NCBI RefSeq assembly: GCF_003991195.1
Contig: NZ_RCWL01000004.1
Coordinates: 1 to 64,000, forward strand
DNA length: 64,000 nt
Origin: Gynurincola endophyticus
GTDB taxonomy: Bacteria; Bacteroidota; Bacteroidia; Chitinophagales; Chitinophagaceae
Direction of reading: 5' to 3'
The translations under genes and the position numbers were made by a program. Position 1 is the stretch's first letter, and the number at the start of each line of letters is the position of its first letter. The notes beneath the pieces were generated by a model. It saw nothing but the letters and a program-made list of their open reading frames with translations. It was not told the DNA's origin and made no database searches. Positions 1-64,000 of the stretch are shown one piece after another.

Positions 1-90
1 AATAAAGAAGATAATAAACTTTTATTCGATAACATTATAAGCAGTTAAGTAGTTTAGGGAGTCAAAAGCAACAAATACGACAGTGTACGA

Positions 91-1515
91 TTACTTTCCG
101 AACGACATCCGGAATACGATCGGAATACGATTAGCGTATTGATGATGATTTAAAAAGTCGTATAAGATCTGCACACGGGTTTGTTTTAAGAAAGATGACC
201 TGACAGGAATTTTCTTTGAAATACCTAATAAGCCGCTGGCAATCGGTTTGTCATCGCTATGTGATTCCGGTGCAATGGCACTCGGCATACGATGATTTAA
301 TTCGTAGCCACCGTATATCCAGAAAGTTCCTTTCAGTTTATACTCTAAGAACGAACGAACATTGTATCCCTGGTAAGAAATTTTGATATTGCGGAAGTCT
401 TCCCCCCAACCTACTTTTGCACTCGCACCTATACCAACAATTGACTGGTCATTGATTTTATACCCTACAGACAAACCATAGTCGCTTGTAATCGGAAACC
501 ATTCATTAGCACGGCGGTTCTGAATATCAAATCCGAGTGTTATACGGTCAAAAAGGGATTTATTTTTCTGATTATTCGGTTTAAAAGAAGGAAAGTCAGG
601 ATCTCCGTTACCCAATCCTTCTGAAACACGATCTTGCAAACGGCTAACCTGCTGCTGCGCATCACCTAATTGTTGTTGAAATGCCTGAATAGCATTTTCA
701 CCACCTGTGGCTAACTGACTTTGGAGCAACGAGCTTAACTGATCACGGGTTTGAAGATTTCCCAGCTGACTTAAATCTACGCTACCGGGCTCAGCGCCGG
801 CTGTAGGAAATAATTGACTGAACCAGCTGTGTTTTTGAGCAAATTGCTGATAGAGTGGTGATTTTTGAAACAACGATACCAGTTTTCGTTCGGCCTTCTT
901 TCTATCCGTTAAATAAGAACGATATTCATTCAATTGGCTGCTATAATAATACTTAACTTTATTCAGTTGTTTAAGTTCATTATTAAATAGTCCGCTGGCG
1001 GTTTGACCACCCAGTAGTGACTTTATCGACTCAGTACGCGAGCCAATAAATTCTTCGAAGTATTGATTTCTTTGTAGTTGGTTTTCTAATCCCTGTAAAC
1101 TACCCATGTTTTTATTCAGTAGTTCCTTATTACCGGGGAGATAATCTTTGATAAAACCTAAATTCGTGCGGAGAGAGTCTATTTCTGCATCATAATTCTG
1201 CAAACCGTTTTTCGAATTAGCCAAACGATTTTCCAGAGATCCATATTGATTTTTTAAATCTTCAGCATAAGCTTTTGCTAAAGCAGAGTCTTTGCCTTTT
1301 TGCAACTTCTTCAGTAATCGTTGTTCTGCTTTTTCTAACTTCTTTAAATATTGCTGTTGCCCTTTCTCAAGTTTTACTTCCAATGAGCGGCTTTTACGAT
1401 CAATAGCAGACAGATACCGGCTTACCATACCTGTTTCTACAGTTTCCTGACCATAGGTCAATAAACCTGATAATACTGTCATTATTAAAAACAATGTTCG
1501 TAGAGTTGGAGACAT
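91..1515 (-). CDS. Exported coiled-coil / outer-membrane-associated protein, unknown function
   Basis: The 474-residue product starts with a signal peptide (hydrophobic run at residues 5-21, ending near TYGQ). Residues about 30-300 are charged and heptad-like, rich in Lys, Glu, Gln and Leu, and predict a long coiled coil. Residues about 325-474 alternate polar and aromatic residues and end in a Phe-rich strand (VFRMSF), like a small beta-barrel or beta-sandwich, so the C-terminus probably sits in the outer membrane with the coil in the periplasm. I recognise no named family. It is transcribed alone, with a bidirectional terminator separating it from the GreA-like gene upstream. Envelope location is inferred; function is unknown. 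Confidence 0.75.
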   Translation of the reverse strand: MSPTLRTLFLIMTVLSGLLTYGQETVETGMVSRYLSAIDRKSRSLEVKLEKGQQQYLKKLEKAEQRLLKKLQKGKDSALAKAYAEDLKNQYGSLENRLANSKNGLQNYDAEIDSLRTNLGFIKDYLPGNKELLNKNMGSLQGLENQLQRNQYFEEFIGSRTESIKSLLGGQTASGLFNNELKQLNKVKYYYSSQLNEYRSYLTDRKKAERKLVSLFQKSPLYQQFAQKHSWFSQLFPTAGAEPGSVDLSQLGNLQTRDQLSSLLQSQLATGGENAIQAFQQQLGDAQQQVSRLQDRVSEGLGNGDPDFPSFKPNNQKNKSLFDRITLGFDIQNRRANEWFPITSDYGLSVGYKINDQSIVGIGASAKVGWGEDFRNIKISYQGYNVRSFLEYKLKGTFWIYGGYELNHRMPSAIAPESHSDDKPIASGLLGISKKIPVRSSFLKQTRVQILYDFLNHHQYANRIPIVFRMSFGK

Positions 1516-1686
1516 GCAGTTATGTATGGTTTAAGAGATAGGTTAATTTCACAAAACAATTAAAAATAAACTATTAAGTTTCATTATTTAAATTATTATT
1601 CTCCAAATAAGTATTTTCTATTACTAAAAATAAGCAGGTTTGTGGATTGAAAATAGCATTAGCTTTTACATATATTTTTTTATAAT

Positions 1687-1715
1687 AAAAGCCCCACTTA
1701 ATGTGGGGCTTTTTT
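1687..1715 (-). terminator. Intrinsic terminator after the GreA-like gene
   Basis: An 11-bp perfect stem (AAAAGCCCCAC with GTGGGGCTTTT) has a 5-nt loop and runs of T on one strand and A on the other. It begins inside the last codons of the GreA-like gene on the minus strand and is the natural stop for that transcript. Confidence 0.85.
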
Positions 1716-2103
1716 ATGCATTTACTTCAGCCAGCTTATTTACTTTATTAATCTTTATACTTTTAATACCACCGGGAAGGTTCCATTGAATGGTCATACC
1801 CTTTTTGAATCCAATGAGTGCCACACCCAACGGAGAAAAAATAGAAAGTTTTTTGTCTTTCAGGTTTGCCTGATGCGGTAAAGTCAGCGTGAAATTCATT
1901 TTCTTCTTTGCCTTCACTTCTTCAATTTCAAAAGATGAATTTATTTGAATAATATCCTCACTGATCTGATCATCTTCGATCACTTCTGCTCTTTCAAGCT
2001 CTTCCATTAAAAGCCCCACCTCTTTTGTTTTCATTTGTGGCGGGCAGGTCATTACATAATTTTTAAGTGTAAAATAGTCTGATTTACTAATGATTGGAGT
2101 CAT
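1714..2103 (-). CDS. GreA/GreB-family (Rnk-like) transcription elongation factor
   Basis: A 129-residue protein with a short helical N-terminal part (residues 1-65) and a C-terminal FKBP-like GreA/GreB domain (about 70-122), seen in FSPLGVALIGFKKGMTIQW and the following GGIKSIKI strand. Full GreA is about 158 residues with a long antiparallel coiled coil. The shorter N-terminus here is closer to Rnk-type nucleoside diphosphate kinase regulators that bind RNA polymerase in the secondary channel. Proteins of this size are common in Bacteroidota and often called GreA/GreB family elongation factor. The gene is monocistronic, with its own terminator downstream and an unusually structured leader upstream. 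Confidence 0.8.
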   Translation of the reverse strand: MTPIISKSDYFTLKNYVMTCPPQMKTKEVGLLMEELERAEVIEDDQISEDIIQINSSFEIEEVKAKKKMNFTLTLPHQANLKDKKLSIFSPLGVALIGFKKGMTIQWNLPGGIKSIKINKVNKLAEVNA

Positions 2104-2145
2104 AGTAATATAATTTTAGAATGATTATAAAATAGGAAAATAACT

Positions 2146-2238
2146 CCCCCCGCTAGCAAATGGATAAACGGAGGGCCTGGCGAATAAAGTCTTTACTCGC
2201 AGTTGGTAAACTATTACTGGTCGTAATAGCGAAAGGGG
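2146..2238 (-). ncRNA. Candidate structured RNA leader of the GreA-like gene
   Basis: Between the upstream gene's terminator and the GreA-like start lies a compact, more GC-rich region with nested pairing. CTATTAC (2211-2217) pairs with GTAATAG (2223-2229). GCGAATAAA (2180-2188) pairs with TTTACTCGC (2192-2200) over a 3-nt loop with one G-U pair. CCCC (2146-2149) can close the domain with GGGG (2235-2238), and GCTA (2152-2155) could alternatively pair with TAGC (2227-2230). No reading frame explains it. It could be a cis-regulatory leader or a small RNA; no Rfam family was recognised. Confidence 0.35.
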
Positions 2239-2339
2239 AAATATGTTTATTACCGTTAGGCATTACTTAAATTTACAAAAAAGAACTGAATTAAAAAAAT
2301 CTTTCTATTTCGTTCATAATGAGCTGATTTTGATACAAA

Positions 2340-2371
2340 AATAAAGGGAGCCTGATCAGACTCCCTTTATT
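2340..2371 (-). terminator. Intrinsic terminator after the glutamate synthase-like gene
   Basis: AATAAAGGGAG pairs perfectly with CTCCCTTTATT (11 bp) around a 10-nt loop containing CTGATCAG. On the minus strand it is followed by a T-rich tail, directly after the stop codon of the gene at 2372-3997. Confidence 0.85.
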
Positions 2372-3997
2372 TTAAACCGCTTGGTTTGATTCGCTCCAAC
2401 TTCCGATATTGGTATATCCCCAATGATCGGGACTGGCATATCTGAAATCATTCTTATAACGATCGGGAATTTCGTTGATGAATGAGCCTGTCGGATAAGT
2501 CGGAAAAATCTCCTGATAGGTCAGCATATGTTGAAAAGAGATTCTTCTATATATATGTGAACGTGTAATATTTTCCTTTTTATCCAAACCTGAAGCACCT
2601 AATAATTCTACTACACTTTCCACTGTTTTGCGGTGGAAGTTTGCCACACGTGTTTTCTTATCTTCAACGACTAAACCAACTGTCAGCTTGGGATCTTGTG
2701 TAGCTACTCCTACCGGGCATTTATTTGTATTACATAATAAAGCCTGAATACAACCTACGGCCATCATCATAGCGCGTGCTGAATAGCAGGCATCCGCTCC
2801 TAGAGCCATCGCTCTGATAATATGAAAACCGCTGGTTATTTTACCTGAGGCTATCAGTTTAATATTCTTACGGATGTTTAACCCGTTTAAGATATTGTGT
2901 ACAAAATCCAGTCCGTCTAATAACGGAGCTCCTACATAATTTGAAAACTCCTGCGGAGCTGCACCGGTACCGCCTTCAGCACCATCTACCGTAATAAAAT
3001 CAGGATAGATATTCAAATCCATCATTGCTTTACAGATAGCTATAAATTCGCTTTTATAACCAATACAAAGTTTGAATCCTACAGGTTTACCTCCTGATAA
3101 TTCTCTGAGTTTCTGCACAAAAAGAATCATTTCTCTTGGAGTGCTGAATGCTTTATGGTATGGAGGGGAAGCCACCAAAGTATGCGGTTCTACATGTCTG
3201 ATAGCAGCAATTTCCGGTGTATTTTTGGAAGCAGGTAAAATACCTCCGTGTCCTGGTTTCGCTCCTTGCGACATTTTTATCTCAACCATTTTCACCTGGT
3301 CTAATTGTGCTTTTTCACTGAACAACTGAGGATCGAAATTACCATCTGCATCCCGGCAACCGAAATAACCCGTACCGATCTGCCAGATAATATCGCCACC
3401 GTGTTTAAGGTGATAAGGACTTAATCCTCCCTCACCGGTATTGTGTGCAAAGCCACCGATTTTAGCACCGGCATTCATTGCTTCTACGGCATTCTGACTC
3501 AATGAACCGTAACTCATTGCTGAAATATTGTAAATACTCAGCGAATAAGGTTTTTTACAATCTTTATTGCCCACCATTACGCGGGGGTTATGGTCTAAGC
3601 TTTTAAAATCTTTTGGTGCCATTGAGTGACATAACCACTCATACCCCTCTGAATATACATCCAGTTGGGTACCGAACGGCATAGTGTCGTTCTCCATCTT
3701 AGCACGTTGATAAACAGTAGAACGGTCGATACGGTTGATCGGTCGACCATCGATATCCGATTCAATAAAATACTGATAAATTTTAGGACGAAGTTCTTCC
3801 ATTAAAAAGCGTAACCGTCCGAATACCGGATAAATACGCATGATAGAGTGCTTCGTTTGCGCCATATCATAAAACCCTAATATAGTCAGGGCTAATAATA
3901 TAGCGAATATTACATACCAGTTGGGATTTAAGAAAAATGCCAACGCAAAAGTTACGACAAGCGAAAAAACAGCTACTAAAACAAAAATTCGACGCAT
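2372..3997 (-). CDS. Membrane-anchored FMN-binding glutamate synthase-family protein
   Basis: The 541-residue protein begins with two hydrophobic segments (residues 4-22 and 27-45), followed by the FMN/Fe-S synthase domain of glutamate synthase large subunits (about 90-510). Visible hallmarks are ISAMSYGSLS, GEGGLSPYH, TVDGAEGGTGAAPQEF and the cysteine cluster CNTNKCPVGVATQ for an Fe-S centre. There is no N-terminal glutaminase domain and no small subunit nearby, so it belongs to the stand-alone 'FMN-binding glutamate synthase family' of GltB2-like proteins, whose physiological reaction is not settled. The start at 3997 fits the membrane anchor. It is transcribed alone and ends at a strong terminator. 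Confidence 0.88.
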   Translation of the reverse strand: MRRIFVLVAVFSLVVTFALAFFLNPNWYVIFAILLALTILGFYDMAQTKHSIMRIYPVFGRLRFLMEELRPKIYQYFIESDIDGRPINRIDRSTVYQRAKMENDTMPFGTQLDVYSEGYEWLCHSMAPKDFKSLDHNPRVMVGNKDCKKPYSLSIYNISAMSYGSLSQNAVEAMNAGAKIGGFAHNTGEGGLSPYHLKHGGDIIWQIGTGYFGCRDADGNFDPQLFSEKAQLDQVKMVEIKMSQGAKPGHGGILPASKNTPEIAAIRHVEPHTLVASPPYHKAFSTPREMILFVQKLRELSGGKPVGFKLCIGYKSEFIAICKAMMDLNIYPDFITVDGAEGGTGAAPQEFSNYVGAPLLDGLDFVHNILNGLNIRKNIKLIASGKITSGFHIIRAMALGADACYSARAMMMAVGCIQALLCNTNKCPVGVATQDPKLTVGLVVEDKKTRVANFHRKTVESVVELLGASGLDKKENITRSHIYRRISFQHMLTYQEIFPTYPTGSFINEIPDRYKNDFRYASPDHWGYTNIGSWSESNQAV

Positions 3998-4004
3998 GAC
4001 TGGT

Positions 4005-4205
4005 TCAATTTATTTCAGCTAAAATCTCAGATTCATTCAAATTATATATACTCTTGTAAATATCATTCCATTCACTTTCATGAATGCCAATATCAATATT
4101 ATGTAAATGTAAACTCCCCTCAGATGTGTTGATCAGTTGCTCGGGGAAATAGTGGGAAAGACAGTCTGAATCAAACCAATCCTGTAACAGTTGATTTGAA
4201 CACTC
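4005..4205 (-). pseudogene. Start-less open frame with protein-like composition
   Basis: A 66-codon frame open from a TAA (4208-4206) to a TGA (4007-4005), just upstream of the glutamate synthase-like gene. It has natural-looking composition (LLQDWFDSDCLSHYF, HESEWNDIYKSIYNL, ending ILAEIN) but no ATG, GTG or TTG. The sequence upstream carries stops in the same frame. It may be the 3' remnant of a small gene, possibly frameshifted, or chance. No family recognised. Confidence 0.3.
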
Positions 4206-4471
4206 TTAGAAGAGCCAATAGATGATATAAAACAAGGACTACTCATTGAAAATCTTCGACACGCAAAAGTAAAGGATTTTGTCTTATAAACGAATTTTTA
4301 CGCTTATTATGCGTTCAATAGCAATTCATTAGATATCTTTTATTTAATAAAACACATCTTTTTAAAGATATTCTATAATGTAAGGCGATGAACCTTTCGT
4401 TTTTGTTAATTAAACAGCGTTTTTTTGTACTATTTAACCAAATGTGAAAAAACTTATAATTTTCCTGATAG

Positions 4472-5539
4472 TTATTTTGAAGGATAGGCTTCGCGTAAAA
4501 TTTGCAGACAATTTGCTATTAATTCATTGGCATCTTTACCACCACAATTCGCCATCATAATGAATGCTATACCATTTTTATGATTCAGTTCGGCAGTTAC
4601 GTAAAAAGCGCCGTCAGAACCGTTATGATAACTCACTCCGTTTTTAACCGCCCAACCGCCGGCATAAGTTAAAGTTGTGTCGTGTAATTTTTTCATCAAT
4701 AAATTATCCGGTTGTTGCAACCCTTTCAGGTGTAGTTGTATCCATTTTATATAATCGGGTAATCCTGTATTCACATCACCAGCCCGTTCCACAAAACTTA
4801 AACGGTAATTGACTGTTGGAGACAAGGCCGTTATCTTATTATTTACTAATGCCCAATGGCCCCAGGGTTGTTCAACATGAATCCGGTTTGGCCAACCAAA
4901 TTGAATCTGTATGCCTTCTTTCTTCAACTCTTCTGTAAGCAGGTTTTCCCAGGTATTACCTGTCACCGCTTCAAGCATGAGGGCAGCTATTGAATAAGAT
5001 GCATTCGAATAATGAAAAACGCCTGCTGCATTTACAGGAGGTTGTTGTAACACATATTGAGCGAATAGTTTTCTCTTCTCTGCAATGGTACCCGTTGCAG
5101 GCTTAGGAAACTTCGTAAACTCTGTTCCGGCTGTAAAAGCAGGTACTCCGGCAGTAAGCGTCAGTAATTGCCATAATGTAACAGACTGATAAGCCTGGTG
5201 AATCGTATCCTGCCAGTGCGGTAGCACTTCCACCAAACGTGTATCCCACGCTAATACTCCTTTTTCTACCAGTTTTCCGGCAAGATAAGCTGTCATCGCT
5301 TTTGTATTGGAGCCTATCAGAAACCAATCATTTATTTGAATTACCTGTTCCGGTGTTTGTTTGTCTGCTCTTCTGAAACCCAGACTATGCATTTCAATAA
5401 TAGTATCTGCTTTTACTACAGCATACACCATACCCGGCACACGACTACTGTTGAACTGCTGCTGAATCAAATGCTTTACCTGTGCATCTGATGACAGGAA
5501 AAAGTTTACAGACAATAAGAGGAATAGAATGATTCGCAT
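4472..5539 (-). CDS. Class C beta-lactamase-fold serine hydrolase, exported
   Basis: A penicillin-binding-protein/AmpC-like serine hydrolase of about 355 residues. After a signal peptide ending near SSDAQ come the SxxK motif (GSNTK), the YxN motif (YSNASYS) and a C-terminal HxG (YHNGSDG), covering the full catalytic set. It is likely periplasmic and may act on a D-amino-acid peptide, ester or beta-lactam-like substrate; the substrate cannot be read from sequence. An ATG at 5560 would add seven residues, but the start at 5539 gives a cleaner signal peptide. The FAD monooxygenase lies 58 bases upstream on the same strand, so cotranscription is possible. Confidence 0.85.
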   Translation of the reverse strand: MRIILFLLLSVNFFLSSDAQVKHLIQQQFNSSRVPGMVYAVVKADTIIEMHSLGFRRADKQTPEQVIQINDWFLIGSNTKAMTAYLAGKLVEKGVLAWDTRLVEVLPHWQDTIHQAYQSVTLWQLLTLTAGVPAFTAGTEFTKFPKPATGTIAEKRKLFAQYVLQQPPVNAAGVFHYSNASYSIAALMLEAVTGNTWENLLTEELKKEGIQIQFGWPNRIHVEQPWGHWALVNNKITALSPTVNYRLSFVERAGDVNTGLPDYIKWIQLHLKGLQQPDNLLMKKLHDTTLTYAGGWAVKNGVSYHNGSDGAFYVTAELNHKNGIAFIMMANCGGKDANELIANCLQILREAYPSK

Positions 5540-5596
5540 AAATAGATAAGTGCTATACATTAAAATATATGTTCTCCTGATATCCCTAATGGGCTA

Positions 5597-6685
5597 TTAA
5601 AAGCGTAAAAGTTTCATTAATGGCTGCGAAGCCCTGAGTATAAAGTTTCGGGTAGTTACCAGCCATTTTGATTCAGACTGAGCAATACGACCAATTATCC
5701 GGCTTAAAGTTACGATTTTACCGACCGGGCGTTTTCTTATTTTCTGAAAGGTCTCCGGTTTTTCATTTTTCCGGAAGATTTCAGCCAATGTATAGGCATC
5801 GATAATGGCCTGACAAGCTCCCTGCCCCATATTTGGTGTCATTGCATGTGCAGCATCACCGATCAGTACTACCCGGTGGTTAAACCAGTTTCTCAAAGGT
5901 TTTAATTCCTGTATCGGATGCAACACAATTTTATCAGCAGGAGTTGATAAAATCAGATTCTTTACACGGGGGTGATATTCCGTAAATTGTTCAACAATGT
6001 ATTGGGCATTCCATTCAGCCGGTAAATGATGGCTATTTACTAATGCATACCAATAGATAGTGTGTTGATCGATGGGTGAAAACCCAAAACGTTTCCCCCG
6101 GCCCCAAAGTTCTGTAGAAACTGCGGGTACAACTTCATTGGTATGTATCAGTCCGCGCCAGCAAATCTGATTTGCCTGAATAAGAGTCGAGTCAGGGAAC
6201 AGCTGTTTGCGGATATTACTATGAATTCCGTCTGCACCTACCAGCCAATCTACCTTTTGTGACGGTTGATTGTGAAAATGCAGTAACACTTGATCTTCTA
6301 TTAATTCGAAAGAGTTGAAATGATGGTGAAGAAATACTTTTCCGGGAGGAATTTTAGAGAAAAGCAGCTCATGCAGTGCAGCTCTGCCAATAGACAATCC
6401 TAACGTTTCTTTGCTCTTAAAAACCGTTGGTGCAAACTTTTGTAATGTATTCAGCTGTTCATCTGCAATAACAAAATGATCCATTGACATGCCGGCAGCA
6501 CTTACTTCATTGAAAAGCCCCATTTCTCTGAATATCTGCATTGCATTCGGAGCCAAAGCAATACCGGCACCTACTGCTTCAATGTTGGCTGTCTTTTCAA
6601 ATAACATTACATCAATACCTTTTTGCAAAAGGGCAATAGCTGTTGTTAATCCGCCAATACCGGCACCTATAATTCCTACTACCAT
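5597..6685 (-). CDS. FAD-dependent monooxygenase (aromatic hydroxylase type)
   Basis: A flavoprotein monooxygenase of the PHBH/TetX-like group, about 362 residues. The N-terminal dinucleotide motif GIIGAGIGGLTTAIAL (residues 3-18) binds the ADP part of FAD. The second flavin motif VVLIGDAAHAMTPNMGQGAC (about 273-292) contains the conserved GD. Such enzymes use NAD(P)H and O2 to hydroxylate aromatic or related compounds; neighbours do not reveal the substrate. I chose the ATG at 6685 over a TTG nine bases upstream. It may share a transcript with the serine hydrolase downstream. Confidence 0.85.
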   Translation of the reverse strand: MVVGIIGAGIGGLTTAIALLQKGIDVMLFEKTANIEAVGAGIALAPNAMQIFREMGLFNEVSAAGMSMDHFVIADEQLNTLQKFAPTVFKSKETLGLSIGRAALHELLFSKIPPGKVFLHHHFNSFELIEDQVLLHFHNQPSQKVDWLVGADGIHSNIRKQLFPDSTLIQANQICWRGLIHTNEVVPAVSTELWGRGKRFGFSPIDQHTIYWYALVNSHHLPAEWNAQYIVEQFTEYHPRVKNLILSTPADKIVLHPIQELKPLRNWFNHRVVLIGDAAHAMTPNMGQGACQAIIDAYTLAEIFRKNEKPETFQKIRKRPVGKIVTLSRIIGRIAQSESKWLVTTRNFILRASQPLMKLLRF

Positions 6686-6789
6686 ATAATTCAAACAGGT
6701 TAGTACACCGTAAAGTTACTGTCAATCTTTGAATACATACTTTTTTTCTGAAACCTGCGTTAATAATGAAATTACTAACCCATTCTAAT

Positions 6790-6826
6790 TAAAAGACCGC
6801 TTCAGTTAATGAAGCGGTCTTTTTTA
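6790..6826 (-). terminator. Intrinsic terminator after the EamA transporter
   Basis: AAAAGACCGCTTC pairs with GAAGCGGTCTTTT over a short AGTTAAT loop, with a T-rich tail. It lies just beyond the transporter's stop codon on the minus strand. Confidence 0.85.
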
Positions 6827-6874
6827 TGATCGTTGAAAATCATTCTGAATTTAAATATCCGGATAAGCGCTCTG

Positions 6875-7828
6875 TTATGAATGATTCAAAACTTCCTCTG
6901 CATACTCTTCGGTAATCAGATTTATAACAGCCGGTTGTTTTTGCTTTTTAGGTTTCGTTAATAAAAATACTGTCAACATAATACAGATCGCTCCTACCCA
7001 ATCAATCAGTAACATTTGTACGCCTAACCAGAACACGGCAATGAGTGCAGCACTTAGCGGTTCAAAACAAGAGATCAGGCTTGACTTCTGTGCACCGATT
7101 TTTTTAACGGCTGATAAGAAAAGACTGAAAGGAATTACGGTTCCTAAAACCAATATAAACAAAATTGATCCGATTGCACCGGCATCCATTGTTCCTTCTA
7201 CCTGCCAGATCGGCTTGATGATACAGGCGAGTATACTTCCGATCAGCATTGACCAGCCTACCACTACGATCGGACTATATTTTTTCATAATGGCGATCGG
7301 TTGAACAGTATATACTGCCAGAGCAATCGCACTTAAAATACCATAAGTTAGTGCTACGGGAGAAATAATCAGGTTGCTGATATTTCCGTGTGTAACCAAT
7401 AAAAAGGTTCCCAGTAAAGCCAGTACTATAGCCAGAAATTCTCTTGCGGTAGGCAATTTCTTCTGAACAAATGAATAATAAACGGCTATTAATACCGGGC
7501 CGATATATTGAATAATAGTAGCAGTAGCGGCATTGGAATGTTGTATCGCCATAAAAAAGAAATACTGAACAGAAAACATTCCTGTTATGCTGAAAATCAG
7601 TAAACGGTTGCGGATCGGAACATCCTTCCAGATATTCCAGACACCTTTATCTTTGGTTAGTGCAGCAACAATTACCAGGGTCAGACCTGCACTAAACATT
7701 CTGACAGTAATTAACCATGCCGGATCGACTTGTTTTTCTTCGTTCAGGAACTGAACAAAAGTTCCGGATACTCCCCATAAACTGGCTGCGATGATGGCGT
7801 ACAGAGCGCCTTTAATATTTGGGTTCAC
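6875..7828 (-). CDS. EamA-family (drug/metabolite transporter superfamily) permease
   Basis: A 317-residue integral membrane protein with ten evenly spaced hydrophobic segments and the internal duplication of two EamA repeats (about 7-145 and 155-290). Typical signatures are ALYAIIAASLWGVSGTFVQ at the N-terminus and the conserved SCFEPLSAALIAVFWLG in the second repeat. Members export amino acids, metabolites or drugs; substrate unknown. The start is a GTG at 7828; no ATG is available in frame nearby. It is transcribed alone, ends at a strong terminator, and lies downstream of a 280-base region before the GNAT gene. Confidence 0.88.
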   Translation of the reverse strand: MNPNIKGALYAIIAASLWGVSGTFVQFLNEEKQVDPAWLITVRMFSAGLTLVIVAALTKDKGVWNIWKDVPIRNRLLIFSITGMFSVQYFFFMAIQHSNAATATIIQYIGPVLIAVYYSFVQKKLPTAREFLAIVLALLGTFLLVTHGNISNLIISPVALTYGILSAIALAVYTVQPIAIMKKYSPIVVVGWSMLIGSILACIIKPIWQVEGTMDAGAIGSILFILVLGTVIPFSLFLSAVKKIGAQKSSLISCFEPLSAALIAVFWLGVQMLLIDWVGAICIMLTVFLLTKPKKQKQPAVINLITEEYAEEVLNHS

Positions 7829-8112
7829 AAAATAGTTTTATGCTTCTTCGATTGCAAAATTCGTCTTTATACGGCAACTGCAAATTTTTCTTTTAACTAT
7901 TTGCAGATAATGAGTAAAAATACCTTTTGCGCTAAAAACGGTGTTAAACGGATGTACACTAACAGTAAGCGAGTGATCAGAAAAGTAGATATAAGCAGTT
8001 GCGTTACTTAATCTACTTTTCATTATACCTGACCTGTTATGAATGCATGTTAAAAAACGAATAATTCATCCCGATTACCCGCTATTGATTATAACTAATT
8101 GAAAGTCTGCAA

Positions 8113-8598
8113 TTAGGATTCCGGGACGTATATCATTTTAACATCTCCTCTGGCATATAATCCCTTTTCAAAAGAAATGTGCTGAAATCCTAACTGCTCG
8201 TAAATATGAATAGCATTTTTTAGAATGCTCGAAGTATACAGGATGATATTTTTGCAGGGCATTTGCTTTGCATGTTCGATAGCCGCCGCACAAAGTATTT
8301 TACCATAGCCCTTTCCCCTGAAAGCAGGGTCTACCGCCATTTTGGTAATCTCGCAGGTTTCTTCGTCCAGCACTTTGATCCCTACGGTACCGACGACCTC
8401 TCCGTTTAACAAAGCAAATAAAATCTTACCGCCATGATTCAGAATAGCTTCTTCAGGATTACTCAGTACATAATCGTCTAAATCCTCTACAGTAAAGTAC
8501 GCTTCGAGCCACTGAATATTCAGCGCCTTAAAGTATGATTTATAAGCTGGAGAATATTCAATTATTGTCAAATCGTTCACAACTTTACTTATTTGCAT
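8113..8598 (-). CDS. GNAT-family N-acetyltransferase
   Basis: A 161-residue acetyltransferase. The acetyl-CoA binding motif A is ITKMAVDPAFRGKGYGKIL (about residues 81-99), with the R-G-K-G-Y-G pyrophosphate loop, followed by the motif B region IHIYEQLGFQHI. It probably acetylates a small amine or a protein N-terminus. The frame extends to a TTG at 8667, but that places the start in the regulatory region shared with the divergent MocR-type gene, so the ATG at 8598 is preferred. The divergent layout suggests a possible regulatory link with the MocR-type protein. Confidence 0.85.
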   Translation of the reverse strand: MQISKVVNDLTIIEYSPAYKSYFKALNIQWLEAYFTVEDLDDYVLSNPEEAILNHGGKILFALLNGEVVGTVGIKVLDEETCEITKMAVDPAFRGKGYGKILCAAAIEHAKQMPCKNIILYTSSILKNAIHIYEQLGFQHISFEKGLYARGDVKMIYVPES

Positions 8599-8648
8599 GA
8601 CCGGTGATTTATTTACAAATTTATTCTTATTTTCACTACTGAAACAGT

Positions 8649-8680
8649 TACAGTTTTTAACAAACAAATGAGTACAGTTT
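8649..8680. promoter_or_regulatory. Direct repeat, candidate MocR operator
   Basis: TACAGTTT occurs at 8649-8656 and again at 8673-8680, 24 bases apart, in the short region between the divergent GNAT and MocR-type genes. MocR regulators typically bind direct repeats in the shared promoter region; binding here is inferred. Confidence 0.3.
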
Positions 8681-10067
8681 GAAACGGGAAACTAAATACG
8701 AAGTCATCGGTAAACAATTCGAAGAGCAGATTCTTACCGGTGTTTTGCAGGTGGGCCAGAAACTACCTTCAGTACGTAAGCTCACTGCAGAGTTTGACAT
8801 CAGTGTAAATACTGCCAGTAATATTTTCTGGTGGTTAGAGAAGAAGGGGCTCATTTATTCAAAACCTCAATCAGGTTATTTTGTATCGAATATCCCCGCC
8901 TTTAAGCAGGAATTACCTGCCATAACAGACCCGTTGCTGAAACCCTCTAACCTTTCGGCTGATGAGCTAACGGCTAAAGTAATGCATACCATCAACGCTA
9001 AAAATATAGTCAGGTTGTCAATCGGCCTCCCCGACGAAAGTTACCTGCCGATTGCAGCTTTAAAAAAAGGGTTGAATAAACACCTGACCAGTTTAGACTA
9101 TAACTCATTACAAGGTGCCGAACTGTTACGTAAAGCTATAGCACAGTATACTTATACCTGGGGTGGAAAAGTGAAGCCTAACCATATTATCAGTGCACAC
9201 GGCGCAATCGGAGCATTGGCACTGGCTTTAAAAACCGTTACCAAACCCGGTGATATCATCGCATTGGAAAGCCCCTGCTATTTTGGTTTACTACAGCTGG
9301 CGCAAAGCTTCGGGTTAAAAGTAATTGAACTGCCTTCGCACCCTACACAAGGAGTAGAATTGAAAAGCCTGGAGAAGATCATGCCTAAAATTGCAACGGC
9401 TATTTTTATTGCCAACTTTAATAACCCGATGGGCTCACTCATTCCTGATGAAAACAAACAAAAGATTGTAGAGCTGTTTCATGAACACGGCAAACCTGTT
9501 ATTGAAGACGACTTGTACGGTGATTTATATTTCAGCGGTTCAAGGCCCAGGCCGCTGAAATATTTCGATAAAAATGCGACCGTTATCTGGTGTGGTGGTT
9601 TTTCAAAAACACTTGCACCTGGCTTTCGGGTTGGTTGGATTGTGAATGAACAATACTTTGAACAAATTTTAAAAATCAAGTACTCTGATCAGATTGCTAC
9701 TGTCGGATTAGGCGAAAACGCTATCGGAGAATTTATCCTTTCGGGTAAATATGAAAAACACCTGAAGCAATTAAGAATGCATTTTCAGAATAATTATCAT
9801 CAATTGGTTGAAGCCATCTATAAACATTTTCCGGAAGGTACCAAACTCAGCCAACCGCAAGGCGGCATTTCGCTTTGGGTATCACTTCCTGAACACATCA
9901 ATACAGGTCACCTGTTTGAAAAAGCCCTTAAACAAAAAATTGCCTTTACACCGGGTCGTATTTTCAGTTTACAACATCAATATGAAAATTGTATGCGTTT
10001 CAATCTGGGACTTGAATTCGACAGCACCGTAGAAAAAGCCATACGAACCATTGGAAATCTGATTTAA
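8679..10067 (+). CDS. MocR-type regulator: GntR wHTH fused to PLP aminotransferase domain
   Basis: A 462-residue two-domain protein. Residues about 5-75 form a GntR winged helix (QILTGVLQVGQKLPSVRKL), and residues about 105-460 are a fold-type I aminotransferase with the PLP-binding lysine in CGGFSKTLAPGFRVGW and the NPMGSL region. MocR proteins control PLP, GABA, ectoine or drug-resistance genes using a bound aldimine as signal. The start is a TTG at 8679: no ATG or GTG lies in frame after the stop at 8658, and the winged helix needs these first residues. It is divergent from the GNAT gene, its likeliest target. Confidence 0.88.
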   Translation: MKRETKYEVIGKQFEEQILTGVLQVGQKLPSVRKLTAEFDISVNTASNIFWWLEKKGLIYSKPQSGYFVSNIPAFKQELPAITDPLLKPSNLSADELTAKVMHTINAKNIVRLSIGLPDESYLPIAALKKGLNKHLTSLDYNSLQGAELLRKAIAQYTYTWGGKVKPNHIISAHGAIGALALALKTVTKPGDIIALESPCYFGLLQLAQSFGLKVIELPSHPTQGVELKSLEKIMPKIATAIFIANFNNPMGSLIPDENKQKIVELFHEHGKPVIEDDLYGDLYFSGSRPRPLKYFDKNATVIWCGGFSKTLAPGFRVGWIVNEQYFEQILKIKYSDQIATVGLGENAIGEFILSGKYEKHLKQLRMHFQNNYHQLVEAIYKHFPEGTKLSQPQGGISLWVSLPEHINTGHLFEKALKQKIAFTPGRIFSLQHQYENCMRFNLGLEFDSTVEKAIRTIGNLI

Positions 10068-10084
10068 CAAAGCTGATTTTTAAG

Positions 10085-10092
10085 TAGTTTTG
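10085..10092 (+). promoter_or_regulatory. Candidate -7 promoter element of the helicase gene
   Basis: TAGTTTTG matches the Bacteroidota -7 consensus TAnnTTTG and lies 17 bases before the helicase ATG. No convincing -33 TTTG was found, so confidence is modest. Confidence 0.35.
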
Positions 10093-10109
10093 TACTTCAA
10101 TGTGTAGTA

Positions 10110-11843
10110 ATGGAATTGTCAGCAGAACAAAAAAAGATTATAGAAACGAATGAAAGTATTAAAATCAATGCCGTTGCCGGATCGGGCAAAACAACTACTT
10201 TAATTGCCTATGCTGCGTCCAGGCCTTCCAATGCACGTATACTGTACATCGCATATAATAAATCTGTACGATTAGAAGCAAAAAGGAAATTTGAAGCTGC
10301 CGGCTTACACCATGTAGTAATTGAAACCGCGCATTCACTGGCTTATAAAAATATTGTTTTTCAACACCGTTATGAAATCAAAGCCAGCGGTTATAAAGTT
10401 TCTGAAATAGCACAATTATTATCGCTGAAAAATACGGGCGACAAACACTCTGCTTATATCATTGCTAACCACATTCTGAAATTCGTACAACTGTTTTGCA
10501 ATAGCCAGGTTTTTAAAGTACAGGAATTGGATTATCTGAGTACCCTCGAAGAAGAAAGCTCTATCCAGTTCGTACAAACTCATTTTCCGTATATTCTTCA
10601 ACAAACCAGACTGTTTCTGGCCCGGATGGATAGAAATGAAATTCCGGTTACACACGATTTCTACCTGAAAAAATTTCAATTATCACGTCCGGTTTTAAAC
10701 TTCGATTATATATTATTCGATGAGGCACAGGATGCTTCAGCCTGTATGCTAGACATATTGAAATATCAGTTTGCAAAAATTGTTATGGTGGGCGATACCC
10801 ATCAACAGATTTATAGCTGGCGAAATGCAGTCAATTCACTCCAGAAAGTAAACTACCCTACGTTTCATTTGTCAAACAGTTTTCGCTTCAACGAAGCACT
10901 GGCACAGCTGGCATTTAAAGTATTAAACCGGAAAAAACATTTTGACGAAACACATTTCTGTAAAATATCCGGAAAAGGAAAACATAAGGTTATTAAAACA
11001 AGAGCTGTCATTGCCCGAACCAATCTCGGGTTGCTTACCATGGCAATTGAAGTAATGAAGAAAAACCCTTTGTTGAAAAAAATTCACTTTGAAGGACAAC
11101 TTAACAGCTACACTTATGCTGAAGACGGTGCCTCTTTATACGATGTGCTCAATTTGCAAAACGGCAAAAAAGAACATATCAGAGATATAGTGATTAAAGA
11201 AATGAACAGCATCGATGACCTGGAGAAATATATTGAAGATACAGAAGACGTACAACTCGGCATAATGGTAGAAATTGTGAAAGAATACGGAAATGATATC
11301 TTCACTTTATTGAAAGACCTTAAAGAATTACATACCGATGATAAAACCGGTGCTGAATGGATTTTTAGTACTGTGCATAAGTCGAAGGGGATGGAATACG
11401 ATCATGTGATTCTAACCAATGATTTTCTTACAGAAAAAGCCATCAAAGACATGGTGGAAGAAAGTGACCGGCCAATTAATCTCGAAGTAAAGCTCGGAGA
11501 AGAAATCAATCTTTTGTATGTTGCTATTACCAGAGCCAAAGTATTACTGGAGGTTCCGGAAAATCTTACACCGGTTGAGTTTGAAGCAAACGCTTCTATC
11601 AAAATAATTCAAACAAAATCCAAAAACAGCAGTACATCCTCTGCACCTGCACAAAAAATAAAAAAAGTATTCAGTCAGCCGAAACACAATTCATCACAAC
11701 AGAAATGGACAACCGAGTTAGATGCAGAATTGAGAAAGAGATATTTCAAGGGAGATTCTATTGCCGATCTGTCACATTTGTTCGGCAGAACAAAAGCGTC
11801 GATATGGTTACGCATCAAGAAACTCGGAATAGACCTGGAATAA
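10110..11843 (+). CDS. UvrD-like superfamily 1 helicase with C-terminal GcrA-like helix-turn-helix
   Basis: A 577-residue DNA helicase. Visible motifs are the Walker A loop AVAGSGKTTTL (about residues 21-31), Walker B LFDEAQDA (about 204-211), motif III GDTHQQIYSWRNA, motif V STVHKSKGMEYDHV and motif VI LLYVAITRAK. It is shorter than UvrD or PcrA (over 700 residues), with reduced 1B/2B insertions. Residues about 528-577 form an extra domain with the pattern W-T-x-E-L-D...YFKGDSIADLSHLFGRTK, similar to GcrA/homeodomain-like DNA-binding modules. That fusion suggests site- or structure-directed loading. It is likely a repair or recombination helicase, transcribed alone. Confidence 0.85.
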   Translation: MELSAEQKKIIETNESIKINAVAGSGKTTTLIAYAASRPSNARILYIAYNKSVRLEAKRKFEAAGLHHVVIETAHSLAYKNIVFQHRYEIKASGYKVSEIAQLLSLKNTGDKHSAYIIANHILKFVQLFCNSQVFKVQELDYLSTLEEESSIQFVQTHFPYILQQTRLFLARMDRNEIPVTHDFYLKKFQLSRPVLNFDYILFDEAQDASACMLDILKYQFAKIVMVGDTHQQIYSWRNAVNSLQKVNYPTFHLSNSFRFNEALAQLAFKVLNRKKHFDETHFCKISGKGKHKVIKTRAVIARTNLGLLTMAIEVMKKNPLLKKIHFEGQLNSYTYAEDGASLYDVLNLQNGKKEHIRDIVIKEMNSIDDLEKYIEDTEDVQLGIMVEIVKEYGNDIFTLLKDLKELHTDDKTGAEWIFSTVHKSKGMEYDHVILTNDFLTEKAIKDMVEESDRPINLEVKLGEEINLLYVAITRAKVLLEVPENLTPVEFEANASIKIIQTKSKNSSTSSAPAQKIKKVFSQPKHNSSQQKWTTELDAELRKRYFKGDSIADLSHLFGRTKASIWLRIKKLGIDLE

Positions 11844-12040
11844 TACTGCTACCCTTGCGAGTGATGCCAACTCATCGTTACGGATAAGATAATAATACAA
11901 ATTGATAAAATAATACTGAGATATTTTTATATCGTACTAATCGCCTAACTTAAAAGAATAATCTATAAAAGCAGTATAGCTCTGCCCTTCTGTTTATAGT
12001 TAGTTTTAGTTATATTAGATCACCTTAAATCTGATTATAT

Positions 12041-13507
12041 ATGCGATTGTTTTGCTCTTTTGTATTATTCATTTTTACTATTACTTTACTGGCATGCAAA
12101 AAAGATGAAGAAACACAGGTAGTTTCCGTTTCCTCCAACACAATTAACTTTGATGCTACCGGAGGAATGCAGGTTTTTGATATACAAACCAATGCTTCTT
12201 CATGGAATATCACTATTGAACCTGGTGGTGAATGGATTGAATTAAGTGCTTTGCAAGGATCCGGTAATAACTCGAATGTACAGGTAACCGCCTCCGAAAA
12301 TCCACTCCAAACAACCAGAACAGCTATTCTGAATATAAAAGCCGGCGATGCACTTCCGGTAAGAGTAACAATACAACAACAATCTTCTATCTACCCAAAC
12401 TATAATACGAATCCGATTGCAGCAGACATGACGGATATGAATAAAGACGCCACCGTGCTGGCGGCTGAAATGACCTTAGGCTGGAATCTGGGCAATACAC
12501 TGGAAGCCACCGGCGGAGAAACGGCCTGGGGCAATCCTGCTGCAACGATCGAACTGATTCAACGCGTTAAACAAAGCGGATTTAATGTGATCCGTTTACC
12601 CGCAGCATGGAATCAGTATGCAGATCAAACGACTGCCAAAATTAACATTACCTGGCTGAATCGCGTTAAACAAGTAGTTCAGTATTGTATAGACAATGAT
12701 CTCTATGTAATGTTGAATATACATTGGGACGGTGGCTGGCTTGAAAACAATTGTACGCCGGATAAAAAAGTAATGGTGAATGCTAAGCAAAAAGCTTTCT
12801 GGGAGCAGATTGCTACACATTTCCGTGACTTTGACCAACGGTTGTTATTTGCAGGAGCCAATGAACCAGCAGTGGAGAATGCAGAACAAATGGCCGTATT
12901 ATTGTCTTATCACCAAACATTTGTGAACGCTGTTCGCTCCACGGGTGGCAGAAATGCTTACCGTACTTTAATTGTTCAGGGGCCAACTACAGATATAGAA
13001 AAAACCAATCGTCTGATGAATGCATTGCCGGAAGATAAAGTAGCCCGACGCTTAATGGTAGAAGTACATTATTATACTCCCTGGAATTTTGCAGGGCTCA
13101 CCACTGACGAAACCTGGGGCAATCAATTCTACTACTGGGGCTACGGCAATCATTCTGTTACAGATCCATTACGCAACCCGACATGGGGCGAAGAGGCAAC
13201 TGTAGAAGCAGATTTCAAACTCATGAAACAAAAGTTCATTGATCAGAATATTCCGGTAATCATGGGAGAATACGGCGCACTTCGAAGAACCAACTTAACA
13301 GGAGACGCATTAGCCCTCCACCTTCAATCGAGAAACTATTATCTGAATTATGTTACAAAAAAGGCTATTTCCAATAAAATGATTCCTGTGTACTGGGATA
13401 ATGGTGTATTTGAAAACTCGGTTACCTTCGGTTTGATTAACCGTCAGAACAATACCGTAGCAGACCCTGACGCATTGAATGCAATGCTGACAGCCATACA
13501 ACCATAA
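12041..13507 (+). CDS. BACON-domain GH5 endoglucanase-like lipoprotein
   Basis: A 488-residue surface lipoprotein. The signal peptide ends in the lipobox LLAC, followed by KKDEE. Residues about 25-115 form a BACON domain (VSVSSNTINFDATGG, SWNITIEPGGEWI) and residues about 140-485 a glycoside hydrolase family 5 (cellulase-type) barrel. The catalytic acid/base is in FAGANEPA and the nucleophile Glu in VIMGEYGALRR; LGWNLGNTLEATGG is the typical GH5 start. It probably cleaves beta-1,4-glucans or related plant polysaccharides at the cell surface. No SusC/SusD pair is nearby, so it is not part of a classical polysaccharide utilisation locus. Confidence 0.88.
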   Translation: MRLFCSFVLFIFTITLLACKKDEETQVVSVSSNTINFDATGGMQVFDIQTNASSWNITIEPGGEWIELSALQGSGNNSNVQVTASENPLQTTRTAILNIKAGDALPVRVTIQQQSSIYPNYNTNPIAADMTDMNKDATVLAAEMTLGWNLGNTLEATGGETAWGNPAATIELIQRVKQSGFNVIRLPAAWNQYADQTTAKINITWLNRVKQVVQYCIDNDLYVMLNIHWDGGWLENNCTPDKKVMVNAKQKAFWEQIATHFRDFDQRLLFAGANEPAVENAEQMAVLLSYHQTFVNAVRSTGGRNAYRTLIVQGPTTDIEKTNRLMNALPEDKVARRLMVEVHYYTPWNFAGLTTDETWGNQFYYWGYGNHSVTDPLRNPTWGEEATVEADFKLMKQKFIDQNIPVIMGEYGALRRTNLTGDALALHLQSRNYYLNYVTKKAISNKMIPVYWDNGVFENSVTFGLINRQNNTVADPDALNAMLTAIQP

Positions 13508-13614
13508 TCAAAACAAACAGTTATATCTTCTTATGAATGAGGAAAATAAATACTTTTGATTTCCCTGAAACAATCCTTTAACAAATAAAAAGAAACATCT
13601 TTAACAGAAAAGTC

Positions 13615-13622
13615 TACCTTTG
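13615..13622 (+). promoter_or_regulatory. Candidate -7 promoter element of the tyrS leader
   Basis: TACCTTTG matches TAnnTTTG. It would start transcription close to 13628, directly before the leader-peptide ATG (13631) and about 165 bases before tyrS. No clear -33 element is seen. Confidence 0.4.
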
Positions 13623-13630
13623 CTTTGTCG

Positions 13631-13720
13631 ATGACAACTAACAAACACATATTACGTTTTCCTTTCTTCAATAATTATTATTTCCCGGCCACCGTTCGGG
13701 GAATCAATGTGTACTGTTAA
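13631..13720 (+). CDS. Tyr/Phe-rich leader peptide of tyrS (candidate)
   Basis: A 29-codon frame from ATG 13631 to TAA 13718-13720. Codons 10-18 read FPFFNNYYF, with consecutive TAT TAT at 13676-13681. The two Tyr codons end where the first arm of the leader hairpin begins (13681-13687). That is the placement expected if a ribosome waiting for tyrosyl-tRNA breaks this hairpin and frees 13694-13700 to pair with the terminator's 5' arm. The gene downstream is tyrosyl-tRNA synthetase, so the codon content matches the enzyme. Translation is unproven. It would be nearly leaderless if the promoter at 13615-13622 is real. Confidence 0.6.
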   Translation: MTTNKHILRFPFFNNYYFPATVRGINVYC

Positions 13721-13790
13721 TCACTCACCGTATATCATTTATTCAATATAATGAATGCCCGAACATCACAGTTCGGGCATTTTTATTTTT
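13681..13790 (+). promoter_or_regulatory. Transcription attenuator upstream of tyrS (candidate)
   Basis: Four pairing regions are visible. Region 1, TTTCCCG (13681-13687), pairs with CGGGGAA (13697-13703). Region 2, GTTCGGG (13694-13700), can instead pair with CCCGAAC (13758-13764). Region 3, ATGCCCGAAC (13755-13764), pairs perfectly over 10 bp with region 4, GTTCGGGCAT (13771-13780). A T-rich tract follows to 13790, seven bases before the tyrS ATG. Regions 2 and 4 share GTTCGGG, as in classical trp/phe attenuators. Inferred logic: charged tRNA-Tyr allows the terminator; ribosome stalling at the Tyr codons favours the antiterminator and tyrS expression. Confidence 0.6.
13755..13790 (+). terminator. 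Intrinsic terminator in the tyrS leader
   Basis: A 10-bp perfect stem (ATGCCCGAAC / GTTCGGGCAT) with a 6-nt loop, followed by TTTTATTTTT. It lies upstream of tyrS and downstream of the leader frame, so it would act as an attenuator rather than as an ordinary gene end. Confidence 0.8.
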
Positions 13791-13796
13791 ACTATC

Positions 13797-15005
13797 ATGG
13801 AACATACAAGCATTCTTAAACAAAACGTTGAAATCGTATTACCGGCTGACGGGCTGGAAAAAAAATTACAACAAGCTGCATCAGAAGGACGCAAGCTGAA
13901 AATTAAACTAGGATTTGATCCTACCGCACCGGATTTGCATCTCGGGCATGCCGTCGTATTGAAAAAACTAAAACAGTTTCAGGAGCTGGGACATGAAATC
14001 ATCATCATTGTTGGTAGTTTTACCGCCAGAATCGGCGACCCTACCGGCAAAAACAAAAGCCGTAAACCGTTAAGCAGCGAGGAAGTTCAACACAATGCCA
14101 ATACTTATATTAACCAGCTCTCAAAAGTGATTGATATAAATAAAACTACTATTTTGTTTAATGGCGACTGGTTAGATCAAATGAATTTTCCTGAAATTAT
14201 TCAGCTACTATCAAAGGTAACCGTCGCTCAATTGATGCACCGGAATGATTTCAACAAGAGATTTACAGAAAACACGCCCATTGCCCTGCACGAACTGGTA
14301 TACCCCATCCTGCAAGGCTTCGATTCTGTAAAGATTTCGTGTGATATCGAGATGGGCGGCACCGATCAGTTATTTAATTGTACTATGGGTAGGCAATTGC
14401 AGGAAAGCTTTAACCTGTCGCCTCAGATCGTGTTGTGCATGCCTTTGTTAAAAGGAACCGACGGAAAAGAAAAAATGAGCAAGTCTTTAAATAATATCAT
14501 CGGGCTCACCGATTCGCCCAACGAGATGTTTGGCAAAACCATGTCAATACCAGATACATTAATCAAGGAATTTATATACCTTACTACAGATTTTTCCATA
14601 CAGGATAAAGAGAAAATGAATAGATCCCTCCAACAAGGAGAAAACCCGATGACTGTTAAAAAGGAAATTGCAAAAAACATCATCCGTCAGTACCACTCTG
14701 TTGAAGCAGCAGAAGAAGCAGCTGCCTTTTTTCAGCATCAGTTTCAGAACAGGAATTTTGAGGAGAAACTATTCACCCCGGTACCACTGAATACTTTTAG
14801 TGCTACACAAAATGGTGAGCAGAACCTGTTGGATCTCTGCCATCAACTAAAACCAGCGCTGACCCGGTCGGCTGTCAGAAGGTTAATTCTGGGTGGAGGG
14901 ATACAGGTCAATGATACAAAAATAGTAGATCCGCTTGTAATGATAAAAATGGTGCACGGTATAAAAGTAAAGGTTGGGAAGAGAGATTTTTTTGAATTGG
15001 TTTAA
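13797..15005 (+). CDS. tyrS: Tyrosyl-tRNA synthetase
   Basis: A 402-residue class I aminoacyl-tRNA synthetase that charges tRNA-Tyr with tyrosine. It carries the HIGH-type motif in PTAPDLHLGHAVVLKKL (about residues 37-53), the KMSKS loop as KEKMSKSLNN (about 222-231) and a C-terminal S4 RNA-binding domain (about 335-402, LTRSAVRRLILGGG). Length and order match TyrZ-type bacterial enzymes. The frame is open to 13755, but that codon lies in the 5' arm of the leader terminator; the ATG at 13797, just after the T-tract, fits family N-termini. Expression is probably controlled by the attenuator described above. A strong terminator follows the gene. Confidence 0.95.
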   Translation: MEHTSILKQNVEIVLPADGLEKKLQQAASEGRKLKIKLGFDPTAPDLHLGHAVVLKKLKQFQELGHEIIIIVGSFTARIGDPTGKNKSRKPLSSEEVQHNANTYINQLSKVIDINKTTILFNGDWLDQMNFPEIIQLLSKVTVAQLMHRNDFNKRFTENTPIALHELVYPILQGFDSVKISCDIEMGGTDQLFNCTMGRQLQESFNLSPQIVLCMPLLKGTDGKEKMSKSLNNIIGLTDSPNEMFGKTMSIPDTLIKEFIYLTTDFSIQDKEKMNRSLQQGENPMTVKKEIAKNIIRQYHSVEAAEEAAAFFQHQFQNRNFEEKLFTPVPLNTFSATQNGEQNLLDLCHQLKPALTRSAVRRLILGGGIQVNDTKIVDPLVMIKMVHGIKVKVGKRDFFELV

Positions 15006-15043
15006 TAGATCATGAAAACATTCATCAATCCGGAGAAGCTGAA

Positions 15044-15080
15044 AATAAAGGTTGATCAAAATATGTATCAACCTTTATTG
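15044..15080 (+). terminator. Intrinsic terminator after tyrS
   Basis: AATAAAGGTTGAT pairs with ATCAACCTTTATT (13 bp) around a 10-nt loop, about 40 bases after the tyrS stop. Confidence 0.8.
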
Positions 15081-15234
15081 TATTTCTGTTGAGTTCATTG
15101 TCTGTTAAAAAAACTTGAGTAACAGATACTATAACACTAATGATCGTCGTTATATATATTCCCCTCTGAATTTCAAATCCCCTTTACAAGTTCTAAAAAA
15201 TCAAAACAGGGCCATTTTATACTAAAAAACGAAT

Positions 15235-15294
15235 GATTATCGTTAAATAGACCGATAAATCCAATAATCGCTAAAACAACCGATAATCACTAAA
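15235..15294 (+). promoter_or_regulatory. Repeated operator-like motif before the SatD-like gene
   Basis: Three related direct repeats end just before the start codon: GATTATCGTTAAA (15235-15247), AATAATCGCTAAA (15263-15275) and GATAATCACTAAA (15282-15294). CGATAA in opposite orientation also appears at 15253-15258 and 15281-15286. This arrangement suggests autoregulation by the C-terminal helix-turn-helix of the encoded protein, which is an inference. Confidence 0.4.
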
Positions 15295-15296
15295 AA

Positions 15297-15929
15297 ATGA
15301 GTTATTACGCCTTTTTAACCGGACATATTTTGAGAATGGAAGAGATTCCGACCCAACACTGGATGCATTCATTAAAAACAGTTTTAATGCAATTCGGACA
15401 TCAGGGAGCAGATTGGGAAATTTACAACAGTGACCACTTCTTATTAAAAACCCCTCCGAATCAGGCATTAGAAGCGATGCTACTGGTAAAGGCATATATC
15501 CGGCAACACAAAGGGCTCGACGTTAAGATCGGCGCCGGCATAGGAACCATTAACTATCACGGCAGTAAAATTTCTGAAGCCAACGGCTCGGCACATGAAT
15601 TTGCTGTACACTGCATAGAACAGATGAAGAAAGAAAAAATGTGTATCAAAACAGCCATGCCATCGTTCAATGAACAAATGAACATCATGTTGAAGTTATT
15701 AGGTACTTATACCGATAGCTGGACGACCAGTACTGCTCCTATTGTGGTAAAAGCACTCAGTACACCCTGGGCCAATCAACAACAACTGGCCAGGTTACTG
15801 AACTTCAAATCACAAAGCACCATCAGCGAAGCACTCAAAAGAGCAGGATATGAAGAAATCAAGCTGGTACTCGACTTCTACAAAAAGAATCTAAATGCTA
15901 TACAAATACTGGAACAGCAAGCGGCTTAA
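15297..15929 (+). CDS. SatD-family-like protein with C-terminal helix-turn-helix
   Basis: A 210-residue protein whose layout matches SatD-family proteins of Bacteroidota. It has an N-terminal ITGD-like strand (here FLTGH), then a WEIYNSDHFLLK segment, a nucleotide-cyclase-like core (VKIGAGIG, KISEANGSAHEF), and a C-terminal winged helix (about 155-205, QQQLARLLNFKSQSTISEAL). Many relatives sit next to a DUF3307 membrane protein, absent here. The role is unclear, possibly a signal-responsive DNA-binding regulator. Repeated motifs directly upstream suggest it controls itself. An intrinsic terminator overlaps the stop codon. Confidence 0.6.
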   Translation: MSYYAFLTGHILRMEEIPTQHWMHSLKTVLMQFGHQGADWEIYNSDHFLLKTPPNQALEAMLLVKAYIRQHKGLDVKIGAGIGTINYHGSKISEANGSAHEFAVHCIEQMKKEKMCIKTAMPSFNEQMNIMLKLLGTYTDSWTTSTAPIVVKALSTPWANQQQLARLLNFKSQSTISEALKRAGYEEIKLVLDFYKKNLNAIQILEQQAA

Positions 15930-15942
15930 TGCCGCTTTTTTT
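15920..15942 (+). terminator. Intrinsic terminator after the SatD-like gene
   Basis: AGCGGC pairs with GCCGCT over a TTAAT loop containing the stop codon, followed by a run of seven T. Confidence 0.8.
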
Positions 15943-16015
15943 ATGCCTATATTCAACAAATATGAATTATATTAGCAAACGTTAAATACATTATCGCCGA
16001 ATAATCATCACACAT

Positions 16016-16546
16016 ATGTTATCTACCAGGTATACCATTACAGAAGATCAGTTACTGATAGCCAAACTATACAATACCAGCACAAATCCGTCTATTAAAA
16101 AGAGAAGGCTGCTTTCGTGGCTCATGATTCCGGTTTTATATGGTGTACTCGGCTATATATTCTGGGCTAACGGAAGTGAAAAAATGGTTTACTTTTTTTT
16201 CGCTTTTAGTTTTTTATGGATCCTACTCTACCCTTTCTGGGAAGGAAACCGATTTAAAAAATCCTATAAAAACGGTTTAAAAAGAAGTTCAAAAGACATA
16301 CTGGATAAGGATAATGTAATTACTTTTGGCGATCAAATTACTATTGTATCCGGCGAACAAACCGAAAACTATACCTATCAGGAACTCAATCAACTGGTAG
16401 CAATTAAAAATTATGTATTATTCCTGTTTCCAAAAGAAAGAACAATAGCTGTACCACATGAAAAAATGCCAGATGAAATACTCCAGTTTTTACAAAAAGA
16501 AAAGAGTATTCCACTCACCGTTAGACCCGGCTGGAAGTGGAGATAA
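16016..16546 (+). CDS. YcxB-like membrane protein
   Basis: A 176-residue protein with two adjacent transmembrane segments (about 34-52 and 57-75) and a cytoplasmic C-terminal domain. The C-terminal part fits the YcxB-like pattern: a short beta domain with ENYTYQELNQLVAIKNYVLF and FPKERTIAVPHEKM. The family has no defined function. It follows the SatD-like gene but is separated by its terminator, so it is probably transcribed independently. Confidence 0.65.
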   Translation: MLSTRYTITEDQLLIAKLYNTSTNPSIKKRRLLSWLMIPVLYGVLGYIFWANGSEKMVYFFFAFSFLWILLYPFWEGNRFKKSYKNGLKRSSKDILDKDNVITFGDQITIVSGEQTENYTYQELNQLVAIKNYVLFLFPKERTIAVPHEKMPDEILQFLQKEKSIPLTVRPGWKWR

Positions 16547-16730
16547 AACCTCTCTTGTTTTATCATAATCATTTGATATTCTTAAAAGATCAATTGTCTA
16601 TCAAAATAGTCGTATATACAAACAGTTTAAAATCGTGTAAGGATAAAAGTGGTAACATATAGCTAATATTGTTAAAAAAATAGTTATTTATCATCCAATG
16701 ATGTACATTGTTGTGTAATTCAGCGTTGAG

Positions 16731-19061
16731 ATGAGGATTCGATTATATTCATTAACCTTTATTCTATTTTTTCCGTTAATTGTTTGGTCACAGGCTTTTG
16801 TAAAAGGCCATTTGAAAGACAAAAATAATACTCCTGTCGAGTATGCTACCGTGCAGCTCATACAACAACAATTAAGCTTCGAAGTTCAGTCTGACCATAA
16901 TGGGTATTTTCAAATAAATGTTCCGGCTTCGGAATACCAACTTCTCATTACGCATATTGGAAAAATTCTTTTAGACACAATTATTTCTGTCAATTCCTCC
17001 ATAGACATCGAGTTAACGCTTGCTATCAGTGGAGAAACGCTACAATCTGTAAATGTTGTTGCGCAAAAAAACTGGCTATTAAATGAGCCGGATAAAATTT
17101 CTGTTATTCTGGAAAACACTCCTTTTAAAAAAGGTTTTTCGGCAAAAGAAGCCATCCAGTTATTACCGGGCATATTAATACAGGATAATAGCATCTTTAA
17201 ATTCGGAATCGGAGAAATAATGATTGCCGTAAACGGAAAACTCTCCAGACTGCGGGGAACAGAGTTACTGGATTTTCTGAAAAACATACCATCAGAATTG
17301 GTTGAAAAAGTTGAATATCATTACAATACAGGTGCAGTAAATGATGCTGCAGGGGCCGGTGTAATGGTAAACATTGTTTATAAAAAAGAGGTAAAAGCCG
17401 TTACCAATTCAAATGCGTACCTTGAGCATGATCAGAACAAATATGCCATTCAACGGATGGGCGCTTATTATTCATTAAAATCATCACGACTCGAAACCTA
17501 TCTTTCGTTAACAGGGAGACGTGGTTATGAAGAGGTTCGGGAAAAACGAACTTTAGACAATCACCAATATTCCTGGAAAGGTGAAGATTTTACCAAACGG
17601 CAGGCAAACCCTTTCAGCTTAAATTATTATCTATACTATCAGCTAACGAAGAAAACAGCAGCAGGCGGACAATTCTTCTGGAATATTTATGATGCCCCTA
17701 ATTCCACTGACGGAAATTATCATTATCAAAACCTCAGCAATGCAGATTATAACTATAAAGCCAGAGGTAACCGCGAAGGAAAACTAAAAAGCTATTCACT
17801 CTTTCTGAATCAACAGATTGGAAATAAGTTAAGAATGGAAATTGACTGGGACTATGTTTTTTCTGCTCAGGAAGATGACCGTTTAGTACAGACTTTTAAA
17901 ACATCTTCGACCAATGACATCAGAAGTACAAATAAATTTACTTACAATAACTACTCTGTAAACTGGCGGTTCAATTATGATATAAAAACTTTACATCTAA
18001 GTTGGGGTGCCAAATATAATCTTAACAGAACCGGCAATGATTTATTTACTTTTAATCAGAATGCAGGCTTGAATTTAGGTCAGCTTTATTATGTAAAAGA
18101 AGAAATATCAGCTGCTTTTGCAGATGCAACGTATACAAAATCTTTTTGGAATGCACGGGCCGGACTTCGTTTAGAGCATACCGATTTCAGTACACATAAT
18201 AATTTATCATCTGACCAGTACGCCTATAAATTTACCAGGTTATTTCCCAGTTTTTCTATTGGCAGACCAGTAGGTAAAAGTAGTGATGTCCGCTTCAGAT
18301 ATAACTACAGCTTACAGCGTCCTAAATTTTCAGATGTAACACCTTTTAGAAAATATTATGATGATAATGCCTATAGTGTAGGAAACCCTTATTTATCGCC
18401 GCAATTTAAACACTACTTTGAAATAGGTTATAATACAAAAAATAACCTGTCGTTCAATTTATATTATGCGCTTACTAAAAACGGACAGGCAATTGTATAT
18501 TTTCTGGATACTCTTACAAATTTACAGGTATCCCAACCGCAAAATTTTTTCACTTTACATAATACTGGCTTATCGGTTAGTAAACTCCATCGTTTTACCT
18601 CCAGATGGAGCTTGATTCATATGGCGTACGTGTATTATAACAGTTCCAGATTTCATAATGATTACTCGAAGATAGCAGAACCTTTTAACGGATGGGCAGT
18701 ATACTATAACGCACAATTACAATACAATCATAAGAATACTTATATCAATGTATCAGGGCACGTGGATCCCCCCAAAAAGGCAATTTACTTTCAGGCAAAA
18801 GGTAGTTATGCGTTGAATGTAGAACTTGACCAGCGTTTTAACAAAATTCCAATGAAGTTAAACTTACAGGTAAAAGATATCTTTAATACCCGGCCTGCCA
18901 TACATCAGTTCAGTGTAAATAATACTGAGCAGTCATACTTTATCAACGAAAGTTCACGGCGGGTGGTATTACGATTAACCTACTTTTTCCGTCAAAATCA
19001 TGTAAACAGAAGAAACTATCAATCAGAGTATAACAAAGAATCAGACAGATATAATTTATAG
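16731..19061 (+). CDS. Outer-membrane beta-barrel receptor (TonB-dependent-like, OMP_b-brl_3 type)
   Basis: A 776-residue outer-membrane protein. After a signal peptide ending in VWSQA comes a carboxypeptidase-regulatory-like beta-sandwich (about 22-105, GHLKDKNNTPVEYATVQL). A plug-like region follows (about 115-215, PFKKGFSAKEAIQLLPGI), then a long beta-barrel. It lacks a partner SusD and an obvious TonB box, as expected of the OMP_b-brl_3 group of Bacteroidota. Ligand unknown. The start at 16731 directly precedes the signal peptide. It is transcribed alone. Confidence 0.83.
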   Translation: MRIRLYSLTFILFFPLIVWSQAFVKGHLKDKNNTPVEYATVQLIQQQLSFEVQSDHNGYFQINVPASEYQLLITHIGKILLDTIISVNSSIDIELTLAISGETLQSVNVVAQKNWLLNEPDKISVILENTPFKKGFSAKEAIQLLPGILIQDNSIFKFGIGEIMIAVNGKLSRLRGTELLDFLKNIPSELVEKVEYHYNTGAVNDAAGAGVMVNIVYKKEVKAVTNSNAYLEHDQNKYAIQRMGAYYSLKSSRLETYLSLTGRRGYEEVREKRTLDNHQYSWKGEDFTKRQANPFSLNYYLYYQLTKKTAAGGQFFWNIYDAPNSTDGNYHYQNLSNADYNYKARGNREGKLKSYSLFLNQQIGNKLRMEIDWDYVFSAQEDDRLVQTFKTSSTNDIRSTNKFTYNNYSVNWRFNYDIKTLHLSWGAKYNLNRTGNDLFTFNQNAGLNLGQLYYVKEEISAAFADATYTKSFWNARAGLRLEHTDFSTHNNLSSDQYAYKFTRLFPSFSIGRPVGKSSDVRFRYNYSLQRPKFSDVTPFRKYYDDNAYSVGNPYLSPQFKHYFEIGYNTKNNLSFNLYYALTKNGQAIVYFLDTLTNLQVSQPQNFFTLHNTGLSVSKLHRFTSRWSLIHMAYVYYNSSRFHNDYSKIAEPFNGWAVYYNAQLQYNHKNTYINVSGHVDPPKKAIYFQAKGSYALNVELDQRFNKIPMKLNLQVKDIFNTRPAIHQFSVNNTEQSYFINESSRRVVLRLTYFFRQNHVNRRNYQSEYNKESDRYNL

Positions 19062-19197
19062 CTAATCATCAACTGGCAGATAGCGATAAGCTGCTCACCA
19101 CCATTAATTAGTAATTCATCATTCTTCATTCAATAGGGTCTTGCATAATCCGTTTTTTTAAGCTATCTTTATTTTACAAACCCTTTTTGCCCAATCT

Positions 19198-19410
19198 ATG
19201 AAATTCTTAATAGCCTATCTACTCTTTTTGGCCTATGCCACTATTCACGGATTTGTTCTGTTCCATGTTTCTAACCACGATGGGTTATCTGACCGGGCAA
19301 AAATCAGATGGACATATATCATTTTTTGTCTTCCCTTTCTGGGCATGATTTTATATGCACTACAGCTGTTCAGCCGCAGTTCTCAGCGGTTAGACCCCAG
19401 TTATCAATAA
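19198..19410 (+). CDS. Small two-helix membrane protein (PLDc_N-like)
   Basis: A 70-residue protein with two transmembrane helices (about 3-24 and 39-60) separated by a short polar loop with DRAKIRWTY. The second helix contains FCLPFLGMILYAL, resembling the phospholipase D-nuclease N-terminal (PLDc_N) module found alone in many small membrane proteins. No catalytic domain follows. Function unknown. Confidence 0.6.
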   Translation: MKFLIAYLLFLAYATIHGFVLFHVSNHDGLSDRAKIRWTYIIFCLPFLGMILYALQLFSRSSQRLDPSYQ

Positions 19411-19460
19411 TTTTTTCAAAAAATAAGCTGATAATGATGCAGATATGTAATTAATTTTTC

Positions 19461-19468
19461 TATATTTG
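19461..19468 (+). promoter_or_regulatory. Candidate -7 promoter element of tRNA-Lys
   Basis: TATATTTG fits TAnnTTTG exactly and lies about 54 bases before the mature tRNA, a normal spacing for a tRNA 5' leader. No clear -33 box is seen. Confidence 0.5.
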
Positions 19469-19521
19469 CAGCCCAATCAGTACGATTCCACCCCAACCAG
19501 TTGGGGATGTACAGAGTCTGA

Positions 19522-19594
19522 GATTCCGTAGCTCAGTTGGTAGAGCAATACACTTTTAATGTATGGGCCCTGGGTTCGAGTCCCAGCGGGATCA
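19522..19594 (+). tRNA. tRNA-Lys (anticodon UUU)
   Basis: A complete 73-base cloverleaf. The acceptor stem is GATTCCG with CGGGATC (one G-U pair). D-stem GCTC/GAGC, anticodon stem ATACA/TGTAT with loop CTTTTAA (anticodon TTT), T-stem CTGGG/CCCAG with TTCGAGT loop, and discriminator A. CCA is not encoded. A terminator follows directly. An AT-rich accessory region starts just downstream, so this tRNA is a plausible integration site, although no repeated 3' end was found. Confidence 0.95.
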
Positions 19595-19595
19595 C

Positions 19596-19627
19596 AAAAA
19601 CCTCAACTTTTCGTTGAGGTTTTTTGT
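19596..19627 (+). terminator. Intrinsic terminator after tRNA-Lys
   Basis: AAAAACCTCAAC pairs with GTTGAGGTTTTT over a TTTTC loop, directly after the tRNA and with a T-rich tail. Confidence 0.88.
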
Positions 19628-19803
19628 TTTCTGGCCCGGTTTAAGTACAAACGTCAAAAAATCCTTCTAAACTTGAAATATGCAGCTTAGTTCAATAACT
19701 ACAAAAGGAAAGCTTTTATCTTAGGAAGGCTAACTAAAAACTGAACTGAAACATGATAAGCTGATATACTAAGCAGTGCCTTTTTTCGGTAATTTAGCCA
19801 CGG

Positions 19804-19884
19804 CTCACAGCATTGGTAAGGTTATGAAAAAAAGAGCATTTCGTATTCGCTTCTATTTCAGTGCTAAGTTGCTGGCGGTGTGAG
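19804..19884. repeat. Imperfect inverted repeat before the island serine hydrolase
   Basis: CTCACA (19804-19809) faces TGTGAG (19879-19884), with further interior complementarity (CAGCA at 19808-19812 and TGCTG at 19870-19874). The element spans about 80 bases and ends 20 bases before the serine hydrolase start. The surrounding 19628-19904 holds no gene. It might be a cassette boundary or other mobile-element end, but no family was identified. Confidence 0.25.
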
Positions 19885-19904
19885 ATTATAAAAATAACGT
19901 AAAA

Positions 19905-20954
19905 ATGAAATTTAAATTCTTATCCATTTTACTACTTGTTTCAGCAAATCTCTTTTCACAGGAAATCAATAAAGACAAATTAGATAATTACATCACCTAC
20001 ATTGAAAACCATAACGGAGGAATTGGAAGTTTATCAATTTATAAAGACGGTCGGGAAATTTATAACAGGAGTTTCGGGCAAGAAAAATTAATAGATGTAA
20101 ATTATAATAAGAATACAAAATACCAGATTGCTTCAGTAACTAAAATGATTACAGCCACTTTAATTCTAAAATTAGTTGAAGAGAGTCAATTAAAATTAGA
20201 TAATAAATTGTCTGATTATTACCCGGAAATCCCAAATTCAGCAAAGATAACTATCAAAAACCTATTGGAACACACCAGTGGATTAGGAAACTTTGCCATA
20301 AAAAATGGAGCTATCTGGGTCACAGAAAAAGTATCAGAAAAAGAACTTCTAGAGGAAATAAAGAAACAAGGTGTAAGCTTTGAACCCAATGAAAAAGTGC
20401 TTTATTCAAATTCGGCATACCTGTTACTGAGAATGATTATTGAAAAAAAATATAAAAAGGATTATAATAAAATAGTTGAAGAAAAAATAGCAAAACCACT
20501 TCATCTAAACAACTTTACTTCAATAAAATCAACTACAAGCAACACATTTAAGTCGTATAAATTCTTAGAAAATTGGACTGAAATTAAAGACATTGAATAT
20601 ACCAACGTTATAGGTGTTGGAGATATAGCAAGTACAACTGAAGATATGAACATTCTAATCAACAGCTTATTCCAATATAAGATTGTAAAAAAGGAGATTT
20701 TTGAAATAATGAAGCCTGTTATAGGAAAAGAAAATTGGGGAAGAGGATTGGCATTATTTGAATATGGAGAAAACTTGTTTCTAGGACACAGTGGTGATGT
20801 ACTTGGTTCTCATTCACGACTTATTTACAATCCAAAAGATAAAATATCCATCTCCTATTGTACAAATGGCGAAAGAGTTCCAGCAAATACTTTCGTAGAA
20901 AATATAGTTAGTATTCTTTACAAGGAAGAATTTAAGTTACCAGAGATACGATGA
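19905..20954 (+). CDS. Class C beta-lactamase-fold serine hydrolase (AT-rich, island-borne)
   Basis: A 349-residue exported serine hydrolase with a signal peptide (residues 1-18, ending LFSQ), SxxK as ASVTKM (about residues 76-81), the YxN motif in YSNSAYLLL and HxG as GHSGDVLG near the C-terminus. Codon choice is much more AT-biased (AAA, AAT, ATA, TTA) than in the other serine hydrolases of this window, and it lies in the AT-rich region after tRNA-Lys, which suggests separate acquisition. The likely activity is periplasmic peptidase or esterase; substrate unknown. Confidence 0.8.
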   Translation: MKFKFLSILLLVSANLFSQEINKDKLDNYITYIENHNGGIGSLSIYKDGREIYNRSFGQEKLIDVNYNKNTKYQIASVTKMITATLILKLVEESQLKLDNKLSDYYPEIPNSAKITIKNLLEHTSGLGNFAIKNGAIWVTEKVSEKELLEEIKKQGVSFEPNEKVLYSNSAYLLLRMIIEKKYKKDYNKIVEEKIAKPLHLNNFTSIKSTTSNTFKSYKFLENWTEIKDIEYTNVIGVGDIASTTEDMNILINSLFQYKIVKKEIFEIMKPVIGKENWGRGLALFEYGENLFLGHSGDVLGSHSRLIYNPKDKISISYCTNGERVPANTFVENIVSILYKEEFKLPEIR

Positions 20955-22112
20955 CTCAATAGTAACCATCACACAAAATAGGTTTGGCGATATATTGGCA
21001 GATCTGCTTTTATTAAAAATTTATGCAGAGTTCAAAAGTCAGAGTGTACGCTTGTAGAAGCTATCAATTAATCAATAGTTCAATTGATTTTGTTGAAGAT
21101 CAATAATATCTTGAATTAATTCTTTAACAGAAGAATAATTAACTCACTAATATTGTATCCATTCCAGAGCAAATATATTTTGCCATTTATTATTCTGATA
21201 AGTAATTTCAGAAATCCATAATTACCCAATCATTAACCCTGTTCATTAACACCACAGTAATCGAACTTTTCTGTAATTTAATCAAAAGTGATTGAACAAC
21301 ATATAGAAGTTCATTCAGCAGGCAATCTATAAACGAATTTTGCTATCCGGTTCATTTTTCGATAACTGACTCTACTCCTTAACTTCGGTAAAATCTTTTC
21401 TGAAGAACCAGCTTTACCCATCAAACAAAAGCAGCACTGCCAATAGTTTTGATATATCAAAAAAAGAAATGGCAGCATTAAATGCTTCATCAATATATAA
21501 TCCCAATCATAGTCATACATATCTTAATAGTTTAACATTAGTACTATAGACTGATAGCATAATGTAATAATATTATGAAAATATCCTAAAAAACACTTAT
21601 CCTTATATTTTAGATGTGAAAATCATAATATATAATAAAATAACGTAAATGATTAATGTCAAATTAATAGCTCATATGAACAAACTCATTTATGTAAATT
21701 TCATATCAAAATATAAACATTAACAACTAAATGAATATTATGCTTATATTTATCAAACTCTTTAACAGATTATAATTAAGTTTTTAAGCATAGAAATATC
21801 CTGTTGTCAAAAACTTATAGAAATAGTTCGATAAAATTATTAGTAAATTAATATTATCGAATCTACTTACCGTATGAAATATACCGCCATTCCATCAACA
21901 CAAAATTGATTAAAATCAATTTTATCTATTGTGCAGTTACACAACAAAGTATACAGCAAAATAATTAAACAAAATTTAAATAAATAAGACTTTCATTTGG
22001 ATCCTATAAGGATAGGTTGTGTATCTTGGTAAGGGATTATTTTTTCTGAAGGTATTATTCAAAAAATAATCTTCAATATACCAGGTAAACTATTTTAAAT
22101 TAAAATCAACAA
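20955..22112. other. AT-rich gene-poor stretch
   Basis: About 1.16 kb with no convincing gene. A 69-codon minus-strand frame (21311-21520) has unconvincing composition. A short plus-strand stretch at about 20965-21055 reads like protein (NRFGDILADLLLLKIY) but has no start and ends at TAG, so it may be a decayed coding remnant. The last 100 bases must hold the promoter of the downstream operon; TATCTTGG near 22021 is a weak -7 candidate. Confidence 0.4.
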
Positions 22113-23417
22113 ATGATTTTTGAAATATTAAATATAAATGTTGGACAGGCAGATGCACAAATTGTTACAGTTTGTCAAGACAATATAATAAGAAGAGTGT
22201 TAATAGACTGCGGCAAAACGATTGCGCATGGAGATAAAATAGCAACCCTTATATTTTCCCAAAAAATAGATATTTTAATAATAACGCATGCAGATCTAGA
22301 TCATTGGGGAGGGTTAAAGTCTACAAATTTACTGACAATATTAAAAGAACAAAAGGTCATAATCATATGTGTAAATGCGGGTGAAAAAAAATACCATGCA
22401 AATAATATTATCTGGAAGACACTGATGAAAGAATCAGCAATAGACACTTACTATGAGCGTGGTATTAAACTTACCAATAACTGTTTTTTATCTTTTCATG
22501 CTGCTAATGATGACATTAGTAACATTAAAAAACTTGTACACTGGAAACCTAAAGTTGCATTAGGAGAATTAAGAGATACAGCTAAAAACTTATCTAGTAT
22601 AGCTTGTTTATTTGTTGTACATGACGATCATCATAAAGAATTATTTACCTATTACACAGCGGGTGATCTACCAAGCAAACACGAAGACCAGCTCGTTGGA
22701 GATGATGTATTCAAAATAGACGTTATGAAATTGAGTCATCATGGCTCAAGAGGATCAACAAGCTTAAAGTTCGTAAATGGAACTATCCCTGCATTAGCGT
22801 ATATATCTCATGGAAATGGACATGGCCACCCGAATATTGAACCGTTATACAATCTTGTGCATAATAATAAAAATAATTATGTAAGTATTATTCAAACGAA
22901 TTGTATAACTAAGGGAGCTGTTAAAGATAAAACACCATACTTTACTCCGGCTTTCAATATGAATAATGGAGATATTACGACAACATTAGAAATTGATAAA
23001 AATGTAAATAAGGTTTTAACTATTCAAAAAAATGCTGCCCAGAAACTATCTGTTTATTCAAAAGGATCTGACAGATTTGAGTCCTACAGTATTTTAGAAG
23101 CACATAAAGGTTGTTTGGATCCCATTTTATTTTCTCATTTAAAAACTATAAAATCTCCAACTTTAGATGATATTGAAAACTTAATTATCACCGAATTAAC
23201 AGCTTATGTAATGGGCTGTGATCTTGCAATAGAGAATATAGAAAAACTAAATCCGGAAGAAAGCATTAAAATTGAAATAAATGCATACAGGAATCTGAGA
23301 AAAAGTTTAATGACTAAGAAAGTAACTTATGAAGACTATCTCAAATGTGGAGATTTATTAGAGCATTTCGAAGAATACATAGAAAGCAAGGAAGATAGTA
23401 TTATAAAAACTTATTAA
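22113..23417 (+). CDS. ComEC/Rec2-like MBL-fold metallo-hydrolase
   Basis: A 434-residue cytoplasmic protein without signal peptide. Residues about 1-270 form an MBL-fold domain of the ComEC/Rec2 type: NVGQADAQIV at the start, the metal motif THADLDHWGG (HxDxDH, about residues 59-68), YTAGD as third metal region, KLSHHGSRGS and the late histidines of SHGNGHGHP. All expected metal ligands are present, so it is probably an active hydrolase or nuclease. Residues about 300-434 are a helical, charged C-terminal extension of unknown role. It has no ComEC membrane part. Six bases separate it from the giant gene downstream, indicating one operon. Strongly AT-biased codon use. Confidence 0.8.
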   Translation: MIFEILNINVGQADAQIVTVCQDNIIRRVLIDCGKTIAHGDKIATLIFSQKIDILIITHADLDHWGGLKSTNLLTILKEQKVIIICVNAGEKKYHANNIIWKTLMKESAIDTYYERGIKLTNNCFLSFHAANDDISNIKKLVHWKPKVALGELRDTAKNLSSIACLFVVHDDHHKELFTYYTAGDLPSKHEDQLVGDDVFKIDVMKLSHHGSRGSTSLKFVNGTIPALAYISHGNGHGHPNIEPLYNLVHNNKNNYVSIIQTNCITKGAVKDKTPYFTPAFNMNNGDITTTLEIDKNVNKVLTIQKNAAQKLSVYSKGSDRFESYSILEAHKGCLDPILFSHLKTIKSPTLDDIENLIITELTAYVMGCDLAIENIEKLNPEESIKIEINAYRNLRKSLMTKKVTYEDYLKCGDLLEHFEEYIESKEDSIIKTY

Positions 23418-23423
23418 ATACCA

Positions 23424-26400
23424 ATGCAAGCTATAGAAAAAATTAAAACAACATTATCTAAATACAATAATTCATTTTTATCTGAGTATATAAAAATTGA
23501 AGGTGATAATATTGTAAGTAAAGGTGAAACAATCGGAATTTTAAATAAAAAAAATATTTATTTAAACTACAGGATAAAAATACCATTTGAAGATACCAAA
23601 ATTATTGCTGACAGTGTATTTAAAACAGAAGCAATAGATCAATTTCTCAGGTATATTTCAGATGAAAGTGATAAAATTATATTCCAGCTGAAAGGCCAGT
23701 ATGATATTGATTCTAACACAAGGCTAAATGATGAATATAAAATTCAATTTAATAGAACATTTCAACTGTCAGAAAAGTTATGTTTTTCTAATATTCTACT
23801 TTATTGCAAAAACAGATATTATGAAGATCAATTAAGCAGCAGAGCACTTTATTTTCAGACTGAATTAAAAATTGGAGACAAAGAACTTATCTCAAAGTGG
23901 CATTTAGGATATGATAATGAAATTTCGATAAATATAGAATCCGTAGATACAAACAATGATATTATTAATTTGAAAGATATAGCTGAAATAGTCGGAATTG
24001 ATACCCGATTTGATTTCAACAATTCTTTCAACTTTTCAATAAAGAAGTTCAATACGTCATTTTCTTTTGCAGACAAAAAACCTCAAATAAATTCAGTTGG
24101 ATTTATCGGACAAGTTACGGGAATACTTCAGGATTTAAAGTTTGAAATTGGTTTTGAATATAATATTAAAAGTAAAATTTCTTTATTTAGTATAAAACTT
24201 TTAGAGGATATTACAATCAAATCTTTATTAGAAAAATTAGGAATAACTAAAGACCATTTGAGTAAATTAAGCTGGTTAGATAATATATCAATAAATAATT
24301 TTGAATTTTACCTAATAGATAACAAATACTATAGTGTTACAATTGAAATAGATTTCGAGGATATTTCAATTGAAATAGGCGACTATAATGTTATGCCAAA
24401 AGAAATAATATTAAATGTCAAAAAAGAAGAAGACTATGAAATTTCTTTCGAAATAACAGGTGAAATACTCAAAAATGACGAATGTATACAAACAGCAGGA
24501 TATTTTAAATATGACAAAAAAGAAGGATTTACCTTTGACTTTAGTATTTATAATTTAGATGTATTCAAATTTATTGATATTGAAAAACCTGATTTTATTG
24601 ATATCCTAAAAGGAGATGAACTAACGATCAGTAAACATTCGTCAGGGTTTGAAATCAAAGGAGAACTCAGTTGTGAATTTAGTTTACCCTTTAAATATCA
24701 TTCAAGTGGAGGGTCTGACCCGAAGCTATTCATCAAACATTTCGAATTTTCTAAAACCAATGGTTTCAAACTTGCAGGTGAAATAAAAAATTTCATTGCA
24801 GACACTACCACTTTTGAGATTTCGAATGAAAAACTAGAAATCGTATGTAATAATATAGACATACTTAGTATTATTGAAAACTTTTGTGGATTTACGGGCA
24901 ACCCTAATCTTAGTAAGGCAAGAATTGAAAACTTCACATTTTCATATGTTTTCAGGGAAAAATCATTAGAGGCCGGCGTTAAAAATTTAGACATAGAAGT
25001 AGTTGGTTTAAAAATAACTAAAGCTGAATTACTTTTATCTATAAGTACAACTTCAGTAAATTTCAAAATAGGAGGACAAGTAGAATTCACCGTTAAAGAA
25101 GAAAAATTAATATTTCGTGGCAGCTTAATATTTGGCACCAGTGGAGTTAGTTTAAGTGCTGAAGTAATAGCAAAAATTAAAATACTGGAAAACCTATACA
25201 TCATTGACCCCAGTATTCAAATTCTAATTCAGCCAAACTCTCAAGGTATTGGTCTTTATGGAATGTTAGCATTCAGAGATAAAATTATAAATGGTATAGT
25301 TTATGTTGATTTGTTAAAACCGGAATTTCAACTAGTAGGAATAAACTTTAGTGGAATAAATTTCACTGAAATCATCTCTGATATTCTAGGTGCAGAAAAT
25401 AACCCGATTCCTGGTGAAATATCTTTGATGCCAACTAAAGTTAATGAAGACATATCGAAAACTATAAAAAACAAGTTATCTCTTCCTAATAATATTTTAT
25501 ACATTGACAGAGATAATTTTTACGTTTATGAAGAAAAATTAGAGAATGGTATTATTGAATACTATAAGTATGTTCATTTTTATGAATCAACAGTTAGCGT
25601 AGAATTATTTGAAAAAGAATATAAGGAAGGAATCTCATTTTCCGGATTGATAACTATTTTTGATACTTCTGTAGTAATTGATTTCTCCGCAATAAGGAAT
25701 AAAGGAATAATGGGTGAGGTATCGTTTAATAAACCAGTTAAAATTGGAGATATTATAGAGCTGGGCAAATCAAAATTTGATACTTCTCCTGATAACATTG
25801 GTCCCTACCTAAAAATTTCTACATACCCTGATAATCCTTATTTTAATTTATCATGTAATCTAAATTTCTTAAACGGATTACTAACAGCAGACACCTATAT
25901 AAACATTAACAACAGTTCTCTTCACATAGAAGCAGAAGCAATAATCTGGCAATACTATATATATTTTAAACTAAAAAGTAATTACGGAAATTTTTCATCA
26001 GGAATCGATTTGTCACTAGAAGTTTTATTCAGGTCAAATGGATTTACAGCGATTACACAAAAAATTTCCCAAGGGATGAAAAAGACAGCAGAAGAAGTCA
26101 AAGGTACCCTTGAGGAGAAAAAAATAAAAATTGAAGAATATAAAACACAGATAAATAAGTATGTTGAGGAAGTAAACTCATTAGATCAAGATATAAATTA
26201 TTGTCAGAACAGAATCAATTATTTAAATAATCTAAGCTTTAGTTGGTACGAAAGTTACAAATATATTCCAGTTTATGCAGAGATTAGTGGATATTCAATC
26301 AGAATAGGGTCTGATTGGACTTCAAAAAAAATAGCAATAGGTCTATTAGAAGCGGCAAAAGCAACTTTACAATTAATTGATTCCATCACTGACCTAACCG

Positions 26401-27497
26401 GTGAAGCCTATATTCTGGCTCTGAAAGGTATTAGTATACTAACTGAAATTATTGGCAATACTTTAGATTGGGTATTTTCAATACGTCAAATAGAAGCTAA
26501 TGCTACTATTACAAAAAGTTCTTTATATTTTAAAGGTAATATTAGCTTCAAATTACTGGGAGTTGATTATGAAGAGAATATAGAATTTAATTTATCAAAT
26601 GATAAAAAATCAAGTAATTTGGAAAATAAAATTAAAGCAATTTCTGAAAAAGATGACCATAGTTCAAAATACTATCTAAGTAATTCACCTATTTATGGAA
26701 GTAAAAAAAATAAGTATATCAATTATATAAGTCTTAATAGTGACAAGGAGCTTGATTTTTATAAAGATGTTTATATTAGGGATAATAATTCATCCCCGGT
26801 AAAAAAATTGTATATTCTTGAAAATATTATAAATAACTGTGATATTGACTCATCTTTTATGAATGATTACTCATCTCTTGTATACGAGGATAATACAAAT
26901 AGTAAGAAGCAAAAAAACATTTTTGAGTATTTCTCAGATCTGGAAGAATATCAATCACGTTCAGAAAAAAGAATCAATAATTGGAATACACAACAAGAAA
27001 ATCTACAAGAATTCAAATCTATAATTGAAAATGTAAGTCGGGATGGTTCATTAAAATTAAACTCCTCCAATACTAACCCAAGATTAAAAAGTCATGGCAG
27101 AAGAATTTTAAACATAATATCTGATTTAGAAACAGTTCATGAAACGACTATAAGTTCAAGTCAGATGTTTAATTCAAGTAAGTATAATGTGAATCAACTT
27201 TTTGGGAATCCAAAGATTTTTACTAAAAGTATGGTTATCAGTAATAGAATAACTGAAAACATTGAGAGTAGTTCGGAAGATCTTTTAGATTCATATTTGA
27301 TAACATATAAAGACAAGGACATTGATGTTTACATGAAAAGTATTATAGCTTTTAATATTGCTATTATATACAAAGAATTAGACAATCCAAAACTAGTTAA
27401 TAGATTCAAAGAGAAAAGTAAAAAATTGATGAGACAGCATATTTCTTTCAAGTCTGAATTTTATAAAAAATTCAGAAAAAAAGTTAATAATATTTAG
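23424..27497 (+). CDS. Giant beta-repeat protein of unknown function (1357 residues)
   Basis: No family is firmly recognised. There is no signal peptide. Residues about 1-870 are dominated by alternating beta-strands in repeat-like blocks (FEIGFEYNIKSKISLF, YSVTIEIDFEDISIEIG, FKIGGQVEFTVKEEKLIF), reminiscent by pattern only of AsmA-like or DUF6603-type proteins. Residues about 884-935 form a coiled coil (TLEEKKIKIEEYKTQINKYV). Next is a hydrophobic helical segment (about 970-1030, ILALKGISILTEIIGN) with another short beta region, and the C-terminus is charged and helical (KSEFYKKFRKKVNNI). It is cotranscribed with the MBL hydrolase and shares its AT-rich composition. A strong terminator follows. 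The pair is a candidate uncharacterised module. Confidence 0.7.
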   Translation: MQAIEKIKTTLSKYNNSFLSEYIKIEGDNIVSKGETIGILNKKNIYLNYRIKIPFEDTKIIADSVFKTEAIDQFLRYISDESDKIIFQLKGQYDIDSNTRLNDEYKIQFNRTFQLSEKLCFSNILLYCKNRYYEDQLSSRALYFQTELKIGDKELISKWHLGYDNEISINIESVDTNNDIINLKDIAEIVGIDTRFDFNNSFNFSIKKFNTSFSFADKKPQINSVGFIGQVTGILQDLKFEIGFEYNIKSKISLFSIKLLEDITIKSLLEKLGITKDHLSKLSWLDNISINNFEFYLIDNKYYSVTIEIDFEDISIEIGDYNVMPKEIILNVKKEEDYEISFEITGEILKNDECIQTAGYFKYDKKEGFTFDFSIYNLDVFKFIDIEKPDFIDILKGDELTISKHSSGFEIKGELSCEFSLPFKYHSSGGSDPKLFIKHFEFSKTNGFKLAGEIKNFIADTTTFEISNEKLEIVCNNIDILSIIENFCGFTGNPNLSKARIENFTFSYVFREKSLEAGVKNLDIEVVGLKITKAELLLSISTTSVNFKIGGQVEFTVKEEKLIFRGSLIFGTSGVSLSAEVIAKIKILENLYIIDPSIQILIQPNSQGIGLYGMLAFRDKIINGIVYVDLLKPEFQLVGINFSGINFTEIISDILGAENNPIPGEISLMPTKVNEDISKTIKNKLSLPNNILYIDRDNFYVYEEKLENGIIEYYKYVHFYESTVSVELFEKEYKEGISFSGLITIFDTSVVIDFSAIRNKGIMGEVSFNKPVKIGDIIELGKSKFDTSPDNIGPYLKISTYPDNPYFNLSCNLNFLNGLLTADTYININNSSLHIEAEAIIWQYYIYFKLKSNYGNFSSGIDLSLEVLFRSNGFTAITQKISQGMKKTAEEVKGTLEEKKIKIEEYKTQINKYVEEVNSLDQDINYCQNRINYLNNLSFSWYESYKYIPVYAEISGYSIRIGSDWTSKKIAIGLLEAAKATLQLIDSITDLTGEAYILALKGISILTEIIGNTLDWVFSIRQIEANATITKSSLYFKGNISFKLLGVDYEENIEFNLSNDKKSSNLENKIKAISEKDDHSSKYYLSNSPIYGSKKNKYINYISLNSDKELDFYKDVYIRDNNSSPVKKLYILENIINNCDIDSSFMNDYSSLVYEDNTNSKKQKNIFEYFSDLEEYQSRSEKRINNWNTQQENLQEFKSIIENVSRDGSLKLNSSNTNPRLKSHGRRILNIISDLETVHETTISSSQMFNSSKYNVNQLFGNPKIFTKSMVISNRITENIESSSEDLLDSYLITYKDKDIDVYMKSIIAFNIAIIYKELDNPKLVNRFKEKSKKLMRQHISFKSEFYKKFRKKVNNI

Positions 27498-27523
27498 ATT
27501 CTATTTTTGTATCTTAAATCTCA

Positions 27524-27557
27524 TAAAAGCAACTTTTAAAAAGTTGCTTTTATTTTT
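27524..27557 (+). terminator. Intrinsic terminator after the MBL/giant-protein operon
   Basis: TAAAAGCAACTT pairs perfectly (12 bp) with AAGTTGCTTTTA over a TTAAA loop, followed by T-rich sequence. It marks the right end of the two-gene operon. Confidence 0.85.
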
Positions 27558-27571
27558 ACTATTATGATGAT

Positions 27572-27579
27572 TAACTTTG
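27572..27579 (+). promoter_or_regulatory. Candidate -7 promoter element of the DUF5367 gene
   Basis: TAACTTTG fits TAnnTTTG and lies about 95 bases before the start codon. No clear -33 box. Confidence 0.3.
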
Positions 27580-27674
27580 TACCCGATAAACTGAAAACAG
27601 AAATTTGAGCTGAAAAAAATCACTGCCAAATCCACTCTCTTTTCAAAACTTATTCACTTATTTATTCATAAATT

Positions 27675-28079
27675 ATGAAAACAACCAAAGATAATTACCT
27701 GCGGTTTAGTTTTATTGTTGGATTTCTGGTATGGCTGTCAGCTACTGTATTATTTAGAGTGGCAGGGCAATATTTTTTTATTGTCGGCAATCCATCAGTA
27801 ATGGTTGGTTTGTATATTATACTGATTCCTGCATTAGGATTCATTTCAACTTCGGTTTTTAATAAATTTAACCTGACTCACCTTGAAAGTATAAAGTCTG
27901 CGGCCATTATGGTTTTACCCGGTATGCTACTGGATACATTATGCATACAGTTTTTTGAAAAACTATTCCCTAATATGCCTGAAAGCTATAGTAAAAGCTT
28001 TGCTTCATGGCTGATGTTTGCATACTCTGTTGTTTTAATTTCAGGACTTTTGAGAAAAAAGCAGCAGAATCAAAGTTGA
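27675..28079 (+). CDS. DUF5367-like four-helix membrane protein
   Basis: A 134-residue protein with four hydrophobic segments (about 10-30, 40-60, 75-92 and 107-126) and a short basic tail. Size and pattern (FLVWLSATVLFRVAGQYFF, then MLLDTLCIQFFEKLFPNM) fit the DUF5367 family of Bacteroidota inner-membrane proteins of unknown function. It stands alone, downstream of the AT-rich island, and its base use is more like the chromosome. Confidence 0.65.
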   Translation: MKTTKDNYLRFSFIVGFLVWLSATVLFRVAGQYFFIVGNPSVMVGLYIILIPALGFISTSVFNKFNLTHLESIKSAAIMVLPGMLLDTLCIQFFEKLFPNMPESYSKSFASWLMFAYSVVLISGLLRKKQQNQS

Positions 28080-28120
28080 TGGTGTTATTATAATTATTAC
28101 TATAAAATGAATTGTTTTGA

Positions 28121-28155
28121 ACATCAAAGCCTCAGCCTTGCTGAGACTTTGATGT
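28121..28155. terminator. Bidirectional terminator between convergent genes
   Basis: ACATCAAAG/CTTTGATGT continues, after one mismatch, into CTCAGC/GCTGAG over a 3-base loop. It lies between the DUF5367 gene and the convergent adenylation-reductase gene. Confidence 0.7.
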
Positions 28156-28208
28156 TATAGAATTTACTTTTAATAGTCTGAACAGAAGTACAAAATGAAA
28201 GCAAACCA

Positions 28209-31200
28209 CTACTCTTTCCCCATTTTCATAAACCGTACATAAGACCTGATTACATCACGTGTAAATACCGGCTGTTGAATGGTTGAACCTTTCAGAAAAC
28301 GTACTGTATTGGTACTTTTTACATAATAGGTATTTTCATAGGCTTCTACCAATGTCTTACCTTCATACACTTCTTCATTAAATAGATATAACAAAGAATG
28401 TATCGGCAGTTCTTCATTACCATCCCATTGCTTAAACCATTCATGAAACTCAAGTCCTTTCATTTCAATATCGCAATATTCAGCAATCTTTACACAAAAA
28501 TCGGTCAGCGAGAGGTCGTGTTCAGCAGCTGGCGACAAATTAAAATTGAGTCCGATAGCATCGGTGTTTCTTCCAATATGGGCAATCGCCTCACATACAT
28601 AATCTACCGTTACGAGCTCGTCTTTCAGTGCCATCACTAATGGAAATGAATTTAGTTCTATACACGAACGCATCATTGAACTCCACCATTGATTGAGCGG
28701 TGTAGCGCCGGTCTGACTATGACATACCACAAAACCGAGACGGAAATTCATTATCGGTAATCCTTTAGCGCGTGCCTGACTGATAATATTATCCATCACC
28801 CATTTACTCCTTATATATCCCATATCCCGGCTCACTGCGGGCAGATTCTGTTCAATCGGATCGTCCTCGGTCATCCATGTTTTACCGGTCAGCGCCCTGC
28901 CCCAGCTATAAACGCCGGTAGAAGACGAAACAATCAATAATTTAAGTTTTGATTGTGTACTGAAAAGAAGGATATTCTGTGTTCCTTCTACATTCGGCTT
29001 TTTAATCATTTCATAAGGCTGTATGTAGCTGACATTACTGGCCATATGATATACAACATCTATTAATTGAGATATTTTCATATACTGCTCTGTACTCATC
29101 CCCAAAAACCTATCTTCAATATCTCCCAAAATGATGCTGATATTTTTTTCATAAACGCTTTCCCAGGGTATTCTGAATTTAATAAAAGTACTTTTGATTC
29201 GTTCTAATGCCAGTTCAGGATTTTCAGCTCTTACCAGACAGTGAATCATTGCAGCGGGGTTTCTTTTTATCAACTCAACCAATAACTGTGAACCAACAAA
29301 GCCGGTTACACCGGTTAAAAAGATATTAGCGGGGTTAGCGTAGGCAGCTAAATCAGGCGTACAGTTGACTTCAAAGCCTTCAGGAAGTGTAGCATCTGCC
29401 GTGAGTTGCTTTTCTACCGCCTTTGCCCGCGTATTGATATTCACCCTTTCCTGTTGTTCTCTTTTTGTTATTTCCTGTATAAAGCTTTCAATCGTCGGAT
29501 AATTGTATATTTCAGGAAGAGACATGCGTAGTTTCACCTCCTGCGGTAGTCGTCCGTACAATTGAGCTACCATCAATGAATGCCCGCCTAAATCAAAAAA
29601 GTTACTTTTGGTACCTACGTTGTCTAAACCCAATAAATCTTTCCAGATCTCGATAACCTCTTCCTCCAGGTTATTTGTTTTTTGTGCTACCGGCGCCCGG
29701 CTTAATAAATCTTCCAGTCGCGACTCTAATTCTTTTTTATCAACTTTTCCGGTAATCGTCAAAGGAAGCTTGTCTACCGTAAAAATTTTATCAGGCAGCA
29801 TATACACCGGAACAATATTTCTCAATTTATTTTTCATCTGCAATACACCATCGCTGTTATCCGCAGATACTTCAACGAAAGCGATCAGCATAGGCATTCT
29901 GTTTTTAGATCGGTATACAGTAACCGAAACATCTGAAAAATTACCCAATTGTCTGATATGGTGTTCGATTTCTTTCAATTCTATGCGATAGCCGCGGAGT
30001 TTCACCTGGTCGTCATACCTGCCGATAAATTCAATTGTCTGATCACCTCTTAACACTCCCCGATCACCGGTTTTATATAATTTATAATTTTCCTCTTTTA
30101 TTTCTTTTATCCAGCTGGGAGCATCAATGAATACTTTTTGGGTATCATCCGGTCGGTTTAAATAACCTTTGGATAACTGTTTACCTCCAATGTACAATTC
30201 TCCTTCAACACCGGTTTCTACAGATTTCAGCTCATCATCCAGTATAAAGATATCAGTACCGGGAATAGATTTGCCAATGATGGTCGGACTATCATTTTCT
30301 CTAAATAAATGACTGGCCACAATAACGGTTGTTTCCGTAGGCCCGTAGCCATTGATAAGTGTAACTTTGTTCTTCCAGTCTCTTACCACCCGCTCAGATG
30401 GGGCTTCTCCTACGAGAATTACTTTTTTCAGTTTACCTATGTAATGATTGGTTGGCAGCGTTGACATTACTGTTGGTGTTAATGAAGGAATCACAGTAAT
30501 CTCATTTTTGACTACAAAATCCAATATCGGTTGTCCGATAATTTTATTATCCGGATAAAGATGAACCGTTGCACCGATAGATAATGGAATCCAGATATCT
30601 ATAATAGATACATCAAAGGCCGGAGATCCAAACTGCAAAAAGTTATCTTCAGAAGAGAACTGCCACAGTCTGGTAAAACTTTCCAGAAATTGAGAAAGTG
30701 CTTCATGGTGAATAACTACTCCTTTAGGAACACCTGTACTACCTGAAGTATAAATGATGTAAGCAGGTTGATTTTTATCTATGGCAACAGCAGCTAAAGA
30801 TGTATCTGGAAGTAAAAAATGACCGGCGTTCGATTCATTAAAGTCAATAATATCCAGATCAGGAAATTCTTTTTTAAATCTATCGGCGTCATCAGTAATT
30901 AAAACTTTTGTATCCGAATCTTCAAGCATATTTTGTATTCTGGCTACAGGAAGACTACTTTCTACCGGTAAATAACATCCTCCAGCTTTTAATACCGATA
31001 ACATTGCTATAATTCTTTCGGGTGACTGACACATTGCAACGGCAACCACCTTACCTGCTGATATTCCCAGTTCATATAGCATTTTTGAAAGTGCATCAGA
31101 TGTTTTTTCCAGTTGACTGTAATTAATAGCATGCTCGTTAAAAAGAAGTGCATTCTTTTGTGGGTATTTACCCGAGACATTACTTATTTTCGATACGATA

Positions 31201-31274
31201 TTTTCCACATTATCCAATGAACCATTGGAAGGATGCGTACCCGCCTGAACAAAAAAAGTTTTTTCCATACTCAT
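28209..31274 (-). CDS. Stand-alone NRPS-like adenylation-carrier-thioester reductase protein
   Basis: About 1021 residues; order A-T-R without a condensation domain. Adenylation motifs run from A2 LKAGGCYLPVE and A3 IIYTSGSTGVPKGVV through A5 NGYGPTETTV, A7 YKTGDRG and A8 IEFIGRYDDQVKLRGYRIE to A10 TITGKVDK. The carrier site is DLGGHSLMVAQ, whose Ser takes phosphopantetheine. The C-terminal reductase has GVTGFVGSQLL and YxxxK as YIRSKW. By family it should activate an amino or other carboxylic acid and release it as an aldehyde or alcohol. The frame is open to 31409 (GTG), but ATG 31274 or 31268 suits the adenylation N-terminus. No carrier-activating transferase or partner NRPS lies nearby. 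Confidence 0.88.
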   Translation of the reverse strand: MSMEKTFFVQAGTHPSNGSLDNVENIVSKISNVSGKYPQKNALLFNEHAINYSQLEKTSDALSKMLYELGISAGKVVAVAMCQSPERIIAMLSVLKAGGCYLPVESSLPVARIQNMLEDSDTKVLITDDADRFKKEFPDLDIIDFNESNAGHFLLPDTSLAAVAIDKNQPAYIIYTSGSTGVPKGVVIHHEALSQFLESFTRLWQFSSEDNFLQFGSPAFDVSIIDIWIPLSIGATVHLYPDNKIIGQPILDFVVKNEITVIPSLTPTVMSTLPTNHYIGKLKKVILVGEAPSERVVRDWKNKVTLINGYGPTETTVIVASHLFRENDSPTIIGKSIPGTDIFILDDELKSVETGVEGELYIGGKQLSKGYLNRPDDTQKVFIDAPSWIKEIKEENYKLYKTGDRGVLRGDQTIEFIGRYDDQVKLRGYRIELKEIEHHIRQLGNFSDVSVTVYRSKNRMPMLIAFVEVSADNSDGVLQMKNKLRNIVPVYMLPDKIFTVDKLPLTITGKVDKKELESRLEDLLSRAPVAQKTNNLEEEVIEIWKDLLGLDNVGTKSNFFDLGGHSLMVAQLYGRLPQEVKLRMSLPEIYNYPTIESFIQEITKREQQERVNINTRAKAVEKQLTADATLPEGFEVNCTPDLAAYANPANIFLTGVTGFVGSQLLVELIKRNPAAMIHCLVRAENPELALERIKSTFIKFRIPWESVYEKNISIILGDIEDRFLGMSTEQYMKISQLIDVVYHMASNVSYIQPYEMIKKPNVEGTQNILLFSTQSKLKLLIVSSSTGVYSWGRALTGKTWMTEDDPIEQNLPAVSRDMGYIRSKWVMDNIISQARAKGLPIMNFRLGFVVCHSQTGATPLNQWWSSMMRSCIELNSFPLVMALKDELVTVDYVCEAIAHIGRNTDAIGLNFNLSPAAEHDLSLTDFCVKIAEYCDIEMKGLEFHEWFKQWDGNEELPIHSLLYLFNEEVYEGKTLVEAYENTYYVKSTNTVRFLKGSTIQQPVFTRDVIRSYVRFMKMGKE

Positions 31275-31790
31275 CAATTTATTAAAAGGTGAAAAAAAAT
31301 GTCCATCTCTTAATTGTAAAGCATAAAAATGCTTTGCTTTTATCAGACCTATGTGCGGAATAATTACTATCGATTGATGCAATACAATTTCTATCGGAAG
31401 CAAAAGCACCCGGTTAAAAGAAATAAATATAGAGAGTAGGAAAAATAAAGAAGTATGAAAATAAAATACAAATAATGTATTTTACGGAAACATCTTCACA
31501 AAAAAATATTTTCGCAGACCTTTTTATTCTTTTTAGATCAATATTCTTCACCATACACTAACCTGTTTGCATACAGCATTTATACATGTTAACAGCTTTT
31601 ACAAATGAAATTGAAGAATTATATTCTAATGTCAAAACACTGAAAAAATATTTATTATTTCTGTTGTTAATTCTATACGATACCTATTGTAATACTTACA
31701 TATACGTATATCTTTAAAGAGGCTTATCAGTTGAACATATAACAAGAAGCTATTTATCTGCTGATAAATCAAAAATTAAAAAACAACCAT
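31275..31790. other. Divergent intergenic region
   Basis: About 515 AT-rich bases separate the adenylation-reductase gene from the amidohydrolase. They contain a small hairpin, AAAGCAT (31318-31324) with ATGCTTT (31329-31335), in the leader of the former. I see no convincing gene and no clear promoter consensus. Confidence 0.4.
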
Positions 31791-33527
31791 ATGCCGATAA
31801 AAATACCGTTCATTGTTTTATTTTCATTTCTCTTCTTAAATTGTCAAACAGCAAAAGATGAAGCAGATGTTATATACGTTGGAGGTACTATACTTACGAT
31901 GGAGGATGATCAACCTCAGATAGAGGCATTGGTTGTGAAGAATGGAAAAATAATTTTTACAGGTAGCAGGAATAAAGCAGAAAGTTTTTCCGGTAAAAAA
32001 ACCCGTCTTGAAGACCTTCAAGGGAAAACACTTTTACCAGGTTTTATAGATGCACACGGACATTTAACATCACGCGCGGGGCTGGAGCAGGTAATTGATT
32101 TATCACCCGATCCTTATGGAACAGTGAATGCTATTGCAGACTTACAGGAAAAACTACGTCAGTTTATTAATAATTCTCAGCTACAGGAAAGTATACCTGT
32201 TATTGGCAACGGCTATGATGATGCAATTATGTCAGAACATCGCCACCCGACCCGCCAAGAACTGGATTCGGTCAGCATAACTCATCCGATCATAGTTATT
32301 CATTCATCGGGACATGCCAGTGTTGTAAACAGTGCCATGCTCAATTTTTTAGAAATTGATGAAGATGTAAAAGACCCTGCAGGTGGTCATTATGGTAGAG
32401 ATCCTGAAACAGGGCGATTAAACGGAAAACTGGAAGAAAACGCCAGTTTCTCAGCGCTGCTAAAGGTTACATCATCTTTACCTAAACCTGAGCCACTACC
32501 AGGAGAACTTTCACAATCACTAAAAGATCTGTTGAAAGCACAGAAAGAGTGGCTTAGTTACGGACAAACTACTATTTGTGATGGGCGTACCATGGGTAAC
32601 AGTATCGATTTACTAAGAGAAGCTGCAGATAAGGGGTTATTTATAGCCGATGTAATATATTTTCCAGATTTTGAGGCAAACAGAAAGAACTGGCAATCTT
32701 TTCTACCCTATTATATGAAATATGAGAACCGTTTAAAATTCGGAGGATTTAAGTTCTCTGATGATGGTTCACCACAAGGAAAAACGGCCTGGCTTACACA
32801 ACCATATCTAGTACCACCTGAAGGAAAATCATCCGATTACAAAGGTTTTCCTATTTTTTCGGATGACACGTTATACGCTGATTTAAAAACAATCTTCTCA
32901 AATAATATAACAGCTCAACTGCATGTAAATGGTGATGCGGCAATTGATCAGGCACTCAGCATTATCAACCGGTTAAAACAGGAAGGTATCTATAACCAGA
33001 AACTCAGGGCAACGCTGGTTCACGTTCAAAACAGCCGGCCTGACCATATTGACAAAATAAAAGAAATCGGGTTAATTCCGTCATATTTTTCATCACATGT
33101 TTATTTGTGGGGAGACTGGCATTATCAAAGCGTTTTCGGGCCTGAGCGGGCAGCGTATATCAGTCCGGCAAAAGCAGCAGAAAATTCCGGTATTACGTTT
33201 ACCATTCACCACGATGCACCGGTTACTCCGCCTGACCTACTAACAGGTGTATACGCTGCAGTAAACAGAACAACCCGTTCAGGAAGAATTTTAGGTGCAG
33301 AACAGCGTATCAGTGTGATAGAAGCCTTAAAAGCAATTACGATCAATGCAGCCTATCAATATCATGAAGAATATCAGAAAGGTTCATTAAAGGAAGGGAA
33401 ATTAGCCGACCTGGTTATTCTGGAACAAAACCCATTAACCATAGATCCGAAAGATCTTCGAAAAATCCGCGTATTTGAAACAATCAAAGAAGGAAAAACA
33501 GTATTCAAAAAATCAATTGAGCAATAA
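31791..33527 (+). CDS. YtcJ-like amidohydrolase, predicted lipoprotein
   Basis: A 578-residue member of the amidohydrolase superfamily, YtcJ/LAF3 group. A short signal peptide ends in a lipobox-like FLNC. The metal-binding barrel shows DAHGHL (HxH), then LHVNGDAAIDQA and LVHVQNSRPDHI with histidines, and a late HHDAPVTPPDLL carrying the catalytic Asp region. GKLADLVILEQNPL is the typical C-terminal sandwich closing motif. Family members hydrolyse amides or esters of diverse small molecules; substrate unknown. It is divergent from the adenylation-reductase gene with a long shared upstream region, so coregulation is possible but unproven. Confidence 0.85.
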   Translation: MPIKIPFIVLFSFLFLNCQTAKDEADVIYVGGTILTMEDDQPQIEALVVKNGKIIFTGSRNKAESFSGKKTRLEDLQGKTLLPGFIDAHGHLTSRAGLEQVIDLSPDPYGTVNAIADLQEKLRQFINNSQLQESIPVIGNGYDDAIMSEHRHPTRQELDSVSITHPIIVIHSSGHASVVNSAMLNFLEIDEDVKDPAGGHYGRDPETGRLNGKLEENASFSALLKVTSSLPKPEPLPGELSQSLKDLLKAQKEWLSYGQTTICDGRTMGNSIDLLREAADKGLFIADVIYFPDFEANRKNWQSFLPYYMKYENRLKFGGFKFSDDGSPQGKTAWLTQPYLVPPEGKSSDYKGFPIFSDDTLYADLKTIFSNNITAQLHVNGDAAIDQALSIINRLKQEGIYNQKLRATLVHVQNSRPDHIDKIKEIGLIPSYFSSHVYLWGDWHYQSVFGPERAAYISPAKAAENSGITFTIHHDAPVTPPDLLTGVYAAVNRTTRSGRILGAEQRISVIEALKAITINAAYQYHEEYQKGSLKEGKLADLVILEQNPLTIDPKDLRKIRVFETIKEGKTVFKKSIEQ

Positions 33528-33561
33528 CATATATAAACGCAGCTATTAATATCGAAAAGTA

Positions 33562-33633
33562 TCAGTGACCGGTTTCGTTATCGCATGCATACAGTATAGG
33601 CAACAATACAGCTGCCAACAAAAACGCTTTCAT
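33562..33633 (-). CDS. Possible 23-residue lipoprotein-like peptide or remnant
   Basis: A tiny frame encodes a lysine-led hydrophobic signal sequence, a lipobox (LYAC) and only six further residues (DNETGH). It resembles the start of a lipoprotein gene whose body is lost, or a lysis-protein-like micro-lipoprotein. It lies between the amidohydrolase and the terminator of the FtsX permease, on the minus strand. No RBS or promoter supports it. Confidence 0.25.
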   Translation of the reverse strand: MKAFLLAAVLLPILYACDNETGH

Positions 33634-33763
33634 ATGGAAGTCAGGAGGCGATTTCACGTCAACTCTTCTTAAAAGATACAAAAAAAAATCATTATTGTCA
33701 AGTGGTTGCCCAAATTGTAAATAGCCCTGATAAGTCAGCAACAACAATCTGAATATCAATAAA

Positions 33764-33790
33764 AAAGCTCCAACTTTTGGTTGAAGCTTT
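33764..33790 (-). terminator. Intrinsic terminator after the FtsX-like permease
   Basis: On the minus strand AAAGCTTCAAC pairs with GTTGGAGCTTT (one mismatch) over a short loop and is followed by TTT. It lies 37 bases after the stop codon of the permease gene. Confidence 0.75.
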
Positions 33791-33826
33791 CAATGCAAAA
33801 AAAGAAAATGATTACGGGTTTACAGA

Positions 33827-36205
33827 TTATTCTGTGCGCAAGCTCTTCACCGGATTGGCAAAAGCTGCTTTGATTGCCTTGGTACAAATCGTTATAAAGG
33901 CGATTCCGAACGTTAGCAGGGCTGCTAAAGCAAAAACCCACCAGTTCAATGTTGTTTTATAGGCAAAACCTGCCAGCCAGCTATTCATTATCCAATAGCC
34001 CACCGGTAGCGCTATACAGGTAGCTATGATAACAGGTTTTAATAAGTCTTTCGATAAAAGTATTACAATACCTTTTTCTGACGATCCTAATACTTTGCGC
34101 ACACCGATTTCTTTAAAGCGTTTGATTGCAGTAAAAGAAGCTAATCCGAATAAGCCCAAACAGGCTACAAATATTGCCATACCGGCAAATATGAGTAAAA
34201 TAGTTTGCTGGCGGATGTCTTTTTTATAGAGGTCATCAAATTGTTCATCCAGGAAACTGTATTCAAAGGGATAAGAAGGTGCTGCTTTTTTATACGCTTT
34301 TTCTACCAACGCAATTCCTTCCGGAATATTCCCGGCCTGTAATCGAACAACGGCTACTCTTCTATCCGGATTCGGAGCAATAACCAGGGGTTCAATAGTA
34401 GCTTTTAAAGACTCAAAATTGAAGTCATCTACTACTCCTATTACTTGTCTTCTTTTTTCATCGCGTATGGCATTTTGCATCCATTTACCAATTGCCTGCT
34501 CAGGAGTCCAGCCTAATTTGGCTGCAGCAGTCTTATTAATCAAGAGTGCATCTGTAGTATCAGTAGCAAAATCAGGAGAAAAGTTCCTGCCGGCAATGAT
34601 TTTTAAGCCTAAAGTTTTTACAAACTCAAAATCAGTAAATTCAGTTCGGGCATTCCATTTTTCTGTATGATCCTGTACATCGAATGTTTGTGTATCAAAA
34701 AAACCGCCGGGTTCACCAGACATTAAAGCAACGGAATGCACCCCGCTTTCATTCAGTAATTCTTCTTTAAAAGAGTACCGGTTGGTGAAAATGTCCATAT
34801 TATCAATATGCAACACTAAAGTTTGCTCCTGATGATATCCCAGTTGTTTATTCTTAACAAAGTTCATTTGTTTAGTAATGATAAATACACCTATGAGCAG
34901 AAATACCGAAATACTGAATTGAATCACTACCAATACCTGTCTGAAAGAAGCACCACCTTTTCCTAAGCGTAGTTTTCCTTTTAGTGCCTGCACCGGCGAA
35001 AATGCCGATAAAAACAAAGCCGGATAACTTCCTGCCAAAAAACCGGCAATAATGATCACTCCCAGCAAAAACAGGTAAATCGGCCATGCATTCCATGAAA
35101 CAATTAATGAATAACCTAACAACTGGTTGTACCATGGCATCAGCAATAATAATAAGCCGATAGACAAAATACAAGAGATAGTGGTTAACAAAACAGATTC
35201 TCCGATAAACTGCCAGGCAATGCTGTTTCTGAGTGCTCCTAATACTTTGCGCACGCCTACTTCTTTCGAACGCTCAGCTGCGCGGATAGTAGAGAGGTTA
35301 ATAAAATTAATACAGGCGATCAGCAGTACCAGAACAGCAATAGAAAGGAAAATATAAATAACTGACTTATCTCCGTGTTTAATAGAATCATAAGCTTCAC
35401 TATCAAAATAAACTTCTTTTAAAGGAGTTAATGATAAAATAAACTCAAAGCCATACTTACGCATGTCGCTCCCCATGTATTTTTCCATGAATCCGGGAAA
35501 CTGTTTCTCAATATCGGATTTAATCACTCCCGGAGCAGTTTTAAGATAAGTGTAAATGCCGTTATTGATCCAAACGGTCATATAGCCGTAATTTTTATAA
35601 TTATCCAGAGGAACAATCAAATCAAACTCAAGATGAGAATTAGAAGGAACATCCTTTGCAATACCGGTTACAGTCAGAGGCAATGTTTTATCCAGCATGA
35701 TAGTTTGTCCCAAAGCCTCATCTATACTTCCAAAATACTTTTTAGCAGTTGTTTCGGTCAGCACTACGCTTGCAGGATTTTCTAGAACATTTTCAGCATT
35801 TCCTCTGATTAAAGGGAAAGAGAAAAACGAGAAGAAGTTAGCGTCAGTATTCAATACTTCTTTTTCCTGGAAAGACACATCGCCGATGGTAACCAGGTTA
35901 CTGTTCTGCCCCACCCGAATCACACTTTCAACCGGTCCTTTAAAATCATTTTCCATTGCAGGAGCATACAAGCCTGACACATAGGCTACATTCGCCAGTT
36001 TGTTTTCCTTTTTAAATCCACGCATCACTCTGTAAATGCGGTCACCATCTTTATGAAAATTATCAAAACTAAATTCGTTAATGATGAAAACAAAAATCAT
36101 CATACATACTGTAATACCAATTGTTAATCCGAGTATGTTAATGGAAGAAAATGCTTTATTTTTTCCAAGACTTCGCCAAGCTGTTTTCAAATAATTTTTG
36201 AACAT
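33827..36205 (-). CDS. MacB/FtsX-type ABC transporter permease (orphan)
   Basis: A 792-residue permease with the duplicated layout typical of Bacteroidota. An N-terminal transmembrane helix (about 20-42) is followed by a MacB periplasmic domain (about 45-250) and a first FtsX domain with three helices (about 285-410). A fourth helix (about 430-450) leads to a second periplasmic domain and a C-terminal FtsX domain (about 670-785). The repeated coupling sequences VGVRKVLGALRNSIAWQF and IGVRKVLGSSEKGIVILL mark the two FtsX modules. No ATPase gene is adjacent. Such proteins usually act in peptide, lipid or antimicrobial efflux. Confidence 0.85.
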   Translation of the reverse strand: MFKNYLKTAWRSLGKNKAFSSINILGLTIGITVCMMIFVFIINEFSFDNFHKDGDRIYRVMRGFKKENKLANVAYVSGLYAPAMENDFKGPVESVIRVGQNSNLVTIGDVSFQEKEVLNTDANFFSFFSFPLIRGNAENVLENPASVVLTETTAKKYFGSIDEALGQTIMLDKTLPLTVTGIAKDVPSNSHLEFDLIVPLDNYKNYGYMTVWINNGIYTYLKTAPGVIKSDIEKQFPGFMEKYMGSDMRKYGFEFILSLTPLKEVYFDSEAYDSIKHGDKSVIYIFLSIAVLVLLIACINFINLSTIRAAERSKEVGVRKVLGALRNSIAWQFIGESVLLTTISCILSIGLLLLLMPWYNQLLGYSLIVSWNAWPIYLFLLGVIIIAGFLAGSYPALFLSAFSPVQALKGKLRLGKGGASFRQVLVVIQFSISVFLLIGVFIITKQMNFVKNKQLGYHQEQTLVLHIDNMDIFTNRYSFKEELLNESGVHSVALMSGEPGGFFDTQTFDVQDHTEKWNARTEFTDFEFVKTLGLKIIAGRNFSPDFATDTTDALLINKTAAAKLGWTPEQAIGKWMQNAIRDEKRRQVIGVVDDFNFESLKATIEPLVIAPNPDRRVAVVRLQAGNIPEGIALVEKAYKKAAPSYPFEYSFLDEQFDDLYKKDIRQQTILLIFAGMAIFVACLGLFGLASFTAIKRFKEIGVRKVLGSSEKGIVILLSKDLLKPVIIATCIALPVGYWIMNSWLAGFAYKTTLNWWVFALAALLTFGIAFITICTKAIKAAFANPVKSLRTE

Positions 36206-36437
36206 ATAGAGTATAAAGTGGTTAATGTTATAAGAATACCTGTGTACGAATGCATCTCACACGTAAGGGTTTGCCAACAACTATGCCACTGCATAACTGT
36301 TTAATAACTAAACAATTGAAGAGATTAACAAGAAAATCACTGTTCGAAAGCGAACACCTGTTGTACGAATTTGTTACAGTCAGATCAGCATTAAGGCACT
36401 TGCTGGCAGCTTTAGAGTAACAAAAACCTGCTTTGTT

Positions 36438-37007
36438 TTATAAAAGGATAGTTCCCTGATAGTAAAACGTCATCTTAGAATGGCGAATAAATTCTTCTGT
36501 AGTAGTGGAGGCAGTAGCTCTATTATTAAATAGCTCAAAATAGTACTCTGTCGGATTCATCATACCCTTTCTCCAAACCCAAATAACAAAGCGTCTGGTG
36601 TGATGATCAGGATTTATTTTTGTTAATTCATTTAAACAACAAATCGATAAACTATCGTTTCTTGATAAGTTGTAGAAAATCTTTTGCTGCTGCGATAATG
36701 AATCATATGTAGAGGCTGATATTACAGGCGTTGTTTGGCCAAAAATAATATCAGGATTGAAAATACCTGCTGAAAATATTTCTTTATATTTATTATCTTT
36801 TAATTCAATGGTAAGTACTTTATCTCCGAAATGATAAAATTGGCCATCAACCACTTCCACCTTATCATTAAAACGCTGATAACTTTTTTTCTGATATTTT
36901 TTTGATCGAAATACTTCTTTTGCAAACCGGTAAATATCATTATCAGCTGTTTGACAAAAAGGTGTGTTAAAGGATAATATCATTATAATCAATAGCAGTA
37001 ACCGCAT
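36438..37007 (-). CDS. Exported hypothetical protein
   Basis: A 189-residue protein with a signal peptide (residues 1-19, ending FCQTA). The rest is a mixed alpha/beta soluble domain with a single pair of cysteines (SICCL near residue 117). No recognised family. It may be periplasmic or secreted. It is followed by a 230-base gap before the permease gene and preceded by the cupin gene on the same strand, 71 bases away. Confidence 0.6.
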   Translation of the reverse strand: MRLLLLIIMILSFNTPFCQTADNDIYRFAKEVFRSKKYQKKSYQRFNDKVEVVDGQFYHFGDKVLTIELKDNKYKEIFSAGIFNPDIIFGQTTPVISASTYDSLSQQQKIFYNLSRNDSLSICCLNELTKINPDHHTRRFVIWVWRKGMMNPTEYYFELFNNRATASTTTEEFIRHSKMTFYYQGTILL

Positions 37008-37078
37008 ATGAGTACTTTAGATTTAGTCTGCAAAAAGATATAATAAAAAGCCGGTATAGTAAATAAGTATTTTCCTAC

Positions 37079-37381
37079 TTAAGCAACAAAAAATACCCAG
37101 GTAACAAAATCTTCTGAAAAGTTTAAAAATCGATGTGGTGTTAAAGCCGGAACAAACAAGAAATCGCCTGTTTTAAAGAAGATAATTTCACCTGCCATTT
37201 CAAAATTACCCGTTCCGGCAATAATCAGGTAAAACTCATCCTGTTCGTGAGGCTGCTGATGATCTATACGATCAGGTTGATATACTTCTACCCTTAAATT
37301 GTTGTAAGCAAAAAGTGAAACAAACTCCTTTGATGATTTTTTAAGTTCACTTAAGGCTTGTTCCTGTTCAATTTTTATCAT
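37079..37381 (-). CDS. Small cupin-domain protein
   Basis: A 100-residue single-domain cupin. Metal-site residues are visible in HQQPHEQDEFYLIIAGTG (His, His, Glu) and in the second motif, FVPALTPHRFLNF. It could be a small-molecule binding or isomerase-type protein. It lies 26 bases downstream of the SDR gene and is likely cotranscribed with it and with the PanE-like gene, which suggests a shared metabolic role. Confidence 0.75.
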   Translation of the reverse strand: MIKIEQEQALSELKKSSKEFVSLFAYNNLRVEVYQPDRIDHQQPHEQDEFYLIIAGTGNFEMAGEIIFFKTGDFLFVPALTPHRFLNFSEDFVTWVFFVA

Positions 37382-37407
37382 AACCAGACGATTTATCTCC
37401 CTCTAAT

Positions 37408-38151
37408 TTAACGGCCTCCCGTAACATCAATAAATGTTCCGGTTGAGTAAGATGACTTTTCCGAAGCCAGCCATAAAATAGCTTCTGCCACTTCGCCTGC
37501 CAAACCACCTCTTTTTAAAGGAATACTTTCTTTCAAACGCTCAATCCGGTTCGGTTCCCCACCGTCAGTATGTATATCAGTATGAATAAATGCCGGTCGA
37601 ACAGCATTCACCCGGATACCTTCGTCTGCCAGTTCTTTTGACAAACCGATAGTAAAAGAATCAATAGCTCCTTTTGAAGCTGCATAATCAATATACTCAT
37701 TCGGGGCACCGGTTTTCGCTGCAATGGAAGAAACGTTTACAATGGTTCCTCCACTGCCTCCATGTTTCAAAGACATTCGTTTGATAGCTTCTCTGGCACA
37801 CAGAAACTGTGCGGTAATATTAGCAGTAAAAATGCGTTGAAAACGACTAATATCCATATCTTCAAAACGCATTTGTTTTTCCAATATCCCTGCGTTATTG
37901 ATCAATGAATGGAGGTTACCAAAAACAGTATCTGTTTCTCTAAAGAGTTTTATCACCTCTCTTTCCTGAGCAATATCAGCCTGAACTGCTATAGCTTTAC
38001 CACCATTAGCGATAATATCTTCAACAATCTTTTCAGCAGCAGCTTTATTATTGCGGTAATTTACTACTACGGAAAAACCATTTGCTGCAGCCAACAGTGC
38101 GGTAGCTGCACCAATTCCACGACTGGCTCCGGTAATGATCATTGTTTTCAT
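37408..38151 (-). CDS. SDR-family oxidoreductase
   Basis: A 247-residue short-chain dehydrogenase/reductase. It has the cofactor motif TGASRGIGAA (TGxxxGxG, residues 6-15), the NNAG motif, the catalytic Ser in VNVSSIAAKTG and YxxxK as YAASK, and a typical C-terminal end GTFIDVTGG. An Arg/Asn at the end of beta-2 (NYRNNK) suggests NADP(H). It resembles glucose-1-dehydrogenase/YgfF-like enzymes; substrate unknown. It lies eight bases downstream of the PanE-like gene, so the two probably form an operon with the cupin gene. Confidence 0.88.
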   Translation of the reverse strand: MKTMIITGASRGIGAATALLAAANGFSVVVNYRNNKAAAEKIVEDIIANGGKAIAVQADIAQEREVIKLFRETDTVFGNLHSLINNAGILEKQMRFEDMDISRFQRIFTANITAQFLCAREAIKRMSLKHGGSGGTIVNVSSIAAKTGAPNEYIDYAASKGAIDSFTIGLSKELADEGIRVNAVRPAFIHTDIHTDGGEPNRIERLKESIPLKRGGLAGEVAEAILWLASEKSSYSTGTFIDVTGGR

Positions 38152-38159
38152 ATAATATT

Positions 38160-39095
38160 TTATGAGTGATTTGTGTTAGATTTCAACTTCACTAACTCTC
38201 CCAACAGTCTTGTTTCCTTCACTTCGTTCAGCTTGTTTATTTGCGCAGCAATTCTTACTATTTCTGCATTTAAGGTATCTATTTCAGTTTCACGGTGATT
38301 CCGAATATCCTGTAAAGTTGAAATCAGCTGTCCGTCAGACAATTTACTAATCTTCAATAAACTTTCCGTAATCTCTTCCTGGCTTAAATTGATTTGCTTT
38401 TCTTTCGCAATTATTCTGCATTCGGAGATAATTCTTTGAGCAATCATCAACGCTGTTTTACTTCTGTAAAAAATACCATTATCGGCTTCCAGTAAAGAAC
38501 AAACAGAATTAAACACACAGTTTACGATTGTTTTCTTCCATACAACAGTAGCTATATTTTCTTCAACATTGAACTTAAAATGTTCGGTTGTCAGTTGATT
38601 CACTATATTCTCTAATTGCCCGGAATTACCGCGTTCAATACCCACCGGGCAACTATCCACCGGTTTAAACCTTACTAATTTATCATTCAGAACCTGGCAT
38701 GTAACAAACAATACGCAACGATAAATATTCGTGAAATTATGTTCAATAAAAGACCGCTCTACTCCCAAACCGTTTTGTAATAAAACAATCGGAGAGTGAT
38801 TGATTTTATTTTTCAACAGGCCCGCCAATCGTTCATTTCCAAAAGATTTGTTGGCGAAAACAATTGTTCCTTCTATCTGCGAATAATAATCTGGTGTGGC
38901 TATCTTTATTTTAGCTGTATGAATAATTCCGCCGGGCATTTCAACACTTATCTCCTCAGTATAATAACTGTTATTACGAACACTTCCTCTCAACAAAACC
39001 ACCTCTTTTCCTGCCAGTTGAAGAAATACAGCCAGTGACTTACCAATTGCCCCCGGTCCTATAATAAATATCTTATCAGTATTCAACGAATCCAT
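38160..39095 (-). CDS. Ketopantoate reductase (PanE/ApbA) family protein
   Basis: A 311-residue protein with the N-terminal NADP-binding motif GPGAIGKSLAVFLQLAG (about residues 13-29) and the C-terminal helical domain. The conserved catalytic lysine lies in TVVWKKTIVNCVFNSVCSLL (about 184-203), as in ApbA_C. Ketopantoate reductase makes pantoate for CoA synthesis, but panB and panC are absent here and many paralogues use other 2-oxoacids. The context (SDR, cupin) points to a paralogue in another pathway. First gene of the likely operon. Confidence 0.8.
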   Translation of the reverse strand: MDSLNTDKIFIIGPGAIGKSLAVFLQLAGKEVVLLRGSVRNNSYYTEEISVEMPGGIIHTAKIKIATPDYYSQIEGTIVFANKSFGNERLAGLLKNKINHSPIVLLQNGLGVERSFIEHNFTNIYRCVLFVTCQVLNDKLVRFKPVDSCPVGIERGNSGQLENIVNQLTTEHFKFNVEENIATVVWKKTIVNCVFNSVCSLLEADNGIFYRSKTALMIAQRIISECRIIAKEKQINLSQEEITESLLKISKLSDGQLISTLQDIRNHRETEIDTLNAEIVRIAAQINKLNEVKETRLLGELVKLKSNTNHS

Positions 39096-39206
39096 ATATA
39101 AATCATATCAGGTATAAAACAAAAGTCTAAAAAAATAGCTCGTCTGCACCGATACAGTTTTAACTAAATTATTGGTATCAGTTCGATTTGTGCCGGCTTA
39201 ATTCCT

Positions 39207-39214
39207 TAGCTTTG
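39207..39214 (+). promoter_or_regulatory. Candidate -7 promoter element of the MepB-like gene
   Basis: TAGCTTTG fits TAnnTTTG; a TTTG lies 16 bases upstream (39187-39190). Transcription would begin near 39221, downstream of the first possible start at 39188, which supports the ATG at 39233/39236. Confidence 0.4.
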
Positions 39215-39232
39215 TTTTATATACGAATCTAT

Positions 39233-39727
39233 ATGATGAGTAAAATTGTATCAATTGATAAACTGCTGCTTGATTACGGAGTATACATTACCGATATAGA
39301 GCAGGACCCCGAAAGTTCGGCTTATCAGGGATATAATTTCAAACTGAAAAACCTGAAAATAAAGTTCCGCAAAGCAAAACTAACTCCGCAAAAGTACGGA
39401 TCTTTTGTAGCTATGTGGAAGAGAAATGAATACGGCAAAACGATTCCTTTTCATATGGAAGATCAATTTGATTATTTTATTATTGCTGTAGAAAAGGGTG
39501 AAAACACCGGTATTTTTCTGTTTCCGGCAGCAGTATTGGTTACCAATAAAATCATCAGTGATTCAACCACTGAAGGTAAGAGAGGATTTAGGTTATATGC
39601 ACCGTGGGATGATGCAATAAACAAACAGGCACAAAAAACAAAACAATGGCAGTCGGCCTATTTTATTGCTTTAACAGATGAGTCAGACAGAGAAAAAAAT
39701 CCCCTTTTCAACAGTCTCCCACAGTAG
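39233..39727 (+). CDS. MepB-family protein
   Basis: A 164-residue protein with the MepB family layout: a small alpha/beta domain with ESSAYQGYNFKLKNLKIKF, KYGSFVAMWKR and DQFDYFIIAVE, closing with RGFRLYAPWD. MepB in staphylococci lies next to the MepRA multidrug efflux genes, but the protein's own role is unknown and no efflux gene is nearby here. The frame extends to 39188, but the ATG at 39233 (or the next codon at 39236) is preferred because a promoter-like TAGCTTTG lies between. Confidence 0.75.
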   Translation: MMSKIVSIDKLLLDYGVYITDIEQDPESSAYQGYNFKLKNLKIKFRKAKLTPQKYGSFVAMWKRNEYGKTIPFHMEDQFDYFIIAVEKGENTGIFLFPAAVLVTNKIISDSTTEGKRGFRLYAPWDDAINKQAQKTKQWQSAYFIALTDESDREKNPLFNSLPQ

Positions 39728-39836
39728 CAGATCAAATATCCTTTTCAGTCAATTCGCAAAAGTATTATTACCTTTATACCATTATCGGAATGAATATTTC
39801 TTAGAAAACACGGTATAAAAGTTTCAACCGAATTCT

Positions 39837-40553
39837 ATGACACAAAAGAATACAATTTATACATACCTGCTACTCTCCATCGCAATAAGCTCTTGTAACG
39901 TCTTTCAAAAGATGCGTAAAAACGAATTGGAAGATGGGTTCTATATTCAAAAATCTGATGGTGTAACACAAAAAGTATATATAGACAATGATGAAACCGA
40001 AATCAAAGTATATGATGTACGGGTAACAGACGGGCAATGGCGGATTGACACCACCCACCCTATCAATACTTACGGAAATGAAATCATTGCAGGTTCAATG
40101 ACCACTTTCAGACAGGCATCATTTGATCTTGACTTTCTTACCATTCCTTTAAAGTTCAGACCATCGCGTGCAACAGTACCTTCGCAATTAAATGCAAATT
40201 TAAACGGTGCTTTATTTGCCGGTTACCGGATTGACCGTTATTATTTAAGTTCAGCTAAAACACCTTTAGGGTTGAATTCATCAGAACGGAATGTGAACCA
40301 TTTTGCGATGTCGTTTGGTGCTTTCAGCGGATTTGGTAATACGGCCATCACGCATACAACTACTGCCAATATGATTGTACCGGAATATGATGGTATTGTA
40401 TGGTCATCAGGCGTTGCAGGTATTGTTGCTGTTAATAATGTAACGGTTGGATTGGCCATCGGTTTAGATCATCTGTTAGATAAGAACAGGAACGTATGGA
40501 TTTACCAGAACAGACCCTGGTTAGGACTTTCTTTCGGACTAAATCTGAACTAA
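39837..40553 (+). CDS. Predicted lipoprotein, unknown function
   Basis: A 238-residue protein with a lipoprotein signal peptide (lipobox ISSC, about residues 16-19). The C-terminal half is rich in Gly and alternating hydrophobic residues (YRIDRYYLSSAKT, VAGIVAVNNVTVGLAIG, PWLGLSFGLNL), suggesting a small outer-membrane beta-structure. Similar proteins of about 240 residues occur widely in Bacteroidota, without known function. A bidirectional terminator follows, shared with katG. Confidence 0.65.
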   Translation: MTQKNTIYTYLLLSIAISSCNVFQKMRKNELEDGFYIQKSDGVTQKVYIDNDETEIKVYDVRVTDGQWRIDTTHPINTYGNEIIAGSMTTFRQASFDLDFLTIPLKFRPSRATVPSQLNANLNGALFAGYRIDRYYLSSAKTPLGLNSSERNVNHFAMSFGAFSGFGNTAITHTTTANMIVPEYDGIVWSSGVAGIVAVNNVTVGLAIGLDHLLDKNRNVWIYQNRPWLGLSFGLNLN

Positions 40554-40600
40554 GTACTATTACGAAAATTATTTTTTTCTAAATTTTTATGATAACAATA

Positions 40601-40626
40601 AAAAAGGCACCTTACGGTGCCTTTTT
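40601..40626. terminator. Bidirectional terminator between lipoprotein gene and katG
   Basis: AAAAAGGCACC pairs with GGTGCCTTTTT over a short TTAC loop. A and T runs flank the stem, so it serves both convergent genes. Confidence 0.88.
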
Positions 40627-40691
40627 ACCCATTTTTAAATACCTGTCTATTTAAATTAATCTATTGATAGCCTCTTTACGAGGAATAATGA

Positions 40692-42971
<2,280 letters not shown>

Positions 42972-43028
42972 TTATTACGTTTATGGTATTGATGAACAAT
43001 CCGGGCACCTGGTATTCGTGCACAATGA

Positions 43029-43036
43029 CAAAATTA
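43029..43036 (-). promoter_or_regulatory. -7 promoter element of katG
   Basis: On the minus strand TAATTTTG fits TAnnTTTG. Transcription would start near 43022, leaving a leader of about 54 bases. The OxyR-like site lies at about -37 to -72, a suitable activator position. Confidence 0.5.
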
Positions 43037-43058
43037 TGACATTAAATCGATAATCATA

Positions 43059-43094
43059 ATCAATAAATTCTATAATTTGATAGATAAAATCTAT
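43059..43094 (-). promoter_or_regulatory. OxyR-like operator upstream of katG
   Basis: ATAGATAAAATCTAT at 43080-43094 matches the OxyR half-operator ATAGntnnnanCTAT at every fixed position. A second, degenerate copy (ATCAATAAATTCTAT, 43059-43073) lies six bases away, as in tandem OxyR sites. OxyR control of katG is established in Bacteroides; here it is inferred from sequence. Confidence 0.5.
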
Positions 43095-43234
43095 AAGACT
43101 TTGCTTCGAAAATAATTTTTGTCAATAAAGAACTGATTGTAGAACTACAGTTAACATTTTCATTTTGTTATACCTTCTTTTTATATGAGAAACAGCATTT
43201 TAATGCAAAAATTGCCCCACTGTTACCCATAAAA

Positions 43235-43261
43235 AAGAGCCTCCATATGATCGAGACTCTT
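43235..43261 (-). terminator. Intrinsic terminator after the Rrf2 operon
   Basis: On the minus strand AAGAG...CTCTT with an inner CTC/GAG pairing is followed by a T run (TTTTTTAT), 40 bases beyond the Rrf2 stop codon. The remaining bases of 42969-43302 hold the katG promoter and no gene. Confidence 0.6.
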
Positions 43262-43302
43262 GTGATTATTTGAAGATTTCTGTTATATTTTCTTATATTC
43301 TT

Positions 43303-43740
43303 TTATCTGTTCAGCGTAAAGTTGCCTTTGAGCAATTCTTCATTAAAATCACCAATGGTAGTTTCACGAAACATACGGTTCAGCTGGCGTCTTACTTTTT
43401 TGAATTCGAGGTGTAAAGGACAAGGATTTTTTTCAGAACAGTTGCTTAATCCTAATCCGCAGCCTGTAAAGGCCGTCTCTCCTTCCAGTACCGTTATTAC
43501 TGATACCAGGGGTAATTGAAGTGATTTATGTGCGATGTAAAATCCACCATTCGGTCCTTTCACCGACTGAACAATTCCTTCTTTACTCAATTTCTGCAGA
43601 ATCTTAGCCAGAAAATGTTCGGGTGAGTTGATGTTTTCAGCAATTTCTTTTAACCCTTTACGCTGTCCTTCTTTCGATTGACTGGCAATATAAAAAACAG
43701 CGCGCATGGCATATTCACAGGTTTTCGAAAAAATGCCCAT
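43303..43740 (-). CDS. Rrf2-family Fe-S-type transcriptional regulator
   Basis: A 145-residue Rrf2 protein. The winged helix covers residues about 1-70 (TCEYAMRAVFYIAS, SPEHFLAKILQKLSKEGIV). The cysteine cluster GCGLGLSNCSEKNPC gives C-x6-C-x5-C (about residues 93-106), typical of Fe-S sensors such as IscR, NsrR and RsrR. By family it senses nitric oxide, redox or Fe-S status. It is the last gene of the operon starting with the truncated haemoglobin, which favours an NO-response role. One base separates it from the gene upstream. Confidence 0.85.
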   Translation of the reverse strand: MGIFSKTCEYAMRAVFYIASQSKEGQRKGLKEIAENINSPEHFLAKILQKLSKEGIVQSVKGPNGGFYIAHKSLQLPLVSVITVLEGETAFTGCGLGLSNCSEKNPCPLHLEFKKVRRQLNRMFRETTIGDFNEELLKGNFTLNR

Positions 43741-43741
43741 G

Positions 43742-44080
43742 TTATAGTCGTCTTGATTTACGGTAGAGATCTTCTACCAGTTTTGAAGAGCGATAGCCAA
43801 AATCAGCGCCAAAGCTGTTAATGACCAATCCTTTGATATTATGTTTTTCTGAAGAAATCGCAAATACGATACTTTCGTCACCCGGATCTGTCATTCCTTC
43901 AAAACGATAAATTTCGTCAATAAAAAATTCATCTGCCGACAGTTCCAGAGAATTTTGCTGGCAATAAATACACTCTTTTTCTTCAGGAATCAGGAAATCA
44001 TAAGTATATCCTCTTTTCTGAAGGTCATTTACGGCTTCGCTCAGAGTGTCATAAGTATAACGTTTCTTATTGTTTTCCAT
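43742..44080 (-). CDS. Small conserved protein, labelled PRPP synthetase-like in Bacteroidota
   Basis: A 112-residue acidic protein with the pattern YDTLSEAVNDLQKRGYTYDF, DEIYRFEGMTDPGDESIVFA and LVINSFGADFG. Such proteins are widespread in Bacteroidota and are often labelled 'phosphoribosylpyrophosphate synthetase', although they are far too short for that enzyme (over 300 residues) and lack its PRPP loop. A CxxC (CIYC, about residues 37-40) is a possible redox or metal site. It sits between a cupin and the Rrf2 regulator in the haemoglobin operon. Confidence 0.65.
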   Translation of the reverse strand: MENNKKRYTYDTLSEAVNDLQKRGYTYDFLIPEEKECIYCQQNSLELSADEFFIDEIYRFEGMTDPGDESIVFAISSEKHNIKGLVINSFGADFGYRSSKLVEDLYRKSRRL

Positions 44081-44098
44081 ATCAGTTTTATTTATACA

Positions 44099-44437
44099 TT
44101 ATTGAATAACCTGTTCTACTCTTTTAACGGCATCTCCTTTGTGTAATGATAAGCGAACGATACTATCTTCCACTGCAAGTAAATCATGTGGTACAGCCGC
44201 TTCCAAAGTAATCAACATTCCTTCTTTTAAAAGATACCGGCTATCATTTACGCCAAAATCAATACAACCTTTTGCTACCTGCACTACTATGGGGTGCGGG
44301 GCAATATGTTTTTTCATTACCTGTTCTTTTCTGAAAACAATTCTGATTTCTTTCACTTCTGTAGTACTGAAAAATGTTTTCACGACAGGTTGATGTTCAC
44401 CATATTCAACATCATCCAAAATAGAGAACAGTTGCAT
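44099..44437 (-). CDS. Small cupin-like protein
   Basis: A 112-residue single-domain cupin-fold protein. Partial metal motifs are visible: VMKKHIAPHPIVVQVAKG (His, His) and MLITLEAAVPHDLLAVEDS (His). Such proteins occur with nitrosative-stress genes in Bacteroidota. It lies in the haemoglobin-Rrf2 operon. The enzyme role, if any, is unknown. Confidence 0.7.
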   Translation of the reverse strand: MQLFSILDDVEYGEHQPVVKTFFSTTEVKEIRIVFRKEQVMKKHIAPHPIVVQVAKGCIDFGVNDSRYLLKEGMLITLEAAVPHDLLAVEDSIVRLSLHKGDAVKRVEQVIQ

Positions 44438-44521
44438 AGTATAAATTTAATTTTTTATTACGATAAGAACTAATTAATCCGGTTAATTTTACATTACGTG
44501 ATGATTCAATTTTCTGAAGAA

Positions 44522-44950
44522 TTATACTTTTTCACGAAACAAAGAAATACCAGCTGTCATGAGTGAAGCAACTTTAACCACTTCCGAAACAGCGTACATC
44601 AGGTGTATGTTACTATGCGGAACATCCGCACCGGTAATATGCAATTCTGCACGGTGATCGAGTACCGGTAACATCCACAAGGTTTGTAACAGCACAATCA
44701 CGGCAGGTATCAGTAAGGAAATCTTTGTTTTAAGACGTAAAGTGTTGAAGGGATACAAAACCACACCGGTTACCAACAGTAAGGTGATTTCAACTTTGTT
44801 CAATGCGGCGAATACCAAACGGCCGATTCCCAGACCTAATGGCAGTGTAATACCCGGCGCCCTGAACTTTAGCCAGGCTTCCATGAAACTGATGGCCGCC
44901 ACAAAACCTATCCAGATAAAAATTGAACCGATTGCAAAGTTTTTATTCAT
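44522..44950 (-). CDS. Four-helix membrane protein in the haemoglobin operon
   Basis: A 142-residue protein with four hydrophobic segments (about 5-22, 38-62, 70-92 and 115-136). The charged inter-helix parts include FMEAWLKFRAPG, DHRAELHITGADV and HSNIHLMYAVSEVVK. The histidines near the membrane could bind haem or metal, but no family is firmly recognised. Its start overlaps the stop of the truncated haemoglobin gene by four bases, which shows translational coupling. Confidence 0.65.
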   Translation of the reverse strand: MNKNFAIGSIFIWIGFVAAISFMEAWLKFRAPGITLPLGLGIGRLVFAALNKVEITLLLVTGVVLYPFNTLRLKTKISLLIPAVIVLLQTLWMLPVLDHRAELHITGADVPHSNIHLMYAVSEVVKVASLMTAGISLFREKV

Positions 44951-45333
44951 ATCAGGGGCTTTTTATGAGTCGTTCTGTAATATTCAATTTTTGATAAAAA
45001 CATTGCTGCCATTTTCTCTCCTCTCCAGATAGCTTCTTTTGCCTTTCCGCCTTCGAACAATGAATTGACCGTCGTTCTCCATATTTCTAACCAACGGTCA
45101 AAATGTACTGCCATCAAAGGCATTTCAGCGTGTGGCGGAAACGGACTTCCATGATAAGTATGCTCTTCCAATAGTACTGTTTGCCAGAAACGGTACATTT
45201 TTGAGAGATGTGCCGGCCAATCCTTGATGACACTGATAAATATTCCGCCAATGAGCGGATCTTTCTGTACCTGTCCGTAAAACGTATCCACCAGCACCTG
45301 TATATCGGCTAATGTTGTTATATCGTGTTTCAT
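44947..45333 (-). CDS. Group III truncated haemoglobin
   Basis: A 128-residue 2-on-2 globin of group III. Visible features are LVDTFYGQVQKDPLIGGIF in the N-terminal helices, FWQTVLLEEHTYHGSPFPPH and the proximal histidine region MAVHFDRWLEIW. Group III globins are linked to nitric oxide or oxygen chemistry in micro-oxic bacteria. It is the first gene of a five-gene operon with a membrane protein, cupin, small protein and Rrf2 regulator; a strong promoter and an Fnr-like palindrome lie upstream. Confidence 0.88.
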   Translation of the reverse strand: MKHDITTLADIQVLVDTFYGQVQKDPLIGGIFISVIKDWPAHLSKMYRFWQTVLLEEHTYHGSPFPPHAEMPLMAVHFDRWLEIWRTTVNSLFEGGKAKEAIWRGEKMAAMFLSKIEYYRTTHKKPLI

Positions 45334-45366
45334 AATTGTAATGGTTTATGCTACCTGTCAGAAATA

Positions 45367-45399
45367 CAAAAATAACAGCATCGGATAATAAAAGACAAA
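45367..45399 (-). promoter_or_regulatory. Promoter of the truncated haemoglobin operon
   Basis: On the minus strand a -33 TTTG (45399-45396) and a -7 TATTTTTG (45374-45367) are separated by 21 bases, matching the Bacteroidota primary-sigma consensus. The start site would be near 45360. Confidence 0.6.
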
Positions 45400-45419
45400 A
45401 CTATCCTCTATTCTACGTA

Positions 45420-45431
45420 TGATTTTCATCA
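45420..45431. promoter_or_regulatory. Fnr/Crp-like palindrome upstream of the haemoglobin operon
   Basis: TGATTTTCATCA has perfect TGAT-N4-ATCA symmetry, the core of Fnr-type sites. Its centre is about 65 bases upstream of the predicted start, a common class I activator position. Confidence 0.35.
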
Positions 45432-45487
45432 TCTTTTCATTTGTGTAAGAACATGGGTGACTAAAATCATAAACTATAATTGAAAGC

Positions 45488-45519
45488 TTTCATTTACTGC
45501 AACCGATTGCATATATTTG
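45488..45519 (+). promoter_or_regulatory. Promoter of the GH95 gene
   Basis: TATATTTG (45512-45519) fits TAnnTTTG; a TTTC (45488-45491) stands 20 bases upstream as a near-consensus -33. The leader would be about 48 bases. Confidence 0.45.
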
Positions 45520-45573
45520 TTAACAAAACGCCGCGCAAACGGCCATGCCTTAGATTAAATAGCTTATTGTTGT

Positions 45574-48045
45574 ATGAAAATTGTAAAAACACTCATCATT
45601 TTATTGTTCATGAGCGCTGGAATCAGTGCTTCTGCGCAAAATATCGACCCGAAATTATTGCTTTGGTACGATCAACCCGCTTCGAACTGGAATGAAGCAC
45701 TTCCGATCGGAAACGGAGCGCTGGCTGCCATGGTTTTTGGAGGTATTACAGAAGACCGTCTTCAATTAAACGAAGAAACTATCTGGGCCGGTGAACCCGG
45801 AAATAATATTCCAGAGAATGCCCACCCTGCTATTACTCAGATAAGACAACTTTTATTTGCAGGAAAGTATAAAGAAGCACAGGATTTATCGAATGCCACT
45901 TTTCCCCGGCAGGCACCTGCAAATTTAAACTATGGTATGCAATACCAAACAGCAGGAAGTTTATTGGTACGCTTTGACGCATTACCAGAAATATCCGGCT
46001 ATCAACGGAATCTTGATATTGCCAATGCGGTTGCCAATGTGAGCTATTCAGCCGGAGAAATTGAATATAAAAGAGAGTACCTCGCACCTCTAAACGACCG
46101 GATAATCGCTGTGCGATATACCGCCAGTAAACCGGGGAGTATTTCTTTTAGCATGAGTTTTACTACTCCCTTTAAAACCTATTCCGTACAAACGGAAAAT
46201 AACCGGTTAATTCTTTCCGGAACTACTTCTTCTGTTGATAACAAAACCGGCAAAATCAGGTATCAGGTACGTGCAATGCCGGTTGTTGAGGGGGGTTACG
46301 TGACGAATACTGATACTTCTATCCGTATTCAGAATGCCAACACGGTTACCTTGTATATTTCGATTGGTACTAATTTCAAAAATTATCGGGATATCAGCGG
46401 AAACGAAACACTGGAGGCAGAGAAACACTTAAAAGCAATTAGTAATAAAAAGTATGCTGTCATTAAAGCAGCACATATACACACTTATAAAAAATATTTC
46501 AACCGTGTAAGTCTTGACTTAGGCAGTAACGGCTCTCTTCAAAAAACGACCCCTTCGAGAATCGCTTCTTTTGCGCAGGGAAATGATCCCGCACTGGTAT
46601 CCTTATATTTTCAATTCGGCAGATACCTTCTGATCTCCAGCTCTATGCCCGGCACACAACCTGCTAACCTTCAGGGAAAATGGAATGAACTATTATCTCC
46701 GCCGTGGGATAGCAAGTACACAGTGAATATCAATACCGAAATGAACTACTGGCCCGCTGAAATAACGGCATTACCAGAAATGCATGAACCGTTGTTTGCA
46801 ATGTTGAAAGACCTGTCCGTTACCGGAAAAGAATCAGCCAAACAATTGTATAAAGCACGCGGCTGGAATATGCATCATAATACCGATTTGTGGAGAATCA
46901 GTGGAATTGTTGACGGAGGCTTCTATGGCATGTGGCCAATGGGCGGTGCCTGGTTAACCCAACACATCTGGCAACATTATCTTTATACCGGTGATAAAAA
47001 ATTCTTAAAAGAATATTATCCCGTACTTAAAGGAGCTGCATTGTTTTATGCAGATGTTTTACAGGAAGAGCCGGATCATAAATGGTTGGTAGTAACACCT
47101 TCCATGTCGCCCGAAAATGCTTACCAATCCGGTATTGGGATTACTGCCGGCGCTACCATGGACAATCAACTGGTATTCGATGTATTTAATAATGTTATTT
47201 TATCTTCAGAAATATTAGGTACTGATAAATTGTTTGCAGATACTTTACGGGAAAAAATAAAACGCCTGCCGCCGATGCAGATCGGACAGCATGCTCAATT
47301 ACAGGAATGGTTATACGATTGGGACAACAAAAACAGTAAGCACCGGCATATTTCACACTTGTATGGCCTGTATCCTGCTGCACAGGTTTCTCCTTATAAA
47401 CATCCGGAACTATTTCAGGCTGCTAAAAATAGTTTAGTCTACAGAGGAGATAAATCAACCGGCTGGTCAATGGGTTGGAAAGTAAATTTCTGGGCAAGGT
47501 TGCTTGATGGTAATCGTGCTTACAAACTGATCGAAGATCAGCTAACACCTGCACCGGAAGAACAAAAAGGCCAAAACGGAGGCACTTATCCAAATCTGCT
47601 GGACGCACACCCTCCTTTTCAGATTGATGGTAATTTCGGTTGTACCGCCGGTATTGCAGAAATGCTCGTTCAATCGCATGACGGAACGATCCACCTCCTG
47701 CCGGCCCTACCTGCACAATGGCCAGCCGGTAGTGTGAAAGGGCTAATCGCCCGCGGAGGTTTTGTAATTGATATAGATTGGAAAGAAGGAAAAATAACCC
47801 ACCTCAAAATTTATTCAAAACTGGGAGGTAATTGTCGCATCAGAATACATAATGACATAAAGTCTGATAAAGTTGTTTTAAAACCTGCAACCGGAGCAAA
47901 CACCAATAGCTTTTATTATGTTCCTGAAATCAAAGCTCCGATAAAATCAAACAAAGCAATTATAGAAACCTTACACCTAAAACCTTCTAAGGTTTTTGAC
48001 TTCTCTACCAAAACCGGTAGTGTATATGTTTTTACCGCTGAATAA
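45574..48045 (+). CDS. GH95-family alpha-L-fucosidase/galactosidase
   Basis: An 823-residue exported glycoside hydrolase. After a signal peptide ending in ASAQN, the N-terminal domain opens with the GH95 signature LPIGNGALAAMVFGG (about residues 43-57). The (alpha/alpha)6 catalytic domain shows LQGKWNELLSPPWDSKYTVN and MNYWPAEI, with GTYPNLLDAHPPFQIDGNFG near its end. GH95 enzymes invert and remove terminal 1,2-linked alpha-L-fucose or L-galactose from plant xyloglucan, pectin or host glycans. The full-length family size is about 750-850, so the gene is intact. It is followed by a very strong terminator. Confidence 0.9.
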   Translation: MKIVKTLIILLFMSAGISASAQNIDPKLLLWYDQPASNWNEALPIGNGALAAMVFGGITEDRLQLNEETIWAGEPGNNIPENAHPAITQIRQLLFAGKYKEAQDLSNATFPRQAPANLNYGMQYQTAGSLLVRFDALPEISGYQRNLDIANAVANVSYSAGEIEYKREYLAPLNDRIIAVRYTASKPGSISFSMSFTTPFKTYSVQTENNRLILSGTTSSVDNKTGKIRYQVRAMPVVEGGYVTNTDTSIRIQNANTVTLYISIGTNFKNYRDISGNETLEAEKHLKAISNKKYAVIKAAHIHTYKKYFNRVSLDLGSNGSLQKTTPSRIASFAQGNDPALVSLYFQFGRYLLISSSMPGTQPANLQGKWNELLSPPWDSKYTVNINTEMNYWPAEITALPEMHEPLFAMLKDLSVTGKESAKQLYKARGWNMHHNTDLWRISGIVDGGFYGMWPMGGAWLTQHIWQHYLYTGDKKFLKEYYPVLKGAALFYADVLQEEPDHKWLVVTPSMSPENAYQSGIGITAGATMDNQLVFDVFNNVILSSEILGTDKLFADTLREKIKRLPPMQIGQHAQLQEWLYDWDNKNSKHRHISHLYGLYPAAQVSPYKHPELFQAAKNSLVYRGDKSTGWSMGWKVNFWARLLDGNRAYKLIEDQLTPAPEEQKGQNGGTYPNLLDAHPPFQIDGNFGCTAGIAEMLVQSHDGTIHLLPALPAQWPAGSVKGLIARGGFVIDIDWKEGKITHLKIYSKLGGNCRIRIHNDIKSDKVVLKPATGANTNSFYYVPEIKAPIKSNKAIIETLHLKPSKVFDFSTKTGSVYVFTAE

Positions 48046-48070
48046 TTTTATTGAAAAGCCGGCCATAAAA

Positions 48071-48105
48071 ACAAAAGCAATCTGTGTTTTACAGATTGCT
48101 TTTGT
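48071..48105. terminator. Strong terminator between GH95 gene and lipoprotein gene
   Basis: ACAAAAGCAATCTGT pairs perfectly over 15 bp with ACAGATTGCTTTTGT around a GTTTT loop, between two convergent genes. Confidence 0.88.
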
Positions 48106-48138
48106 TTATTATAGTATTACATTAAATGAATGTTACAA

Positions 48139-48603
48139 TTATTGTTGTTGCAGCACCATGTTATGGTCGAATGACAATTTAGAAGCATCAACGAAAATAA
48201 TTTTTCCATCCTTTTGCTCTATTTCACCATATCCCTCAATAGCTGTATTACCTGAAATTTTGAAAGCTACTTGTCTGTAAGATAATGTACCTTCAGACCT
48301 GAAAGTATAATCAGCAATTAACAGGCTGTCACGTATCACTCCTTCAAAGGTTCCGTCATTTTTATCTTTGCCGCTGATCTCATAAGTTAAATGTCCGCTG
48401 GCTTTTGTTCCATCTAAAATCAGGTGTAACATTACCTTATCACCGTTCGCATCATACTTATAAGTGGCCTCCTGTTTCATGGTTGAAGTACCCGGTGTTT
48501 CTTCTGTAGCTTTAGTAGCATCCGACTTGCCATTTTCAGCGTTGCCGCAGGCATATAAAGTGGCAATCGTTGCCAATACTGCAATTACTTTTTTCATTGT
48601 CAA
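48139..48603 (-). CDS. Predicted lipoprotein, unknown function
   Basis: A 154-residue protein with a lipoprotein signal (lipobox LYAC, about residues 16-19) and a low-complexity linker rich in Lys, Thr and Glu. A small beta-rich domain follows (about 47-148, ATYKYDANGDKVMLHLILDG, TFRSEGTLSYRQVAFKISG). The pattern resembles other small Bacteroidota periplasmic lipoproteins without known function. Transcribed alone. Confidence 0.65.
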   Translation of the reverse strand: MTMKKVIAVLATIATLYACGNAENGKSDATKATEETPGTSTMKQEATYKYDANGDKVMLHLILDGTKASGHLTYEISGKDKNDGTFEGVIRDSLLIADYTFRSEGTLSYRQVAFKISGNTAIEGYGEIEQKDGKIIFVDASKLSFDHNMVLQQQ

Positions 48604-48860
48604 CTTGTTTATTATCGTTTATTATATAAAATATCTGATATCCATCCATATATATTCAAATCTTGTGCCCAGTCTTACTTTATTTAGCCGGATAGTAATA
48701 CATTACGGATCAATACAACTCAATTTAAGTGGATTATACCCAAGTTGCGGAAATTCCATTTTTACATTATATTTGATTTACTAAAACTGTTTAACAAATA
48801 TTCGCACCTCTTGCGAAATATATTTTGGATATACATCTATTCAATTAATAACCACTCTAT

Positions 48861-50048
48861 ATGAGAATAGCGGTGTTCTTTCTTTTAGTATTGATGGGAG
48901 GAGGCAGTTATGCACAGAACAAATCTATTAAGCGGCTCGATAATAGTGCAATCACTGCCGATTCACTTACAAAAGCCATTCAGTATCTTGTTGACAAAGC
49001 GAATGTTCAGGGATTAGGCATAACGATTTTTAATAACCGGCAACCGGTTTATCAAAAAATGTTTGGTGTCAGTAATACTCAAACCGGTAAACCATTACAA
49101 GTTACTACCAATTTGTATGGAGCTTCTTTCAGCAAAGCGGTTTTTGCCGTATTGGTAATGAAGCTCGTAGAAGAAGATGTGATTGAGCTCGACACACCTT
49201 TGCAGAACTATCTGCCACAACCTATTTATGCTTATCCGCACAAAATATGGCATGAAGACTATCGTGATCTGAAAAATGAACCACTTTATGCAAAAATAAC
49301 TGCACGTATGTGCTTAAATCATACCACCGGTTTACCGAACTGGCGTTGGTTTGAGCCAGATGAAAAACTTAGAATACATTTCGAACCCGGCAGCCGTTAT
49401 AGTTATTCAGGAGAAGGGCTAACCTATTTACAGGTAGTTTTGGAAAAAATAACTGGTAAAAACCTGGAAGAGCTGGCACAGGAAAAGTTATTTAAACCAT
49501 TGGGAATGACAATGAGCAGTTATCAATGGCAGTCTGCCTTTGATAAAGATTATGCAGTTGGTTATAACGAAAAGGGAGAAGTTTTTGAAAAAGATAAAGA
49601 CAATGCCCCGCGTGGAGCAGGAACATTAGAAACCACACTGAAGGATTATTCAAAGTTTATCAATGGAATATTGAATAAAAAAATATTAAAAGCAGCTTCT
49701 TATAAAGAGTTATTCGGGCAGCAAATACGTATTTATTCAAAAACACAGTTCGGTCCGGGATCATTGGAAGAGGGTACCTGGAATGATTCAACTCAGCTTT
49801 CCTACGGTTTAGGCTGGGGATTGGTGAAATCACCTTACGGATGGGCTGCATTTAAAGAAGGTCATGGCAGTGGTTTCCAAAATTACAGTATCGTATTTCC
49901 TGATAAAGGTATTGCTATGATTATCATGTCGAATAGCTTTAATACAATAGGTATACTGAAATACCTGCTTGAAACAGGAATTGCCGACATTTATACGCCA
50001 TGGAAGTGGAATCAGTATATTCCATATGATATGGTGTTCAATAAGTAA
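48861..50048 (+). CDS. Class C beta-lactamase-fold serine hydrolase
   Basis: A 395-residue exported serine hydrolase. Signal peptide residues 1-18 (ending SYAQ). The SxxK motif is ASFSKAVF (about residues 88-95), YxN is represented by YSYSGEGLTYL, where Ser-Gly replaces the usual Asn, and the late motif is GHGSGFQNYSIVF. It also has NHTTGLPNWRWF, typical of the AmpC/esterase class. Substitution in the second motif is frequent in esterase-like members. Substrate unknown. Its neighbours are glycan genes. Confidence 0.83.
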   Translation: MRIAVFFLLVLMGGGSYAQNKSIKRLDNSAITADSLTKAIQYLVDKANVQGLGITIFNNRQPVYQKMFGVSNTQTGKPLQVTTNLYGASFSKAVFAVLVMKLVEEDVIELDTPLQNYLPQPIYAYPHKIWHEDYRDLKNEPLYAKITARMCLNHTTGLPNWRWFEPDEKLRIHFEPGSRYSYSGEGLTYLQVVLEKITGKNLEELAQEKLFKPLGMTMSSYQWQSAFDKDYAVGYNEKGEVFEKDKDNAPRGAGTLETTLKDYSKFINGILNKKILKAASYKELFGQQIRIYSKTQFGPGSLEEGTWNDSTQLSYGLGWGLVKSPYGWAAFKEGHGSGFQNYSIVFPDKGIAMIIMSNSFNTIGILKYLLETGIADIYTPWKWNQYIPYDMVFNK

Positions 50049-50057
50049 TTTAAATAA

Positions 50058-50087
50058 AAAAGCTTGTTCTATAACTAACAGGCTCTT
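50058..50087 (+). terminator. Probable terminator after serine hydrolase
   Basis: GCTTGTT (50062-50068) pairs with AACAGGC (50077-50083), flanked by A and T-rich runs; imperfect but well placed after the stop codon at 50048. Confidence 0.45.
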
Positions 50088-50158
50088 TCAATATATAAAA
50101 TTTCATATCGTTATTTTTATCCTCAGGCAATACAGGTACAACAGAAAGTTAATCTGTT

Positions 50159-51193
50159 TTAATAAGCATCTGATAGGTCAACAATAACATGTTTTATATT
50201 TTTACGGTTGTAGGTATAAGTGATATGAACTCTTCCTTTTTTATCCTGCAGAATAGCCGGATAGCTGAATTCGCCCTTTTCCTGATCTTCCAGAATCAGT
50301 ACATCTTTCCATTGGAGGCCATCAGTTGATTCTGCTAATCTTAATTTAGCTCTTCCCTCCCACCAGTCCCTTCCCGGCAAATCAGGATTATACACGATAT
50401 AGAATTTATTTCCAATCGTAATAACATCGGTAGCAGCATTAGGGTTAATCAGATTCGTTTTTTCTAACGCTGACCAGGTTTTGCCTTTATCTTCAGACCA
50501 TGATGTAACTACGACTCCTTCTTTACTTCTGCATAGCACCTGTATTTTTCCGGTCTGATGTACCAGAATACCCGGCTGAATAACATTGAAACGTGAATAA
50601 TGATCAATCGGATAAGCCTTCCAGGTTTTTTGCCGGTCGGTACTCACTTCAACATGCGCCACCCATCTGTTTTCAGTTACCTCCACACTGGATGGAGCTA
50701 TAATAGTACCGTCATTCAGTTCAACAGGCTTGTTTTTAATGGGGCCTAATATTCCTTTTGGCAACGTTACCGGTTTCGACCATGTACGGCCGTTATCGTC
50801 AGACGTCTTAACCATTCCCCACCATTCGCGCGGATTGGGGCCGACTTTATAATAGAGGTAAATTTTTGTTTCTTTCTCTGCCCTGAATAAAACCGGATTC
50901 CAGCAGGGATATTGTAACGTATCATTTACTTTACCGTCTGCCCATATTTTTGGTACTTCATGGCCTGTAATTCCCCAGATAACAACATCTTTATTGCCTT
51001 CATGGCTTCCTCCAAACCAGCTGGTGAGTAAAAGACCGTCATGTGATTCAACAATAGTAGATGCATGACATTGGGAAAAATACTTTCCTTCTTCAAATAA
51101 AAAATCTGATTGGATAATGCTTTGAGCAAAGACCGAAGCACTCACCAATATCAAGATAAAAAGAAAAATAGTTTTTCGAACAGTACAAAACAT
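50159..51193 (-). CDS. Sialidase/BNR-repeat glycoside hydrolase-like protein
   Basis: A 344-residue exported six-bladed beta-propeller. Signal peptide residues 1-23. Asp-box motifs repeat as SDDNGRTWSK, STDRQKTWKA and SEDKGKTWSA, typical of sialidases and BNR proteins. SYPAILQDKKGRVHITYTYN near the C-terminus contains the conserved Tyr/Arg region. Family members release sialic acid, or act on rhamnogalacturonan and other sugars; which sugar is not decided by the sequence alone. It lies in the region with the GH95 fucosidase, which suggests complex glycan use. Confidence 0.8.
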   Translation of the reverse strand: MFCTVRKTIFLFILILVSASVFAQSIIQSDFLFEEGKYFSQCHASTIVESHDGLLLTSWFGGSHEGNKDVVIWGITGHEVPKIWADGKVNDTLQYPCWNPVLFRAEKETKIYLYYKVGPNPREWWGMVKTSDDNGRTWSKPVTLPKGILGPIKNKPVELNDGTIIAPSSVEVTENRWVAHVEVSTDRQKTWKAYPIDHYSRFNVIQPGILVHQTGKIQVLCRSKEGVVVTSWSEDKGKTWSALEKTNLINPNAATDVITIGNKFYIVYNPDLPGRDWWEGRAKLRLAESTDGLQWKDVLILEDQEKGEFSYPAILQDKKGRVHITYTYNRKNIKHVIVDLSDAY

Positions 51194-51437
51194 AAAACAG
51201 AATGTGTAGTTTTAGAAAGTATGATGAAATTAAGGATTTATTCTATTAAAAAGAATTAAGCCGACGGTAATAATGGAAAGTGGAAGGTGTTGAATAGCCC
51301 TTTATAATTGAATACTGCTAATGCTATTCAGTTTTACAACTTCATAGCCATTATTAATTTTTAATTTTAAAATTTTAATTGATCTTCAGGCTTAAATCAA
51401 TTTATTTTCTTAATGGTTAAATTAGTATAGCACAAAA

Positions 51438-52700
51438 ATGAAAAAAATTATTCGTTTATCTTCAAACGCTTTTTTTACAATTGTACTATTGGTTGGTTGT
51501 AAAACAGAAAAACCGGAGCACTCAGAAGAATTTCTGGCGATTCAGCAGGAACTGACCGAAAAATTATCAGCCATCAGTAAAGAAGCTAATTTCAATGGTT
51601 TTGGTGTAGCATTGGTCAATGAAAAAGAAATACTCTATCAAAATGGTTTCGGCATTGCCAATATCAATACGAAACAACCTTATGACCAGCATACTATTCA
51701 AAATATAGCATCGGTGTCAAAACCGGTTTTAGGCATTGCATTAATGAAAGCGCAGGAAATGGGTAAATTGAAACTTGATGACACCATCGATCAATACCTG
51801 TCTTTTAAAATTGCTAATCCTAATTATCCGGAGGCGCCTGTTACCATCCGTCAATTAGCAACACATACTTCATCTATCAACGATACCGAAGCTTATTTAG
51901 ACCATACTGTTCTGTTGAAAGATACCCAAGATCTGAAACGTAATCTTCAAATTGATATTTCTCCTACAAAGTTCAATCCTCCCGATGCAAGAATATCTAT
52001 TGAAGAGTTCTGTAAAAATGTGTTAACCACAGAGGGTAAATGGTACCGGAAAGATAATTTTACTGAACATGCGCCCGGGGCAATTTTTAATTATTCAAAT
52101 GTAGGAACCACACTGGCCGCCCTGGTACTGGAAAAAGCTACCGGAATGAGATACGATGAGTTTACCACCCAATATATTCTGAAGCCATTAGAAATGAATA
52201 CTTCCGGCTGGAGCCTGAACACAATTGACTTCTCTAAATACACTCAGACTTTCGATAACAAAACAACTCCTTATCCGTATTATACTTTAAACACCTATCC
52301 TGATGGCGGCCTGCTTACCACCACTGATGACATGAGTAAGCTGATCAGTGAGTTGATGAAAGGGTATCTTGGGGAGGGAACATTATTATCCGTTGACAGT
52401 TACCGCGAGTATTACAAACCACAATTAAAAGACGAAAACTTTATCAATCGGAGTATGAGTGAATACAGCGACGAAAATAATGTGGGTATTACCATGGGAT
52501 TCGGCTCTACCGGAAACTTTGGCCATACAGGAGGTGATCCTGGTCTTTTTGCGGTAATATGGTTTGATGTAAAAAATAAAACCGGTAGATATTTCATCAT
52601 CAATACCGATTGGAACGGTGATGAAACCGGTAAACATCAAAAAGCCATTTATGCATTATTGGACGAGTATACTATTAAATTAAAAGAGGCTTTAAAATAA
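51438..52700 (+). CDS. Serine hydrolase lipoprotein, class C beta-lactamase fold
   Basis: A 420-residue lipoprotein with the lipobox LVGC (about residues 18-21) and linker KTEKPEHSEE. Catalytic SxxK is ASVSKPVLGIALMK (about residues 91-104), YxN is YSNVGTTLAALVLE and HxG is GHTGGDPGLF, so the triad is complete. Anchoring suggests action at the outer membrane or cell surface. It is the fourth member of this superfamily in the window; sequence divergence argues against recent duplication. Substrate unknown. Confidence 0.85.
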   Translation: MKKIIRLSSNAFFTIVLLVGCKTEKPEHSEEFLAIQQELTEKLSAISKEANFNGFGVALVNEKEILYQNGFGIANINTKQPYDQHTIQNIASVSKPVLGIALMKAQEMGKLKLDDTIDQYLSFKIANPNYPEAPVTIRQLATHTSSINDTEAYLDHTVLLKDTQDLKRNLQIDISPTKFNPPDARISIEEFCKNVLTTEGKWYRKDNFTEHAPGAIFNYSNVGTTLAALVLEKATGMRYDEFTTQYILKPLEMNTSGWSLNTIDFSKYTQTFDNKTTPYPYYTLNTYPDGGLLTTTDDMSKLISELMKGYLGEGTLLSVDSYREYYKPQLKDENFINRSMSEYSDENNVGITMGFGSTGNFGHTGGDPGLFAVIWFDVKNKTGRYFIINTDWNGDETGKHQKAIYALLDEYTIKLKEALK

Positions 52701-52744
52701 TAAACCAGTGTTTTTCCGAACAAAAAATTAATGCCGGTGTTTTG

Positions 52745-52752
52745 TATATTTG
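52745..52752 (+). promoter_or_regulatory. -7 promoter element of the ATP-grasp gene
   Basis: TATATTTG fits TAnnTTTG; transcription would start near 52759, 30 bases before the start codon. The -33 element is unclear. Confidence 0.4.
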
Positions 52753-52790
52753 ATAACACTGACCACTCAACATAGCATCAACGAATATAT

Positions 52791-53855
52791 ATGCAGCAAA
52801 AGGTAGCTATCATTTATCAAGCCAATATATCTCCTTCAAAAGACGGAATTATTAAGCCGATGAAATCAGGCGGTTATTCAGATAGCGGTGCAGATATTGC
52901 TTATACACTGATGCAACAGCAAATAACGGTAATAACACCGGCCAAAACTCCTCAAATCATGAATGACTTTGATTGGGTTTTTCCTGATACAAAAGAAGGC
53001 ATACAATCTGCTATTGATAAAGGAGCTACTGTTATCTGGTTAAATACAGTGTTATACAAAGGCCATCCCATTGAATACTTTTTAGAAAAAGGTATTTCGG
53101 TAGTAGGTCAGATTCCTGAAAATGTCGACGTTTATGATGATAAATGGTTAACGAATGAGTTATTAAAAAATCACAAGTTACCTGTTCCGGCATCAGTAAT
53201 GATTACTCATGAAAACCTGAACAATTACACTTTAAATTTTTCCTTTCCGGTAGTGGTAAAACCCGTCAGAGGAAGAGGTAGTCAGGGTGTTTCATTGGTA
53301 AACAATCAGCAATCATTAGATGTTTTGTTAATAGAGATGTTAGATAGTAACATTTATGGTAATGCGTTATATGTAGAAGAATATCTAACCGGCGAAGAAG
53401 TTACTATTACAATTATGCCACCGGGCGATTATATCATTCATGGTGAAAATGTTTTAAAACCAGATTATTGGTCATTACCTCCTGTAAAAAGATTCAATCA
53501 TCAGAACGGCATCGCACCTTATAACGGTGTTGTTGCAATTGTAAATAACAGTGCGGTATTATCAGACAATGAGTTGAACGAAGAGTCAATGATACAGCTT
53601 CGTAAAGAATGTGAATTTGCTACGAAACTGGTTAATGCAAAAGCTCCGGTAAGAATTGATTGCCGGGCAAATGCTGCTGGTAAGTATTTTTTGTTTGACC
53701 TGAATATGAAACCGAATATGACTGGTGCCGCCCGCCCGCATCGGCCTGATCAGGACAGTTTAACTGCATTAGCTGCACAAAAAATCGGTTGGAGTTTTAG
53801 TGATTTAGTGATGAATATGCTGAAGCAACATTGGTCACTTGCCATACATCATTAG
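52791..53855 (+). CDS. ATP-grasp ligase-like protein
   Basis: A 354-residue cytoplasmic protein of the ATP-grasp superfamily, similar in layout to D-Ala-D-Ala ligase and carboxylate-amine ligases. It has an N-terminal pre-ATP domain (about 1-120), the ATP-binding VVKPVRGRGSQGVSLV, the lid region EEYLTGEEVTITIM, and the Mg-binding RIDCRANAAGKYFLFDLNMKP (shown only in part by DLNMKPN). The family makes amide, ester or peptide bonds with acyl phosphate intermediates; substrate unknown. It is transcribed alone and a Crp-type regulator follows. Confidence 0.78.
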   Translation: MQQKVAIIYQANISPSKDGIIKPMKSGGYSDSGADIAYTLMQQQITVITPAKTPQIMNDFDWVFPDTKEGIQSAIDKGATVIWLNTVLYKGHPIEYFLEKGISVVGQIPENVDVYDDKWLTNELLKNHKLPVPASVMITHENLNNYTLNFSFPVVVKPVRGRGSQGVSLVNNQQSLDVLLIEMLDSNIYGNALYVEEYLTGEEVTITIMPPGDYIIHGENVLKPDYWSLPPVKRFNHQNGIAPYNGVVAIVNNSAVLSDNELNEESMIQLRKECEFATKLVNAKAPVRIDCRANAAGKYFLFDLNMKPNMTGAARPHRPDQDSLTALAAQKIGWSFSDLVMNMLKQHWSLAIHH

Positions 53856-54046
53856 TTTTATAGAAGGAAAGACATATCTTAATAAGATACCCAAAAAAGA
53901 CGAATAAACAAAAATACAGCAGTACTTTAACAGTTTACCTTCAATAAATTAACAAATAAAGCACGTTTATTGGTTCAGGTGTATGATTCCTTATTTTTCG
54001 GCGTTCTGCTATTAGGATCTTTTGTATTTTCATTACCAAAATCAAA

Positions 54047-54631
54047 TTGAGTATGTGGGATTCTTTTAAAGAATTAATAGCCCGGTTTACGACTATTGAT
54101 CAACATGCTTTCGACTCAGCTAAACCCTATTTTCATGCGGAAAAACTTCAGAAAGGTGCTTATTTTATCCGGCACGGAGAAATATGCAAACAGCTGGCTT
54201 ATATACATCAGGGACTGTTACGGTCGTTCTTTGTAGATGAAAAGGGAAATGAAATCACCTATTGCTTTTGTACCGATAATGATATTGAAACCTCTTTTAA
54301 AAGCTTTATTACTCATACACCTTCTGAACTTTCTATACAGGCTTTAGAAGACACGACACTTCTTGTTATCTACCAAAAAGACTTACAATACCTCTTAGAT
54401 AAATTTATTTTCTGGAATAAAATTTCCAGGTTACTGACTGAAAAGGAATATCTGAAAATGGAAGAACATGCCTCACAAAGTAAAACCGATCTGGCCAAAG
54501 AAAAGTACCTCCGGCTACTTCGTGAACGCCCCCAACTTTTACAAAAAGTACCGCTGTATTATATTGCTTCTTATCTGGGCATCAGCAACCGGCACCTGAC
54601 CAGGCTCAGAAAAGAAATCTGTACTGCTTAA
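54047..54631 (+). CDS. Crp/Fnr-family transcriptional regulator
   Basis: A 194-residue regulator. The N-terminal cyclic-nucleotide-binding-like beta-roll covers residues about 20-115 (GAYFIRHGEICKQLAYIHQG, GLLRSFFVDEKGNEITY). A long dimer helix follows, with a C-terminal helix-turn-helix (YYIASYLGISNRHLTRLRKE, about 172-191). Bacteroidota have many such regulators whose ligands are unknown. It sits 68 bases upstream of an alpha/beta hydrolase gene on the same strand; the two may be cotranscribed, or the regulator may control the hydrolase. Confidence 0.83.
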   Translation: MSMWDSFKELIARFTTIDQHAFDSAKPYFHAEKLQKGAYFIRHGEICKQLAYIHQGLLRSFFVDEKGNEITYCFCTDNDIETSFKSFITHTPSELSIQALEDTTLLVIYQKDLQYLLDKFIFWNKISRLLTEKEYLKMEEHASQSKTDLAKEKYLRLLRERPQLLQKVPLYYIASYLGISNRHLTRLRKEICTA

Positions 54632-54698
54632 AAAAAGGACATTTGTCTGCCAATCATATCGTCTCCGGCTCTTTTCTTTGAGAAAAGAAAATTGATAT

Positions 54699-55565
54699 AT
54701 GATTTCATTTGCAACTTACTCAGAACAGCTAAAAATCGCTCCTCTCGATAATGGTATCAGTTATTGGGAAAAAGGAAATGGGCCTGTCTTACTTTTTTTG
54801 CACGGTGCGCTTGGCAATGGCTATACCTGGCGTAAAATATTACCGGAGCTCAGTCAACATTTTCGTTGTATTGCTATTCACCTTCCTTTGGGCGGACATC
54901 AGATTGCCCTGAGCAAACAAACAGACCTTAGTCCTGCCGGTATTTCACGTCTACTCAACGATTTCGTTGAATATCTGAAACTCGATCGGTTTACAATCGT
55001 TGCCAATGATACCGGGGGTGCTTATGCGCAGGTATTTGCTTCGTTATATCCGCAACGCATCCGGGGTATGATACTTTCTAACTGCGAAGTAAAAAAAGTA
55101 TTTCCACCGGCATCTTTTGTATATTTAAGATATGCCGTACATATTCCTTATTTTTTATTTGTCATGAGCAGATTGTTTTCGAAGAAAAAATGGCTGAAAA
55201 GTTCATTTGTTTTAGGAAAACTATCAGTACAGGTAACTAGTGAAGAATTGTCGCAGGGATATGTGCACTCATTTGTTCACGATCCGGCAATACGCGATGA
55301 CTTTAAGAAAGCGGTCATACACTGGCGGCCATACTATACAATAACTGCAGCAAAAAAACTGCAAACATTTCAATCACCGGTATTAATTATATGGGGAGGG
55401 TTGGATACAAGCCTGTTTCCGAAAAAACTAATGCAGCAATTGTTAAATGTATTTCCTCATGCAGAATGGCAGGAAATACCCGAAGCGAGAACTTATATTC
55501 AGGAAGATGCACCGGAAAAAACCATTCAGCTAATAAATAAATTTATAAATGAAAAATTAAACTAA
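54699..55565 (+). CDS. Alpha/beta hydrolase with Asp nucleophile and missing catalytic His
   Basis: A 288-residue alpha/beta-hydrolase. The oxyanion region is LFLHGALGNGYTW (about residues 32-44). The nucleophile elbow is VANDTGGAYAQ (about 99-109), with Asp as nucleophile as in haloalkane dehalogenases and epoxide hydrolases. The acid residue is probably Asp in WGGLDTSLF. The usual late motif A-G-H-x-x-Q-E-D-x-P reads EARTYIQEDAPE, so the catalytic His is replaced. That predicts an inactive, altered or product-trapped enzyme, or a different His. It lies downstream of the Crp-type regulator and ends inside a strong terminator. Confidence 0.75.
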   Translation: MISFATYSEQLKIAPLDNGISYWEKGNGPVLLFLHGALGNGYTWRKILPELSQHFRCIAIHLPLGGHQIALSKQTDLSPAGISRLLNDFVEYLKLDRFTIVANDTGGAYAQVFASLYPQRIRGMILSNCEVKKVFPPASFVYLRYAVHIPYFLFVMSRLFSKKKWLKSSFVLGKLSVQVTSEELSQGYVHSFVHDPAIRDDFKKAVIHWRPYYTITAAKKLQTFQSPVLIIWGGLDTSLFPKKLMQQLLNVFPHAEWQEIPEARTYIQEDAPEKTIQLINKFINEKLN

Positions 55566-55594
55566 AAGAGGTGAACTGATTGTTCACCTCTTTT
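55564..55594. terminator. Bidirectional terminator between convergent genes
   Basis: AAAAGAGGTGAAC pairs perfectly over 13 bp with GTTCACCTCTTTT around a TGATT loop. It overlaps the hydrolase stop codon and abuts the stop codon of the SRPBCC frame. Confidence 0.88.
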
Positions 55595-56026
55595 CTATTT
55601 AGTATATGTTTTTCCAATCAAATCAAAACCTTGTTGCCATCCTTTTTCGCTTTCAGAAATTTCATTTTCTGATAATGCCGCCAGTTCTGTTTCTATATCA
55701 GGCCCTGATTTTTCGAAGATAAAATAACTACCGCCCTCCTTCTCTTCAATCTTAATAGTAATCATATCTTCATTCTCAGAAAATTGCGGCATAGTATAGG
55801 TATATTGTAATCTTTGCGGAGGTTTAACTTCGAGATACTTCCCTGAGGCAATATAAGTTTTTTCACCGTATTTTCTGATAATTTTCCACTTGCCGTTTAC
55901 CTGTAAGCTTATTTCAAAAACAGTATCATCTCTCCACCATGAACGCATATGTTCCGGTTTTGAAAAAGCAGCAAATAACAGATTGGGAGGGATAGAAAAT
56001 CGTCTCTTTATAATTAATTTTTTCTT
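55595..56026 (-). pseudogene. Third SRPBCC (AHSA1-like) domain, start codon apparently lost
   Basis: A 144-codon frame encoding a complete AHSA1-like SRPBCC domain: RRFSIPPNLLFAAFSKPEHM, WWRDDTVFEISLQVNGKWKI, then YLEVKPPQRLQYTY and GWQQGFDLIGKTY. The first ATG (55948) would remove the first strand and helix, about 26 residues. At the position expected for a start, nine bases after the upstream stop codon, the codon is AAG followed by AAA AAA. A single change from ATG would explain this. The frame is in phase with the upstream gene, which ends in TAA. It could be a start-loss pseudogene, a non-AUG start, or stop readthrough. Confidence 0.6.
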
Positions 56027-56035
56027 TGTACCGGT

Positions 56036-56977
56036 TTAATCTTTCTGCAAATAATCCGGTAACATTTTACCTATAATATCGGTCCAGCCCTGTGTAAAAC
56101 TATTTCTGGTAAAGTCGGCCAATTCTTGCGGAAAACTTTCTAGTCCCTGATGGCTGACGCTGATTCTTGTACCGTTTTTTTGTGGAAATAATTCAAACGT
56201 AACCAGTGAATAGCCGGTATATCCCTCATACTGCCAGCTATATTGCAACTTACTAAGTGGATTTACTTCTGTTACTACACAGCGATGCATATAATGATCA
56301 CCTTTAGAACCTTCTCCGGCAAATCTAAATTCAAAACCCGGCTCAGGTTTAAAATCGTCTATCGAAAAATACCATTGTAGCATTTGTTCTTTATTCGTCA
56401 GAGCCGCCCATATTTTTTCTACAGGAGCTTTCAGTACTTTTTCAATAACAACAGGGGGTTGTTGTACAATTTCCGGATAATCGGTGTAAACAGCAGCGGC
56501 ATAGCGCGTACGGATTGGCAGAAACTCCGGCGCATTGGCTGTAGCTCCAAAAGGAGACATTGCTTCACTTCCTGCCAAGCGATTTTCGAGTAACTGTAAG
56601 ATGTCATGAAATCCGGAAGCAACATTCACTGCATAATCTCCATTTATTTTACTATAAGTAAACAATAATCTGGTAGTGTACTCGTCAAGGGCGGTTAATT
56701 CCCAAACAGCGAGCTCACCTTCCCAGGTCCATACAAAACGGTTGGGTACATCAATCGATACAATTTCTCCATACGATTTTGTTTTTTCTTCATCGCGAAA
56801 TTGAAAAACGATTTGACCTCCGGGTCGAAAATCAAATGTAATATCAGTAAACCAGTATTTCAATTGATCTGGATCGGTAATGGCTTTCCATACACGATCA
56901 ACCGGATGTAGTAGTATTCTATCGAATATAACTTTATAACCTTCATTTTCTTTTGATATTTTTCCCAGATTTTGCAT
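56036..56977 (-). CDS. Tandem SRPBCC (AHSA1-like) domain protein
   Basis: A 313-residue protein with two AHSA1-like SRPBCC domains in tandem: residues about 8-148 (FDRILLHPVDRVWKAITDPD, DIPNRFVW-like VDVPNRFVWTWEG) and about 165-310 (VVIEKVLKAPVEKIWAALTN, YSWQYEGYTGYSLVTFEL). Each has a deep hydrophobic ligand cavity in known relatives; role and ligand here unknown. In Bacteroidota and elsewhere such genes are often paired with an ArsR-type repressor, as here. The start overlaps the ArsR gene by 35 bases, and a third, apparently start-less SRPBCC frame follows in phase. Confidence 0.82.
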   Translation of the reverse strand: MQNLGKISKENEGYKVIFDRILLHPVDRVWKAITDPDQLKYWFTDITFDFRPGGQIVFQFRDEEKTKSYGEIVSIDVPNRFVWTWEGELAVWELTALDEYTTRLLFTYSKINGDYAVNVASGFHDILQLLENRLAGSEAMSPFGATANAPEFLPIRTRYAAAVYTDYPEIVQQPPVVIEKVLKAPVEKIWAALTNKEQMLQWYFSIDDFKPEPGFEFRFAGEGSKGDHYMHRCVVTEVNPLSKLQYSWQYEGYTGYSLVTFELFPQKNGTRISVSHQGLESFPQELADFTRNSFTQGWTDIIGKMLPDYLQKD

Positions 56978-57308
56978 GGCTGTTTGTTTTATGATCAGGA
57001 ATAGTATTGAGGTAATGTTCCAAAGCGTCTAATTTTTGAGACCAGAATTTCCGGTATTGTTTTACCCATTCGTTGACTTCCTGCAACTGGTCGAGCCTGG
57101 CTTCACAAATACGTTCACGTCCCTGTTGCCGAACATTCAATAAACCACATTCGATGAGTATTTTAATATGCAGGCTGATTGCCTGACGGGTAACATCAAA
57201 TTGTTCGGCAATTACATTCACAGAGGTAGCTTCTTTCGCTACCATTCCGATGATCGCTCTTCTGGTCGGATCAGCAATTGCCTGAAAAACATCTCTGCGT
57301 GCCTCCAT
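56943..57308 (-). CDS. ArsR-family transcriptional regulator
   Basis: A 121-residue winged-helix protein. The DNA-binding region spans about residues 1-85: RDVFQAIADPTRRAIIGMVA, with the recognition helix in VTRQAISLHIKILIECG. It has no obvious metal-binding cysteine pair, so it fits the ArsR members paired with SRPBCC genes. I chose ATG 57308; the frame runs to 57389, but that would put the start upstream of the operator repeats. It is the first gene of the operon, overlapping the SRPBCC gene, and probably represses itself. Confidence 0.83.
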   Translation of the reverse strand: MEARRDVFQAIADPTRRAIIGMVAKEATSVNVIAEQFDVTRQAISLHIKILIECGLLNVRQQGRERICEARLDQLQEVNEWVKQYRKFWSQKLDALEHYLNTIPDHKTNSHAKSGKNIKRK

Positions 57309-57314
57309 AAATAT

Positions 57315-57361
57315 GCAAGTATTTGCTTGCAATTTAAAAGAAAGCATTTGCTTGCGCAAAT
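57315..57361. promoter_or_regulatory. ArsR-type operator repeats
   Basis: ATTTGCTTGC occurs at 57321-57330 and 57346-57355. Each copy lies in an inverted repeat: GCAAG-TATTTG-CTTGC (57315-57330) and ATTTGC-TTGC-GCAAAT (57346-57361). They sit directly before the ArsR start codon, where an autorepressor would bind. Confidence 0.55.
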
Positions 57362-57604
57362 ATTTTTCTGACCAATTCATCAAAAACATTACACTTCACT
57401 TATAATTATCAACAAATCAATCATTTATCGATTTTACTTTAAATATAAATTTTAACCTGTTGTTTAACTGCTATGTCATCCGTGTATATATTCAGATCGG
57501 TTTTCGTGTATTATAGTAAATAATATAAATACGAAATATTGCGTATTGTGAAGCTTTTAAATTCCATTCATCTTTACAGTAATTATCCATTAATAATAGT
57601 TACA

Positions 57605-58600
57605 ATGAAAATTATCTTCACCGTACTGAGTTTGTTATTGATTCATTTTTCAGCTTACACGCAGGTTTCTGAAAAAGAATTAAAGAAATCTTTTGCTCCA
57701 AAAGGTAATCATCGCTCTCCTTTCAAAGGAGCAACAGAAGCTTGTCTTGTAAGTGTGAATCTTCAATTCAAACTTGCTTCTAAAGAACAGCTTGAAAAAA
57801 GGAATACCGGAAAAGTTATTTCGTGGGCATTTCTGGAAGGTATTGATGACCGGTTAATGCAGGAAATAGCTGATGAATATTATGTAAGGCTTGAAAAAAA
57901 ATTCAATCAACAGAATATTATTCTTTCTCAAAAGTTCAGAGACAACGATAGTTATCAAAAACTTGTAGACAAGAATAAAGACAGAGAACGGGAAACTTAT
58001 AAAAAGAATTGGGGTATTTCTAAAATATTTACCTCCAACAAAGAGCCCTATGTTGAATATCCTGTGATGGCGATGGGTAATCATGCCAGTATGGGAAATC
58101 AGTTAAAAATGCCTGTTGGAAGTATTTTTCTCACAATCGACTTTGCAGAGTTTATTTTGAATATCAGTAAAAGCACTACCATACAAGGGTTGATCGAAAC
58201 CAAATCTAAATCAACACTGGTACCACATGTACGTATTGAAGCAGTTACGCAGTCGGGGCCGCAAATGCGTGGCGACGGAAGTTATAGTTTATTTACCGGC
58301 ACTAACTGGGGTTTTACGAATGCCATTCTTACCCAGGATGCGCTCATTCAGTCAGACCTCTCCTACGCTACTGCTACAGAAGCGGCGAAGGGAATACCGG
58401 AGTCAATGAAAAGATTCAAAAGCAATGTTGCTGGTGACCTGGTGGGCATATTCAGCGGGGGCCTTGTTGGCAACGGAAGAGGAACCGGAGAGTTTACTTA
58501 CACTGTATACGCAGATCCGGTAAAATACAAAGCCGCTGTACTCGATGCGCTGGATAAATACAATGACTACCTGATTGCTTACATCAATTCAAATCGTTAG
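57605..58600 (+). CDS. Exported hypothetical protein
   Basis: A 331-residue protein with a clear signal peptide (ending SAYTQ). The mature part is a mixed alpha/beta soluble domain with no recognised motif; segments such as NHASMGNQLKMPVGSIFLTI, MRGDGSYSLFTGTNWGFTNA and DLVGIFSGGLVGNGRGTGEF suggest a single large domain. The frame extends to a TTG at 57539, but the ATG at 57605 gives the signal peptide. Probably periplasmic. Transcribed alone between the ArsR operon and the DUF4625 operon. Confidence 0.65.
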   Translation: MKIIFTVLSLLLIHFSAYTQVSEKELKKSFAPKGNHRSPFKGATEACLVSVNLQFKLASKEQLEKRNTGKVISWAFLEGIDDRLMQEIADEYYVRLEKKFNQQNIILSQKFRDNDSYQKLVDKNKDRERETYKKNWGISKIFTSNKEPYVEYPVMAMGNHASMGNQLKMPVGSIFLTIDFAEFILNISKSTTIQGLIETKSKSTLVPHVRIEAVTQSGPQMRGDGSYSLFTGTNWGFTNAILTQDALIQSDLSYATATEAAKGIPESMKRFKSNVAGDLVGIFSGGLVGNGRGTGEFTYTVYADPVKYKAAVLDALDKYNDYLIAYINSNR

Positions 58601-58666
58601 TTGCTATAAATAAAGCTTGCGCACATACCTTTAAGCACTAAGAAAGGTTCATTTTCAGTAAACAGA

Positions 58667-58694
58667 AAGGGACGCTCATCCCGAGCGCCCCCTT
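58667..58694 (+). terminator. Hairpin after the exported hypothetical gene
   Basis: CGCTC (58673-58677) pairs with GAGCG (58683-58687) inside a flanking GGG/CCC stem. There is no clear T-tract, so it is a weak terminator candidate. Confidence 0.35.
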
Positions 58695-58793
58695 ATCGTA
58701 AACCAAAACGAACCACAGTTTTCAATATATTGTTAGCAGCTGAAGCTTATGTTCATTAATGATCTCAATAAAACCTCGTTACTTTAAGGTGCT

Positions 58794-59738
58794 TTAGTTA
58801 TAATTTATCTTTAAATCTATATATTTAAAAACAGTCATATTATAAGTGCTATTGTAGTAAATCATTCCTACATAATAATTTCCGGTTTCCCATGCTTTCA
58901 GGTGATCAATCATTCGCGGAGCGGGCACGCTATTATCCGAAACAGCTCCGATAAGTAGCTTCGGAAAATAATTGCGTCTGAAAGTATAGTTAGTGAACGA
59001 TCCGATTTTATCCATGTTTGTGTGCTCATAGATATCTGCTATGATGACTTTTGTAAAGTCAATTGCTCCTATTGTTTCGGGGCGATGATTATGTTTTTTG
59101 TTGATGAGTACTACATACATAACACCATCACCCTTAATGCCATTGACTGTCATAGAGGGCACAAGACTGTCTCCTTTATTAATATAACCGGTAGTATTTC
59201 CAAAAGTGCCGGTTTCGGGATCCAGATAGCCGCCGTTGATCTGATCGTATATTAATCTTTTATCTGCTCCAACGCTAAAGAACATTATTTCCGGGTTAAC
59301 CGGCAGGTTTGCGGCCGTGTAAATTTTTATCTCTCTTTTCTCTTCCAGCGTAGTTCCGTTTTGGTCGTTGACAATGATTACAAAGTCATATTTCCCTTCT
59401 GCCGCATCTTCCGGAATATTAAAATGCTTGTGTACAGTTGCATTTTTGACTCCTCTGTACTCGTCCCAGGTAATCTCCATCTTCCACGATTTGTCATAAC
59501 TTTCGCCACTTCTGGGTAATATCTTTATCTGTACATTTTCGATTTTTTCACCAGCTAATATCTCGGCATTAAAGTGAAAATCTTTTCCGATCACACCTAT
59601 TTCATTATTGTTCAGTCCCACTTCAACATTCGTCAATGAAGATTTCACCGGGTTGATATCATCATCTTTATCTTTTTTACAGGCAGAAAAAACAGCAACA
59701 AGTAATAATACGAAGGTTATAAGTTTAATTTTTTTCAT
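58794..59738 (-). CDS. DUF4625-type lipoprotein
   Basis: A 314-residue lipoprotein with lipobox FSAC followed by KKDKDDD. Residues about 35-145 form a beta-sandwich domain of the DUF4625 type: NVEVGLNNNEIGVIGKDFHF, KWKMEITWDEYRGVKNATVH, then HKHFNIPEDAAEGKYDFVII. The C-terminal half (about 150-314) is a second, distinct domain with VIIADIYEHTNMDKIGSF. The HKH motif shared with the next gene is likely a metal-binding site. Last gene of the TonB receptor operon, 250 bases after the previous gene, with a hairpin between. Confidence 0.75.
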   Translation of the reverse strand: MKKIKLITFVLLLVAVFSACKKDKDDDINPVKSSLTNVEVGLNNNEIGVIGKDFHFNAEILAGEKIENVQIKILPRSGESYDKSWKMEITWDEYRGVKNATVHKHFNIPEDAAEGKYDFVIIVNDQNGTTLEEKREIKIYTAANLPVNPEIMFFSVGADKRLIYDQINGGYLDPETGTFGNTTGYINKGDSLVPSMTVNGIKGDGVMYVVLINKKHNHRPETIGAIDFTKVIIADIYEHTNMDKIGSFTNYTFRRNYFPKLLIGAVSDNSVPAPRMIDHLKAWETGNYYVGMIYYNSTYNMTVFKYIDLKINYN

Positions 59739-59873
59739 TCCGGATCAGTTGTGGTTAAATGAATACAGGTATTATTTGCAAACTCTGAAACATTGATTAA
59801 TGATATACCGCCCTTTTTTGACGTGATGATGCCAGCTATCTGGCAAATGTTAATTTAATATGTTCTCTTAATA

Positions 59874-59911
59874 ATCCTTCCCGGTCTGGTAAATAAGGTG
59901 CCGGGAAGGAT
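59874..59911 (-). other. Intercistronic hairpin in the DUF4625 operon
   Basis: ATCCTTCCCGG and CCGGGAAGGAT form an 11-bp stem with a 16-nt loop, between two genes of the operon. The T-rich tail is on the plus strand only, so on the transcribed minus strand it looks more like a processing or stability element, or a partial terminator that sets lower expression of the last gene. Confidence 0.4.
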
Positions 59912-59985
59912 ATAATTTTTCTCTGTTTAAAAAAGTATTAATAGTAAATCTGTTTAAATCCTATTTCAAACAAATACTTTCTTAA

Positions 59986-60702
59986 TTAAGGCTTATCAAA
60001 ATGACCCTCAAACTCTCTTTCTTTACCAGCCTGATCAATTACTTTGAAATGTACGTGATAATGCCCGGCAGGTGCAGAAGCGATGTTCACATGTTTATGA
60101 AAGGTGTAAGATGTTTGTCCTACCATTGCAGCATCCGTATAAGTGAAATCTTCCTCCCAGCTTCCGCCATGAATTTCAATTTCTACTTCTTTGATTTTGT
60201 TAGGAGCCGTAATTAAAGTTTCTACATGCAAATCATCACCAGCAGCGTTTAATTCTAACTCTAATGTAGAGATTGAAGGTAGAGTATTGTCTTCTTTCAC
60301 TTCAATGTCCGCTTCATATGAAGTCTTTTTACCTTGTTGGTCCAATACAACAATGTGCAGATGATAATTACCTAAAGCAACGGTTGCCGGTACATCAATG
60401 TGTTTGTGCAATTCGGCATTCTTTAATCCTTTGAATCCGTCGGTGTACACTTGTTCAAACTCCCATGCATTTGCACCGCTGCCATGAATTTCAACAGTTA
60501 CACTTTCGATGGTTCCGGGAGCTTTGATTTCTGCTTCGATATGAAAATCAGAACCTCTGTAAGCAATTCTGCTGTTACTTGACCCTAATTCAACATCTTC
60601 AATGGTTGGAGGTGCAAAGTTGTCGTCATCATCTTTTGAACAGGCAGTAAATAAAACGGAACTAACCAGCAGCGAAGTCAATAATCTTTGTGCAATTCTC
60701 AT
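59986..60702 (-). CDS. Histidine-rich tandem DUF4625 lipoprotein
   Basis: A 238-residue lipoprotein (lipobox FTAC, then SKDDDD). Two DUF4625-like beta-sandwich repeats occupy about residues 28-135 and 140-238. Each contains an HKH turn and His-x-His strand: NAELHKHIDVPATVALGNYH, HIVVLDQQ and in the second TFHKHVNIASAPAGHYHVHF. The histidine density suggests binding of zinc, copper or a related ion at the cell surface or periplasm. I chose ATG 60702, which begins the signal peptide. It lies 15-70 bases downstream of the neighbouring DUF4625-like gene, in the TonB receptor operon. Confidence 0.8.
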   Translation of the reverse strand: MRIAQRLLTSLLVSSVLFTACSKDDDDNFAPPTIEDVELGSSNSRIAYRGSDFHIEAEIKAPGTIESVTVEIHGSGANAWEFEQVYTDGFKGLKNAELHKHIDVPATVALGNYHLHIVVLDQQGKKTSYEADIEVKEDNTLPSISTLELELNAAGDDLHVETLITAPNKIKEVEIEIHGGSWEEDFTYTDAAMVGQTSYTFHKHVNIASAPAGHYHVHFKVIDQAGKEREFEGHFDKP

Positions 60703-60771
60703 AATGATTCTTTTTTTTAGATAAACGTATAGGTATATTGTGTCGAATAATTTCAATTGTTTATAAGAGGT

Positions 60772-61254
60772 TTAAATCACTTTAATACTTAAACCTTTGA
60801 TTGTTTGCCAGCCTTCTTTGTCGGTCACTTTAATCATAAAGTGGTAATCACCCGGATCTGCATCAACAGGGAAAAGCATATTTACATTAGCAGTATATTC
60901 TTTTGAATTTTCAGGAATTTCAAAAGATTGAATGAATACATAGGCATTTTCAGGTTGTTTTACCGGTGCAGCCAGGCAGGTCATCACTTCCGTACTATGT
61001 GAATGCTGGTCAAAATTGTGGTGAATGTCAAGGCTAAAAGATCCCAATGCTTTATTGTCTGTAAATTTTGCTTTAAATGTAAAAGGCACTCCTCTGGTGA
61101 TTTCACTACACTGAATAGGAAAAGCATCCTGAATGGCAATATCGATTTCAGGATATTCCGTATCGATTTCTTCTTTGTTTTTCGAGCAGGCGCCTGCTAT
61201 CACTGCCACCAGTACCGCCGTTAACCAGCTCTGTTTAAAAAATTTTGTTTGCAT
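60772..61254 (-). CDS. Histidine-rich DUF4625-like lipoprotein
   Basis: A 160-residue lipoprotein with lipobox IAGAC (AGAC) followed by SKNKEE. One DUF4625-like beta-sandwich domain (about 30-160), with a histidine cluster LDIHHNFDQHSHSTEV (about residues 79-94) and the closing GDYHFMIKVTDKEGW. A conserved Cys pair (PIQCSEI and MTCLAA) may form a disulfide. It is 56 bases downstream of the TonB receptor, so it is probably its cotranscribed surface partner that captures or hands over a metal. Confidence 0.78.
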   Translation of the reverse strand: MQTKFFKQSWLTAVLVAVIAGACSKNKEEIDTEYPEIDIAIQDAFPIQCSEITRGVPFTFKAKFTDNKALGSFSLDIHHNFDQHSHSTEVMTCLAAPVKQPENAYVFIQSFEIPENSKEYTANVNMLFPVDADPGDYHFMIKVTDKEGWQTIKGLSIKVI

Positions 61255-61310
61255 GATAGAGATTTTAGTTGTTTGAGAATTGTTTTAAACTGTATTATCG
61301 GATTGTAATT

Positions 61311-63737
61311 CTATTCTTGACTGGCTGAAAACTGAAAAGGAATTTTCAGCGATAAAATGATATTTCTTCCCGGCTCAGGCAAATTGATCAATCTGTAAAA
61401 GCTTGTATGATTCATATACTTTGTATTAAATACATTTTGTACCTGAAGATTAATATGGATATAGCTTTTATTCAGTTGCCACTTGGTACCTGCCTGAAAA
61501 TTGAATAATTGAAAACCGTTTGTTATTCTTTCAGGTGGAACAATATTTTTTTGTGCAGCTGTAATACGGTAATCAAGAGAAAAATAGTTATCCTTCAACC
61601 GTTTTCCGTTTTTTGGTTCAAAACTAACATTCATCAATACAGAAGCAGGCGGCGAAAACGGTAATGTATAACCTTTTTTATCACCTGACAGCTGTTCATT
61701 GTAGATATACTCACCTAATATTTCAGAACTCCATCTGTCTGAAAACCGGTATTTAGCCTGCAGCTCCGCACCATATCTCATTACACGGCTTTGAGCATAA
61801 TAAAAAACCTGGTTTCCCGCACCATAGAAATAATCATAAGTAGAAGTAGGATTCAGGAATATGTAATTAGGGAAATAGTTAAAAAACGGACTCAATTGTA
61901 ATGACCAGTTTTCATCTTTATAATTAGCTTCAACATCTACCTGAAATGATTTTTCGGGCAACAATGAGGCATCTCCTTTTTCATATCTGAAGTAGTGGTA
62001 GTTCACTCCGTTTGCACCCAGTTCTTTTGCGATCGGCATTCTAAAGCTTGTTCCGGCATTCAGCTTCCAAAGCCATTGATCTCTGTTATAATTTACTCCA
62101 ACACTCCAGTTGAGGCTGGTAAAGTCACGATTGATATTGTTTACCCTTTGCAAATACTGACGGGTTGTATCAGTTGCATTGATAATGTAAGACGGAAACC
62201 AATCAGTATATTCTTTCATTTCCATTTTACCATAATTCATTCGAACTGCACCATGCACCACAACATCGTTATTTAAGCGATATTGATCATAGGCATATAT
62301 TCCGGCGGTGAGCTGATTGAATGCGGGAATTAAAAATCCCCATCCGTCAATTGTATTTTGTTGGTATTCTGCATTTCCACCTATGGTTAAAAGATGTTTA
62401 TTCAAACGTATCTGGTCACGTATATTAAAAGAGTAAACATATTTATCGTATTGCCGTTCGAGCGTAATGGGGCTCGTCAGAGTATCAGGATAAATGGCCG
62501 GCATATAGCCATGGTTAGTATAATGATTCCATTCCTGTCTGAAATTTCTTTGTATACCTATTTCTGTTTGAATATGATGTTTCTGCAACTGAATCGATGT
62601 TTTATTGATCAGTTTATAGTGTGTTACATTCTGACGTGGCAATAAGATATCTCTTGAGGAAGCATCGTGAAGATCGTGGTCAACCCTTCTCGGCTCCAGT
62701 CCGTGTGCATTTGCAAAAAAGCCACTCTTGTTATAAATTCTGCTGGCATAGAATACCGACTTCACATTTTTTCCCATCCATCCTGCACTGAGATGAAAGT
62801 TAATATCCCTACCTGCCGTATTCCGAACTTGTTGTCGGTGCAGCGGAACAGCATAATCATAAACATACACGGTATCTGCAGGCACTTTATAATCGCCGTA
62901 AAAGATGCCGGTAGCCCGCAAATCAAAAAAAAGTTTGTCTTTTCTTCCATAAAGATTCAATGAACCTCCGGCTAAAGCATTATTTGTTTTTCCGGAAAGA
63001 TCGATTGATCCGCCCCAGGTGTTTTTTTCAGGAGCCGGAGCCGGTTGTATATCAATAGCACCGGCAATGGCGTCAGAACCATACATGAAAGAGGCTGCGC
63101 CTTTAATAATTTCTATGCGTTGCGCACTGTATTGATCTATTTCTAATCCATGATCAGCACCCCATTGCTGACCTTCGTGTTTAACACCGTTCTCAACAAC
63201 TACCACCTGGTTAAAACCAAGTCCTCTGATGAGTGGTTTTGAATTGCCCGAGCCAATACCGATATTGTTAATACCGGGTAAACGTTCAAGCGATTTCATC
63301 AGACTGCCTCCCTGATATCGTTGCAGGTAATCGTTGTTTACCACTTCCATACTAAAGTTGCTGGTTCTTTTTCTACGGTCTTCGTATGATTCCGTAACAA
63401 GTACCTGTTCTAGTTGCTGATGGTCGGGAATGAGTTGTATGTCTGGCAAAACGAGTATCTGATTACCTACCTGCACGGTGGTATCGTACACCTGAAAACC
63501 TGTATAGGTAATCAGAAGTTTATATACGCCGCTTTCGAGATGGTCAATTTGAAAGAAACCTTTTGTGTTTGATTTTACCATGATATGATTTTCATTCATC
63601 ATAATAGTGGCACTTTCTAACGGTTGGTTATTTCCTAAAACCCGTCCGGCAATACCTGCTTGTTGCGCACTAACTTCACCATAGCCAAAAACTAATAGTG
63701 AAATCAGCGCTATATAATAGCCTGCTTTCATACTCAT
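61311..63737 (-). CDS. TonB-dependent receptor, probable metal transporter
   Basis: An 808-residue outer-membrane receptor. Order: signal peptide (1-24), carboxypeptidase-regulatory-like domain (about 26-110, GRVLGNNQPLESATIMMN), plug (about 120-235) with RLPGINNIGIGSGNSKPLIR and GQQWGADHGLEIDQY, and a C-terminal barrel ending in a canonical aromatic strand. The GQQWG-x-x-HG motif is common in receptors for metal or metal complexes, which is consistent with the His-rich lipoproteins cotranscribed downstream. A perfect 7-bp inverted repeat lies directly upstream. First gene of a four-gene operon. Confidence 0.86.
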   Translation of the reverse strand: MSMKAGYYIALISLLVFGYGEVSAQQAGIAGRVLGNNQPLESATIMMNENHIMVKSNTKGFFQIDHLESGVYKLLITYTGFQVYDTTVQVGNQILVLPDIQLIPDHQQLEQVLVTESYEDRRKRTSNFSMEVVNNDYLQRYQGGSLMKSLERLPGINNIGIGSGNSKPLIRGLGFNQVVVVENGVKHEGQQWGADHGLEIDQYSAQRIEIIKGAASFMYGSDAIAGAIDIQPAPAPEKNTWGGSIDLSGKTNNALAGGSLNLYGRKDKLFFDLRATGIFYGDYKVPADTVYVYDYAVPLHRQQVRNTAGRDINFHLSAGWMGKNVKSVFYASRIYNKSGFFANAHGLEPRRVDHDLHDASSRDILLPRQNVTHYKLINKTSIQLQKHHIQTEIGIQRNFRQEWNHYTNHGYMPAIYPDTLTSPITLERQYDKYVYSFNIRDQIRLNKHLLTIGGNAEYQQNTIDGWGFLIPAFNQLTAGIYAYDQYRLNNDVVVHGAVRMNYGKMEMKEYTDWFPSYIINATDTTRQYLQRVNNINRDFTSLNWSVGVNYNRDQWLWKLNAGTSFRMPIAKELGANGVNYHYFRYEKGDASLLPEKSFQVDVEANYKDENWSLQLSPFFNYFPNYIFLNPTSTYDYFYGAGNQVFYYAQSRVMRYGAELQAKYRFSDRWSSEILGEYIYNEQLSGDKKGYTLPFSPPASVLMNVSFEPKNGKRLKDNYFSLDYRITAAQKNIVPPERITNGFQLFNFQAGTKWQLNKSYIHINLQVQNVFNTKYMNHTSFYRLINLPEPGRNIILSLKIPFQFSASQE

Positions 63738-63745
63738 TAAATCCT

Positions 63746-63767
63746 CATTGCAACCATACGTGCAATG
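63746..63767. promoter_or_regulatory. Candidate operator upstream of the TonB receptor operon
   Basis: CATTGCA (63746-63752) and TGCAATG (63761-63767) form a perfect 7-bp inverted repeat with 8-base spacer, nine bases before the receptor's start codon. The symmetry and position fit a repressor such as a Fur-family metal regulator (Zur or Fur); the identity is inferred. Confidence 0.4.
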
Positions 63768-63804
63768 AACGGTAAACTAAAAGTGAAATACTTTTAAATA
63801 GAAG

Positions 63805-63933
63805 ATGGTAGTTACCCCGGAAGATAAAGTAGCGGCAGAAGATGTACAGATCAATGATCTGAATCTGGATAAGACCGGATTTTCAAAAATGAATGAAATA
63901 ACATTCACATTTACTGACTTATTGGTATAGATA
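63805..63933 (+). CDS. Short open frame, possible small protein
   Basis: A 42-codon frame starting ATG GTA GTT and ending at a TAG. Composition looks protein-like (PEDKVAAEDVQINDLNLDK, NEITFTFTDLLV), but no homologue is recognised and an in-frame stop lies just upstream of the ATG. It may be a genuine small gene, a remnant, or chance. Low confidence. Confidence 0.2.
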
Positions 63934-64000
63934 TACAATTACCGATAGCAGAAAAATCTATCTTATCAAAAAACAACCGGCTACACTCGAAAAATGAGGT

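Follow-up and report, generated by a model that had tools for sequence, protein, structure and literature searches.

A predicted leader-peptide attenuator with a conserved leader peptide upstream of an accessory tyrosyl-tRNA synthetase gene in Bacteroidota

The stretch of DNA analysed in this study, referred to throughout as the window, comprises 64,000 nucleotides of a Gynurincola endophyticus contig (NZ_RCWL01000004.1), and the features considered here lie within and immediately before a gene encoding a tyrosyl-tRNA synthetase (TyrRS), as listed in Table 1. The sequence described earlier at 13615-13799 was confirmed base for base, and the leader frame of 29 codons with two adjacent tyrosine codons claimed in the original prediction was recovered at the same coordinates, its stop codon occupying 13718-13720. 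Between the leader and tyrS lies a terminator hairpin with a perfect 10-bp core (13755-13764 with 13771-13780), which the scanner counts as 12 pairs with the weak closing pairs included, followed by the T-tract TTTTATTTTT. Hairpin and T-tract were thus found as predicted, except that six bases, not seven, separate the end of the T-tract from the tyrS ATG. An ATG at 13755, within the terminator hairpin and in frame with tyrS, would add 14 residues (MPEHHSSGIFIFTI) to the protein; it is probably a chance occurrence, since it is absent from the five relatives checked. The upstream neighbour (12041-13507) encodes a GH5 cellulase with a BACON domain and has no evident tie to tyrS.

Table 1. Features of the leader region and the accessory tyrS gene in the window.
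Feature	Position	Strand	Basis
Predicted Bacteroidota -7 promoter element, TACCTTTG	13615..13622	+	Sequence; consensus TAnnTTTG (PMC7366714)
Leader peptide gene, 29 codons, MTTNKHILRFPFFNNYYFPATVRGINVYC	13631..13720	+	Homologous leader at 86/86 accessory tyrS loci
Conserved nascent-peptide part, codons 1-15 (family MKxLNxILRLPFFSx)	13631..13675	+	pN/pS; residue and codon tables
Control codons TAT TAT (codons 16-17), predicted stall site	13676..13681	+	Tyr at both in 86/86 loci
Protector hairpin 1:2 (13680-13688 with 13696-13704)	13680..13704	+	MFE -9.5 kcal/mol, 75-nt leader
Segment 2, GTTCGGG, antiterminator 5' strand	13694..13700	+	Spacing from Tyr codons; covariation with terminator 5' arm
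Terminator hairpin (scan); segment 3 CCCGAAC 13758-13764, segment 4 GTTCGGG 13771-13777	13753..13782	+	Scan; 50-locus alignment
Terminator T-tract	13781..13790	+	Sequence
Accessory tyrosyl-tRNA synthetase gene, KMSKS type, 402 aa	13797..15005	+	TIGR00234, PF00579 and S4

The product of the gene is a tyrosine--tRNA ligase by its match to TIGR00234 (E 7e-99), its PF00579 and S4 domains and its nearest solved chains, which are themselves tyrosine--tRNA ligases. A second, more ordinary TyrS is encoded on another contig of the same genome (G000:C30:168389-169564); it is 28% identical to the window enzyme, and KFGKT is read from its sequence where the window enzyme has the KMSKS motif. Enzymes of the window type were detected in 3 of 159 genomes of the family, own genome counted (E <= 1e-100), in 2 of 249 genomes drawn from the order (E <= 1e-100) and in 1 of 395 drawn from the class (E <= 1e-80), while all 14 of the genomes tested for both types possess both, the partner being 57-74% identical to the housekeeping TyrS. 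Because so few genomes hold the window type and all 14 carriers also have a housekeeping TyrS, the window tyrS encodes an accessory TyrRS with a patchy distribution, not the housekeeping enzyme. A search of plasmids found neither an accessory-type tyrS (best match 48% identity) nor the leader. The neighbouring genes vary beyond genus-level synteny, which marks the leader and tyrS as a conserved unit; no partner gene accompanies it, and the neighbourhood hence offers no functional clue. In a tree built without an outgroup, the TyrRS of another genome of the same family (L004) clusters with that of Telluribacter (L106, Spirosomataceae) with support 96/66, which suggests acquisition by horizontal transfer. 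Most of the deep forks of the accessory TyrRS tree lack resolution.

To follow the leader across relatives, we scanned 84,980 species genomes, which yielded 80 loci that are 66-73% identical and which, together with five relatives found earlier and the window itself, gave a set of 86 accessory tyrS loci, including Chryseobacterium, Flavobacterium, Gelidibacter, Empedobacter, Runella and others. For alignment, we kept a non-redundant subset of 50 loci whose identity across 600 nt of tyrS stayed below 85%. The same leader precedes tyrS at every one of the 86 loci, always starting exactly five codons before an I/L/V-L-R/Q-x-P-F/Y-F motif (with variants such as PYF, LLR and VLR, and in some cases an upstream frame extension of the ORF), and ranges in length from 24 to 37 codons. 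Conservation of the tyrosine codons in relatives, one of the checks proposed with the original prediction, proved complete, with Tyr at codons 16 and 17 throughout the set. Within the non-redundant subset, the first control codon, codon 16 (13676-13678 in the window), shows a strict bias, being TAT in all 50 loci, and codon 17 is TAT or TAC (37:13).

The leader is closely tied to the accessory gene. It is absent from all 27 relatives of the housekeeping type (L008-L034), which belong to other classes and share 42-48% identity, and in twelve genomes it occurs once per genome, at the accessory tyrS, apart from two matches at chance level (E 0.19 and 0.35). A looser leader pattern applied to 395 genomes of the phylum gave matches at about the background rate, and the true leader could be recognised among them only at the accessory tyrS of three genomes (G000, G563 and G617). 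By these comparisons the leader-tyrS element is a widespread module in Bacteroidota, which, like the accessory status of the enzyme, the original prediction had not seen.

A terminator hairpin with a T-rich tail stands directly before tyrS in each of the 50 non-redundant loci, and in their alignment 98% of the terminator cells are paired, with four pairs altered on both sides and 40 double-change cells; the distance from the terminator stem to the tyrS start is 14-25 nt in 48 of the 50. In the window, the alternative pairing of 13694-13700 with 13758-13764 proposed originally was borne out as a duplex of -14.3 kcal/mol, and its CCCGAAC strand belongs to both structures, being the 3' strand of the antiterminator and part of the 5' arm of the terminator. 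Across the alignment, standard pairs make up 89.5% of the cells of the antiterminator helix. Covariation of the arms, also proposed as a check, is clearest at pair 68-159, which is U-A in 28 loci and C-G in 22 with no exceptions, a split that in part reflects two lineages, so that independent events number fewer than 22. The covariation score of the helix was 0.217, compared with 0.140 in shuffles, and none of 500 shuffles, nor any slid version of the helix, scored as high. The duplex was also better than at least 95% of shuffled segments in 45 of the 50 loci, with a mean of -12.7 kcal/mol for cognate segments against -6.4 kcal/mol for shuffled ones; one locus, L088, is an exception that lacks a standard segment 2.

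The spacing of segment 2 from the tyrosine codons is fixed: it begins 12, 13 or 15 nt past the second of them in all 50 loci. Given the usual size of the ribosome footprint, this start lies just past the leading edge of a ribosome standing at the tyrosine codons, and segment 1 of the window is predicted to lie under such a waiting ribosome. The first hairpin is more variable. When the first 75 nt of the window leader were folded, a single hairpin was obtained (Table 1), which contains the leader hairpin of the original prediction (13681-13687 with 13697-13703). A 1:2 hairpin of the form CCCCG...CGGGA is the RNAalifold consensus of 22 Chryseobacterium-like loci, while in 18 Flavobacteriaceae-like loci the consensus has the segment 2 region pairing with parts of codons 9-17, among them the tyrosine codons. 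For codons 7-15, no clear synonymous covariation with segment 2 emerged (median p 0.40). Where leaders are longer, their stop codon falls 26-39 nt past segment 2; a ribosome halted at that stop would leave segment 2 uncovered, and termination there would have to rely on the 1:2 hairpin. By these folding models, the protector hairpin likely exists as a part of the switch. Some Flavobacteriaceae-like loci, L052, L078 and L108 among them, have further peculiarities: the tyrosine codons serve as the 5' side of a hairpin (UAUUAUU...AAUAAUA), and further tyrosine codons occur after segment 2 (GYAYNSTYS, GYVYTS).

Upstream of the leader, a match to the Bacteroidota -7 box (at least 5 of 6 bases) is present in 83 of the 86 loci, compared with 20% of random 30-nt stretches, and in 82 of these 83 only 4-9 nt separate the end of the box from the leader start. 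If transcription begins a short way downstream of this box, which is what its designation '-7' suggests, a nearly leaderless leader mRNA is expected. Such mRNAs are uncommon in Bacteroidota: 5' UTRs shorter than 10 nt make up 3.7% in Bacteroides thetaiotaomicron (PMC7366714), and leaderless transcripts are put at 5.5% in a study of Flavobacterium psychrophilum (PMC9723704).

Taken together, the leader ORF with cognate control codons, the intrinsic terminator between leader and gene, and the antiterminator that excludes this terminator point to a ribosome-mediated transcription attenuator controlling the accessory TyrRS gene, a reading to which we assign a probability of about 0.85. The tyrosine attenuator originally proposed for tyrS is thus supported well beyond the window, by the leader at all 86 accessory loci and the terminator at all 50 non-redundant ones. 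In the mechanism we envisage, transcription would start no more than a few bases from the leader ATG, and translation of the leader would begin immediately. If charged Tyr-tRNA were short, either for want of tyrosine or because the housekeeping TyrRS is blocked, the translating ribosome would wait at codons 16-17 and cover segment 1; segment 2, just past the ribosome edge, could then pair with the emerging segment 3, so that the terminator would be blocked and tyrS transcribed. With Tyr-tRNA plentiful, the ribosome would move on, segment 2 would be covered or re-paired with segment 1, and the terminator would form and stop transcription before tyrS. The conserved nascent chain may tune or strengthen the stall. 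Tyrosine shortage would thus most likely raise tyrS expression; what the switch senses, and which way it responds, are deduced from the arrangement of these parts. Several points count against the attenuator: the 1:2 hairpin takes different forms in the Chryseobacterium-like and the Flavobacteriaceae-like groups, with no clear synonymous covariation of codon choice; the distant stop codon of the longer leaders puts segment 2 out of reach of a ribosome parked there; L088 departs from the usual segment 2; and two or three adjacent control codons are few for a purely codon-based sensor.

The original prediction called the attenuator classical, which understates the case, as strong purifying selection also acts on the peptide upstream of the tyrosine codons. 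At codons 2-15, pS is 0.68 and pN is 0.15, a ratio of 0.22 (0.11 in the larger group, group A), whereas leader codons 18-26 give a pN/pS of 1.0; sixty codons of tyrS give 0.11. These values indicate that codons 2-15 of the leader peptide are under purifying selection. The family peptide, MKxLNxILRLPFFSxYY, is conserved up to the two tyrosine codons, where conservation ends. Pro11 is invariant while all four of its codons are used, Leu8 and Arg9 are invariant in the 50-locus set with three codons each, and at Leu4 at least five codons are in use and the residue hardly varies. The window leader is the most divergent member at codons 2-5, departing from the family at codons 2, 4 and 5.

Classical leaders need only their control codons, yet here the peptide is conserved, which makes a contribution of the nascent chain to stalling a live possibility. 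Residues conserved up to the predicted stall site and free after it form the pattern expected of an arrest peptide, without proving one. Stalling might accordingly be brought about mainly by the nascent MKxLNxILRLPFFSx chain in the tunnel, with the tyrosine codons as the slow step and with a signal that would be either Tyr-tRNA shortage, to which the peptide would lend a sharper response, or a different ligand or a drug. Selection on codons 2-15 that stops at the tyrosine codons while synonymous sites are near saturation, and the constancy of Pro11 and Leu4 in spite of their many codons, speak for such a switch, as does a comparison with the Salmonella his attenuator, whose authors state that leader-peptide structure has no bearing on their assay (PMC4046918), whereas here the peptide outside the control codons is under purifying selection. 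The invariant tyrosine codons and the TyrRS product point instead to Tyr-tRNA as the signal, some of the conserved codons lie within pairing regions so that RNA constraint may contribute, and the window member deviates at three of the conserved positions; on balance we hold an arrest-peptide switch to be possible but unlikely. Somewhat less probable still is that codons 2-15 are conserved not for the peptide but through constraint on the RNA or on initiation of a near-leaderless mRNA, the element being otherwise a plain attenuator. The ability of codons 9-15 to pair with segment 2 in many loci and the closeness of the -7 box to the start codon would fit this; however, the nucleotides vary freely while the residues do not, and with synonymous change near saturation, RNA constraint is unlikely to be the whole answer. 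A combination of arrest peptide and codon-based attenuator can be put forward tentatively, as a conjecture we would not favour at present: the conserved 15-residue chain would prime the ribosome so that two tyrosine codons suffice to sense Tyr-tRNA, on a near-leaderless transcript, in a mobile, self-regulated leader-tyrS unit that stands in when the housekeeping enzyme fails or is inhibited.

Two further explanations would do away with the ribosome-mediated attenuator altogether. The short ORF could encode a small protein in its own right and end in a terminator of its own, tyrS being expressed separately or by plain readthrough. Conservation of the N-terminal part of the peptide would agree with this, but the C-terminal half is unconstrained, the length of the ORF varies widely, the antiterminator covaries with the terminator, the ORF accompanies only the accessory tyrS in the twelve genomes, and the short distance between terminator stem and tyrS start leaves little space for a second promoter; we therefore consider this very improbable. 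If a T-box or some other known riboswitch preceded tyrS, as is the case in Firmicutes, there would be a precedent in Bacillus subtilis, whose accessory TyrRS gene tyrZ is described as being under T-box and MarR regulation (PMC9437257). No Rfam family matched the window or six further loci at the gathering threshold, and E <= 1 returned only sub-threshold noise, so that this explanation retains next to no plausibility.

The attenuator reading finds several parallels among known systems. A 2010 paper by Vecchione and Sello (cited in PMC4787780) reportedly described an auxiliary, antibiotic-resistant tryptophanyl-tRNA synthetase (TrpRS) gene under ribosome-mediated attenuation. That system, reportedly from Streptomyces and connected with indolmycin, likewise combines a spare aminoacyl-tRNA synthetase with a leader-peptide attenuator that carries codons for its own amino acid; here the amino acid is Tyr and not Trp, the phylum is Bacteroidota and not Actinobacteria, and conservation of the leader peptide extends past the control codons. 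With the trp, his and pheST attenuators of Proteobacteria, the locus shares a leader ORF with control codons, the 1:2, 2:3 and 3:4 alternatives and an intrinsic terminator, although the near-leaderless leader mRNA predicted here sets it apart from these classical cases. The B. subtilis tyrZ gene resembles the window tyrS in encoding an accessory TyrRS beside TyrS, with expression expected to rise with uncharged tRNA-Tyr, but its sensor is a T-box RNA that binds the tRNA directly, whereas the sensor predicted here is a translating ribosome.

Duplicated synthetase genes with leader-peptide attenuators are also known from the hisS/hisZ genes of bacilli (PMC2965389), there with His codons and in Firmicutes; the text of that survey mentions neither Bacteroidota nor tyrS. 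Closer in phylogeny, leader-peptide attenuators of the same general mechanism have been proposed in F. psychrophilum, of the same phylum, where they lie upstream of amino-acid biosynthesis operons, and the main text of that report contains no tRNA synthetase case (PMC9723704). A literature search, confined to open-access sources, found no description of tyrS attenuation in Bacteroidota. Sequence comparison appears to place a conserved attenuator of known mechanism on an unexpected gene, and the conservation of its nascent peptide is a feature that known amino-acid attenuators do not need.

Through this comparative evidence, Bacteroidota gain a documented case of an aminoacyl-tRNA synthetase gene with a leader-peptide attenuator. 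One and the same task, inducing a spare TyrRS as Tyr-tRNA becomes scarce, apparently falls to a T-box in Bacillus and to the ribosome here, and the 86 natural variants offer a clean case for asking whether the nascent chain joins codon-based attenuation. A spare TyrRS may also allow these bacteria to survive TyrRS inhibitors. In Chryseobacterium sp. E1 (L048; CP078104.1, G980:C1:1028486-1029672), the housekeeping TyrS is split over two overlapping frames, which match residues 3-245 and 244-392 of the query. The split is either a frameshift or an assembly error; if it is real, the accessory TyrRS would be the sole intact TyrRS of that strain.
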